A stretch of 39,906 nucleotides of DNA, taken from the IMG/VR virus record IMGVR_UViG_3300022200_000129, positions 1-39,906 of that record. One strand, written 5' to 3'. A program made the position numbers and the translations under genes. Below the pieces are notes generated by a model. That model worked only from the letters and a program-made list of their open reading frames with translations, was not told the DNA's origin and searched no databases. Position 1 is the first letter of the stretch. Each line of letters begins with the position of its first letter. This DNA is from a virus. Positions 1 to 39,906 of this stretch are shown here, piece by piece.

Positions 1-640
1 ACTCCGCAGGCCCGATCCATTTCGAGCCTGTGGAGGTGGTTGAGTTTGTCTTTAGCGTCTAGCCGCATACCATTCGTGCGGTGCGTATTTTTTCTCCTCA
101 CACCATAGGCGATACAGGAGGTTGAAGATTCGCCACCCTCGCTCTATCTCCATCTCCTCCCACACCTTCTCGTAGATCCCACCCTCACTGCCTGGAGTGG
201 TATCAACTGCAATGGAAATGGGGTGAGGTTGACCGTCGATTGCGTAGCTGTAAGCAGCAAGCTGGATGATGTAGGGGTCATACCACTTCGGTGTTGGTTT
301 ACCTGACCTGCTACGTGCCACCTTCGATGACTTCCAATCGAGCACTGCCAACCCGCATGCCTGGTGCTCAACAAGCGCATCAACTCGACCAGCAAATGCG
401 ATCCTATCGGTGATGCATGTCACTGAGTTCTCAGTCCATCGGACCCTGACAATATTCCTGGTGTGGTAATCAGCAATGCCGACCGAATACGGATCTCCCT
501 CTATTGATGGTTTGCCTGCCAGGATGTCTTCAGCCAATGAGTGAATGCGTGTTCCCAGATCCATAGCCTCCTGACTTTTTTCCCTCGCTGCCTTCACAAC
601 CGCAGCAACCTGGTCTTTCCGATCCTGGTATGTGGCCCTG
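1..640. repeat. Left copy of imperfect terminal repeat
   Basis: These 640 bases align without gaps to the last 640 bases of the window at a constant offset of 39266. The first 114 bases are identical. After that I count about 39 substitutions, roughly 94% identity overall. The repeat covers most of the RecB-type nuclease gene and the 5' part of the reading frame after it. Most differences are silent. The pattern fits a contig that has gone round a circular or permuted phage genome and ended in a second strain's allele. A true tandem gene duplication is the less likely alternative. Confidence 0.9.
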
Positions 641-849
641 ACCTCATCAGCCATATCCAGTGCTGTTTCCGCCGCTACATTCTGCATCCAAATTGCGATC
701 CCTGGTTTGTTCATCACTCCCAGGATGGTGGAGGGAGAGGGGAGTAACCCCTCTTCCCTCGCTACCTTTATTCCACAACCGTATGCAGGTGCGCCCTGTG
801 CGGTGTAATAGTGATCACCGTCACTGTTGCCCTGCTTAACGGTTGTCAT
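52..849 (-). CDS. RecB/Cas4-type PD-(D/E)XK nuclease
   Basis: A 265-residue protein with the ordered motifs of the RecB nuclease family: GTRIH at 99-103 with E107, GRVDALV at 154-160 (D157), LDWKSSK at 170-176 (D171, K173), and QLAAY at 196-200. These are the metal ligands, catalytic lysine and Q-x3-Y motif of Cas4/RecB-like exonucleases. The likely role is end resection during phage recombination or replication, in the cytoplasm. The ATG overlaps the stop of the SSB-like gene (ATGA, 846-849), so the two are probably translationally coupled and may act together, as exonuclease and single-strand-binding partners do in phage recombination systems. The exact substrate is not readable from sequence. 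A second, diverged copy starts off the right end of the window. Confidence 0.85.
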   Translation of the reverse strand: MTTVKQGNSDGDHYYTAQGAPAYGCGIKVAREEGLLPSPSTILGVMNKPGIAIWMQNVAAETALDMADEVRATYQDRKDQVAAVVKAAREKSQEAMDLGTRIHSLAEDILAGKPSIEGDPYSVGIADYHTRNIVRVRWTENSVTCITDRIAFAGRVDALVEHQACGLAVLDWKSSKVARSRSGKPTPKWYDPYIIQLAAYSYAIDGQPHPISIAVDTTPGSEGGIYEKVWEEMEIERGWRIFNLLYRLWCEEKKYAPHEWYAARR

Positions 850-1319
850 CGTCTGAATGGGGGAATGTCTCCGTTGTCGTCATCGGAAGCATCAATCATC
901 TTGATGTTCGCATAGGTTTTGCCGTTTGTAGGGGAGGTGTAATACTCCAGTTTAATACGACAATTGCGACCAATGATATGCTCTGGCTTGAACACTTTGT
1001 TGTCCCTCAGAATCTTCGGATCGATCATGTTAAGGAACTCACGTAATGCGGCTTTCTGCGCCAGGGTCTGATTCATCGGTTTAGATTTCACAGAAATGGG
1101 AATTCCCTGTGCGTCTTTCTCCTCAACCTCAAACACCACCTTCAGTTTGTTCTGAAGCTTCCTAGGCCCGATGTGCGAATCGAGATCTTCATCCTTAATC
1201 CGCTTGCCGTTTTTGTCTTCATACTGAGAGAACCCGAAGACCTCAGTAATCACCGAATTGTGCCAGCCTTCAGCAGGCAGGTTTTCTTCGGTTGTTGTTG
1301 GTATTGCTATTTCACTCAT
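846..1319 (-). CDS. SSB-like single-stranded-DNA-binding protein
   Basis: 157 residues. The C terminus carries a run of acidic residues followed by DIPPF near the end (DDDNGDIPPF), resembling the acidic tip with which bacterial SSB recruits partner proteins. The preceding part (IGRNCRIKLEYY, then NGKTYANIKMI) reads like the last strands of an OB fold. It sits between an HTH gene and the RecB-type nuclease, with four-base overlaps at both ends. The inferred role is coating single-stranded DNA and recruiting host or phage replication and recombination proteins. The tip is followed by two arginines, unlike host SSB, so the function is an inference from composition and context. A phage recombination mediator is an alternative. 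Confidence 0.6.
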   Translation of the reverse strand: MSEIAIPTTTEENLPAEGWHNSVITEVFGFSQYEDKNGKRIKDEDLDSHIGPRKLQNKLKVVFEVEEKDAQGIPISVKSKPMNQTLAQKAALREFLNMIDPKILRDNKVFKPEHIIGRNCRIKLEYYTSPTNGKTYANIKMIDASDDDNGDIPPFRR

Positions 1320-1621
1320 ACGATTTTTTTAGCGTGTTGTTTTATGATGGTTACTTGTTTCTTCAGTGCTTTAAGGAACCGACCAGCAATCAGCTTCCGC
1401 TTGACCCTGCTCAACCCGTTTGGGTTTGCGACCGTTAACATCGGCCACCCTTCTTCCAGGCAAAACGTGTAGAGTTTGTTTGCGCTCACGTTCATCAGTT
1501 TTGCTACGTCAGCAATCATGTAGACTTCTGACTCATCAAACCGATGTTTGACCTCGACTAGGGAGTCATACTGCTTCAACCGAAGGTCCATCCCCTTCAG
1601 CACTGTGTTCATATGTTGCAT
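1316..1621 (-). CDS. Small helix-turn-helix DNA-binding protein
   Basis: About 101 residues from the ATG at 1621, with an alternative ATG at 1612. The central stretch IADVAKLMNVSANKLYTFC resembles a helix-turn-helix of the winged or excisionase type. The C-terminal third is basic (VKRKLIAGRFLKALKKQV). It starts inside the 3' end of the resolvase-like gene and ends with an ATGA overlap onto the SSB-like gene, so it belongs to the early operon. The leader is A-rich and has no Shine-Dalgarno match. Regulator, antirepressor or replication accessory roles are all possible, and I do not recognise the family. Confidence 0.6.
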   Translation of the reverse strand: MQHMNTVLKGMDLRLKQYDSLVEVKHRFDESEVYMIADVAKLMNVSANKLYTFCLEEGWPMLTVANPNGLSRVKRKLIAGRFLKALKKQVTIIKQHAKKIV

Positions 1622-2000
1622 CTTGTTTATCTTGTTTTTGGTTTTTGTTTTTTCTGACCAACTCAGACTCTCTGAGCAGGTCGAAAGCATCTTCGGCAAG
1701 GAAGGTCACAAGCCAGGGCATCCCGTTTCTAGTGTGAGCAACTGCGCCAACCTCATCGTCATTCCGATCCCGTTGGCACTGCTCCATCGCCTTGTAAATG
1801 TTGAGTGCCTCAACACCCTTAACCTCCCAATGGACTCGCAAACCTGGTGTTACTACGTCAGGTGCTGCCTCACCAGTTGTCGGGTTTTTGCCGCTAAACT
1901 GAGATCCCCTGAATGCATCGAAGCCAGCCTCTCTGCATTTGTCCCTCCATTGCCGCTCCCTTCTGGCTCCCTTAGCCCTTGAATTTATTCTTTTGGACAT
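1566..2000 (-). CDS. Putative Holliday-junction-resolvase-like PDDEXK endonuclease
   Basis: 144 residues from the ATG at 2000; a TTG six bases upstream is less likely. The layout matches small phage PD-(D/E)XK endonucleases: basic N terminus with a conserved E near residue 15, RGSQFSG at 31-37, PDVV at 47-50 (D48), and HWEVKG at 57-62 (E59, K61), then an alanine/glutamine-rich helix (KAMEQCQRD). These are the residues of archaeal-Hjc/VRR-type nucleases, so branched DNA made during recombination or packaging is the likely substrate. The 5' end overlaps the RHH gene by 29 bases and the 3' end overlaps the HTH gene, so it is in the early operon. The polar C-terminal tail lies in the overlap and may be dispensable. 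Confidence 0.7.
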   Translation of the reverse strand: MSKRINSRAKGARRERQWRDKCREAGFDAFRGSQFSGKNPTTGEAAPDVVTPGLRVHWEVKGVEALNIYKAMEQCQRDRNDDEVGAVAHTRNGMPWLVTFLAEDAFDLLRESELVRKNKNQKQDKQDATYEHSAEGDGPSVEAV

Positions 2001-2160
2001 GCTCAAGCAGGGTGAATGGCTTCGCCTTTACATGATCCAGGGCAAACTGGATGAGCATTCGACTGGTGTTCGACGAGGTCTGTTGAATGTAGTCTGCGAC
2101 CCTCTCAACCTCGTCCCTTAGTGGGCTTTCAACCCTGATTGATATAATTTCCTGTTTCAT
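1972..2160 (-). CDS. Ribbon-helix-helix regulator 1 (CopG/Arc type)
   Basis: 62 residues from the ATG at 2160. An N-terminal strand (EIISIRV) is followed by two helices (LRDEVERVADYIQQ and NTSRMLIQFALDHV), the compact ribbon-helix-helix pattern of dimeric repressors such as Arc, Mnt and CopG. It is the first gene of the early operon, behind a terminator (2202-2226) and an inverted repeat (2169-2194) that ends 8 bases before the start codon. That placement suggests autoregulation and control of the recombination and replication genes that follow. It is a candidate lysogeny repressor or Cro-like switch protein, because no CI-type repressor is visible in the genome. Confidence 0.75.
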   Translation of the reverse strand: MKQEIISIRVESPLRDEVERVADYIQQTSSNTSRMLIQFALDHVKAKPFTLLEHVQKNKFKG

Positions 2161-2168
2161 TTGATAGG

Positions 2169-2194
2169 GGTGTATACTGGGATAGCTATACACC
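2169..2194. promoter_or_regulatory. Operator-like inverted repeat before RHH regulator 1
   Basis: Perfect 8-base arms GGTGTATA (2169-2176) and TATACACC (2187-2194) are separated by 10 bases, which puts the half-sites about two helical turns apart. The site lies between the upstream terminator and the ATG at 2160. Its left arm plus the next base is the GGTGTATAC word found at four other places. It probably binds an RHH protein and controls the early promoter, whose -35 and -10 elements I cannot place with confidence. Confidence 0.65.
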
Positions 2195-2201
2195 GTAGTT
2201 T

Positions 2202-2226
2202 AAAAAAAGTGGGGCGACTGCGCCCC
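2202..2226 (-). terminator. Rho-independent terminator of the RHH2 operon
   Basis: On the minus strand a GGGGCG/CGCCCC stem with a 4-base loop is followed by AC and seven T. It lies just after the stop of the membrane protein gene (2233) and before the operator of RHH regulator 1, so it separates the two regulator operons. Confidence 0.85.
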
Positions 2227-2232
2227 TGGTAT

Positions 2233-2559
2233 TCATTCGATAGTGGTCACAAAAAACATCTCACCAATCAATTCCATTTTGGATTCGACCAGTTCAAATC
2301 TATCGGACAAATCGTTATGATCGGTTGCGTTCATTTCAATTAAGGCAGCATTGGATTTAATTTGTTCCTTTAAATTAATTCGTAGGTCATGAATTTCCCA
2401 AATAGCCCCAGCAAACATTGCGAGGAAAATGGGAAACTGTAAATAGGTCAAGAGGGACAGTCTTGATTTGCAGAGGCCGACATTTTTTGCTGCTTCGGCT
2501 TTACCAGCGTTCTCAATTGCAGCAAACCGATTTGCTGCTTCCCGTATGGCTTCCTTCAT
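2233..2559 (-). CDS. One-span membrane protein with coiled coil, coupled to RHH2
   Basis: 108 residues. A charged N-terminal helix (about 1-30) is followed by one strongly hydrophobic segment (about 35-55, LSLLTYLQFPIFLAMFAGA) and a polar, heptad-like C-terminal region with many N, D and E. Its ATG overlaps the stop of RHH regulator 2 (ATGA, 2556-2559), and a strong terminator follows. No family is recognised. The two-gene unit beside the integrase and behind its own operator fits a gene expressed from the prophage, for example in superinfection exclusion, or an RHH-controlled membrane effector. Both are inferences from position. Confidence 0.65.
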   Translation of the reverse strand: MKEAIREAANRFAAIENAGKAEAAKNVGLCKSRLSLLTYLQFPIFLAMFAGAIWEIHDLRINLKEQIKSNAALIEMNATDHNDLSDRFELVESKMELIGEMFFVTTIE

Positions 2560-2765
2560 TTTTTTTCGTCTCTATTGCTAAACTTGTTATGGGCGAAATC
2601 CCTGTAATCAACCCCCCATTCCTTACACTTCTCCCGAATCGCTTCCTCAATGAGGTCAACAATTGGGACATCTTTTGATTTGGCATACTCACGCAAGGCA
2701 TCTGCGTTTTCTTCTCGAATCCACCAATTAATCAACTTCTTATTCTTAGCACGTTTACTAGGCAT
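2556..2765 (-). CDS. Ribbon-helix-helix-like regulator 2
   Basis: 69 residues from the ATG at 2765, which is preceded by a G-rich Shine-Dalgarno (GGGGGGAT). A basic N terminus leads to a short strand (KLINWWI) and two helices (ENADALREYAKSKD, PIVDLIEEAIREKCKEW), resembling a ribbon-helix-helix DNA-binding domain. The basic, asparagine-rich C terminus is an extension. The gene has its own promoter with a GGTGTATAC site in the spacer and is coupled to a membrane protein gene. Candidate roles are prophage repressor or an antitoxin-like regulator of its partner. It is less canonical than RHH regulator 1. Confidence 0.65.
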   Translation of the reverse strand: MPSKRAKNKKLINWWIREENADALREYAKSKDVPIVDLIEEAIREKCKEWGVDYRDFAHNKFSNRDEKK

Positions 2766-2776
2766 ACGATCCCCCC

Positions 2777-2805
2777 AGTAAGTATACACCCAAATACATT
2801 GTCAA
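2777..2805 (-). promoter_or_regulatory. Promoter with embedded operator, RHH2 operon
   Basis: A perfect -35 (TTGACA, 2805-2800) lies 17 bases before a weak -10 (CTTACT, 2782-2777). The GGTGTATAC word (2790-2782, minus strand) fills the end of the spacer and touches the -10, so a bound regulator would block RNA polymerase. An alternative -10, TATACT, lies within the operator but at a short spacing. Confidence 0.55.
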
Positions 2806-2826
2806 TATGAATTTGGTCATCACGTT

Positions 2827-4152
2827 TTAAGGGTTAGCGTGAGACAAAAACTGTCCCAGGGGGTTGATTTCAATTCGGTTTTTTACCCGACTGGCATCGT
2901 AGTAGTGCCTGGAGGTGGTCAACGGATCTGAGTGTCCAGCATAAGCCTGAGCAGTTGTCACCGATCCGCTCGCATGCGCTACTGCGGTGATAAATTCGCC
3001 TCTCAACTGATGGGTGGGCTTTTTGTAGTTGCGATAGTCGCCGCCAGCCAGGGTCACTGCCTTGCGCCACTCCTTGCGATAGTGCTCGTCATCAGCCCTG
3101 TGATGCACTGTGTAGCCGATCAAGTGGATAATAGGCTCATCCTTGCGCTGGGTCAGTTTGTTTGCCTGGATCTTCTCAACCAGCCATTGAGGGATTGGAA
3201 CCCACCTAGAGTTGCTACTTTTGCTACTCCAACCATCCTGCCAAATCTCTTCCTCTCTGTATCTAGCAGTATGGGTCACATTGACAAACCATTGACCATT
3301 GTCATTGACCAGCCATTCATGCCTGGCGTTGATGATCTCAGCCTTTCGCAAGCCGCAGCATCGAGCCAGCCAATAGCGCACGTAGAGATTCCAACTCACC
3401 CTGGGATTGGATGCCTGGGTAAAATTGGCTGGATCAGAATAATGCTGATCGAGTTTGGCTAGAACCTCTGGTTCCGCTGCCTTGAATCGCTTGTGCTCAA
3501 TCTTCTTCAGCTTCACCGCTCGAATGCATGCAATGGCAGCGTCATCAAGGTTGATATCTGAATAGATAGTCTCCCTCAGTTCAGGTTTAAACAGGGCCTT
3601 GAAATTGCGGAGGAAACGATTGTAGCTACCTGCTGCCTGCTGATACTCCTCTCCCTGCTGAATCACTCTGCCTCGACTGTCAGTGAACAGCTTTGCTCTG
3701 AAATCAGCAATCGGTTTGCTGACGCCCTTATCCTTGATTGCGAAATCTGACAGGTAGATCTTATGAAGATCTTTCGTTCCACAAATCTTTTCCGCTGCCC
3801 ACCTGATCTGCTTGCTATGCTGGAATTCAATCGGTTTGCCTTTTGCATTCTCGATCTCACCTCGCTGAGTTGCCAGCCAATGCCGCTCGCATAGTTCGCC
3901 TATGGTGATATCATCTCGATCTTCCGATTTTGATTCAGGCACATCAAAGAAATGGTTGGCAGCGATGGCAATCGCTTCTTCCTTGTTACTGGTCCTGGTT
4001 GCGATTTTCTTTGTTCCACCCTGAGGGCGGAAGTAGTAGTTGCCATTCCTGGCAGTCAGCAAAATGATCGCTGACAATGACCCCTGCTGGATCTGGTATT
4101 TGTTATTCGCTAGTTGTCTTGTCTTCATTGAAAGTAAACGTAGTTCAGGCAT
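2827..4152 (-). CDS. int: Tyrosine recombinase, phage integrase
   Basis: 441 residues from the ATG at 4152, which has TTGGAG just upstream; extending to the TTG at 4164 is unnecessary. The C-terminal half has the catalytic set: Arg269 in GLRKAE, His381-x-x-Arg384 in HQLRGEF, His407 in AGHSDP, and Tyr417 or 418 in SRHYYDAS. The N-terminal part (about 1-220) should hold the arm-binding and core-binding domains. It catalyses site-specific integration of the phage genome into the host chromosome and, with an excisionase, excision. The candidate attP lies 1.7 kb upstream with the endolysin and small genes between, which is farther than usual. The gene ends the operon that begins at the promoter near 5707. 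Confidence 0.95.
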   Translation of the reverse strand: MPELRLLSMKTRQLANNKYQIQQGSLSAIILLTARNGNYYFRPQGGTKKIATRTSNKEEAIAIAANHFFDVPESKSEDRDDITIGELCERHWLATQRGEIENAKGKPIEFQHSKQIRWAAEKICGTKDLHKIYLSDFAIKDKGVSKPIADFRAKLFTDSRGRVIQQGEEYQQAAGSYNRFLRNFKALFKPELRETIYSDINLDDAAIACIRAVKLKKIEHKRFKAAEPEVLAKLDQHYSDPANFTQASNPRVSWNLYVRYWLARCCGLRKAEIINARHEWLVNDNGQWFVNVTHTARYREEEIWQDGWSSKSSNSRWVPIPQWLVEKIQANKLTQRKDEPIIHLIGYTVHHRADDEHYRKEWRKAVTLAGGDYRNYKKPTHQLRGEFITAVAHASGSVTTAQAYAGHSDPLTTSRHYYDASRVKNRIEINPLGQFLSHANP

Positions 4153-4268
4153 AGGTATCTCCAACCCCTGGGGACTTCATCCCCGACCCTTAGTTTGTAA
4201 AGTCTCCACCCCTGTCGTCTGGCAAACCTGATCATCCTGGCATGCTCGTCTCTGATGGTCTGTTTCAT
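4125..4268 (-). CDS. Small basic protein upstream of integrase
   Basis: 47 residues, strongly basic (start MKQTIRDEHARMIRFARR). The ATG overlaps the endolysin stop (ATGA, 4265-4268) and the 3' end runs 28 bases into the integrase frame, so the three genes are tightly packed. Size, charge and position beside int would suit an excisionase or other DNA-binding accessory protein, but no helix-turn-helix is clear and no family is recognised. Support is the coupled start and lack of stops only. Confidence 0.5.
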   Translation of the reverse strand: MKQTIRDEHARMIRFARRQGWRLYKLRVGDEVPRGWRYLCLNYVYFQ

Positions 4269-4705
4269 AGCCTGTAGAATGAGTGGTCACCGATTGTGTA
4301 AAGTGGTTTGCGATTTGCTGCCCAATAGGGCTTCGCCTTCATCCAGGTAGCGTGATAATGGTTCGCACGTTTAGTCACATTGAGATCGATCCTGTCTGGG
4401 TTAGCCTCAAGCCACAGTGCGAATTTGGCCTGGGGAGTTCTGAGCAGATGTTCCAGATCAGAATATCGTTTTCCGTTCCAGCATGAGAACTGCCTGGGTT
4501 GCCTGCATACATGCTCCAGGCTAATGTTTCGCTCCAGACTCCTCTGGATGATCACTGCCATCACCGCAGTCTGACCTGCCTCCGATTGGTTCCCTGCCTC
4601 TGCCAGGATCGTCAGGGCGACTGTATGGTCGCCTGCGATAGCACTGCTCCAGGTCAATAGGTGGATACACACCATCAGATTTTTTTTTAGAGTTTTAGTT
4701 TTCAT
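4265..4705 (-). CDS. SleB-type cell-wall hydrolase (endolysin)
   Basis: 146 residues from the ATG at 4705, chosen because GGAGGTGG lies just upstream; the frame is open further 5' but without support. A hydrophobic N-terminal segment (about 9-24) looks like a signal or signal-anchor sequence, as in exported endolysins. The rest follows the SleB/Hydrolase_2 pattern: ILAEAGNQSEAGQ at 33-45 with the catalytic-type Glu36, RQFSCWNGKR at 71-80, then NHYHATW (115-121) and GDHSFYRL at the end. It should cleave peptidoglycan at lysis. It lies in the integrase operon, about 21 kb from the holin and spanin genes, which is an unusual arrangement. Confidence 0.85.
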   Translation of the reverse strand: MKTKTLKKNLMVCIHLLTWSSAIAGDHTVALTILAEAGNQSEAGQTAVMAVIIQRSLERNISLEHVCRQPRQFSCWNGKRYSDLEHLLRTPQAKFALWLEANPDRIDLNVTKRANHYHATWMKAKPYWAANRKPLYTIGDHSFYRL

Positions 4706-4868
4706 GCTTCCACCTCCTTGCTCCGCCGCAGTAAGTGCCTTTGACCAGGTAGTTAGCGACCAGAAACTGATTCTGCTGCTTATCCTCGACGACAAGCGCA
4801 TTGCCTGGGCAAATTTTGATGATGGAGTATTCGCTGCCGCCGACTCTGACAGTGTCTCCAACCTTCAT
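4695..4868 (-). CDS. Small hypothetical protein before the endolysin
   Basis: 57 residues. The start is MKVGDTVRVGGSEY, followed by alternating hydrophobic strands (IIKICPGNALVVED), which suggests a small beta-barrel of the KOW/SH3 kind, but I cannot assign a family. The ATG overlaps the upstream stop (ATGA, 4865-4868) and the 3' end covers the endolysin ribosome-binding site and start, so translation of the endolysin may depend on it. Confidence 0.6.
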   Translation of the reverse strand: MKVGDTVRVGGSEYSIIKICPGNALVVEDKQQNQFLVANYLVKGTYCGGARRWKHEN

Positions 4869-5218
4869 GCTGCTGCCTCCGCCAGAAGTTTGTCGGACTG
4901 ATCAATGAACTCGTTGACAAGTTGTGACAGATGAATGCGGATGATCGAAAAAGCCAGCCTAGTGGCGTAAGTGTCGTAATCCAGAAACTCGCCACCGTTA
5001 AGCTCTTCAACTTCTTCCTGGGCCTCATTGTAGAGACTGGAGTCCCAGTTGCGGACAAGGTGAACCAGGTCGTGAGCTTTGCCGTAGTAGATAACGTGTT
5101 CAGAACAGTCAGCGTGCTGCCAAACCAGTTCATCGGCATCCTCCCGTTTCAGCGTCTGACAGATGATGTAGTCTCTAGTTGATTCGATGTAGTCGAGGTA
5201 TTCAGTGTGTGTTTTCAT
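4865..5218 (-). CDS. Hypothetical acidic protein
   Basis: 117 residues, acidic and mostly helical by composition, rich in D, E, H and Y (for example REDADELVWQHADCSEHV). There is no membrane segment or recognised motif. It has a GCAAGG ribosome-binding site before the ATG and is coupled by a four-base overlap to the 57-residue gene and through it to the endolysin. It is part of the integrase operon. The high acidity could suit a small inhibitor or DNA-mimic protein, but that is speculative. Confidence 0.7.
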   Translation of the reverse strand: MKTHTEYLDYIESTRDYIICQTLKREDADELVWQHADCSEHVIYYGKAHDLVHLVRNWDSSLYNEAQEEVEELNGGEFLDYDTYATRLAFSIIRIHLSQLVNEFIDQSDKLLAEAAA

Positions 5219-5285
5219 AGCCTTGCTTCGCTTTAATATGGGGTTGCGGTAATTAAATGAATCTTCGTTGAGTTGATTAAGGGTA

Positions 5286-5302
5286 GGGGAGCTAGGCTCC
5301 CC
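5286..5302 (-). other. Stem-loop after the 55-residue gene
   Basis: Perfect 7-base stem GGGGAGC/GCTCCCC with a 3-base loop, just after the stop at 5308. There is no T tract on the minus strand, so it is probably not a full terminator. It may stabilise the mRNA end or reduce read-through into the 117-residue gene. It carries the same flanking word (GGGTAGGGGAG) as the hairpin after the capsid gene. Confidence 0.6.
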
Positions 5303-5307
5303 GTTGA

Positions 5308-5475
5308 TTAGTAGTTGAAAGCGTTTGCTATTTGTTCCAGAAGGAGTTCTCCTCCTTTAAAATCTTCATCAGATTCCGCTGCCTCAAAGCTTCCGCCCCA
5401 TTTTGTGATCCTGTCGTAGATGTATAACTGACCATCTTCCAGGCATGCTTCGTATCGGTTTTTGAATATCTTCAT
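5308..5475 (-). CDS. Small hypothetical protein (55 aa)
   Basis: 55 residues (start MKIFKNRYEACLEDGQLYIY), acidic in its second half. The start is supported by a 19-base leader identical to the one before the 38-residue gene upstream. A stable hairpin follows the stop. It is too small to classify. It lies in the integrase operon near the promoter, the usual place for early host-takeover or lysogeny peptides. Confidence 0.6.
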   Translation of the reverse strand: MKIFKNRYEACLEDGQLYIYDRITKWGGSFEAAESDEDFKGGELLLEQIANAFNY

Positions 5476-5509
5476 TGTCTTGTTCGTTTAGGTTAGGGGT
5501 GGGTTGCGT

Positions 5510-5626
5510 TTAGGAGTTGAGCCATTCATCGAATGATTTGATTTCATCATCGCTTGCTCCCAGTGATTTCAGGCATTCGACATAAATATCGTAGCGATCC
5601 TCTAGCGTTCCTTGATTGTGATTCAT
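5510..5626 (-). CDS. Small acidic protein (38 aa), first gene of integrase operon
   Basis: 38 residues, start MNHNQGTLEDRYD, with a C-terminal helix-like stretch (LGASDDEIKSFDEWL). The ATG follows the same 19-base leader as the 55-residue gene. It begins about 55 bases downstream of the operator-controlled promoter at 5679-5707. No family is recognised. The duplicated leader and frame make it a plausible real gene. Confidence 0.55.
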   Translation of the reverse strand: MNHNQGTLEDRYDIYVECLKSLGASDDEIKSFDEWLNS

Positions 5627-5678
5627 TGTCTTGTTCGTTTGGTTTTTGCGGGGGTGTGTAACCACCGTCGATGAAGAC

Positions 5679-5718
5679 AAAGTAGTACACTGTGTACACG
5701 ATGTCAAGGGTGTATACC
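5679..5718 (-). promoter_or_regulatory. Integrase-operon promoter with operator
   Basis: Minus-strand -35 TTGACA (5707-5702) and -10 TACTTT (5684-5679) are separated by exactly 17 bases. The spacer holds the hyphenated palindrome GTACAC-T-GTGTAC (5685-5697), which overlaps the perfect GTGTACAC (5692-5699). GGTGTATACC (5709-5718) lies just upstream of the -35. The promoter faces the 38-residue, endolysin and integrase genes, so a repressor bound here would control integration and the endolysin gene together. Confidence 0.65.
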
Positions 5719-5740
5719 TATCTTTTTTTGGGGGGCAAAT

Positions 5741-5770
5741 CTGTGCAATTGCACAGAAATTTCTGTGCAG
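5741..5770. repeat. Overlapping palindromes beside candidate attP
   Basis: Two perfect palindromes overlap: 16 bases at 5741-5756 (CTGTGCAATTGCACAG) and 20 bases at 5750-5769. Together they give three CTGTGCA half-sites in alternating orientation. A related pair, CTGTGCAATCTGTGCAG, lies on the other side of the tRNA fragment near 6004-6020. They could be integrase arm-type sites, or operators. Confidence 0.6.
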
Positions 5771-5777
5771 GAAAAGC

Positions 5778-5804
5778 AAAAAACCCCAGTTATTACTGGG
5801 GTTT
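5778..5804 (-). terminator. Strong rho-independent terminator next to attP
   Basis: Minus-strand stem AAACCCCAGT/ACTGGGGTTT (5804-5781) with a 4-base loop, continuing into a six-T run. It ends the late operon, lying after the 36-residue gene and the tRNA fragment. In the integrated prophage it would also stop transcription coming from the host tRNA promoter before it reaches the integrase operon. Confidence 0.9.
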
Positions 5805-5820
5805 CGGGAAGGGAGGTAAT

Positions 5821-5858
5821 CTTTTAAGTCTTGTGCGTCTGCCAATTTCGCCACACCG
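5821..5858 (-). other. attP: tRNA-Leu 5'-half fragment, candidate attP core
   Basis: Read on the minus strand, 38 bases match the 5' half of a bacterial tRNA-Leu. Most of the acceptor strand, the TGGCGAAATTGGCAGACGC D-arm region and the anticodon arm CACAAGACTTAAAA are all present, with a UAA anticodon. The match ends just after the anticodon loop: the next bases cannot pair with the CAAGA stem and no T-arm follows, so this is not a functional tRNA. Integrases often recombine at tRNA anticodon loops, and the genome encodes one, so an attachment core is the best reading. A decayed phage tRNA gene is the alternative. Confidence 0.75.
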
Positions 5859-5955
5859 ATAAAGAATTTTTTTTGCTGCACTCCACCTGAGTAGACAACG
5901 TCAACTGTTGTAATCATTAGGTTTATGGAAGATGAGTGCGGCATGTCGAACGGAA

Positions 5956-6066
5956 TCACTGATATCTATGAAGCAAGGCAATGGCAAGTAAAATTCCGCC
6001 CACCTGTGCAATCTGTGCAGCAACCTGGATTAGGTCTGAAGCTTCAGGAGTCATCATCATCCTCAT
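5956..6066 (-). CDS. Small membrane peptide (36 aa) at the end of the late operon
   Basis: About 36 residues from the ATG at 6066; ATGs at 6060, 6057 and 6054 are also possible. The mature part, TPEASDLIQVAAQIAQVG followed by GILLAIALL, forms one clear hydrophobic helix. It overlaps the 3' end of the 71-residue gene in another frame. It is the last reading frame before the tRNA fragment and terminator. The function is unknown; a small accessory lysis or virion membrane peptide is possible. Confidence 0.45.
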   Translation of the reverse strand: MRMMMTPEASDLIQVAAQIAQVGGILLAIALLHRYQ

Positions 6067-6259
6067 CTCGCAGTGCCTGAATGGACTGAGTGATGAGGGA
6101 ATGTTGGGTGACTGTGAGTGTAGAGATCAGCTCACCAATCGTGAGATGGTGAGAGTACTCAGAGAGCAAATCGTCCAGCCGATCAGCGAACTGATCGAAA
6201 TGGTTGTCGTCCCCAGGCGCAGAGTCAGGGGCAGGTCCAAAATTAAACCTGTTGATCAT
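6044..6259 (-). CDS. Hypothetical acidic protein (71 aa)
   Basis: 71 residues from the ATG at 6259 (MINRFNFGPAPDSAPGDD), ending in a run of D/E residues. The middle is helical (FADRLDDLLSEYSHHLTIGEL). Its start lies in the 3' end of the preceding 59-residue gene, and a CCCTCC stretch upstream gives no Shine-Dalgarno. It is transcribed with the late virion genes. No family is recognised. Confidence 0.55.
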   Translation of the reverse strand: MINRFNFGPAPDSAPGDDNHFDQFADRLDDLLSEYSHHLTIGELISTLTVTQHSLITQSIQALRDEDDDDS

Positions 6260-6422
6260 TGGAGGGTTTCCCCTTCTTGACTGCATTGAGGACGACTTTG
6301 GCAGACTCGCCCTTGTCAAAGATACTGCCATCGTAATACATGCCACTTGATTTGGCTTCGTTTACAAGCCAATCAAATGTTTCTTTAAACGATTCAGTGC
6401 TTTGATTTGTTTCAGTCTTCAT
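6243..6422 (-). CDS. Small hypothetical protein (59 aa)
   Basis: 59 residues, start MKTETNQSTESFKETFDWL, containing GSIFDKGESAKVVLNAVKKG. The leader has GAAGGA upstream of the ATG and overlaps the end of the 56-residue gene by 11 bases. It is probably co-translated with it. It lies at the distal end of the late operon. The function is unknown. Confidence 0.55.
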   Translation of the reverse strand: MKTETNQSTESFKETFDWLVNEAKSSGMYYDGSIFDKGESAKVVLNAVKKGKPSNDQQV

Positions 6423-6582
6423 TGTCTTCCTTCTTTTTATTAGCCTTCATATGGGCAAAGATCTCCTGAAAGAGCGACCTGCGATCCTCCCTGGACAGTT
6501 TCTGTATGTCCAGTCCAATCTGATTGTCGATCTCTGCGATCTCATCCTCTCGATTGTCGAAGCTCTCTGGCTGCGTCTGCAT
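6412..6582 (-). CDS. Small charged coiled-coil protein (56 aa)
   Basis: 56 residues, highly charged, with a helical core (DEIAEIDNQIGLDIQKL then REDRRSLFQEIFAHM) and a lysine-rich end. Its ATG lies inside the last 41 bases of the giant internal virion protein gene, and it runs 11 bases into the next gene. It could be a small virion or assembly factor, but only position supports that. Confidence 0.5.
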   Translation of the reverse strand: MQTQPESFDNREDEIAEIDNQIGLDIQKLSREDRRSLFQEIFAHMKANKKKEDNED

Positions 6583-9500
6583 AATCCGCTCTTTCTGCTC
6601 GTTTATTGCCTACATTCAAGCCTTTGTACAGGTCTTTCTCCCAGTACCAAAGTACAGCTTGTAGGTCTGCATTGCTAATGTCGATATTCTTTTCTTTCTT
6701 CAGTCTTGCCTGGGCATGAGCCATTGCCTTCCTGATCCAGGCACGTTCGCTGCCATTGGATGGGGCCTGGTTGATATCCTTGAGGTAAATGTGGAGCCTC
6801 TGCGCCCTTTTCTCAAGTTCAGTGCGTCCCTTAAATTTCCGTTTCTCGATAGCCCGATAGGTCGCCTTGAGCCAGTTGTTAAGAATTGGGTAAGCCTTTG
6901 CGCCTTTGAATCCAGGCTTTTGAAAATCTTCAATCAGCTTGTTTAACTGCTTCGCCACTTTGGGACGTAGTTCAGATTTGCCAACCTCTGCCAACTCTTT
7001 TGCCTGACTTAATACCCCTTGAGGTGCATCAACCAGAGTACCCCTGATGCGGTTGATTGTTCGCATGAACCACCTGTCCATTGTGACGCTATCAAAAAGC
7101 TTGTTCAGGTTGCCATAGAATGATCCTATCTTTGGCCCAAACATCATAGACCCTATGACTGTGTGATCCGCCAATTCACCTGTGAGTTTGCCAATGCCCT
7201 TCTTGACTAGATATTTGTTTAGATCTCTGACGCTAATTGATCCTAGCAGAAATTCCCTGGCCTCTTTTAAACCACCAACATCCTGTATCAAGTCGTTCAG
7301 GTTTCTTAGGCCAGCATTGATGGCATCCTTGTTCTGCCCACCCCAGTCAGAATCTGACAATATCTTGCCCGTCTTTTTGTAATGCTCATAGAGGTAGTTG
7401 GCTCGCTTGAAATTGCTCCGCACATCCTGACCGTTAGAGGTGACTGCTATGAACGATTTAAACAGGCTATCCAGCCCAGTATCGTCCTTCAGTTCAGGGT
7501 GCATCTCATAGAGGTAACTCATCGCCTCATCGATCTTGCGATCATACCAACCCACTGCATCAGCATCTTTTGCCAGTGCAGCGGATGCCTCCTCAAATAT
7601 GGTATCACCTAGGCTGCGAGCGTTGCGATCAGTCATAGCCTCAAGCTTGCCCTGCCTGGCGGATCTCTCAGCCAGATAGCTTGCCATTTCATACATCGTT
7701 GGCTTACCTGGCTTAACTGATTCAATCTCTTTGAGGGTAGAGTCAAAGTCCTTGAAGATATCAATAGCAGATCGCTTTAGCACAGGCTCCTGAAACTCTT
7801 TGACCGCACTGTTCACCCTGTTAACTGCTACGTCATAAACCGCCCTCTGTAGCGGAGTCATTTTGCTCAAAATGCCAGGACGATCAGCTTCATTCTCAGG
7901 TCGATTGAATGTGTCGATAATGACCTGTTCATAGTTGTAGCCATTGACCTTATGCTTCTTGATGATGTCTTTAATTTCGGAAATGTTTTTCTTAATATGC
8001 GTCAGCATTTGGTCTCCATAAAATTGGTCGCCAATAAACATTCCTTCGCTAGTCTCTGTGAACCCTGTCAGGAAGGATTCTCCGCTATCATCTTTGAGTT
8101 CTGCCAGATCGTTGAAAAATGCTTTTTTCTGTTCTGCGTTAAGACCAGAAGTTTTGAACAGGATTGCGCCATTCTTTTTGACTTTGCTGCTTTTAATCTC
8201 AGCTTGCGTAGCCTTGCGGACAATGTTTCCACCGTCTTGATCCCAGGCTAATGACAGGGCATCCATAATCTGTTTGCCCTGCGCTACATCCCCCCTGATT
8301 GACAACACAATGTTGGGAGCTACATTAACAGATCCAGCTTCCTTGTATCCTCCCTGACCTGTACGGATGCCAATGATTTGAATGTTTGCTTTGACCGCAG
8401 CCAGTGCAGATTTAAGCTCTTTAAGAAGACCGTCAGCAATAGTTTCAGTCATTGCCGTTGCTCCGATCTTGTCAACTACTGCCTGAATTCTTCTGGCTTC
8501 CTCAGACTTGCCACCAGATACAACCTCGATGGGGATCTCCTGGTCTTTACCTCTGGACCCCTTGAACGAATACAGGCTCCCTGGTGATCTATTGGTCTGC
8601 GCTCCCAGGAATGCACCGAAGGTGACTGTGGTTGGCTGATCGCTGATTGTCAGATTCTGCAACCGATCCAATCGGAATGATTTGATGATGCGGTTCTTGT
8701 CCACCAACTGCTGGAACATGTTTTCATTACTGAGCATCTGATCCTTGCGCTCAAATCCCAGGAAGCGCATCAAGCCATCCCGTTTCTGAGTAACACCAAC
8801 AAGGTCCGCATCAGTGTTGCCTTTGCCACCCAGGGCATCGATGCCAGTTTTGCCTTCGCTCATCCCAGACAGGTAGAGCCACAGATCCTGAAGGAACAAA
8901 CCTCTGACAGGGTTGTTGGCTAATGATATGTCAGTATCCTTGCCCCCTTTGCTGCGATACTCTTCTCGCCACAGGTCGTATATCTTTGCCCTCTCAGTGC
9001 CTTTCTCCGCTCGCTCAAACTGATCAAGGCGAGTCATGATGTCGTTCATGTCCAACCCAGTGACCCTGAAGTTGCGACCATTCTTCGACATCTCAAAAAC
9101 CATAGGCACTAACTGACGGTAAGATGTGATAATGTCAGGCGTGATCTTGCCAGTCTCCTGCACCTGGTTGTACGTGAACTCAATCAGGAACCCTGAGTCC
9201 TGAATGCGGCTACGCATGCGGTTGTTTAGCCTCATGATCACATCCATCAGGTGGGGTGTGAAAACTCGCTTAGAGGTGGCAAGCATTGCGTCTATGGTCG
9301 CCTTGCCGAAGTAGTCCCCCCGATATGCATCGTTCTCCAGTATCTGGAACATTGATAGACCATCGACAGACTCGCCGCTGGTGGCAGTGGTATCCACCGC
9401 TCGCTTTGCCATATCGGCTCGTTCCTGATCTGCCTTCTGCCTTTGCCTCTTGTTCTGAAATTGATACCTGCCGTTGCGAATAATCGGATTGCCATCTTCG

Positions 9501-11815
9501 CCTCTCAGCAGGGGAATGGTTGACTGGAAATGGGACAAGATCTCTCTGCCATCTTTCGAGTTAATTTGGGCAGCGTTCCATTTAGTTCCGATGACATCCC
9601 TGGAGGGATCGTCTACCAGGGAAATGTTCTCCCTGCGCTTTTGAAGCATGTCTGCGATGTTAGAAAAGACTCTGCCATCCTTCAGCAATAGTGGCTCACC
9701 TTCTTTGATCAGGCCCATTGCTCTGCCCATATTTCGGATTGCGTAGAGGCCCATACTGTTTCGGGCTAAAAGCAGGTTGCCTATCAAGCCCCTAGCGGCA
9801 GAGCCTCCCAGACCGTTGTAGAGGTTGCGCTCATACGATCCTCCAATGCGGAATTTGAGGTTGTTGATTTTGCCAGCCCTAATGAAGGACTCTGGATCAA
9901 ACTTCCCAAAAAACTCACGCATCGAGTCAGCGTAGATTTCGTCCCTAGCAATCAGGAATTTGTCTTCATCCTTGATCGCTCGATACTGGGCCTGCATAGC
10001 AGGCTCTAGACTGTTAACGTAGTTTTCGTAGAAAGCATCGATCCACTTTTTGGTCAGCAATCCTTCATTGTTAAACGTTAGGACTTCTTTTCCATTGACC
10101 ATCTTGACAACCCGATCACCGAATAGAAGCTTGTCCTGAGTCATCAAGGCATCCTGAACTTCAGGCATCTTCATGATAGCATGCCCCAACTCATGAGCCA
10201 GGGTAGCCCTGCTAGTGCGGTTCTCGCTTGTGTTAATCAGGATGGTATTTCTGCCCCCAGAGGAGACATAGTTAACACCTACGGTTCCGCTGAAGTTCTC
10301 GCCCCTGACTTCACCATACTTTTTGTATTGCTCGTCATTGAGGAATCGAATGTCCAGGTTGCCTTCTCCAGTTTTAAAATGACCGTTTTTGAATAGGTAG
10401 CTCAGACCAGCGAAGAACTTAGCATCCTCCCGACTTCCACCTGTCCATTCCTCAAAGTTAACAAGGTCTTCTGGTTCCAGTTTGAGCCTGAAATCATCGA
10501 TGAAGTTATCGACCTGTTGAGCCTTCTTCTCTTTTGCGAAAATGATTTCGGAACTGAGTTGTCCCAGGGGACCAAATATTGCGCCACCCGCTATACTGTT
10601 TGCAGCAAACTCTTCATCAAAACTGAGCAGGCCCAGCATCCCACCAGCAGTTGCCCCTTTTGCGACACTCTTGCCGACTTTATATCCAGGTATGAGCAAT
10701 CCTCTGCTTACAGGGTTCCGCCCTAGGGTGGACAAGACATTTGCCATATCCCTGGCCCCAGAGCGCACAGTTGTATCTCTAGCGATGCGATCAAGCACTC
10801 CAGGTAGGTTGACATCTTTGGACTGCCTCTTGATCTCAGAGGCTAATTCCATTGCATCATCGGTAATATTACCAGCGGCAGTCAGTCCCCGTCTTAACCA
10901 TCCAATCTTGCCCTCCTGGGGAAGGTCAACATCGATGGGTTCTCCTGATACCCGTTTGGGCATCTTCGCCTTAACCTGATCGATTGCCTCGCCAGCAAAT
11001 GATGAAGCCTCCCTGGCCAGGTATGCTGCACCCTTAACAGGGGATGTAGCCACTTTTGTAACTGCCCCGAATAAAGCCTCCTGCATCTGACCAGTCTTGA
11101 TTGCAGTATTGATCAAGCCCCTGCTGACGAGTGAAGTAGCTTGCCCTTTTGCCGCCGCTTTTGCTGCCGTCTTGAAAGCAGTGGTAGTTCCGAATCCTAC
11201 CACCGCAGTTGGATCAGCAAACATGCTCAAGCCTTCAGCAAGTTTGGTATCAACCAGGGCTGATGGCAGGTAGCTGTAGGACTCATCGCCCATCATCTGC
11301 TTTGCCCTGTGCTGCTCAATTGTCCTACGTTGCCTGAAGTATCCCCTGGCAAAGGCTTTCATCGGTTCAGGCAGATCGTGATATTGCCTGCTGGCTTCCC
11401 CTGGTAGGGCCTTGAAGCCCATTGCACCAACACCACCCCCGACACGCATCAAAAGGTCTCCTGTGTCCGATCCTGCACGCAACAAAGCCTCCAGGGCAGT
11501 GCCTGGTAGCTTGTGCATATCAGTCTTCGGAACCTGGTTGATCGTCTCCTTAATCTGGTTGACGATCTCACCAAAGGCCCCAGGTAGAGCCTGGAGCATC
11601 TCCATCGGATTAAATCCATCAGCTAGATCCTGGGAGATGTATTGGTCAATCTCTTCGTCGGTTGGATCGTAGAAGATATCCCTGTCGATAGGGGATAGCC
11701 CAGTGTCTATGTTGCCTGGGTCATCAACTGAATCTCCTTTTGCATTGTAGATCCCAGTGAAGACTGCGCCTCTAGGATTAAGCCATATAGATGACTTGTC
11801 GGTTTGGGCTGGCAT
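6542..11815 (-). CDS. Giant internal virion (ejection) protein with zinc-protease motif
   Basis: 1757 residues, the largest gene in the window. Around residue 541 is TLAHELGHAIMK, the HExxH zinc-binding motif of metallopeptidases (H541, E542, H545). The rest is mainly helical and charged, with an alanine/glycine-rich hydrophobic segment near 375-420 (LLSFDEEFAANSIAGGAIFG). It follows two other internal-virion-like genes (281 and 774 residues) after the fibre genes, matching the place of the ejection proteins of T7-like phages, whose largest member also carries an enzymatic domain. The inferred role is to enter the cell envelope ahead of the DNA, with the peptidase cutting a host or phage protein. 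Homology to a named family cannot be claimed by eye. Confidence 0.7.
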   Translation of the reverse strand: MPAQTDKSSIWLNPRGAVFTGIYNAKGDSVDDPGNIDTGLSPIDRDIFYDPTDEEIDQYISQDLADGFNPMEMLQALPGAFGEIVNQIKETINQVPKTDMHKLPGTALEALLRAGSDTGDLLMRVGGGVGAMGFKALPGEASRQYHDLPEPMKAFARGYFRQRRTIEQHRAKQMMGDESYSYLPSALVDTKLAEGLSMFADPTAVVGFGTTTAFKTAAKAAAKGQATSLVSRGLINTAIKTGQMQEALFGAVTKVATSPVKGAAYLAREASSFAGEAIDQVKAKMPKRVSGEPIDVDLPQEGKIGWLRRGLTAAGNITDDAMELASEIKRQSKDVNLPGVLDRIARDTTVRSGARDMANVLSTLGRNPVSRGLLIPGYKVGKSVAKGATAGGMLGLLSFDEEFAANSIAGGAIFGPLGQLSSEIIFAKEKKAQQVDNFIDDFRLKLEPEDLVNFEEWTGGSREDAKFFAGLSYLFKNGHFKTGEGNLDIRFLNDEQYKKYGEVRGENFSGTVGVNYVSSGGRNTILINTSENRTSRATLAHELGHAIMKMPEVQDALMTQDKLLFGDRVVKMVNGKEVLTFNNEGLLTKKWIDAFYENYVNSLEPAMQAQYRAIKDEDKFLIARDEIYADSMREFFGKFDPESFIRAGKINNLKFRIGGSYERNLYNGLGGSAARGLIGNLLLARNSMGLYAIRNMGRAMGLIKEGEPLLLKDGRVFSNIADMLQKRRENISLVDDPSRDVIGTKWNAAQINSKDGREILSHFQSTIPLLRGEDGNPIIRNGRYQFQNKRQRQKADQERADMAKRAVDTTATSGESVDGLSMFQILENDAYRGDYFGKATIDAMLATSKRVFTPHLMDVIMRLNNRMRSRIQDSGFLIEFTYNQVQETGKITPDIITSYRQLVPMVFEMSKNGRNFRVTGLDMNDIMTRLDQFERAEKGTERAKIYDLWREEYRSKGGKDTDISLANNPVRGLFLQDLWLYLSGMSEGKTGIDALGGKGNTDADLVGVTQKRDGLMRFLGFERKDQMLSNENMFQQLVDKNRIIKSFRLDRLQNLTISDQPTTVTFGAFLGAQTNRSPGSLYSFKGSRGKDQEIPIEVVSGGKSEEARRIQAVVDKIGATAMTETIADGLLKELKSALAAVKANIQIIGIRTGQGGYKEAGSVNVAPNIVLSIRGDVAQGKQIMDALSLAWDQDGGNIVRKATQAEIKSSKVKKNGAILFKTSGLNAEQKKAFFNDLAELKDDSGESFLTGFTETSEGMFIGDQFYGDQMLTHIKKNISEIKDIIKKHKVNGYNYEQVIIDTFNRPENEADRPGILSKMTPLQRAVYDVAVNRVNSAVKEFQEPVLKRSAIDIFKDFDSTLKEIESVKPGKPTMYEMASYLAERSARQGKLEAMTDRNARSLGDTIFEEASAALAKDADAVGWYDRKIDEAMSYLYEMHPELKDDTGLDSLFKSFIAVTSNGQDVRSNFKRANYLYEHYKKTGKILSDSDWGGQNKDAINAGLRNLNDLIQDVGGLKEAREFLLGSISVRDLNKYLVKKGIGKLTGELADHTVIGSMMFGPKIGSFYGNLNKLFDSVTMDRWFMRTINRIRGTLVDAPQGVLSQAKELAEVGKSELRPKVAKQLNKLIEDFQKPGFKGAKAYPILNNWLKATYRAIEKRKFKGRTELEKRAQRLHIYLKDINQAPSNGSERAWIRKAMAHAQARLKKEKNIDISNADLQAVLWYWEKDLYKGLNVGNKRAERADYADAARELRQSRG

Positions 11816-11816
11816 C

Positions 11817-14141
11817 TTAATTAAATAATTTTTTCCTGGCCGATGTTTGCTGGGCTTTGTAGCTCAACTCTCTAAGCATTCGATCCGCTTCAGGGTCGCC
11901 TGCTTTTGCTGCCTCAATCAGTTTATTGAACTCTGAGATCGATCCACCTTGTGAGCGATAAAACACTTGCAGCTTTTGCTGCTGTTGGGCGTCAGGGAAT
12001 TTGTAGTAACCACCAATATTTAGCTTGCCTGGATTGTTGTAGTAATACTCACCTATAGCTGCATCCCTAAGTATACCAAACTTTTCGGAAAGGCTGGAAC
12101 CAGGTAGACTGTTATACATTCGAGCACCAATTCCATCGGAAAGCAGGTTGTTCATTGCTGGTCCAATATCCCTCCCACTATTCGTCGAAGGACCAGGTAT
12201 CCTTGATAGCAATTCCATACCCAAACCCCTCATTGCTGTAGGCAATGGGGATTGAGGCTGAGAAGGAGAATTAGAAAGTATCGGTCCAGGGTCTTTGCCA
12301 GAAACTGGGATCACACCTTTGTCGGTGAACTGTAGGTATTCGGTTTTTGAAGAAGCTTGTTGGACTGGGTCGTCCTCTGGGCTTGCTAATGTCGAAGAAA
12401 CCACAGGGCTTGCTGCTGGCTTCTCAACCGTTTCAAGCGCAGAGGCAACATCATCTTTGAGGTCGCTTAGATAGTTATACAAGTCCTTGTTGGATGTGAC
12501 TGTGTATCCATAGATATTGTTATCCTTTGGATTGAAGACTCGTAATTGTCGGCCAGGGAGCATCCTTCCTTGTTGTGCCAGTGGTATGAGGTCATCCAAT
12601 GGAAGGGAAAGGCTGGTTTGCAAGGAAGCATACACTGGCATGTATGCAGAAACATTTTTACCACCCCTTGCTAAAGTGGAGAACATTGTGTCCGCTTTAT
12701 TCCTGACAGTTTTAAGGAGCATCTCAGAAAGAAGTTGGTTTAACTCAACAGTATTGTTGGGATCGGCCATAATGGCCATATAACGATCCACATCTGCATC
12801 CGTTAAAACCCCAACCTCCATAAAGATACCCCTGGCAATATTTGACACAGAGGCTTTGAGCTGCGCCTTAAAGAGAGCAAGGTTTTTGTCTCTGTCTCCA
12901 GAAAGGGTTATGAGTCTCCTGAAGTCTTCGATGGAATTTTTGAGCCTTCCAGTTTCTACATTACCAATTGTTTTTCCACCGATAGTGTATTCTTCTTGCG
13001 ATGGATCACCCAGCATAGCGAGCAGGTCTTTAATGTTCCTGTTCGCCTGGATGATGCTTTCGATTGAACTCTCGTCGTCTTCGCTGACCTTTATCGGCTT
13101 GCCAGTCTCAGGATCAACATTCATTGCAGATAACTGCATGATTGTCCTGGTATCAGTAACACCATTCATCAAGCTCAAGTCGCCTGCTCTGTAACGCTTA
13201 TCAAAGTCCTGCATACGTTGAGCCTCTGCTAACGTAGGCAATCTTCCTTCAGACTGCATTTGCTCCATTGAAGGGACACCCATTGCATCCAGCATGTATC
13301 CAGGTGCTGCGGCTTGACTCATATACTTAACATAGTTTTGAGCAAACCTACCTTGCTTAATCTTTAAGCTCTCTGGACCTCTGATGCCGTTAAATGTTTC
13401 CCTGGTTAACTCATCGACATTGATCTTATCAGCTACACCAGCCTGGATCTCAGGGCCAAAATACTGCGTGTACAGATCTGCGTCCTGAAGAGCAATTTGG
13501 TATGCCTGCGCCCTGGCTTGCTTCTGAGTGGTGTGAGACATGTATGGGGCTGAAGCCATAACTGAATCCACCAAAGACAAAGCCTGCCTAGACTCAGGCA
13601 GGTCAGGGTAGGCATTGGCAAGTCTGGTTACCTCGTTGAGCTTTTTAACAGGACCAGCGTCATCCTCGAAAATATTATTGGTAAAAGAGAAATGCTTGTC
13701 AGGGTCAGTGATGACACTCTTCAGGTAGTTACTTGCATCAGCTCTGCTCTTGTTGGCAACATTGATCTGCTGGATCTTAGCTTCATTGATGCGGTATTCT
13801 TGATCTCTGACTTTCTCCTGGTAGGCCCTATCTTGCTTTTCCCTCTGAATCGCTACTCCCTGGAGTGCGCCTTCCATCGAGGATAGGGTTTCATACTTTC
13901 GCTCATAATGGCCCAACAAGGTTTCCTGCTTGTCCTTGTCGTTTTGCTGAACCAGGTATTCTTTTTCCTGCTTAAAATTATCTACATCGTATGCAGCAAG
14001 CAGGCCCAGGGCCTTTTCCTTGCGATCCTTGTGGTTCCTATAACCCTGGATCGCTTTGCCAACACCTTCGCCAAATTTCTCGATGCCTCTTGCGTATGCT
14101 TGAGCACCAACATTGGGGTCTACAAATAATTGAAATGCCAT
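11817..14141 (-). CDS. Internal virion protein, coiled-coil rich
   Basis: 774 residues. The N-terminal third is rich in K, E, Q and R with long helical runs (about 30-130, for example YERKYETLSSMEGALQG). The C-terminal part is proline/serine-rich and then helical. There is no signal peptide or catalytic motif. It sits directly between the 281-residue and 1757-residue genes, 2 bases from the latter. Size and place match the middle ejection protein of podoviruses (compare T7 gp15), forming a conduit for DNA. Assignment rests on context. Confidence 0.6.
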   Translation of the reverse strand: MAFQLFVDPNVGAQAYARGIEKFGEGVGKAIQGYRNHKDRKEKALGLLAAYDVDNFKQEKEYLVQQNDKDKQETLLGHYERKYETLSSMEGALQGVAIQREKQDRAYQEKVRDQEYRINEAKIQQINVANKSRADASNYLKSVITDPDKHFSFTNNIFEDDAGPVKKLNEVTRLANAYPDLPESRQALSLVDSVMASAPYMSHTTQKQARAQAYQIALQDADLYTQYFGPEIQAGVADKINVDELTRETFNGIRGPESLKIKQGRFAQNYVKYMSQAAAPGYMLDAMGVPSMEQMQSEGRLPTLAEAQRMQDFDKRYRAGDLSLMNGVTDTRTIMQLSAMNVDPETGKPIKVSEDDESSIESIIQANRNIKDLLAMLGDPSQEEYTIGGKTIGNVETGRLKNSIEDFRRLITLSGDRDKNLALFKAQLKASVSNIARGIFMEVGVLTDADVDRYMAIMADPNNTVELNQLLSEMLLKTVRNKADTMFSTLARGGKNVSAYMPVYASLQTSLSLPLDDLIPLAQQGRMLPGRQLRVFNPKDNNIYGYTVTSNKDLYNYLSDLKDDVASALETVEKPAASPVVSSTLASPEDDPVQQASSKTEYLQFTDKGVIPVSGKDPGPILSNSPSQPQSPLPTAMRGLGMELLSRIPGPSTNSGRDIGPAMNNLLSDGIGARMYNSLPGSSLSEKFGILRDAAIGEYYYNNPGKLNIGGYYKFPDAQQQQKLQVFYRSQGGSISEFNKLIEAAKAGDPEADRMLRELSYKAQQTSARKKLFN

Positions 14142-14153
14142 AGTTTTATCCTA

Positions 14154-14999
14154 TTAGGTAAATGCGCCACCCTTCGCAAAGCCTCCACCAAAAATGCTGC
14201 CAGCCATACTTCCAGCAGCACCAATGAGCGCACCCTTCATCGCATTGCTCGCATTAGCGTTAGCCATCGCCACATTGACCTGTGCGTTGTAGTTGGTGTT
14301 GTAGAGATCCTGAAAATAAGGGTTCATTCCGAAATCTGCGCTCTGCATGCCTTGCAAGCCCATTGCCTGCCCTTGCTGCCCAATCCCGCCGATCATGCCT
14401 CCTGCGCTACTCTGGCGACCTAAAAGTGCCATAAACGGATCAACACCTGCGGAAGCCTTGAGGTTCACCACATTGGCTGCAAACTGTGATCTCTGGTTTC
14501 GCATTGCATCCTTTTGCCCAGCGGTGAATGCGGCTTCTGCGGCTATATCGTTGGTTCCATAACCAAACCCTCTTGCCGCCTGACCAGCCCTGACAGATTG
14601 CTGGAACTCTCGCTCCATTCCTGGGGATATTGAATAACCTAGGGCCAGGTCATCTTCCGCCCTTTGCGATAAGGCACTGAGCAAGCGTTCCCTCTGCGGA
14701 TCCACTGCCATTCGCACATCTTCGGAATAGTCTTTGATAGTCTGTAGGTCACCCTCAATCATTGCCCTACGATTCTGCGCCTCTGCGGCTGCGAGTTCGG
14801 GCATATATTGAGCGTAGAGTTGGGTGAGTTGTGGTAGGGTTTGCGCCAGGGTATCTACCTCTAGCTGGGCATACTGCGGGGCATACTGTCTCTCCAGTTC
14901 CAGCAGTTTCGGCGCATACTCAATCTGCGTATCCAGAGTCTGGCGATATTCCTCAGAAGGATCTCTGGGTGGTGGGTTGTTAATCTTCGTTGATCCCAT
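14154..14999 (-). CDS. Internal virion protein with hydrophobic Gly/Ala-rich C terminus
   Basis: 281 residues. The first 120 are Q/E/Y-rich helices (EYAPKLLELERQYAPQYAQL and onward). The last 50 are small and hydrophobic (KGALIGAAGSMAGSIFGG), which could insert in a membrane. This is the profile of the smallest podoviral ejection protein (compare T7 gp14, which reaches the outer membrane). It starts 20 bases inside the preceding gene and precedes the 774-residue virion gene. Structural role by context and composition. Confidence 0.65.
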   Translation of the reverse strand: MGSTKINNPPPRDPSEEYRQTLDTQIEYAPKLLELERQYAPQYAQLEVDTLAQTLPQLTQLYAQYMPELAAAEAQNRRAMIEGDLQTIKDYSEDVRMAVDPQRERLLSALSQRAEDDLALGYSISPGMEREFQQSVRAGQAARGFGYGTNDIAAEAAFTAGQKDAMRNQRSQFAANVVNLKASAGVDPFMALLGRQSSAGGMIGGIGQQGQAMGLQGMQSADFGMNPYFQDLYNTNYNAQVNVAMANANASNAMKGALIGAAGSMAGSIFGGGFAKGGAFT

Positions 15000-15345
15000 T
15001 GTCTTTAACTAAAGTTGCGAACCGTTCCCATCGGTAGGTTCGTAGATTATTGTCGGTTCTTCTGTGCCACCCAATGTAGGGCAGCGGAAAAGGTGCTAAT
15101 TGCTGGAATCTATGTAATTTAGCTCTTCCTGCGGCTAAAAAGACAAACCAGCAATCTGGGTTTTTATGTTCAAAATGAAAGTCGTCCCACCTGTCTGCAT
15201 GCTCTAGGTTGATTGTCCTGGCAGCGATAAGTGCATCTGGTCCTGAGTATAGGTAGCCTTTAACAAGATAGTGCATGAGGTCACTGTTGAATGACCTGTC
15301 ACTTCCCTGATACTGTTTCAGGGCTTCACCTAAAGGCACGTTCAT
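14980..15345 (-). CDS. Hypothetical protein next to glycosyltransferase
   Basis: 121 residues, rich in W, Y, H and R (for example WFVFLAAGRAKLHRFQQL and PYIGWHRRTDN). It overlaps the 3' end of the GT32 gene by 20 bases and the start of the internal virion gene by 20 bases. No known fold is recognised. The close coupling suggests it works with the glycosyltransferase, for instance as an accessory or receptor-modifying enzyme, but nothing in the sequence proves this. Confidence 0.65.
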   Translation of the reverse strand: MNVPLGEALKQYQGSDRSFNSDLMHYLVKGYLYSGPDALIAARTINLEHADRWDDFHFEHKNPDCWFVFLAAGRAKLHRFQQLAPFPLPYIGWHRRTDNNLRTYRWERFATLVKDNGINED

Positions 15346-15982
15346 AATCTTGAATCATTCTGACCTTTGGCAGGAAGCCTCCAGCCCAATTCTCACGATA
15401 CCAGCATCCCATAAATAAATGGAGTGCCTTTGCCTGCGGAGGAACGATGCGTGAGCGTTCCATACGATCAAACTTCCTGCTTCCTATTAAGGGCCAATCC
15501 ACTGGCTTAAAGCCCCAGTCACCTCGTTCATAAAGTTGACTCATCATCCCAGGGCCTGTCCTGTTTAGAACATTAATCCCTGTGTCAGGTAATCGCTTCC
15601 AGCCTTCATCCAGACAGGCTTTAATAAACGGGTTTTTAGGCATGCAGCCTATTGCCCAATTGCAGATGACCTTGAAAGGCATCCAGCCTGGTTCCTCATA
15701 CGAGATATAGTGTTCTGACTCTGTGGGCAGGGTTCCAATGCAATACATATCGGAATCCAGATACCACCCTCCGTTTTCATAAAGAACATGCAGGCGAAAT
15801 AAATCCGCTGCCTCTACACCCACCACCTTGTTTCCATCGAAACCCAAAGTGCCATACATCTCCTTGTCGGAATACAAGCGCACATCCCAATCGGTATGAT
15901 GCCGCTTTACACTATCAAGACACTCTTGTCCTCCTGCTGGTATCAGTGGACCAACTGTCTGGTGTATGATCTTAGGAATCAC
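15326..15982 (-). CDS. GT32-type sugar transferase (Gly_transf_sug, DXD)
   Basis: 218 residues. The start IPKIIHQTVGP, the AADLFRLHVLYENGG block (58-72) and the LDSDMY segment with the DXD metal/nucleotide-sugar site (Asp76, Asp78) are hallmarks of family GT32 (OCH1-like) glycosyltransferases. It should move a sugar from a nucleotide donor to an acceptor in the cytoplasm. Placement between fibre and internal virion genes in the late operon suggests modification of virion proteins or of the host surface, for example to block superinfection. The acceptor cannot be deduced. Confidence 0.85.
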   Translation of the reverse strand: MIPKIIHQTVGPLIPAGGQECLDSVKRHHTDWDVRLYSDKEMYGTLGFDGNKVVGVEAADLFRLHVLYENGGWYLDSDMYCIGTLPTESEHYISYEEPGWMPFKVICNWAIGCMPKNPFIKACLDEGWKRLPDTGINVLNRTGPGMMSQLYERGDWGFKPVDWPLIGSRKFDRMERSRIVPPQAKALHLFMGCWYRENWAGGFLPKVRMIQDYERAFR

Positions 15983-16304
15983 AACACAGGTTGTTGTTGC
16001 ACCAACCAGGAATAACCTGCTTCGGGTAGAGTTGCTTTCTTACATCTTCCTTCAGCTTTTTGTCCCATTTGCGTATGCTTCTCAGTGCCTCAGAGAAGGC
16101 TTTGATATCTTCTGGTGTGTAATCACTGATGGGCTTGCAAACAGTGCAGGGAACCGTTTCTGTGGTAAATGCAACTGCTTCAGGTTCGCCACCTTGACTG
16201 CTTTTCCAGCCGAAGCATCGAAGTGTAATCACCCATTGGCAAACAGACTGCTGATCGTACTCGCACATAGGCTCCCTCTGCACCCATTCGTATTCTAGAA
16301 TCAT
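15972..16304 (-). CDS. Cysteine-rich hypothetical protein
   Basis: 110 residues from the ATG at 16304, which overlaps the upstream stop (ATGA). It has eight or more cysteines, including CEYDQQSVC, a CTVC pair in the middle and CNNNLCC at the end, suggesting metal binding or disulfides. The lysine-rich region RKWDKKLKEDVRKQL precedes the tail. It is coupled to the GT32 gene by an 11-base overlap. The function is unknown; a small virion or tail component is plausible from position. Confidence 0.65.
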   Translation of the reverse strand: MILEYEWVQREPMCEYDQQSVCQWVITLRCFGWKSSQGGEPEAVAFTTETVPCTVCKPISDYTPEDIKAFSEALRSIRKWDKKLKEDVRKQLYPKQVIPGWCNNNLCCDS

Positions 16305-16642
16305 ATCTTTGCAGTTATATTGGATAGTTGAGCATGTTCCCATTTAGCCTTTGATTGGTTCAGCCAATCATCGTTTGGGATTTGCTTGACTGCTTCTTCT
16401 TCCGATAGCAATTCAGCAAATGCGATCTTCCTAGAATTTCTGCTGCTGACATTGGCTTCAGGGTATTGGCGGAAAGCCAAAGTGATGGTCATTATCGTTT
16501 TGCCATTTTCAACTGCAAATTGAGTATCCACATCAACTTGCGGATCCCACCTTATATCGTTCGGTATTACCCCAGATCTAACCAGGGTCTGATAGTCTGC
16601 GTTATCAGTCAGCTTCTGCTTGAGTTGTTCTAGCGTTATCAT
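16301..16642 (-). CDS. Hypothetical tail-region protein (113 aa)
   Basis: 113 residues from the ATG at 16642 (MITLEQLKQKLTDNADYQTL), coupled by ATGA overlaps to the genes on both sides. The middle has beta-strand alternation (KTIMTITLAFRQYPE) and the end is helical and polar. No family is recognised. It is one of three small genes between the long fibre and the glycosyltransferase, a place where fibre assembly or host-range proteins are often found. Confidence 0.65.
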   Translation of the reverse strand: MITLEQLKQKLTDNADYQTLVRSGVIPNDIRWDPQVDVDTQFAVENGKTIMTITLAFRQYPEANVSSRNSRKIAFAELLSEEEAVKQIPNDDWLNQSKAKWEHAQLSNITAKI

Positions 16643-16956
16643 GTTGTCTGGGGGCAATCATCTGGGCAGGTCATCACACTAAGATCCACCTGGTCAGTGT
16701 CTTCAACGTATGTGTTATCATCGAATGTGATGCGGACTTGTGCGCTCATCTGCTTAGTGTCTCCAGTAGTAGTGTCGGTCACCATAGCAAGCCATATAGC
16801 CACACCAGAAATAGCCTTTCCCCCGCCACCACCATCTTTCCATTCCAGATCACCATTGGCATCAGTGCCTAAATATTTACTGGCGGTGGTAGTGCCATTA
16901 ATGGCGATGGTGGAATTCTTGAAATCAATCCCAACGTGCTGTTCTCGATTTGCCAT
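16639..16956 (-). CDS. Small fibre-like structural protein
   Basis: 105 residues. The N-terminal part (TASKYLGTDANGDLEWKD followed by a five-glycine run) is the kind of sequence found at the heads of phage fibre proteins. The C-terminal half is threonine/aspartate-rich beta structure (DTKQMSAQVRITFDDNTY). It lies 3 bases after the long tail fibre gene. It is probably a minor tail component or fibre accessory. Confidence 0.6.
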   Translation of the reverse strand: MANREQHVGIDFKNSTIAINGTTTASKYLGTDANGDLEWKDGGGGGKAISGVAIWLAMVTDTTTGDTKQMSAQVRITFDDNTYVEDTDQVDLSVMTCPDDCPQTT

Positions 16957-16959
16957 AAG

Positions 16960-19900
16960 TTATCCAACTACAGTGACCTGATATGTTTTGTTATTGGCTG
17001 GTGCTGAGTTGAACCTGATATCAACTGCTGTATCTGTCGCTGATGCGTTTAAGACCACTTCGCACTCGACTAGAGTCCTAGCCGAAATATCCCTTACTGA
17101 AACAACAATATTTTCGGTTTCGAGGTTGTGGGTTACCGTAAAACTTGTTGTTGTAGCATCACCAGTAATTGTGCCTGAATGAACCCTGGCAACTTGTTTG
17201 AGGTTTGTTCCTCCGTTGGAGGCAGTGACTGCTCCATCCGAAGCTATCGAAAGATGTTCACTTTCCGCAGTTCCAATCGATATCCTGTCTATCGTTCCAT
17301 TGGTCTGCATCGCTTTAATGTTAGCGACTGTCCCACTGTCAGCACTGTTTCTAAAGCGAATCATCGGATCGCCAGAAGTTGTTCCTGGTATTAGATCCAA
17401 TTTAGGGTGTGCTTCTCCTCCAGTAAAACCAATGCTTAAACCTGTCGGGGTAAGCCGCATGCGCTCAAATGCATTCGCACAAAACTGCATGAAGTTACCG
17501 TTATGATTGTATCTGATTTGGCCCTGATAGGATCCCGCTCCATCAGTGTCGTCGGCAAAGAAAATACTTCCCTTTCCTGCTGCGCCAGAGCAAATGGTTA
17601 TCCCGTTATCGCCTGATAGTGGACCTACAACCAAATTGTCTGCCTCACTGTAGAATGAGCCAGGACTTGTATTACCTATACCCAATCCAGTCGATGTCAG
17701 GCGCATGCCTTCCTGAATTGCATCTGTTCCCTGTGCGCCTGAAGTAACCCCGTTTACCCAGAAGCTTAGTTCTGTGTTCCAGGTATTTTCAGTGGTTGCA
17801 CGTTCACCCACTATTGCCGCACTGATGTGATCTTGCCCGTCTCCACCGACATTAAACACTAACGGGATTCTGTCTCCTAAAGTTGGGCTGGATGAAGCAT
17901 TCGAGATGACAAATTTGTCAGTGAAATCTGCCGTCTCATTTACTGTTGTGGATGATGTGGTTGGGTTTAAGGCAACCTCAAATCTGCCATACGGGTTGGT
18001 GACGTTTACGCCCAATCCAGTCGATGTGAGACGCATACCTTCTGCGCCACCAGCAATGAAGTAAATTTTATCTGTTCCAAAATAAATTGCCTCGTCGGAG
18101 TATAGGCTAGAACCATTGTAGATGCCTGAGTATGATGCATCACTGTATGTCAACAATCTAGTTGCGGCAGATCCGAAAGCAGCAGATCCAGCAACATCTA
18201 ATTCATAACCAGGACTTGCAGTGCCAATACCTACGTATTTGCCGAAGACCATTTGAGTCGCCGCACCAGGCATGAATTCATTGGTGGTCGAAAAGAGCTG
18301 AAATTCTTTTACGTAAAATGTCTGACCAGTAGATGTTCCAGTTGTTGGTGTACCCGCTGAATTTGCATATGTCATTTGCAACGCAATCAGATCTCCAGGT
18401 TTCCAGCCAGATGTCACATCAAAGTTGAATTTCCTGTAATTGTGAACCGAAGCAGTGTTTGTTGGATCTAAATTGCTGCTTGACGATCCAGTAAGCAAAG
18501 ATGTCGAGGTGGTTACATTGTAGATTCTGTATGCAAAGTGATATGTGCCACTTTCAATGTAAGTGTAGAATTTAAAGCGAAGCCCACCTGATCTGCTTGC
18601 CTGGAAAAATTTGAGGGTTAAATACGAATTGGCACTACCACTTGCTATAGATGCAGTCGCCTCTGGTGTGTCTGCGAAGATAGCAATGTTCCCAGGCTTA
18701 GTAGAGATACCTGAGACGTTGGTAGTAGAAAGAGTGCCTGCACTATCAAGGCGCATATATTCTGCGCCACCTGTTGAAAATCCCAATGTATTATCTGCTG
18801 GAGGATATATACCTGTGTCAGGATCGTTCGTGAAACGAAACCCAGGACCACCAACAGTTCCATCATTCGCAGCAACCCATCCCCCGATTAAAATTCCACC
18901 AACTGCGCTACCTGATCGTTCAACTTTATATGCATATTCAGCCGCATCCTTGTTTGTGGTGTTGACCCTAAAGTTTGGACCATTTGAATTAGAGTTATCA
19001 CTACTTAAAATCTGCCCCCCAGTTACATGCAATAGCTCTGTAGGTGTGGTATGACCTATGGCAATATTCCCACTGCTCTCATAAATAACAGAGTCTTCAA
19101 GGGCGATATTGTTTGCTCCGAATTTGGGAATGTAGTTTGCACTCCCCGTCGAATAAGGTTTTGGGTAGACTGCATAAGTTCGAGCAATCGTTGCATTATT
19201 CGGAAGTGTGCTTTCTAGAGAAACAGACCAACCGTCAATCCAGCTATTATATGATCCTCCGCTATGTGCGAACAGAACATCACGTATGCTTACTTTAATG
19301 TAAGCCCAGGTGCTTTCAGCCCCTAGCCAACCTTCCTCGCCAGATGAGTTAGTTCCATATTTTTCAATGTAAACAACACATTTGCCGTCTGAGTTAGCAT
19401 TGAAGTGAGCCTTATATTGTTCGTTGTTCTCAGAGTTCGATGAGTCGATGTTGAAGTAATGGCTTTGCCAATAACCTGCACCATTCCCTGAGTTAACCAA
19501 ATATCCGCCAGCCGCAAATGTTACACCCCTAGTGTTTGAGTTGTATTCATACGTATCTATCTTGAACGATAGCATTGTTGAATTGAAATCAACTGGCAGA
19601 GTGATTGCCAAATAACCAGCGGAAGAAGAATGATTCCCAGCATAGTTATGATTCAGGTAACCCCCACCCACCAGGGATGCATGATACGTACGCCCAATGC
19701 CTTTGCTCTTGTCAACCTGTAGGTTGCCAACCTTGACATCAAGATCTCCTGCTGAATTTATCCTGAGTGCCTCTGCCGCAGTTCCACTGCTTGTGGTAGA
19801 CAGAGAGATCTCAGTATTACCGCTCGATGAGTGCGGCTTGAATGTCGCTACACCATTAGTTCCACTGTAGGACAGTTCCAGGGAGTTCGTTCCAACCCCA

Positions 19901-21693
19901 CCGTTTGAATCAAGCAAGTACAATGTGCCTGACTCAGATAACTGCATCCTGGTGCTACCGTCAGACTTGAAGATGTGCCGCCCTAGTGCATTGGCTGAAA
20001 CAGCATCGTATTCGATGGACGCATCGTTGGTAGTTCCATTGGCCGAAGTGCTGATTACCAAACCTCGATCCAGATTCGCACCTGTGAAGCGAGCTATAGA
20101 TGTGTTGACTGTGCCGCTAACAGCAGTCAATGCCTTGTCAGGAGTCGATCCAATACCCAATCGCTCATGCACCTTCACATCACCGTCAGATTCGACTGTG
20201 ATGCGTTCTGTGTTGTTTGTGCCAATGCGTACATTCTTTGCCCCCCGATTCCAGACCATTGCATGATCATTGGAATCTATACCAAATAAAATTCCAGTAT
20301 TTGCAGAACTTCCATCCCAAACTCCAGTTGTTGAGTTGCCAATCGATATGTAGGCTGACCCTGTTGTGGTTTTTTCGATCTGCGCCAACACCGTCGATGC
20401 ATCTTTGACATGCAGCTTTGCCCCAACGGCAGTGGATGTAAAATTACCTATACCCAACTGCTGGGATTCATCCAGAACCATCCCCAGAGTGTCTGCGCCT
20501 GTTGTTTGGTCTGTCCAAAACTGTAATTTGGCTCCAGCCCCATTGAGTCCCAACGCCTTGATGGCTGCGTTGTTGTAATATTGATTGGCATTAGGCGAAG
20601 CATCGTCCTTAGATCGTGCAGTCAGATCTAGTACTGCTGGATTTGACGAATCAGCACTCTGAGGAAGGTTTGCCTCAAGCCTTATTGTGGCAGGTTTACT
20701 GTCGCCCGAATCACCTTTGGCTATGATCAGGTAGCTACTGCTACTAGCGACACCAACCCCCAAATGACTAACCTGAATGTCATCAGCCAGTTGAGCAGAT
20801 GTCACCGTATTGTTGGCAAGTTTGGCTCCAGTGATCGCTGCGTCCTGAATCGTAACGGCATCGGAAACAATCGAGATCGGAGCGGCGACAGATACGCTTA
20901 TCGCATCACCAACTTTGACCAATCCATCCCCAGCAGTAAGCTGACCTGCCCCTGAGAACTGACTCCAGGTATAGGCACTAGCATCGGTGTAGGTCCAGCC
21001 TGTGTTGTTATTTACGGTTCCACCTTCTACAAAAACATAAGCCCCTTCTGACAAGCTATCGGAATCTGAGTCATCAGCTAAACTCCAGGCACTAGTATCA
21101 ACGATGTAAATGCCGTTTTGGGAGGCAGTGGTCTGATCCTTAACAAGGATGCGATCTCCTGTAACTAAGCTAATCCCATCGATGTTTTTTTCGCCACTTA
21201 GGGTGATTGCTCCAATCGCAGGTGTGGTCGCCGCTTTTACGGAAGCCTTGATATCCAAACCCTGGATCGCATTGTCTACATAGAGCTTGTTTGCCGCATC
21301 TTCATCGGCGGATGGTGTGCCAACCTTCAGGACTCCTGAAGTGCCGTAAACGGGGATTTTGGAGGCTACTGCGGTGGTGCTGGTATCATACCCATCCAGC
21401 AGATCTGCGTTAAGGTTATCGACCTTGCCAACCTTGCCACTTTCAACGGTAAAGGGGACTGTGCCTGTGGTGGGGTTAAAATTAGGAACACCCGTCAGCG
21501 CACCTGAGTAGTTACTCTCGATCAGCGCAAACCAATTACTGCCGTCATGAAAGTAGAGATTACCCCCTGCCGCTGCCAACTGCCCTTCAACTCCTGCATG
21601 AGCGGATATGTCCGATACAGTGTGGACTTTAGGGTTAACCAGATATGCGCTGGTTTGATAGGCGTGATCTACAAAGATTTTCTTTTCGCTCAT
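16960..21693 (-). CDS. Long tail fibre protein
   Basis: 1577 residues from the ATG at 21693. The N-terminal portion has fibre-type modules (DLLDGYDTSTTAVASKIPVY, then ANKLYVDNAIQG and DRILVKDQTT). The body is low in charge and rich in G, S, T and N with recurring short units such as EGMRLTSTGLGIGNTSPG and AVGAKLHVKDAS, typical of repetitive trimeric beta-fibres. The final module (TVTHNLETENIVVSVRD, ending YQVTVVG) is a compact C-terminal domain related to that of the 217-residue gene next door. It should bind the host receptor. It is the main host-range candidate and likely the fastest-evolving part of the genome. Confidence 0.85.
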   Translation of the reverse strand: MSEKKIFVDHAYQTSAYLVNPKVHTVSDISAHAGVEGQLAAAGGNLYFHDGSNWFALIESNYSGALTGVPNFNPTTGTVPFTVESGKVGKVDNLNADLLDGYDTSTTAVASKIPVYGTSGVLKVGTPSADEDAANKLYVDNAIQGLDIKASVKAATTPAIGAITLSGEKNIDGISLVTGDRILVKDQTTASQNGIYIVDTSAWSLADDSDSDSLSEGAYVFVEGGTVNNNTGWTYTDASAYTWSQFSGAGQLTAGDGLVKVGDAISVSVAAPISIVSDAVTIQDAAITGAKLANNTVTSAQLADDIQVSHLGVGVASSSSYLIIAKGDSGDSKPATIRLEANLPQSADSSNPAVLDLTARSKDDASPNANQYYNNAAIKALGLNGAGAKLQFWTDQTTGADTLGMVLDESQQLGIGNFTSTAVGAKLHVKDASTVLAQIEKTTTGSAYISIGNSTTGVWDGSSANTGILFGIDSNDHAMVWNRGAKNVRIGTNNTERITVESDGDVKVHERLGIGSTPDKALTAVSGTVNTSIARFTGANLDRGLVISTSANGTTNDASIEYDAVSANALGRHIFKSDGSTRMQLSESGTLYLLDSNGGVGTNSLELSYSGTNGVATFKPHSSSGNTEISLSTTSSGTAAEALRINSAGDLDVKVGNLQVDKSKGIGRTYHASLVGGGYLNHNYAGNHSSSAGYLAITLPVDFNSTMLSFKIDTYEYNSNTRGVTFAAGGYLVNSGNGAGYWQSHYFNIDSSNSENNEQYKAHFNANSDGKCVVYIEKYGTNSSGEEGWLGAESTWAYIKVSIRDVLFAHSGGSYNSWIDGWSVSLESTLPNNATIARTYAVYPKPYSTGSANYIPKFGANNIALEDSVIYESSGNIAIGHTTPTELLHVTGGQILSSDNSNSNGPNFRVNTTNKDAAEYAYKVERSGSAVGGILIGGWVAANDGTVGGPGFRFTNDPDTGIYPPADNTLGFSTGGAEYMRLDSAGTLSTTNVSGISTKPGNIAIFADTPEATASIASGSANSYLTLKFFQASRSGGLRFKFYTYIESGTYHFAYRIYNVTTSTSLLTGSSSSNLDPTNTASVHNYRKFNFDVTSGWKPGDLIALQMTYANSAGTPTTGTSTGQTFYVKEFQLFSTTNEFMPGAATQMVFGKYVGIGTASPGYELDVAGSAAFGSAATRLLTYSDASYSGIYNGSSLYSDEAIYFGTDKIYFIAGGAEGMRLTSTGLGVNVTNPYGRFEVALNPTTSSTTVNETADFTDKFVISNASSSPTLGDRIPLVFNVGGDGQDHISAAIVGERATTENTWNTELSFWVNGVTSGAQGTDAIQEGMRLTSTGLGIGNTSPGSFYSEADNLVVGPLSGDNGITICSGAAGKGSIFFADDTDGAGSYQGQIRYNHNGNFMQFCANAFERMRLTPTGLSIGFTGGEAHPKLDLIPGTTSGDPMIRFRNSADSGTVANIKAMQTNGTIDRISIGTAESEHLSIASDGAVTASNGGTNLKQVARVHSGTITGDATTTSFTVTHNLETENIVVSVRDISARTLVECEVVLNASATDTAVDIRFNSAPANNKTYQVTVVG

Positions 21694-21697
21694 ATAA

Positions 21698-22351
21698 TTA
21701 TTGGACGATGACTCGCAACCTCTGACCTGCATCCGATAGGTCTACAGTTGCGGTGGTTTCTGTAACGGAAACTTGTGTGTCGATCTCAGTTTGAGATTCG
21801 TACTCTAGAACAAGCACATCGGGCTTGTATCCTAGGTTGTGGTTGAAAGTGTATGATTTGATCGTCCCAGGAGTTGAGGGTGTGACGAACTCAAGGTGAC
21901 CTTTTACTGTTGTTTGGGAGTAGATTTGGACGGTGTAAATCTGACTCTGGTTGGAGTTGTCGGTGACAACCCCATCAGTCACTGGATGTATGACGGGATC
22001 AACCTGATCCGCAGGCAAGGTTACATCTTCTGTAATGGACCCACCAGGGCCTGTCTTTACTACCCGCTCTGGATCGGGGATTGCAGGAACCTGGACTGGA
22101 ACACCGTCTGGTGAGCCTACATAAACTTTCCCAGGTTCTAAATCTCTACTTCTTAAAACATCGTCAGGTAGTTCGTTGTCGCAGCACTTGTCAAAATCTA
22201 CGTGCTTCGGAACGAATCGCCCTTGTTCGTTGGCGACGAGAATCTGCCCAGGTTCCGCTATTTCAAGCTTCGACCCTTTTATCCCAGCGTTCTTCGATAC
22301 CTTTGAATCGGTAATCGCTCCACTGGCAATCTGGCGATTCTCAACAGGCAT
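21698..22351 (-). CDS. Short tail-fibre-like protein
   Basis: 217 residues. The N terminus (NRQIASGAITDSKVSKNAG) resembles the repeated units of fibre proteins. The middle is proline/valine-rich. The end has FNHNLGYKPDVLVLEYES and ends in LRVIVQ, matching the layout of the final domain of the adjacent long fibre. It overlaps the upstream stop (TAATG) and lies 4 bases before the long fibre start. It is probably a second receptor-binding or fibre-connecting protein. Confidence 0.7.
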   Translation of the reverse strand: MPVENRQIASGAITDSKVSKNAGIKGSKLEIAEPGQILVANEQGRFVPKHVDFDKCCDNELPDDVLRSRDLEPGKVYVGSPDGVPVQVPAIPDPERVVKTGPGGSITEDVTLPADQVDPVIHPVTDGVVTDNSNQSQIYTVQIYSQTTVKGHLEFVTPSTPGTIKSYTFNHNLGYKPDVLVLEYESQTEIDTQVSVTETTATVDLSDAGQRLRVIVQ

Positions 22352-23463
22352 TAGATCTGGTAGAAGGTCAGATTAACTACGTTCGGATTCCTCAGATACA
22401 CGTTTGAGATATTTTTGGGATTCCCTGTTTCTGTGCCATTGTTGTTGACAAATACAAGGTCCACATACGGATGCTCTGTTCCATTTTGCGTGTCCTCATC
22501 TCCATTTGAATCAATGGACATCACTCCAACCGAATCATACACAAATGCCATTGGCTGATTCTCGTTGTGAGACGTAATAGCTGTTCCAATGACTCCCAGA
22601 TTATCGCCATCGGACAATATGCCCTCAGCAAAAAACACTCTAAGACCACCGTATCTGTTTGATCCAATTTGAATTCTTCTTATGTAGTGAATGTTTTTAT
22701 TGAACGTCAGATTAAATGGATTGTTGTTGAAAACATCTAATGCAGTATGACTGATATTCTCACTTGCCCAGGCTTGCGTGTAGGCAATAGGAATCCCAGT
22801 GATAGATCCAAATGCTAAAGGTGCATTACCTGAACCAGTGCTCTTGAGGTATTGGTTAGCCGCAGTAGGCTGAAGGACTTTTGCTTTTCCGTAATACGTG
22901 TCATCACCAATTGTGTCGGTAGTATTTGGGTCAAACACAATTAGCCCACAACCTCCCTGGCTGGTAGAAGCCTTTCCACCGTTAGCAGACAAACCCCCTC
23001 CAGGCTGAATATTACCAATGTGAGCCTGGACCGCATTGGTCTGAAGCATGCTCTCAGTGATCACATTGTCTTTGATCGCAAAGTTAAGTTTATTGGCTCC
23101 AGAGGTTGTGACCTCCAGATTCCCTGTGATAACCCTGGGTTTCAGATCTGTGGTATCATTTACCAGCAGGCTGATCTGATTGTCACTGTTGTCATCCTGT
23201 GCCAATGTTGCGATGCCTTCAGCGTTTCCACTGGAGTCCCCTCGCAAGATGTAGTTAGCCCCACCAATAGCACCAATCTTTGCTTGAGTTACCGCATTGT
23301 CGATCAGCTCGCTTGTCCCCACAGTGTTTGCACCAATATCACTGGAGTCGATTGACCCTGTGATCGATACAGTGGGTGTGGCAATCAGGTTGAGGTTTGC
23401 TGCGGAAAGAACCGTCGAGGAGGTGACGGTGATGCCTGGAGTAACTGTTGCATTAAGTCCCAT
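22351..23463 (-). CDS. Tail structural/fibre protein
   Basis: 370 residues, rich in N, T, S, G and I. The N-terminal region repeats short strands (ITVTSSTVLSAANLNLIATP, then DSSDIGANTVGTSELIDNAV and TQAKIGAIGG), a pattern common in fibre shafts. The C-terminal 100 residues look like a separate beta domain (FVYDSVGVMSIDSNGDED). It is located directly after the nozzle gene, so it is likely the fibre protein that attaches to the tail. No specific family assigned. Confidence 0.7.
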   Translation of the reverse strand: MGLNATVTPGITVTSSTVLSAANLNLIATPTVSITGSIDSSDIGANTVGTSELIDNAVTQAKIGAIGGANYILRGDSSGNAEGIATLAQDDNSDNQISLLVNDTTDLKPRVITGNLEVTTSGANKLNFAIKDNVITESMLQTNAVQAHIGNIQPGGGLSANGGKASTSQGGCGLIVFDPNTTDTIGDDTYYGKAKVLQPTAANQYLKSTGSGNAPLAFGSITGIPIAYTQAWASENISHTALDVFNNNPFNLTFNKNIHYIRRIQIGSNRYGGLRVFFAEGILSDGDNLGVIGTAITSHNENQPMAFVYDSVGVMSIDSNGDEDTQNGTEHPYVDLVFVNNNGTETGNPKNISNVYLRNPNVVNLTFYQI

Positions 23464-23467
23464 AGGA

Positions 23468-25519
23468 TTATGTTTCTGTATTTACCAAACGTGATCGGAC
23501 AGTAGCAGTGAGGTTCAGCCCCCTGATATCCACCACACCTGATGTAGTTTTAAATTCTAATTGTAGATATTGACCTTCGCATTTGAATCGGTCTCTGTCC
23601 GAATGAGCTTGTTTACGATCCACTGCAAAGCCATTGGTTCCGCACACGATATTGTCGCCTGCACTGATCGAGTAGTCGTCCCGTCCTTGATCGAAAAAGT
23701 TATCGGCAGAGTTGTCGGTAGAGTAATCTGACTTAATTGCGGCTTCGTAAGTGGTTTTTGAAAATGACTCATCTGAGATATCAACTGATTCGTTCACCCC
23801 ATCCGCCCAACCTGTGATTGTGTATGCTCCTGCATAGGTTTCCACAAACGCTGACAAGGCTCTGAATCGTTTTTTATCAGGCAGACCGCAAGTGTATCCC
23901 CTGGTTAGCAATCGTCCCTCTATGACGCTATGAGAGGTCTTGTTATTACTTCCAATGGTTTGGTCATCGATGCCGCCGAATTGCTCGTCATCGTAGAGCA
24001 AGATCTGCCCATCATTGGTGAGAACAAAGAGGCGTTTTGCGCCCTTGTAGTTGACGAAGAAAAAGTCCTTGATGCCTATGCCGCTGATAAAATCAGTCCC
24101 GCTCCAGGCTTTAGTCAGGAAGTCATAGACGAGGATCGCATTGTTGCCAGGTGCGGTTGCATTGATTCCCCGAAGTGGAACAGCAAGGTAGTATCTGTTA
24201 TTGCTGTAAGCCCCGACCGCATCTTTCGCTTTAGTCCAATCGATCCGATTGATGATTGGTTGGATGGGTTGAGAGAGTGGAAGGTCTACCGATTGCGTTT
24301 CGCCTGCTACCGATTGCCGCAGTGAAACCACACCTCGCTGGTCAGACAGGAAAATGACATCACTTCCCGCTGCCACAATTGATCTCTCAGCAGCACAACC
24401 ATATTGATCTGTCAATTGGTCGAGCTGGGCATCTGCCAAATCACCGTAGACGTTTCGGACTGCATAGACTGACGCTTCCTTGAATACCAGGAGCGTGTTG
24501 GGGTCAAACTTGAAAACAGAGACCAGTTTATCGCTCGACCCTGTGTTGACCCGAAATGCGGATCGGACAGGCTGATAACGGGTGTAGTTGAGGTAATCGG
24601 ATACAGCTACTTCGTCCCTGCCAAATGGGATGATTAAACGGTTTCCAAAAAACAAACCAGTTGATGCATTGGGAATGCGCTCTGTTCCATCGTCCTCATT
24701 TTCATCTGCCTCTGGAGTGTCCGTTTGCTCAATCGACCTCCAGCCATTGAGGATGTTTTCGGTCAGGACCAATGGTGCAAAATTTGGTCCCCTGAACATG
24801 ATCAGGTTATTGAAACATTGGACGAATCGAACCCTGGCCTGATCGGTAATGGTTGGGTATCCAGCATCACCATAGTAATAGTAAATCTCCGCCCCTTCGG
24901 AATCCAACCCACCGTAAAAACCTATCTCCTCACTAAAGGAATCAGGCGAGGTATGGAATACTCCCTGGGAAGTCGCAACAATGAGATGCTCGATGCCGTT
25001 GGGTGTTTCAAAATTTGATGCACCGTAAATTGTGCCAGGATATTTGAGATACAGCGCACCTTTCTCATCCCAACTAGAATTCAGGGTGACAAGATTGGTT
25101 TGAGAATCATATGCCGTTATCGGATATCCATTGAGAGTTTGCTGATTCGCCTCGAAATAAGGCCCAGCAGGTTCTGCATTTGAAGTGTTGGTCTTCAAAT
25201 TGTTGCTCATTGGACCAACAGTAGATGTGGGAGTAATTCCAACCGCAGTATCGCTGGTTAAAGCTAACTGCCTGTATCCATCGCTAATCTGAAATCCAGA
25301 GAATCGAACAAGATCCCCATCTTCATATGTTTTGGTGTGGTCCCAATACTCAGCCTGCTTATTTGCCCAGGGCATCAGCACTGTGCCTTTGCGAGGTGTA
25401 GCAACTCCAGAGACGAATCGACGGTTCTGTGCGTCCGAAACAAACCCTGGCTTCATCAAGCCTGGGTCTGAGTTCGCATCGACTCCAACAAAAAACTGTT
25501 CCTGATCTGCTACGTTCAT
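23468..25519 (-). CDS. Tail nozzle/stabilisation protein, beta-propeller-like
   Basis: 683 residues. Repeated propeller-like strands occur through the middle: NNLIMFRGPNFAPLVLTEN, FFGNRLIIPFGRDEVAVSD, DVIFLSDQRGVVSL, KRLFVLTNDGQILLYDD. This is the pattern of tail-nozzle proteins (T7 gp12 type) and of P22 gp10-like DNA stabilisation proteins. It would cap the adaptor ring and hold DNA in the head. The ATG overlaps the outer spanin stop (ATGA, 25516-25519). The choice between the two families is uncertain, but a tail-tube role is well supported by order. Confidence 0.75.
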   Translation of the reverse strand: MNVADQEQFFVGVDANSDPGLMKPGFVSDAQNRRFVSGVATPRKGTVLMPWANKQAEYWDHTKTYEDGDLVRFSGFQISDGYRQLALTSDTAVGITPTSTVGPMSNNLKTNTSNAEPAGPYFEANQQTLNGYPITAYDSQTNLVTLNSSWDEKGALYLKYPGTIYGASNFETPNGIEHLIVATSQGVFHTSPDSFSEEIGFYGGLDSEGAEIYYYYGDAGYPTITDQARVRFVQCFNNLIMFRGPNFAPLVLTENILNGWRSIEQTDTPEADENEDDGTERIPNASTGLFFGNRLIIPFGRDEVAVSDYLNYTRYQPVRSAFRVNTGSSDKLVSVFKFDPNTLLVFKEASVYAVRNVYGDLADAQLDQLTDQYGCAAERSIVAAGSDVIFLSDQRGVVSLRQSVAGETQSVDLPLSQPIQPIINRIDWTKAKDAVGAYSNNRYYLAVPLRGINATAPGNNAILVYDFLTKAWSGTDFISGIGIKDFFFVNYKGAKRLFVLTNDGQILLYDDEQFGGIDDQTIGSNNKTSHSVIEGRLLTRGYTCGLPDKKRFRALSAFVETYAGAYTITGWADGVNESVDISDESFSKTTYEAAIKSDYSTDNSADNFFDQGRDDYSISAGDNIVCGTNGFAVDRKQAHSDRDRFKCEGQYLQLEFKTTSGVVDIRGLNLTATVRSRLVNTET

Positions 25520-25707
25520 CGCCGCTCCAACTCATACTCCAGTCTAGAGGTCTCCTGTAGTGCTGCTCTCACCCAATCGGGTGCTGCCTCCGCTGCCACT
25601 GGGAAGTCTGGTCTCGCCATCAGCCTTTTGGTTCCTTCTGTTTTTGTTCTGCACCCGCTGGTCAAAGCGATTGATAGCAGAATCAATATCAGTGAGTTTA
25701 GCTTCAT
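25516..25707 (-). CDS. Outer-membrane spanin lipoprotein (Rz1-like)
   Basis: 63 residues from the ATG at 25707 (MKLNSLILILLSIALTSGC). A hydrophobic signal peptide is followed by the lipobox LTSGC with Cys19 as the lipidated residue. A short periplasmic helix (PDWVRAALQETSRLEYELE) follows. It lies mostly inside the 3' part of the inner-spanin frame in another reading frame, the classic Rz/Rz1 arrangement. It should sit in the outer membrane and pair with the inner spanin to fuse the membranes in the last step of lysis. This implies a host with an outer membrane. Confidence 0.8.
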   Translation of the reverse strand: MKLNSLILILLSIALTSGCRTKTEGTKRLMARPDFPVAAEAAPDWVRAALQETSRLEYELERR

Positions 25708-25810
25708 AGATTTTGCGAGCTTCAGACTCCCTATAAAAATCAACAGCCTTCCCTAGGATACGTGCGATCCCAGGAAAGGCTTTGAGAATACCTAGGATAA
25801 TCTGGATCAA
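25544..25810 (-). CDS. Inner-membrane spanin candidate (Rz-like)
   Basis: 88 residues beginning with TTG at 25810; the holin stop overlaps it as TTGA, and no ATG lies in the first part of the frame. An N-terminal hydrophobic or amphipathic stretch (IQIILGILKAFPGIARILG) is followed by a charged helix (YRESEARKIYEAKLTDIDSA) and a polar tail encoded over the outer-spanin gene. Size, order and the nested lipoprotein gene fit an inner spanin. The membrane segment is weaker than in typical Rz, so the role rests mainly on context. Confidence 0.65.
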   Translation of the reverse strand: MIQIILGILKAFPGIARILGKAVDFYRESEARKIYEAKLTDIDSAINRFDQRVQNKNRRNQKADGETRLPSGSGGSTRLGESSTTGDL

Positions 25811-25974
25811 TTCCCAGTATCGTTTTTGATCCCACTGCGGACGAACATTGCCAGCAGTGCGGTGATCGCTAGTTGAATGGCTTCCGCCATCTCCAGCGAA
25901 CCTTGCATAAAGCCTGCTGCGGCTCCCAGGATCGCTCCGATACCAGTCACGTATGTTTTTTTACCGTTCATCAT
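25807..25974 (-). CDS. Holin-like small membrane protein
   Basis: 55 residues from the ATG at 25974, with a second ATG at 25971. Two hydrophobic segments (TGIGAILGAAAGFMQG and AIQLAITALLAMFV) are joined by a short acidic loop, with a lysine-rich start and RSGIKND at the end. This matches small two-span holin-like proteins of phages. It overlaps the next frame (the spanin) by four bases and the upstream membrane protein by 14, forming a compact lysis cassette. It should form inner-membrane holes that time lysis. The endolysin is encoded elsewhere (4265-4705). Confidence 0.7.
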   Translation of the reverse strand: MMNGKKTYVTGIGAILGAAAGFMQGSLEMAEAIQLAITALLAMFVRSGIKNDTGN

Positions 25975-26125
25975 TTCGTTTAAATAAATTCGCAGTGCGT
26001 TTGAGGATGTAAATAAGGCTGGCGAGGGAAACTAGGATCTTGAGGAACAGGTCGATGTTAACCATCCAGTTCCCAATCCCAGCAGTGCTCGCAAGAAAAA
26101 CCTTAAAATCATCCAGTCTATCCAT
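25961..26125 (-). CDS. Second small membrane protein, holin-like
   Basis: 54 residues from the ATG at 26125, which overlaps the upstream stop (ATGGATAG); an in-frame ATG at 26143 is less likely. There is one strong hydrophobic helix (NIDLFLKILVSLASLIYIL) with a positively charged end (KRTANLFKRNDER). Position directly before the other holin-like gene suggests a holin/antiholin pair, but a minor virion membrane peptide cannot be excluded. Confidence 0.6.
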   Translation of the reverse strand: MDRLDDFKVFLASTAGIGNWMVNIDLFLKILVSLASLIYILKRTANLFKRNDER

Positions 26126-26294
26126 TTTCAACAACTTCGGCATCCTGAATCCCTTCAGGCCCTACTTCCTTCTCTACCAACTCCCTTAGTTTCTGGAGAG
26201 AAGCTGTTACAGTGTCGTGATCTTTACGGGTCAGTGGAGCTTGTCCGCTGACATTGACAAGGATATTGAACGCTTGTGCGTATGTTAGTTCCAT
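26118..26294 (-). CDS. Small helical protein (58 aa)
   Basis: 58 residues, start MELTYAQAFNILVNVSG, with a helix-forming middle (HDTVTASLQKLRELVEKEVG) and an acidic tail. It overlaps the next membrane protein gene by eight bases. Its position between the 83-residue structural gene and the lysis genes is conserved in style for small unknown podoviral genes. No function can be read from it. Confidence 0.65.
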   Translation of the reverse strand: MELTYAQAFNILVNVSGQAPLTRKDHDTVTASLQKLRELVEKEVGPEGIQDAEVVENG

Positions 26295-26322
26295 AGTTGA
26301 TGTTTGATTGTTATTATCGTGT

Positions 26323-26574
26323 TTATGTGAATTCTACATAACGCACACTAGCCGATGCGGTGCATGCGCCAACGTAGTTTTCAATGGTGATCGTTGCCCC
26401 AGCACCTACGGCTTCGTCGTAGGTTGATGCGCCAGGAGTTGTCCCACTGAAATTGACTTGAATAGTAGCTCCGCTCACGTTGGTGATTTTGAGCTTTTTG
26501 CGATCCACATTAGCAGCAAGCGATGCACTTGCAGTTGTGGTTGTAATATTTGAAGGAGTCTCTCTGACGTTCAT
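26323..26574 (-). CDS. Small beta-rich virion protein candidate
   Basis: 83 residues, rich in T, A, S and V with alternating strands (KKLKITNVSGATIQVNFSG, then ATITIENYVG). This fits a small beta-sandwich such as a head decoration or tail accessory protein. It follows the adaptor gene by one base. No family is recognised and the role is inferred from composition and context. Confidence 0.6.
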   Translation of the reverse strand: MNVRETPSNITTTTASASLAANVDRKKLKITNVSGATIQVNFSGTTPGASTYDEAVGAGATITIENYVGACTASASVRYVEFT

Positions 26575-26575
26575 G

Positions 26576-27430
26576 TTAGTATGTTTTAAATCTAGGTGTG
26601 AAGGCGTCTCCGCTTTGGTTTTTTGCTCGCATCATTTCGGCCTCTAAAGCCCTGTCCTTAGCCCGCATCTGGATGCCAGCAAACTCTAGCTTCTCATCGA
26701 TGAGCAAGATGTCCGCCGCTATGGAATGCTCCAGATACGGACCAAAAATGTAAGGGACATTCACCTTCGCCCAATTGGCGTTGACTGATGATGGAGCACT
26801 GTTGGTGTTGGGGCTGAGTGCATCGTAGAAGTCGCCACCAGTCTGACCAGATGATGTGTAATACACCTGATCGCCTACTGAATAGGTAACCGATGACGAC
26901 CACTTCTCAGCTTTTATAATTGGCGCACGTTGCCGAAACTCTACCCAGTAAGAGTTATTGATTCGGTTAGTGATGATGATCTCATCGTCCTTCTGGCGGA
27001 AATCAACATCCAGCCTGTTGACCTTAGCCCTGGGATCACCGTCAGTGACCCGATAAACCTGGCCGATGTTTGTCTTGCCAGTTTGGACGAATGCGATGCT
27101 GGGTGTGAAATCTGTAACTAAAGTCCAGTCGGAACTAGTGCCTGGTGCGCCTGTGGTAATGCCTCCAGATGTGTTTCTGTAGTAGGCATCAGTGCCAGAG
27201 TGATAAATCTCCGTATTTGATGCATAGGCCCCGTTAGTCCAGGTATCCCTGAAGTATCGTTCCTCAACTACCATCAAGCTGGGCCAAAACTCAGTCTCCC
27301 AGATCGTTCGCAGGTTGCGGTTGAATGAGCCGATGAAAATGGGCAATTCATCGTTACTGATTTTGTTATACAATCGACCTGTTAGCTCGACCGCACCCTG
27401 GATCACTTTGCTGGCAGTAATAGAACGCAT
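26576..27430 (-). CDS. Head-tail adaptor (gp11-like) with inserted beta modules
   Basis: 284 residues. The N-terminal (ASKVIQGAVELTGRLYNK) and C-terminal helices (LEHSIAADILLIDEKLEFA and onward) frame two similar inserts, near 63-105 and 175-220. Both have a W-x-S/N pattern, VGDQVYY-like strands and an ending W (DWTLV, NWAKV), which recall carbohydrate-binding CBM5/12 modules. Place between capsid and nozzle and length fit a tail tubular protein A or adaptor ring. The 5' ATG overlaps the upstream stop. The sugar-binding idea is an inference. Confidence 0.65.
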   Translation of the reverse strand: MRSITASKVIQGAVELTGRLYNKISNDELPIFIGSFNRNLRTIWETEFWPSLMVVEERYFRDTWTNGAYASNTEIYHSGTDAYYRNTSGGITTGAPGTSSDWTLVTDFTPSIAFVQTGKTNIGQVYRVTDGDPRAKVNRLDVDFRQKDDEIIITNRINNSYWVEFRQRAPIIKAEKWSSSVTYSVGDQVYYTSSGQTGGDFYDALSPNTNSAPSSVNANWAKVNVPYIFGPYLEHSIAADILLIDEKLEFAGIQMRAKDRALEAEMMRAKNQSGDAFTPRFKTY

Positions 27431-27762
27431 CAGTTTCCGTAGCCCACTTGCAATTTGGTTCCTTTACTGTTCACCCTGACTTCAGGATGCCGCTTGATAA
27501 CCCAGTTCAAATAGTCCTTATCCTTAACGGACTCGTTTTTGAAAATTTTATTGGCTAGATAGCCACCCAAATCGATTGATGCGACATGCTGCCCGATACC
27601 ATCGATAGCTCTACGCTCCCGTTGGTTATCTTTGGCAACACGCTTCTGGTTTTTGGTCGCTCGCCACATCTCCATTTTATGCCCCGTTTGGATTTCTTTG
27701 ATGATATCGTTTCGGAGATTGGATGGGAGGGCTTCCCAGCAGGTCATCATGTCGTCATTCAT
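27430..27762 (-). CDS. Hypothetical protein after capsid gene (110 aa)
   Basis: 110 residues from the ATG at 27762 (MNDDMMTCWEALPSNL); the frame is open further upstream but overlaps the capsid gene. It is basic and helical (KNQKRVAKDNQRERRAID), with the ending RVNSKGTKLQVGYGN. It sits between capsid and adaptor, preceded by a hairpin. It may be a head-completion or DNA-associated virion protein, with no family match. Confidence 0.6.
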   Translation of the reverse strand: MNDDMMTCWEALPSNLRNDIIKEIQTGHKMEMWRATKNQKRVAKDNQRERRAIDGIGQHVASIDLGGYLANKIFKNESVKDKDYLNWVIKRHPEVRVNSKGTKLQVGYGN

Positions 27763-27775
27763 AACGATTAGGGTA

Positions 27776-27799
27776 GGGGAGGGACCGCAGCCCCTCCCC
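27776..27799 (-). other. Stem-loop after the major capsid gene
   Basis: Perfect 8-base stem GGGGAGGG/CCCTCCCC with an 8-base loop, 12 bases past the capsid stop codon. No T tract follows on the minus strand. It is more likely an mRNA stabiliser or attenuator, letting the capsid message accumulate above downstream genes, than a full terminator. Confidence 0.65.
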
Positions 27800-27811
27800 C
27801 CTTGTCGGGTT

Positions 27812-28927
27812 TTAGGAGGTGTGCTTGAACGCACCAAATGCGAGAGGATTGAGAACACTCAACCCAGCCACTGCATTGATTTCATAACGGTCACCAGATC
27901 CCAGGTCAGGCAGGGATCGGACCGATGGTAGCTGATGGAAACGAAGCTCCAACATATCCATATCGAGGACGTAACCAGTTGCGCGAGAAGTATTTGCGTC
28001 GTAGGCAGAGTCTTTTGTTCCAGTAGTTCCATTGGTCCAATCATTTTTGGCCAGGAACAGAGACGGAACCAAAGTCAGCGTCCCGAAGTCACCCTCAAAC
28101 ACATCAACGGTGCTGATGATCTTTTTATCAGATGCATCCTGGTTGAGTGTGCGAATGCGTGTTGCAGCGATATTGCTCGAATCGGTGGTGGTGCTTTCAG
28201 TGAAGTTGCGGAATTGCTTCTTCAAGTTAACACCACAAAGCAGAACCAGTTCTTTGGCAACACCAGTCTCTTCGTAGATAGACTGGAGAACATCCTGAAC
28301 ATTGGCTTCAGTCAGGTTTGCTACAGATTCAACTTCTGCCGCAGTCACAATACTGCTTGCAGGAGTGCGGAATGCGGATGGAATATTGGCACTGCTGCTA
28401 TCGATGTATTTACCCAGGGTTCGAGTCTTGAGAGGACTCGTCGAACTTTCACCAGAGTAAAAATTACCAGAAGTCGCTTCAGGCACATCATCAGCGCACA
28501 AACGGACTTCCATATCACGCTTGATGGCTTCCAATTGCTTGCGGATCGAGGTAGCCCGAAGATCAGGAACACCAGCCAGGTTGCTGGCAGATTCAGCCAG
28601 ACGACCAATCAATGCGGCCCTGCGGAACCACTGCACATTGTTCTGAATGATGGAGTAGTCATCGAGGGTCTTCTCGAATTTGCTCTCAGCATCCAGTTCA
28701 GCAGAGTATGCATCAGCAGTTGCGTTATCCTTCGGAGCAAGTTGTTTATCGACAGGATATTCGTAGGTTGTGTTGATGACCCCTTCAGATTTCGGGATCA
28801 TCGACATCAGTGGGGTTTGTTTGGCATCGATGGCAAATACTGCATCAGCCAAATCACGTTGCGAACCACCCTTGCCGCCACTGGCGAAAGGACCAAACTC
28901 GTTTTCGGTAGAAAATAAACCAGCCAT
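27812..28927 (-). CDS. Major capsid protein, HK97 fold, DUF5309/SU10-like
   Basis: 371 residues. The start region (RDLADAVFAIDAKQTPLMSM, then YEYPVDKQL) and the repeated acidic SAELDAESKFEKTLDDYSI segment resemble the SU10-type (DUF5309) capsid family of podoviruses. The C-terminal part has strands suited to the A-domain and P-domain of the HK97 fold (GYVLDMDMLELRFHQL). The gene lies after the scaffold as usual, and a stable hairpin follows it. It forms the icosahedral shell. Family recognition is by eye. Confidence 0.85.
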   Translation of the reverse strand: MAGLFSTENEFGPFASGGKGGSQRDLADAVFAIDAKQTPLMSMIPKSEGVINTTYEYPVDKQLAPKDNATADAYSAELDAESKFEKTLDDYSIIQNNVQWFRRAALIGRLAESASNLAGVPDLRATSIRKQLEAIKRDMEVRLCADDVPEATSGNFYSGESSTSPLKTRTLGKYIDSSSANIPSAFRTPASSIVTAAEVESVANLTEANVQDVLQSIYEETGVAKELVLLCGVNLKKQFRNFTESTTTDSSNIAATRIRTLNQDASDKKIISTVDVFEGDFGTLTLVPSLFLAKNDWTNGTTGTKDSAYDANTSRATGYVLDMDMLELRFHQLPSVRSLPDLGSGDRYEINAVAGLSVLNPLAFGAFKHTS

Positions 28928-28945
28928 AATATTATTCTTTCTAAA

Positions 28946-29920
28946 TTAGCGACGAGTCAAACCAGCGAGGAGTAGCCTATCTAAATCCTTCGCATTACCC
29001 GTTTTCATAACTCGTTTTGCTGCTGCTGATATTTCATCGTCCGAAGAAGCCTTTGCAGTGGGAGCCGCATTATTACGGACAGGGGCTTTTGGAGCTTTCC
29101 GTTGGCGGGTTTGCTGGACAAGCTCACTTGCCTTTGTTTCCGCCATTAACCCTGTTACGTATCGTGCGATCTCAAGCGATCCTGATGGCACATTAGCCAG
29201 GGCAGGGGACGCTTTCATCACTGCTTTGTAATACTCCATCTGCTCACTATCAGGGTCGTTCATCCAGGGGTATTTCTGTTTAGCCACCTGGTCAAACTGG
29301 GCCTTGTGTTGCAGTTCAGTTCTGCGTTTCGGGATCTCGAACGAGAGGTTATCTCTGCTATCGTCTATGATTTCATCGAGGAATGACCTCACCAGTGATT
29401 CATCACTGTCTGGGTCCATCTCTTTCCCCGCATTTTTAATATTATCAAGGACATCATCTAAATGCCCCTGTGCAATCAACCTCTTCTGCTCCCTAGCAAA
29501 TTTAATCTTCTCCTTCTCCAGGTTCTCCATTTCGATCAGATCCTTTTCTGATCGGGCGGTGATCTGCGAAGGTGCGGCAGCAGGGGCAGATTTCATCTGC
29601 TCCCTCATCTGCTCGATCTCTGCTAGAGCCTCGTCCCTCTCCGCTTCTACTGTTCGCAGTTGCTTCGTAAATCGTTTGATCCGTTTCTGATACCATCCTG
29701 GCTCTTCGGAACCATCCGATTCATCGGACTCAGTGTTATCATCAGCCTCATAACTATCCTCCACCGATTCATCCACTGACTCGTCGTTTAACGCTTCAGC
29801 ATCGGTTTCAGCAACCTCCTCTTGAGGTTGGTCGTCGGGCCTTATTATTGATCCAATCAAATCTGTTAACTGGACCTCCGAATTTTGGGCGGTATTCGTA
29901 ACCGTTTCGGTTTCACTCAT
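28946..29920 (-). CDS. Scaffolding protein
   Basis: 324 residues. The first 80 are highly acidic (runs of D/E, for example ESVEDSYEADDNTESDESDG). A long charged coiled coil follows (about 85-150, with RFTKQLRTVEAERDEALAEI). The end is basic and alanine-rich (RKAPKAPVRNN). This is the typical build of internal scaffolding proteins, and it sits directly before the capsid gene. It should template head assembly and then leave the head. Confidence 0.85.
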   Translation of the reverse strand: MSETETVTNTAQNSEVQLTDLIGSIIRPDDQPQEEVAETDAEALNDESVDESVEDSYEADDNTESDESDGSEEPGWYQKRIKRFTKQLRTVEAERDEALAEIEQMREQMKSAPAAAPSQITARSEKDLIEMENLEKEKIKFAREQKRLIAQGHLDDVLDNIKNAGKEMDPDSDESLVRSFLDEIIDDSRDNLSFEIPKRRTELQHKAQFDQVAKQKYPWMNDPDSEQMEYYKAVMKASPALANVPSGSLEIARYVTGLMAETKASELVQQTRQRKAPKAPVRNNAAPTAKASSDDEISAAAKRVMKTGNAKDLDRLLLAGLTRR

Positions 29921-30047
29921 GCGTTTTTATGCCTAGCAAGTTCGGCGCATCGCTTATGCGAAGTGCTTCGACTTTGGGGAATGTAGAGATGAGATCCAAC
30001 CTGTCTGGTTAGAGTTTTTTGCTATTCGTGCAATTTTGTTAATTTGC
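29921..30047. promoter_or_regulatory. Intergenic region before scaffold, likely late promoter
   Basis: A 127-base gap follows a strong terminator, so a new promoter for scaffold, capsid and later genes must be nearby. I see an inverted repeat (GTGCAA at 30028-30033 with TTGCAC at 30044-30049) and several short dyads, but no convincing -35/-10 pair. A phage activator or weak sigma70 site may be used. Confidence 0.45.
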
Positions 30048-30049
30048 AC

Positions 30050-30075
30050 AAAAAAGCCCCTTCGATTGAAGGGGC
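30050..30075 (-). terminator. Rho-independent terminator after portal operon
   Basis: Minus-strand stem GCCCCTTC/GAAGGGGC with a 4-base loop is followed by six T. It lies 6 bases beyond the stop of the 72-residue gene and separates the packaging/portal operon from the scaffold and capsid operon. Confidence 0.9.
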
Positions 30076-30080
30076 GAATG

Positions 30081-30299
30081 TTACTGGCGATAGTGGTTGA
30101 GTTGCTCTGCGAACTGATATATCGCCGCTGCCCATCCACAGTCGTATGCTCGCTCAGAATCGGTTTTCCCTGGCGTTATAGCTGTAGCCAATGCTGCCTC
30201 GACTGCATTCTCAAGAACCTGGGTGATTGCCTTGTCAGCAGGGGAGCCTTTGATCTGAGCAAAAGCATCTTTGATCTGTTCCTCGTTTAAACTATCCAT
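30081..30299 (-). CDS. Small helical protein after portal (72 aa)
   Basis: 72 residues (MDSLNEEQIKDAFAQIKG), mainly helical with a tyrosine/cysteine-containing end (RAYDCGWAAAIYQFAEQL). The ATG overlaps the portal stop by eight bases. It is followed directly by a terminator. It may be a small head-assembly factor. No family is recognised. Confidence 0.65.
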   Translation of the reverse strand: MDSLNEEQIKDAFAQIKGSPADKAITQVLENAVEAALATAITPGKTDSERAYDCGWAAAIYQFAEQLNHYRQ

Positions 30300-32343
30300 T
30301 GAGTGGTTTGACTCCTGTTTTACCTATCATTGCGTTCTGCTCCTGTTGCACCAGGAACTGTAAGTTCTGAAGGTAGCCCTGCATCAGTTGAACAAACCTT
30401 TCATCAGCGTTGTTCTGCAAGGCTTCCTGGTATTTCGGATTGCCCTGGATGATCTGTTGAGCAAATTGCAGTTTAGTGCCTGCGGCAGGATCGTTCTGTT
30501 TTGGTGGGACTTCATTACCCTGGGCCATTGCAATGATATCACCCATAACCTCCTGGTAGATTTTTTGTGACACACCGATCTTAGGCATAACCACAACATC
30601 TGCCAGGGATGGGCTGATAGCTTTCGCAATCTCAGTCACCAGTGCTCCTCTGTCGATAACGCCTGCGGAGTCATTAGGCAGTGCCAAAGTAGTTAGGGCC
30701 TGCATTTTCTCCATTAGGTAATCGCTATCTAGCTCTCTGGAGTCGAATACGATTCGGAAGTCAAATGATCCCTGGATCTCTTTTGCAGACCTAGGCATGT
30801 TCAGGCTTTTGCCTGCAATGCGAGCCATATCCTCATCAGTCAGGAAGACTTGCATTAGCTGGAACATTTTGGTGAAAGCTTTGCTCCAGGTAGCCATATA
30901 ATTATCGACCGTAGACTGCCTGCGGATTGCTACCACTGTTGGGTCCATACCTGGCCCCATTCGGCCCAGGTATTCATTACATTGCCTCTCTACGTAGTTG
31001 ATGATCTCCAGAGACTCAGTGATGCTAGAACGAGGTGGCTCTAATGTGCGGATCTCTCCAGCTCGCATCTCTGCAATCGTGCTGCCTGGGCGGAACTCAT
31101 AGTTCCCGCCAGTTCTGGCAGCGTGAACGATAGGAGGATTAACGTAGAGAGAGGCCCGATCTGCCAGCATGTCTCGCTGAGTTTTTATCTCGTCTTGCCA
31201 GGTTGCACAAATCTCACTAAGACCCCTGGTCTCAACAAGCTTTTGAACACTGTTTTCTCGTCGATAGGCAACGAATGGGTATTTACCTGACAGGTAGTCG
31301 AGCGTCTCTTGCTTGCCTGCCAGATCGGTAATCTCTGGATGGAAAACAGTGCATTCAATTTCTGGCATCCCGTCCTCATCGAGGCATCGCTCATAGCAAT
31401 ATATCACTTCATACATCCCATCCTGAAACCCAGGCTCTAGAATGTAGTTGGCAAATGAGTTCTGGTAGAGGTGGGAAACATTGTCTTTGGTGTTCAGCAC
31501 CTTCTCGATCCAGGCTTCGTCGAAATCATAGGATCGAAGTTCGACCTCGCTCATGTAATAACGTCTGAAGATATATCGAGCGTGATCCAGGTGAATTGTC
31601 TCAGGTGGCAAGAAAACATCGGTATAGAGACGGCATGCGCTGATATCAGGCTGGTTGACCGTAGTCTCTATGATGGGAATCATTACCACCTCGCCTTTGC
31701 GAAGCTTTTTGATTCCCTTCCTGGCATCCCTTGTAGTTACATTGAGGATCATCTTGATTGCCTCGATAGCTTCATTCTCTGATAGCTCATCTGCAATCAA
31801 CTCAGGCAGTCGTGATGCAATAGACTCTGGGTCCGCTGCCAGGGCCATCTGCTGCAACATAGGCAAGCTGACAGGGATTTTCTTTTTTGTATCCTCTGTT
31901 TTCCAACCTATTTGCAAAAACGATATACCATCCTGTTGACCGTAATCAGCCAGGAGGCTTGCTGCCTCATGCAGTTCCTGTTGTAGTAGGTTTTCCCTGT
32001 AGTATCGAAGGAGTGTGGTCAGGAGTTGAGCGGATTCGGCATCGTTCGCTTCAGTTGCTCCTGCTCTTAAAGTGCCTCGCCTAAATGCAGTGACAAGAAG
32101 GTCCTTCATTTCCCCCACAAGGTTGTCAACCAGACGGACCCTGGTATCGGAACAACCATCCCAGGGGAAGACCTTTTCTTTGTCGTAATATTTCTGCTCT
32201 TTGCGACCAGAGTGCGACTGACCTCGCCACCTGGCGAGTCGAACATTATCAGTGCGAGTCTGGTAATGATGAATCGTGCTAGTGCCACCTGCTCGTTTAA
32301 ACTCGTCAGACAGGGTGACTAGCTGTTTTTTGATTTCGCTCAT
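30292..32343 (-). CDS. Portal protein
   Basis: 683 residues. The N-terminal part contains FPWDGCSDTRVRLVDNLVGE, a segment typical of podoviral portal proteins. It is followed by helices that should form the wing and stem. The C terminus is glutamine-rich (LQNLQFLVQQEQNA), as in the portal barrel. It is positioned between terminase and scaffold. It forms the dodecameric ring through which DNA is packaged and ejected. The 5' end overlaps the small HTH gene by 38 bases. Confidence 0.8.
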   Translation of the reverse strand: MSEIKKQLVTLSDEFKRAGGTSTIHHYQTRTDNVRLARWRGQSHSGRKEQKYYDKEKVFPWDGCSDTRVRLVDNLVGEMKDLLVTAFRRGTLRAGATEANDAESAQLLTTLLRYYRENLLQQELHEAASLLADYGQQDGISFLQIGWKTEDTKKKIPVSLPMLQQMALAADPESIASRLPELIADELSENEAIEAIKMILNVTTRDARKGIKKLRKGEVVMIPIIETTVNQPDISACRLYTDVFLPPETIHLDHARYIFRRYYMSEVELRSYDFDEAWIEKVLNTKDNVSHLYQNSFANYILEPGFQDGMYEVIYCYERCLDEDGMPEIECTVFHPEITDLAGKQETLDYLSGKYPFVAYRRENSVQKLVETRGLSEICATWQDEIKTQRDMLADRASLYVNPPIVHAARTGGNYEFRPGSTIAEMRAGEIRTLEPPRSSITESLEIINYVERQCNEYLGRMGPGMDPTVVAIRRQSTVDNYMATWSKAFTKMFQLMQVFLTDEDMARIAGKSLNMPRSAKEIQGSFDFRIVFDSRELDSDYLMEKMQALTTLALPNDSAGVIDRGALVTEIAKAISPSLADVVVMPKIGVSQKIYQEVMGDIIAMAQGNEVPPKQNDPAAGTKLQFAQQIIQGNPKYQEALQNNADERFVQLMQGYLQNLQFLVQQEQNAMIGKTGVKPLNG

Positions 32344-32512
32344 ATAAATTTTCCATATATTCCACCACTTGCTGGTGGATCAGCTTGCGCTTCCTCTTAA
32401 CAGGAACTACGGCAGTGAAAATACCTTGCTCGATTAAGTAAGTGATCTCATAGGTAGTTAAACCTGTTAAGGCACGACATTCCTTGAATCCAATCAATTT
32501 AGGGAATTTCAT
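32306..32512 (-). CDS. Small MerR/excisionase-like HTH protein
   Basis: 68 residues from the ATG at 32512 (MKFPKLIGFKECRALTGLTT). The start to residue 35 resembles a winged-helix DNA-binding motif (CRALTGLTTYEITYLIEQG followed by a basic KRKRKLIH stretch). It lies between terminase and portal, a place where small terminase-associated or packaging-regulatory proteins occur. Excisionase is an alternative, but it is far from int. Confidence 0.55.
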   Translation of the reverse strand: MKFPKLIGFKECRALTGLTTYEITYLIEQGIFTAVVPVKRKRKLIHQQVVEYMENLYERNQKTASHPV

Positions 32513-32526
32513 AATGTTTTCTTCAT

Positions 32527-34131
32527 TTAATAACTGCCTCCCCCGCTTGTCCCTAGCATGCCTGTGGGAGTAAAAAGGTTTTCTTCCTGCACAAGGTATC
32601 GGATGCAATCGATCACATCTTTGGTTGCCCCTTTTTCGCCACCTGCCCCCGTCCATTCTTTTAGTGCAAATATTGTGTTTCTGCATTCTCTGCTAACAAA
32701 CAGTCTGGGTTTGTTCTCATCGTCTATAGGTGCGTGATTATCGTAATACAGAAGGTCATTGATTAATGATACGCCTGCCTGAATCTGCGCCCCACTAGCT
32801 GGATCAAACCACATTCCAGCTTCGCCTGTTTTTAACTCATCGAGGATTTCACGACCGTCCAGCGACTTAGCCTTGCAGGCCCTGGGATCAATCAATCGAA
32901 TGAAAATTTCTTCACCATCCTCCTTCTCGATGATCAGCTTTTTATACCAATTAATTGAGTTACCACCACCGCCAGCCCTCTGCGCTGGGCCTGGTGATCC
33001 ATCGGGTTTTTCGCTGGGTATCGCCCATTCACCCATCGTTGAATCGGGCCATTCTCTGTAGATGTAGAGAACGTCATCGATTGATTTGCCCCAAAGCATG
33101 AACCAATTCCTTGAACCCGCAGGATCGACGACCATAAAAGTCTTCCCGCCCTTCGGGATCTTCTGCTTGTCAATGATGTGACCGTCCCCAAAGCGAGGGA
33201 ATGCATTGCCGATTGCGCTTTCAGTCCACCCATAGGCCCGAATCTTAATCTCGTTGGTGTGTTGCCCCTGTAGTCTCTGCTTGAGTTGCTCGTAGGGGTT
33301 GAATGGATTCCAGCGAGTGTGAAACCAGATGCAAGCTGATTGCTCGTTTCTACAGCGCATCTTGTATGGCATTTTCCCAGCAGGCCCTGCTGGCACATTA
33401 ACCCCAGGCAGTAGCTCTGAATCTGCCCACTCAATCACTTCACCGCCACTCACAAACTCTTTGACGACAGGAGTCATTCCCTCCACTGGTGTAAATGATA
33501 AAAGAAATTTTCCGCTACGTGTAATTAATCGAAATTTGAGCGTATCTAGCAGGTTTTTAGGTATCAACTCATCGGCCCAACATAGATCAATCTCCAAACC
33601 CTCAAATGCCCTGGGATCCTGGCTATAATGCATAAACCAGCACTGAGATCCGTTGGGCAGGATAAATGTGTTATCTGAGAACCCGTTCTTCTGGCTATAG
33701 CTGATGTTCTCAACTTCCTTGCGAATCTTCCTACCCTTGAGGTTGATCGGAAGGTATTTGTAGATCACAGGTTGCTGAGTCTGGAGGCTGGACTGGTGCG
33801 TAGTATGCATGCAAACAACCCTTGACTTAGGGTTGTTCATCAGGTGTTTGACTACGTGTTTTGCACAATATTCAGTCTTGCCGCTACGATTCCCGCCGCT
33901 GACCAGGACATTGCTATGTTCTTTTAATAACGCATCAGCCTCCGCCCAATGTGGTGGCTCATATCCATTGCTGTAGGGATCCTCATTCTCCAGGCGAAGC
34001 TTTTCGCCCCTGGCCTGCATGATCTCCCTGAACTGGGCCTCTCCCTCTGGGGTAGAACAAGCGACCTCAACCTGCTCCCTGGTGGGGAGAGGGTAGACAG
34101 GATGAGGTCTGAATGCCCATTCCTCCCACAT
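32527..34131 (-). CDS. terL: Terminase large subunit (TerL)
   Basis: 534 residues from the ATG at 34131, which overlaps the upstream stop (TGATG). The ATPase domain shows Walker A (SGGNRSGKTE, about 78-87), Walker B (EIDLCWADEL, about 180-189) and motif III (LLSFTPVEG, about 210-218). The nuclease domain shows VVDPAG (Asp336), IDPRA (Asp415) and KDVIDCIRYL (Asp506/508), the RNase-H-like metal ligands. It packages DNA into the prohead and cuts it. Which end type it makes is not readable, although the diverged contig overlap is compatible with circular permutation. Confidence 0.95.
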   Translation of the reverse strand: MWEEWAFRPHPVYPLPTREQVEVACSTPEGEAQFREIMQARGEKLRLENEDPYSNGYEPPHWAEADALLKEHSNVLVSGGNRSGKTEYCAKHVVKHLMNNPKSRVVCMHTTHQSSLQTQQPVIYKYLPINLKGRKIRKEVENISYSQKNGFSDNTFILPNGSQCWFMHYSQDPRAFEGLEIDLCWADELIPKNLLDTLKFRLITRSGKFLLSFTPVEGMTPVVKEFVSGGEVIEWADSELLPGVNVPAGPAGKMPYKMRCRNEQSACIWFHTRWNPFNPYEQLKQRLQGQHTNEIKIRAYGWTESAIGNAFPRFGDGHIIDKQKIPKGGKTFMVVDPAGSRNWFMLWGKSIDDVLYIYREWPDSTMGEWAIPSEKPDGSPGPAQRAGGGGNSINWYKKLIIEKEDGEEIFIRLIDPRACKAKSLDGREILDELKTGEAGMWFDPASGAQIQAGVSLINDLLYYDNHAPIDDENKPRLFVSRECRNTIFALKEWTGAGGEKGATKDVIDCIRYLVQEENLFTPTGMLGTSGGGSY

Positions 34132-34625
34132 CACTGCGGTTCTTCGGTGGACTCGTCGGTGGGTTCTTCGGTGGGTTCTTCTGGGGAGTCTTCTACGGCA
34201 GGCTCTTCTGGTAATGCGCCAGCAAACACCTCCTTAACAAGCTCATCATCATTAATATTGTTTTCGTTGATGACAAAGGTCTTGTACCCATCGCCAATCG
34301 ACATGTTGTCAATGTCAGGTTTTTGATAACCATCTGGCATTGGCCTGGGAGCCATATCCTTTTTAAACAGTGCCTTCTGCAAATGCATGTACCAGCCCTT
34401 TGTCCCAGCCCACATTTCGCAGAGTTCCTCCGCACGATTGTTCAACTCCTCTGGGGTTAGACAGGGATCAAGTTTTATGCGCTCGTCAATGTAAGCAGTT
34501 GAGCCTGTTGCAGGGTTGGTGGCCTGCAAACCGAATATCACGCTATGAACGTGATTGGATGATGGGTGAGATGCACAGTTCATCTGTGGATCAAATCGGG
34601 TTACCTTGTAGTTAACTTCGCTCAT
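34131..34625 (-). CDS. Hypothetical protein upstream of terminase
   Basis: 164 residues from the ATG at 34625, which overlaps the upstream stop (ATGA). A mixed beta/alpha N-terminal half (NYKVTRFDPQMNCASHPSSN) is followed by a proline/glutamate-rich tail built from repeats of EEPT/EEPA, encoded by a short-period tandem repeat (about 34138-34195). Position is that of a small terminase, but it shows no HTH, so I do not call it TerS. Confidence 0.65.
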   Translation of the reverse strand: MSEVNYKVTRFDPQMNCASHPSSNHVHSVIFGLQATNPATGSTAYIDERIKLDPCLTPEELNNRAEELCEMWAGTKGWYMHLQKALFKKDMAPRPMPDGYQKPDIDNMSIGDGYKTFVINENNINDDELVKEVFAGALPEEPAVEDSPEEPTEEPTDESTEEPQ

Positions 34626-35122
34626 GTTGTTTTTTTCTGAGTTTTTTTGCGTTGTGATTTCTGCCTCAGAGTTCTGTAGAGGTATCCAGGGCAGCAAATG
34701 TTTTTTACAGAGACATCCGACACATCGAGTGCCTCTGTGATATCTGAGTAGGTTGCTCCTTTACTTCGCATCATCTCGATCTCCCAATTAATCTCTGCGG
34801 GTAATCGATGCGACTTGCGTTTGTCAGGCAATGGCTCCAGGTGGTCCTCCAGGGCCTTGTTCGGAACCCCTGCCTTCCATAATCGATAGTAAATAAACCG
34901 AATAGGGGATCGAGGGATTAGGAACCATTCCATCTGCATCATGCACTCGTTGAGAACAGTGTGAATGATCGCCTCATCGACACAGTCCCCAGGGAAAGAT
35001 GAATACAATTCCAGTTTATGAGGGCATCCAGTCTGTAAATCATGCAGACGAGCCATCGGGTCCCTCTCAGTCATCCCCACCTTGTAAAAATGAGTGCCAG
35101 TCATATGGAGGACGTAGATCAT
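34622..35122 (-). CDS. GIY-YIG nuclease (T5orf172/MUG113 type) with C-terminal HTH
   Basis: 166 residues from the ATG at 35122, which overlaps the upstream stop (ATGA). The start IYVLHMTGTHFYKVGMTE contains the GIY-YIG core as IYV and KVG. Arg25 follows in ARLHDLQTG, and Glu50 in DEAI is in the region of the catalytic glutamate. The second half has a helix-turn-helix (EMMRSKGATYSDITEALDV) before a lysine-rich end. Such proteins are found as phage-encoded, sometimes free-standing homing-like endonucleases. Its place next to TerL could also mean a role in packaging. Catalytic activity is not proven. Confidence 0.7.
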   Translation of the reverse strand: MIYVLHMTGTHFYKVGMTERDPMARLHDLQTGCPHKLELYSSFPGDCVDEAIIHTVLNECMMQMEWFLIPRSPIRFIYYRLWKAGVPNKALEDHLEPLPDKRKSHRLPAEINWEIEMMRSKGATYSDITEALDVSDVSVKNICCPGYLYRTLRQKSQRKKTQKKTT

Positions 35123-35538
35123 TTCACCCTGGGCTGGCTCTTGCGCCACTGCGGAGGTGGGATGGCGATGGCAATATAATTGCCCCCCATTTGCTTGTAG
35201 GTGATAGGGCAGCGATTGCCCCAGATATTGGGCCGATACAGGCTGGAATCTCTGACCCTGACTATGATCTCGTTATCGACCTCGACTATCTTTTTGTTCC
35301 GAAACTGCCAGTGGGTGACAGTTCCAGTCAGTTCCTCACTCGCCAGGGTTTCAGGGCGATAGCGTTCTGGGAAAAAGTGCCTCTTAATTTTTTCCTGGCC
35401 AGGTAGAGTGATCAGAACCTTTCGGTGACGACCTCTCACGAAGTCCTCACCTTCAACTAGAATCTCATCTCTGAGTTCTTTAACCGTACGTCGATCCAAC
35501 CCCAGGTTGGCTGAAAGTTCTCGCTCGTCTATAGGCAT
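35119..35538 (-). CDS. Hypothetical HTH-containing protein
   Basis: 139 residues from the ATG at 35538; TTG one codon earlier is unlikely. The N-terminal region (ERELSANLGLDRRTVKELRD) reads like an HTH that recognises DNA. The centre is basic and the end is proline-rich (IAIAIPPPQWRKSQPR). Its start overlaps the kinase gene by 59 bases and its end overlaps the GIY-YIG gene by four. Possible roles are small terminase or transcription regulator, but neither is certain. Confidence 0.6.
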   Translation of the reverse strand: MPIDERELSANLGLDRRTVKELRDEILVEGEDFVRGRHRKVLITLPGQEKIKRHFFPERYRPETLASEELTGTVTHWQFRNKKIVEVDNEIIVRVRDSSLYRPNIWGNRCPITYKQMGGNYIAIAIPPPQWRKSQPRVK

Positions 35539-36052
35539 CAATCATCTCTCCTACTGCTGGTTTCAGGTCGTCTAACTCCCCATTGTTCCGAATCACATAG
35601 TCGAAATCATAAAAATCCAGATCAGTCTCAGATGGGTGGTCTGCTGTTTTCTGGCACATACAGAAACCTGGCCGATCAACCCTGACCATATAGCCTCCGA
35701 TGTCCTGAATCAGTTCAGCCTCATTCTCAAATCTGACATCGGTAACAATTGCCCAACCCGATTTCGATGGGTCAGTCAATTGGTCCCTCATTTTGTCAAT
35801 CCAATAGGTCTGCCCGAATAACTGCCTTCTGTATTCCGTTCCCCACCATTGGAGGATGGGCCTAAATAACTGCTTCCGCTGGTCAACGTATTTGACGCTC
35901 AGATTAAGGACAGAAGCCACCTCTGCCTTCACCTCATCCCCAAAGGCAAAACGCTTTATACGGTCACCTCGCAACAATTCGGTGCATATTCGGTAGACCT
36001 CATCCTTCCCACTTCCCATCTTGCCGCTGAGACCGATAACCGATAGACCCAT
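35480..36052 (-). CDS. Deoxynucleoside monophosphate kinase
   Basis: 190 residues. The P-loop is GLSGKMGSGK (7-16). WWGTEYRRQLFG and VTDVRFENEAELI are typical of phage dNMP kinases (T4 gene 1 type). It phosphorylates deoxynucleoside monophosphates to diphosphates for replication in the cytoplasm. It is the only nucleotide-metabolism enzyme recognised here. Upstream lie two operator-like sites and a candidate promoter, so its unit may be under the RHH switch. Confidence 0.85.
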   Translation of the reverse strand: MGLSVIGLSGKMGSGKDEVYRICTELLRGDRIKRFAFGDEVKAEVASVLNLSVKYVDQRKQLFRPILQWWGTEYRRQLFGQTYWIDKMRDQLTDPSKSGWAIVTDVRFENEAELIQDIGGYMVRVDRPGFCMCQKTADHPSETDLDFYDFDYVIRNNGELDDLKPAVGEMIDAYRRARTFSQPGVGSTYG

Positions 36053-36062
36053 AGATTAGTGT

Positions 36063-36091
36063 AATCTGGTGTAAACACACCATTGAGTCAA
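36063..36091 (-). promoter_or_regulatory. Candidate promoter with operator before dNMP kinase
   Basis: -35-like TTGACT (36091-36086) lies 17 bases before a weak -10-like CAGATT (36068-36063). The spacer contains the inverted repeat GGTGT-N4-ACACC (36068-36081). The arrangement copies the promoters at 2805 and 5707, with the operator in the spacer. The -10 is poor, so activity is uncertain. Confidence 0.45.
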
Positions 36092-36128
36092 TTCTCGTCA
36101 TATTAAGGATTGATAATTAAGGGAGGTG

Positions 36129-36138
36129 GGTATACACC
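36129..36138. promoter_or_regulatory. Operator-like GGTATACACC site
   Basis: Reverse complement is GGTGTATACC, the same word as at 5709-5718. It lies in the only sizeable gap between the 99-residue gene and the kinase, just downstream of the -10-like element of the plus-strand RNA. Confidence 0.5.
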
Positions 36139-36170
36139 AAAGATGTCTTGTTCATATGCTGACTGGTGCA

Positions 36171-36202
36171 ACCCTGGGGAGAGATCCTCAGGGTCTTTTT
36201 TT
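36171..36202 (+). terminator. Plus-strand rho-independent terminator
   Basis: A 10-base stem (ACCCTGGGGA with TCCTCAGGGT, one G-T wobble) closed by a GAGA tetraloop is followed by C and seven T. On the minus strand the same hairpin has no T tract. The A/T run is also coding (Lys-Lys) for the end of the minus-strand 99-residue gene, so part of the match could be chance. Confidence 0.7.
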
Positions 36203-36487
36203 CGCTTCACGCATTTGGTCCAGCCAATCATACATAGCCCAGGTCTCCATCTTGCCGCCGAATATGGGGTCAGGTGCGACCTCGCCTATTTTGGGAATAT
36301 GCTCTTTGACGCAAGCTTTGGTGAACCTTTTGTCCCGCCACACTGCATCTCCATAGTGAGGGTCGCAGGCGACTCGCATCACAGGCTCACAGTAGTGGTC
36401 AGGGAAATATGCCTCAGTGTCCAGCCTGAGTGGATGTAGGCCCGACTGAAGGCGTGAGTGATAGGTTTGTAGGGTATTGGTCTTCAT
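36188..36487 (-). CDS. Hypothetical protein (99 aa)
   Basis: 99 residues (MKTNTLQTYHSRLQSGLHPL) with several H, C, D and W residues (YFPDHYCEPVMRVACDPHYG) that might bind metal. It is preceded by a 112-base gap with no gene (36488-36599). Its 3' end lies over the plus-strand terminator, so it is the natural target if an antisense RNA is made. No family is recognised. Confidence 0.7.
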   Translation of the reverse strand: MKTNTLQTYHSRLQSGLHPLRLDTEAYFPDHYCEPVMRVACDPHYGDAVWRDKRFTKACVKEHIPKIGEVAPDPIFGGKMETWAMYDWLDQMREAKKRP

Positions 36488-36599
36488 ATGCTATTGGGCT
36501 GTTTGGTTAAATTTTTTCATGAGGGAGAATCCGTTTTCGGTTGCGGCAGAAATCCGACCTCAACATCCCCCCCGCCCCTGGTAGGTAAAATTTGCCTAG
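36488..36599. other. Intergenic gap with no recognised element
   Basis: 112 bases without an open frame longer than about 20 residues. A C-rich run (36568-36580) is visible, but there is no clear promoter, hairpin or operator word. Confidence 0.5.
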
Positions 36600-37196
36600 T
36601 TAATCTGGATCGACCTGTGCAGAATCTGTGCAGTCCTGGGCAGAAACATCAATAATGCTGGGGTTTTTGGGTTTATCTGCGAGATCAATTGTCTGAGCAG
36701 AGGGCAGGGAGGCTAGGTAATCATCCATTCGCCTGCGGAAATCCTCCTCAGAATCGACCCTGCGGTGCTCAATCACTGTTTTCTCCCCGTCGAGGTCTCT
36801 CTTTTTGTCCGTTAAGATACCGATAGAAATGGATTTCTTATCTGGGCTGAGTTTCCCTGAGAGCAGATCCTGGTGCAGACTGTCAGCCATATCACTGATG
36901 ATCTCGCCCAGTTTATTGCTAGTCCGTTGTTTCCAGTCTGGGATGTGATCCTTGATGGTAGCCTTGATGGTTTGAACTGTAGAATTGGCCACAGAATGCG
37001 TCAGAGCCACCGTTATGATGCTCTTGCCATCGATTAGATCCTGGCATACCTGGTTGTATTGCTCATCGGTCAACCTGCTTCCTATGCCCTTCTCAGGTTT
37101 CTTGAACTGTGGTCTATGATCTCCGCCTTCTACCTCGTTTGCCAGGGGGACGATGGTGTTCTTCAATGTAGGATTTGAGTCGTTCTGCGGCTTCAA
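36600..37196 (-). CDS. HTH DNA-binding protein
   Basis: 198 residues. The middle region (LTDEQYNQVCQDLIDGKSII then VALTHSVANSTVQTIKATIK) reads like a homeodomain-type HTH, as found in phage replication and small-terminase proteins. The rest is charged and helical (KRDLDGEKTVIEHRRVDSEE). Its start overlaps the 79-residue gene, so it is in the early operon, downstream of the replication initiator. It may be a regulator or a terminase small subunit acting at a distance. Confidence 0.65.
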   Translation of the reverse strand: MKPQNDSNPTLKNTIVPLANEVEGGDHRPQFKKPEKGIGSRLTDEQYNQVCQDLIDGKSIITVALTHSVANSTVQTIKATIKDHIPDWKQRTSNKLGEIISDMADSLHQDLLSGKLSPDKKSISIGILTDKKRDLDGEKTVIEHRRVDSEEDFRRRMDDYLASLPSAQTIDLADKPKNPSIIDVSAQDCTDSAQVDPD

Positions 37197-37353
37197 GGGC
37201 TTCCTTCTCTGTTTTGAATGTGTAGTGATCGTCAGGTAATGGCTTTAAACGCTCTAGACGGGGTCCAGCAGGCATTTTCATGCCTAAGTGGTTAGTATAC
37301 ACCCTCCAGCCAGAAAAATCGCTTAGAGGGGCAATTATGACGGTTTCCATCAT
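37114..37353 (-). CDS. Small hypothetical protein (79 aa)
   Basis: 79 residues from the ATG at 37353, with a second ATG at 37350. A short beta-like start (METVIIAPLSDFSGWRVYTN) is followed by a helix (KTEKEALEAAERLKSYIEE) and a very basic tail (KRGRRRRS), suggesting nucleic-acid contact. Coupled to the initiator stop by an ATGATG overlap. The GGTGTATAC word at 37295-37303 falls in codons for V-Y-T, so it may be coincidence here. Confidence 0.7.
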   Translation of the reverse strand: MMETVIIAPLSDFSGWRVYTNHLGMKMPAGPRLERLKPLPDDHYTFKTEKEALEAAERLKSYIEEHHRPPGKRGRRRRS

Positions 37354-38273
37354 AGAGCTTCATCGAGCTTGCTTTGGATCTCCTTCAGCTTTGCAGCCAT
37401 CTCCTGATAGCGTTCCTTTGTCCCTGCATCCCAGGTGCTGGTCATTGCTGCCACTGAGAGGTGCTGATTGCGGTAGTCGTGCATCTCCTGCTTGAGTGCT
37501 TTCTGCCTCTCCTGAAGCATCATCACCCTCTGAGGTCCAGATGCTACCAGTTCCGATCGATTACCAGGGCTAGACCCTGATCCCTGTGTCCAGGTGGATG
37601 GGTCATCATTGAATCGTTCCTGTGAATACCAGGTGGAAGGGTGGGGGATAAACTGCTGATCCTTACCAATAACCGATTTAGCATAGGCATTGGTCCTCTC
37701 AAGTAGTGTTTCAAAGCCTACCTTCTCGATGTAACGCTTGATTGCTAACAGTGCCTTTGGTCGTCCCACCTTCCTGGGGTAAGCCTCATAGATCTCCAGA
37801 GCTTGCTTGTCCCTCTCTTTGTTGTCCCCCTTCTGGGGGACTATAGGGGGAATGTATTCTGTCTTTGTATTATATATATATGTTGGTAAAGAATTTTGAC
37901 TATGTTGTTTACTATCTTCTTTACTATCTTCTTTACCATCTTTGTCATCTAGGGCCTCAAAATCGACTCCGCCAAAGGTGAGGGTGGGGTGCTTGAGGGT
38001 GTATTCCTGGCGGATCTTGCCAGTCATAAAATGGCACTCGATCAACCCAGTATTCGACAACTCGTCCTTGAATTTCAAAAGGGTGGGTTTAGATATTCCC
38101 AGCACTCCGCCAATCTCCAGAGACGAGATCCCCAACTTATTGGGCCACCTTGCCTGGTTGAACTTGTGCAGGATGTAGAAATAGAGGGCAGTGGCTCCAT
38201 TGGTGAGACCGAAATGGGCCTGACAATCCCAATAGAGCCTGATCAGATCAATGTAGATACTGCCTTTAGTCAT
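37350..38273 (-). CDS. Phage replication initiator (HTH)
   Basis: 307 residues from the ATG at 38273, which overlaps the upstream stop (ATGA) and has GGAG seven bases upstream; an upstream ATG at 38330 is less likely. The N-terminal region has a winged-helix or HTH (LGISSLEIGGVLGISKPTLL). The middle (YEAYPRKVGRPKALLAIKRY) and HPSTWYSQERF are typical of phage replication proteins that load the host helicase. It ends with a helical region (LQERQKALKQEMHDYRNQHL). It should bind the origin and recruit host DnaB. The origin itself was not found. Confidence 0.75.
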   Translation of the reverse strand: MTKGSIYIDLIRLYWDCQAHFGLTNGATALYFYILHKFNQARWPNKLGISSLEIGGVLGISKPTLLKFKDELSNTGLIECHFMTGKIRQEYTLKHPTLTFGGVDFEALDDKDGKEDSKEDSKQHSQNSLPTYIYNTKTEYIPPIVPQKGDNKERDKQALEIYEAYPRKVGRPKALLAIKRYIEKVGFETLLERTNAYAKSVIGKDQQFIPHPSTWYSQERFNDDPSTWTQGSGSSPGNRSELVASGPQRVMMLQERQKALKQEMHDYRNQHLSVAAMTSTWDAGTKERYQEMAAKLKEIQSKLDEAL

Positions 38274-38764
38274 TCCATCACTCCATTGCCATAGATCCTG
38301 AGAAATATCTGAACCGTTGAGGGTCGCCATTTGGGACGATTGTTAACGGTCTTCACCTTTCGCTCCATCAGGCCCTGGGCGATCTCTGCTAGGCTGAGAT
38401 CCTCGTTGGCAGTGATATCCAATATTGCGTTCAGGATCTTCTTTGCCTTTCTGGACTTCCGATCCTGGTTGATATCATCCAATGCACGTTTCATTGCGTA
38501 GGGCCTGAGATACCCCATCCACATCAAGCCTTTGACGATCTGATTGTATGGGGGATTGGCCACTGGTCGCATGTCCAGCAGAGGCTCGAAGAAATCATGC
38601 ACCTCTTCAGCAAACATGCTCCTGGGGTGTATTCCGATGATATCCCACCAGACCAGGCATGCTATGCATTGTTTCAACTCATGATCCTGAATCTCATTGA
38701 TGCGCCGCATAATGACCTCTGGTGTGAGCGAGGGTTTCGCTCCTTTGTATCTGGTAGAAGTCAT
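38270..38764 (-). CDS. Hypothetical early protein (164 aa)
   Basis: 164 residues, mostly helical and basic at the end (RKAKKILNAILDITANEDLS then RPKWRPSTVQIFLRIYGNG). A short segment near 75-100 (FFEPLLDMRPVANPPYNQIV) may mark a domain boundary. Coupled to both neighbours by ATGA overlaps. Located directly before the initiator, so a replication accessory role is plausible. No family recognised. Confidence 0.7.
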   Translation of the reverse strand: MTSTRYKGAKPSLTPEVIMRRINEIQDHELKQCIACLVWWDIIGIHPRSMFAEEVHDFFEPLLDMRPVANPPYNQIVKGLMWMGYLRPYAMKRALDDINQDRKSRKAKKILNAILDITANEDLSLAEIAQGLMERKVKTVNNRPKWRPSTVQIFLRIYGNGVME

Positions 38765-39201
38765 CGCTTGTAGAAATCAAATCGTTGAATGGGAATGTGA
38801 ATGAACAGGTAGGTATCATCGGTATCATCTCGCCTGAGAGATCGCCTGACACTGACCTTGCTCCTGATGCAGTCCCTGATGTTAGGCTGAACTATTCCGA
38901 TCTTATCTTCCCATTCCTGTATGTAATAAAATGGAACTGCGAACGCATCGCTCAGTTGCTTGCAGGCCACATATTTTTTTGCGTCCAGAAAAACTGAGTC
39001 GTATGCATCATGATTGTTGAATCTCCTTTTGTATTCGATGAACGCATCAAGCAGATCTACATTGTTCACCTTCCTGAATGCTGCCCAATCGGCAGTGTAT
39101 CGCATGTTCAGTTCCTCCAGGCTCCAGTTGAATAATTTCTCCACCCGTTCCATCGCATGCCTCTGATTCCTCTTGTCCTCCTCTGACTCGTAAATCCTCA
39201 T
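38761..39201 (-). CDS. Hypothetical early protein (146 aa)
   Basis: 146 residues (MRIYESEEDKRNQRHAMERV), helical, charged, with KKYVACKQLSDAFAVPFYYI in the middle and a basic end (SKVSVRRSLRRDD). The ATG lies in the frame of the candidate gene at 39047-39334, which reads through it for 155 bases in another phase. Coupled to the 164-residue gene by ATGA. No family recognised. Confidence 0.7.
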   Translation of the reverse strand: MRIYESEEDKRNQRHAMERVEKLFNWSLEELNMRYTADWAAFRKVNNVDLLDAFIEYKRRFNNHDAYDSVFLDAKKYVACKQLSDAFAVPFYYIQEWEDKIGIVQPNIRDCIRSKVSVRRSLRRDDTDDTYLFIHIPIQRFDFYKR

Positions 39202-39334
39202 TTTTAAACCCGTAGCAAAGTTCCATAATCAGATCGTCCAGCTTTTGCTGGCGATCCTCATCCCACACTCCGCAGGCCCGATCCATTTCGAGCCTGTGGA
39301 GGTGGTTGAGTTTGTCTTTAGCGTCTAGCCGCAT
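39047..39334 (-). CDS. Candidate small gene overlapping the nuclease end
   Basis: 95 residues from the ATG at 39334, inside the end of the nuclease gene. The first 45 (MRLDAKDKLNHLHRLEMD, then RQQKLDDLIMELCYGF) look like a real helical protein. The rest lies over the 146-residue gene and looks like out-of-frame sequence. Either the true product is short or it continues into the other frame. Only the N-terminal portion is supported. Confidence 0.35.
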   Translation of the reverse strand: MRLDAKDKLNHLHRLEMDRACGVWDEDRQQKLDDLIMELCYGFKNEDLRVRGGQEESEACDGTGGEIIQLEPGGTEHAIHCRLGSIQEGEQCRSA

Positions 39335-39906
39335 ACCATTCGTGCGGTGCGTATTTTTTCTCCTCACACCATAGGCGATATAGGAGGTTGAAGATTCGCC
39401 ACCCTCGCTCTATCTCCATCTGTTCCCATATTTTCTCATAGATTCCACCCTCGCTGCCTGGAGTAGTATCGATTGCAATGGAGATGGGTTGAGGTTGACC
39501 GTCGATTGCGTAGCTGTAAGCAGCAAGCTGGATGATGTAGGGGTCATACCATTTGGGTGTTGGTTTACCCGTCCTACTTCGTGCCACCTTCGATGACTTC
39601 CAATCGAGCACTGCCAACCCGCATGCCTGGTGCTCAACAAGCGCATCAACCCTTCCAGCAAATGCGATCTTATCGGTTATGCATGTCACTGAGTTCTCAG
39701 TCCATCGCACCCTGACAATGTTCCTGGTGTGGTAATCAGCAATCCCGACCGAATATGGATCTCCCTCAATCGCTGGTTTGTCTGCCAGGATGTCTTCAGC
39801 CAATGAGTGGATGCGTGTTCCCAGATCCATAGCCTCCTGACCTTTTTCCCTCGCTGCCTTCACGACCGCAGCAACCTGATCCTTCCGATCCTGGTATGTG
39901 GCCCTT
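39267..39906. repeat. Right copy of imperfect terminal repeat
   Basis: Diverged second copy of the first 640 bases of the window. Substitutions begin at the equivalent of base 115 and are scattered to the end. They change only about eight residues of the encoded nuclease segment, so both copies look like functional alleles under purifying selection rather than sequencing noise. Confidence 0.9.
39318..39906 (-). CDS. RecB-type nuclease, second allele, 5'-truncated by contig end
   Basis: The same gene as 52-849, cut at the end of the window before its start codon, so 195 of 265 residues remain. All motifs are kept (GTRIH, GRVDALV, LDWKSSK, QLAAY). It has about eight substitutions compared with the left copy (for example S to G, R to K, E to Q), all mild. 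It is the other end of the circle or a strain variant, rather than an independent gene. Confidence 0.85.
   Translation of the reverse strand, partial: RATYQDRKDQVAAVVKAAREKGQEAMDLGTRIHSLAEDILADKPAIEGDPYSVGIADYHTRNIVRVRWTENSVTCITDKIAFAGRVDALVEHQACGLAVLDWKSSKVARSRTGKPTPKWYDPYIIQLAAYSYAIDGQPQPISIAIDTTPGSEGGIYEKIWEQMEIERGWRIFNLLYRLWCEEKKYAPHEWYAARR

Follow-up and report, generated by a model that had tools for sequence, protein, structure and literature searches.

Gene organization of the window

The analysed window was a virus record of 39,906 bases, and all of its convincing protein genes were located on the minus strand, as the preliminary description of this DNA had claimed. In minus-strand order, the replication genes were followed by an open reading frame (ORF) of 99 amino acids, a gap of 135 bp, a deoxynucleoside monophosphate kinase gene, three small genes and the gene of the large terminase, the kinase being the first gene of the kinase-terminase block. 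The features on both sides of the gap were as follows:

35480-36052, minus strand: deoxynucleoside monophosphate kinase (phrog_139, E = 2e-42; Pfam DNMK, E = 3e-13)
36053-36170: stretch of 118 bp between the kinase ATG and the hairpin, source of a putative short plus-strand RNA (gap lengths compared in four genomes)
36171-36202, plus strand: intrinsic terminator in antisense orientation, with a 10-bp stem, a GAGA loop and the tail CTTTTTTT
36188-36487, minus strand: 99-aa ORF of no family, restricted to near-identical contigs from this one population
36600-37196, minus strand: clade-conserved 198-aa protein, closing the conserved replication block ahead of a variable cargo slot

The 99-aa protein had no match in the phage collection or the family libraries. 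No sense terminator was found ahead of the kinase. A plus-strand gene ending at the terminator was also considered and rejected, as none was found in the window.

One exonuclease gene occurred at both ends of the window (52-849 and 39318-39863) in versions that were 95% alike, and the siblings L012 and L013 read across the junction of these ends. The record therefore probably represents a circularly permuted genome whose ends, from two strains, overlap imperfectly.

Structure of the plus-strand terminator

The terminator reported in the preliminary description was confirmed at 36171-36202 of the plus strand, with a 10-base stem, a GAGA tetraloop and a seven-T tail. The hairpin ACCCTGGGGA-GAGA-TCCTCAGGGT occupied positions 36171-36194 and was followed by CTTTTTTT. 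Six of the ten pairs were G-C and one was G.U in the plus-strand RNA. The folding energy of the hairpin alone was -17.4 kcal/mol for the plus-strand RNA and -12.6 kcal/mol for the minus-strand RNA, the former being more stable because the G.U pair of the plus strand corresponded to A.C on the minus strand.

When a strict definition of a terminator was applied (at least 8 pairs, at least 5 G-C pairs and at least 6 T of 8), this was the sole plus-strand site in the 39,906 bases. The plus strand of 12 dinucleotide shuffles yielded 0-2 such sites per shuffle, therefore the hairpin by itself proved little and was not beyond chance. The window contained no match to Rfam families at the gathering score.

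Conservation of the terminator upstream of the kinase gene

Clade members with the same gene order were found by a terminase search. The gap was covered by three lineages (the window; L018; L021 together with L022 and L025), the only independent ones found across the viral collection, and L021 and L025 agreed throughout the gap stretch. The kinases of the relatives were 44-51% identical to that of the window, and the gene order was the same. The near-identical contigs L001-L004 showed zero changes in the gap or the hairpin, so they were uninformative.

An antisense-facing terminator was located just upstream of the kinase in the window, L018, L021 and L022, at distances of 118, 85, 122 and 122 bp from the kinase ATG, respectively. 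The U-run was on the antisense side in all four genomes, and none of them had a T-run on the sense side. A G+C-rich stem-loop directly preceded the U-run in the window, L018 and L022, and in L021 it did so with one mismatch. In L022 (38.9 kb, complete-length) this hairpin was the only perfect-stem antisense site, while in L021 (35.9 kb, complete-length) the mismatched hairpin was the only antisense site. The antisense RNA folded better than the sense RNA in three of the four genomes, including L018 (-24.0 vs -13.8 kcal/mol) and L022 (-23.3 vs -20.2 kcal/mol); the exception was L021, which had an A.C mismatch on the antisense strand (-18.3 kcal/mol antisense vs -21.3 kcal/mol sense). The hairpin sequences were not alignable between lineages; it was the position and the polarity that were conserved, independently of the sequence of the neighbouring gene.

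The background was estimated in more distant relatives, where 13 antisense sites were counted in 496 kb, i.e. about one per 38 kb or about 0.5% per 200 bp. The probability of a terminator occurring by chance in both other lineages was estimated to be of the order of 1e-4, with the mismatch allowed for. Against such a background, the recurrence at the kinase boundary was therefore not considered to be due to chance.

The 99-aa ORF was absent from L018, L021 and L022, in which 1.5-2.5 kb of other genes separated the 198-aa protein from the kinase. Since the upstream gene differed in each lineage while the terminator stayed, the conserved partner of the terminator was the kinase side. A stretch of 52 nt adjoining the hairpin was identical in L021 and L022, whereas the neighbouring sequence was 85-94% identical; a short reading frame may account for this identity.

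Outside the clade, the more distant terminase relatives had no kinase and no such terminator at the corresponding boundary, and kinase relatives did not have the gene order in common. A DNA search of the phage collection gave no match, and no close isolate of the clade was present in that collection. When the 139-aa neighbour protein was used to search a collection of bacterial and archaeal genomes, one weak partial match was returned, in which the gene order was not common either. Scans with the replication protein and with DNA patterns returned known clade members only.

A directional motif and the probable sense promoter

A motif of 13-14 bp was found in the gap and elsewhere in the window:

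36068-36081, minus strand: motif GGTGTGTTTACACC, between the -35-like box of the kinase promoter and the kinase ATG
36086-36091, minus strand: TTGACT, -35-like box of the kinase-operon sense promoter, with the motif 4 nt downstream
36125-36138, minus strand: another motif copy within the gap, reading GGTGTATACCCACC in the gene sense
2181, 2777, 4660, 5653, 5709, 36068, 36125 and 37290: positions of the motif (GGTGTAnnnCACC and variants) in the window, the motif being also present in L018, L021 and L022

The exact form GGTGTAnnnCACC was on the gene-sense strand at all 11 of its sites in these three relatives. Motif copies were mostly just ahead of start codons and several times directly after a sense terminator. 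A TTGAC box was located no more than 15 nt upstream at 7 of the 30 motif sites, where about 0.3 would be expected, and no such box was on the antisense side; as L021 and L022 are close, these seven sites amounted to about five independent ones. At the kinase start of the window, L021 and L022, the motif copy had TTGACT or TTGACG 4-5 nt upstream. The copy at 5709-5722 of the window was reversed, and the 14-bp version of the window was more symmetric. From this distribution, the motif appears to mark the starts of transcription units in the clade and is best read as part of sense promoters.

In the preliminary description, the copy at 36125-36138 was an operator word close to where a plus-strand RNA would begin. 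The word was indeed present at that place. However, the gap is common to the sense promoter and the putative RNA, so the vicinity of the motif to the RNA 5' end was no evidence for control of the RNA, and the proposed control did not agree with a directional motif accompanied by TTGAC on the sense side only. A symmetric operator of the antisense RNA was rejected in part, as the exact form was gene-sense only.

Candidate antisense promoters

Two promoter-like elements on the plus strand were considered:

36112-36117, plus strand: GATAAT, a weak -10 element proposed in the preliminary description, with no -35 element at 16-18 bp
36110-36138, plus strand: TTGATA, 17 bp, TACACC, the best antisense promoter-like match and a speculative one, its score being exceeded at 0.2% of positions

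The position of GATAAT was correct, and transcription from about 36124 would yield the 79-nt RNA that had been proposed, but its assignment as a promoter was not upheld. The hexamers 16-18 bp away matched TTGACA at 0-2 of 6 positions, no promoter was returned at GATAAT by a promoter scan, and this element was not among the eight best matrix candidates. The relatives had TTGnnn at the place matching TTGATA, but with weak scores. With the sigma-70 matrix that was used, no antisense promoter candidate was common to the relatives in both sequence and position, but the host may have another promoter type. A promoter of its own, as in RNAs of the OOP type, was represented in the window by weak sigma-70 matrix candidates only, with no match in the promoter scan.

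The hairpin as a proposed boundary terminator

The conserved position and polarity of the hairpin imply that some plus-strand RNA would end at it. We proposed that the hairpin is a boundary (insulator) terminator ending antisense RNA from the kinase promoter region, a reading to which we assigned an even chance of being correct. Leftover or deliberate plus-strand transcription would start in or just inside the kinase promoter region, and a polymerase leaving the kinase-terminase promoter, or antisense transcription coming out of the kinase gene, would be stopped after about 60-150 nt. Such a stop would keep antisense RNA and polymerase collisions off the upstream replication operon. Since the sense side lacks a T-run, sense polymerases would pass the hairpin unhindered, and so the replication operon could still read into the kinase. 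The hairpin, its polarity, its constant position and the missing sense-side T-run were observed, whereas we infer the antisense transcription, its start point and the barrier function.

Near-symmetric bacterial promoters commonly fire both ways (PMC10268837), and near-symmetric words in the gap could likewise fire divergently and give a short antisense RNA; unlike in those promoters, the motif found here was directional in its distribution, and divergent firing is only putative. In phage lambda, the timm terminator stops transcription from pM and pE (PMC5869508). The hairpin resembles timm in acting, as proposed, against transcription into a neighbouring unit near operators and promoters. It differs in that timm stops a known lysogenic transcript, while the transcript stopped here is putative.

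A possible dedicated regulatory antisense RNA

Alternatively, the terminator may belong to an antisense RNA of about 60-120 nt that is dedicated to regulation, similar to lambda OOP, a reading that we regarded as possible but doubtful. The OOP RNA is 77 nt long (PMC12197685); it is transcribed from pO and overlaps cII by 52 nt (PMC5869508). P22 Sar, of 68/69 nt, pairs with ant mRNA and interferes with its translation initiation (PMC12197685). As in the pO-tO arrangement, a short putative RNA lies here opposite a one-way operon, its terminator is near the 3' end of the upstream gene and it adjoins the replication genes. The conserved position and polarity of the terminator are consistent with such an RNA, as are the 52 nt of identity in L021 and L022 and the presence of TTGATA-17-TACACC in the window with TTGnnn at the matching place in the relatives. 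In addition, the RNA would be fully complementary to the read-through mRNA, because no sense terminator precedes the kinase.

In contrast to OOP, whose promoter is known and whose overlap with cII is 52 nt, the promoter candidates here were weak: GATAAT had no -35 element, and the candidates of the relatives included no common strong site. The body of the RNA was not recognisably conserved between lineages, and the overlap with the upstream gene was 15 nt in the window, about 60 nt in L018 and none in L021 and L022. The RNA would overlap the 3' end of the 99-aa gene, as the preliminary description had it, but antisense control of this gene was not supported: the 15 nt consisted mostly of the terminator arm and tail, and the gene was absent outside the population while the terminator was kept. 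The upstream gene of the window is not a known regulator, has no family and is not conserved, so the window lacked the extensive overlap with a regulator gene's 3' end that characterizes OOP. No regulator gene lay opposite the RNA, and the suggested role in the lysis-lysogeny decision was not supported. Sar is likewise similar as a small RNA opposite a phage operon, but no start region is opposite the putative RNA here, except possibly the kinase leader. Thus, the interpretation as an OOP or Sar counterpart was partly supported: the antisense-facing terminator was conserved, while the promoter, the operator control, the control of the 99-aa gene and the decision role were not sustained.

If an RNA of this kind exists, it might pair with the read-through mRNA at the junction of the 99-aa gene and the kinase and mark it for RNase III, separating early and late messages; this mode of action, proposed by analogy, was held to be similarly doubtful. 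A more general version, in which a small antisense RNA conserved in the clade would be made beyond the regulated kinase-terminase promoter, pair with the read-through mRNA and time the switch from replication to packaging, whatever the upstream cargo gene, appeared unlikely.

The kinase side, the promoter words and the terminator were constant while the overlapped gene was variable, therefore the boundary terminator was favoured over an OOP-like regulator, and boundary formation is most likely the main job of the hairpin. A pure barrier leaves the 52-nt identity of L021 and L022 unaccounted for, although a small ORF there could explain it.

Remaining explanations

The hairpin might instead serve the sense mRNA where the upstream operon ends, by stabilising the 3' end or by being a site of processing, with the T-run incidental to Lys/Arg codons; this was considered quite improbable. 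All four hairpins could fold on the sense strand too, and the A-run was within coding sequence in the window and L018; the chance of AAA AAA AGA for Lys-Lys-Arg from codon usage was only 4.5%. However, the U-tract was antisense in all four genomes, even in L021 and L022 where it was non-coding apart from contact with a stop codon, and sense folding was much weaker in the window and L018.

A chance hairpin without function, which the shuffled plus strand (0-2 such sites per 40 kb) would allow, was very unlikely given that such a hairpin recurred in three lineages, each time at this boundary and with this polarity, when the background was about one site per 38 kb. Programmed ribosomal frameshifting at AAAAAAA, stimulated by the hairpin and giving a longer form of the 99-aa protein, was rejected as scarcely credible: seven A are immediately followed by a stem-loop on the coding strand, but they are read in frame as AAA AAA A and not as X XXY YYZ, the ORF stops before the hairpin in L021 and L022, the L018 frame runs straight through, the arrangement is not conserved, and the extended frame has no known relative.

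Significance of the boundary

An antisense terminator whose position is conserved within an uncultivated phage clade is a finding of an ordinary kind, useful in that it tells where an antisense 3' end is to be expected. Phage antisense transcription has usually been found by RNA-seq in cultured systems, whereas here it is predicted from comparative anatomy alone. A directional promoter motif that would mark transcription units stands alongside the predicted 3' end, and together with it provides testable coordinates for the replication-to-packaging boundary in a temperate-looking phage group.

Other features of the genomes

A terminator before the RusA-like operon (1218-1242 in L022 and the matching place in L021) was T-rich on both sides, with the flanks TGTTTTTTTA (sense) and TTTGTTTT (antisense), and may work in both directions. 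The cargo slots of L018 (7606-8061) and L021 (6081-6374) encoded DnaA C-terminal-domain proteins (Pfam Bac_DnaA_C), which were not encoded in the window.

A protein of 1757 aa (6542-11815 of the window, minus strand) had a weak metallo-protease match at about residues 519-552 (phrog_87, E = 5e-4) and is probably a virion protein. The minus strand at 5815-5870 contained a stretch similar to the 5' part of tRNA-Leu (GTGGCGAAATTGGCAGACGCACAAGACTTAAAA), with the integrase side of the genome on one flank and its tail end on the other. No complete tRNA was found there by ARAGORN, and the stretch is possibly an attachment site. A Shine-Dalgarno-like word was located ahead of just 5 of the 36 start codons of the window, which suggests that the host rarely uses Shine-Dalgarno sequences.
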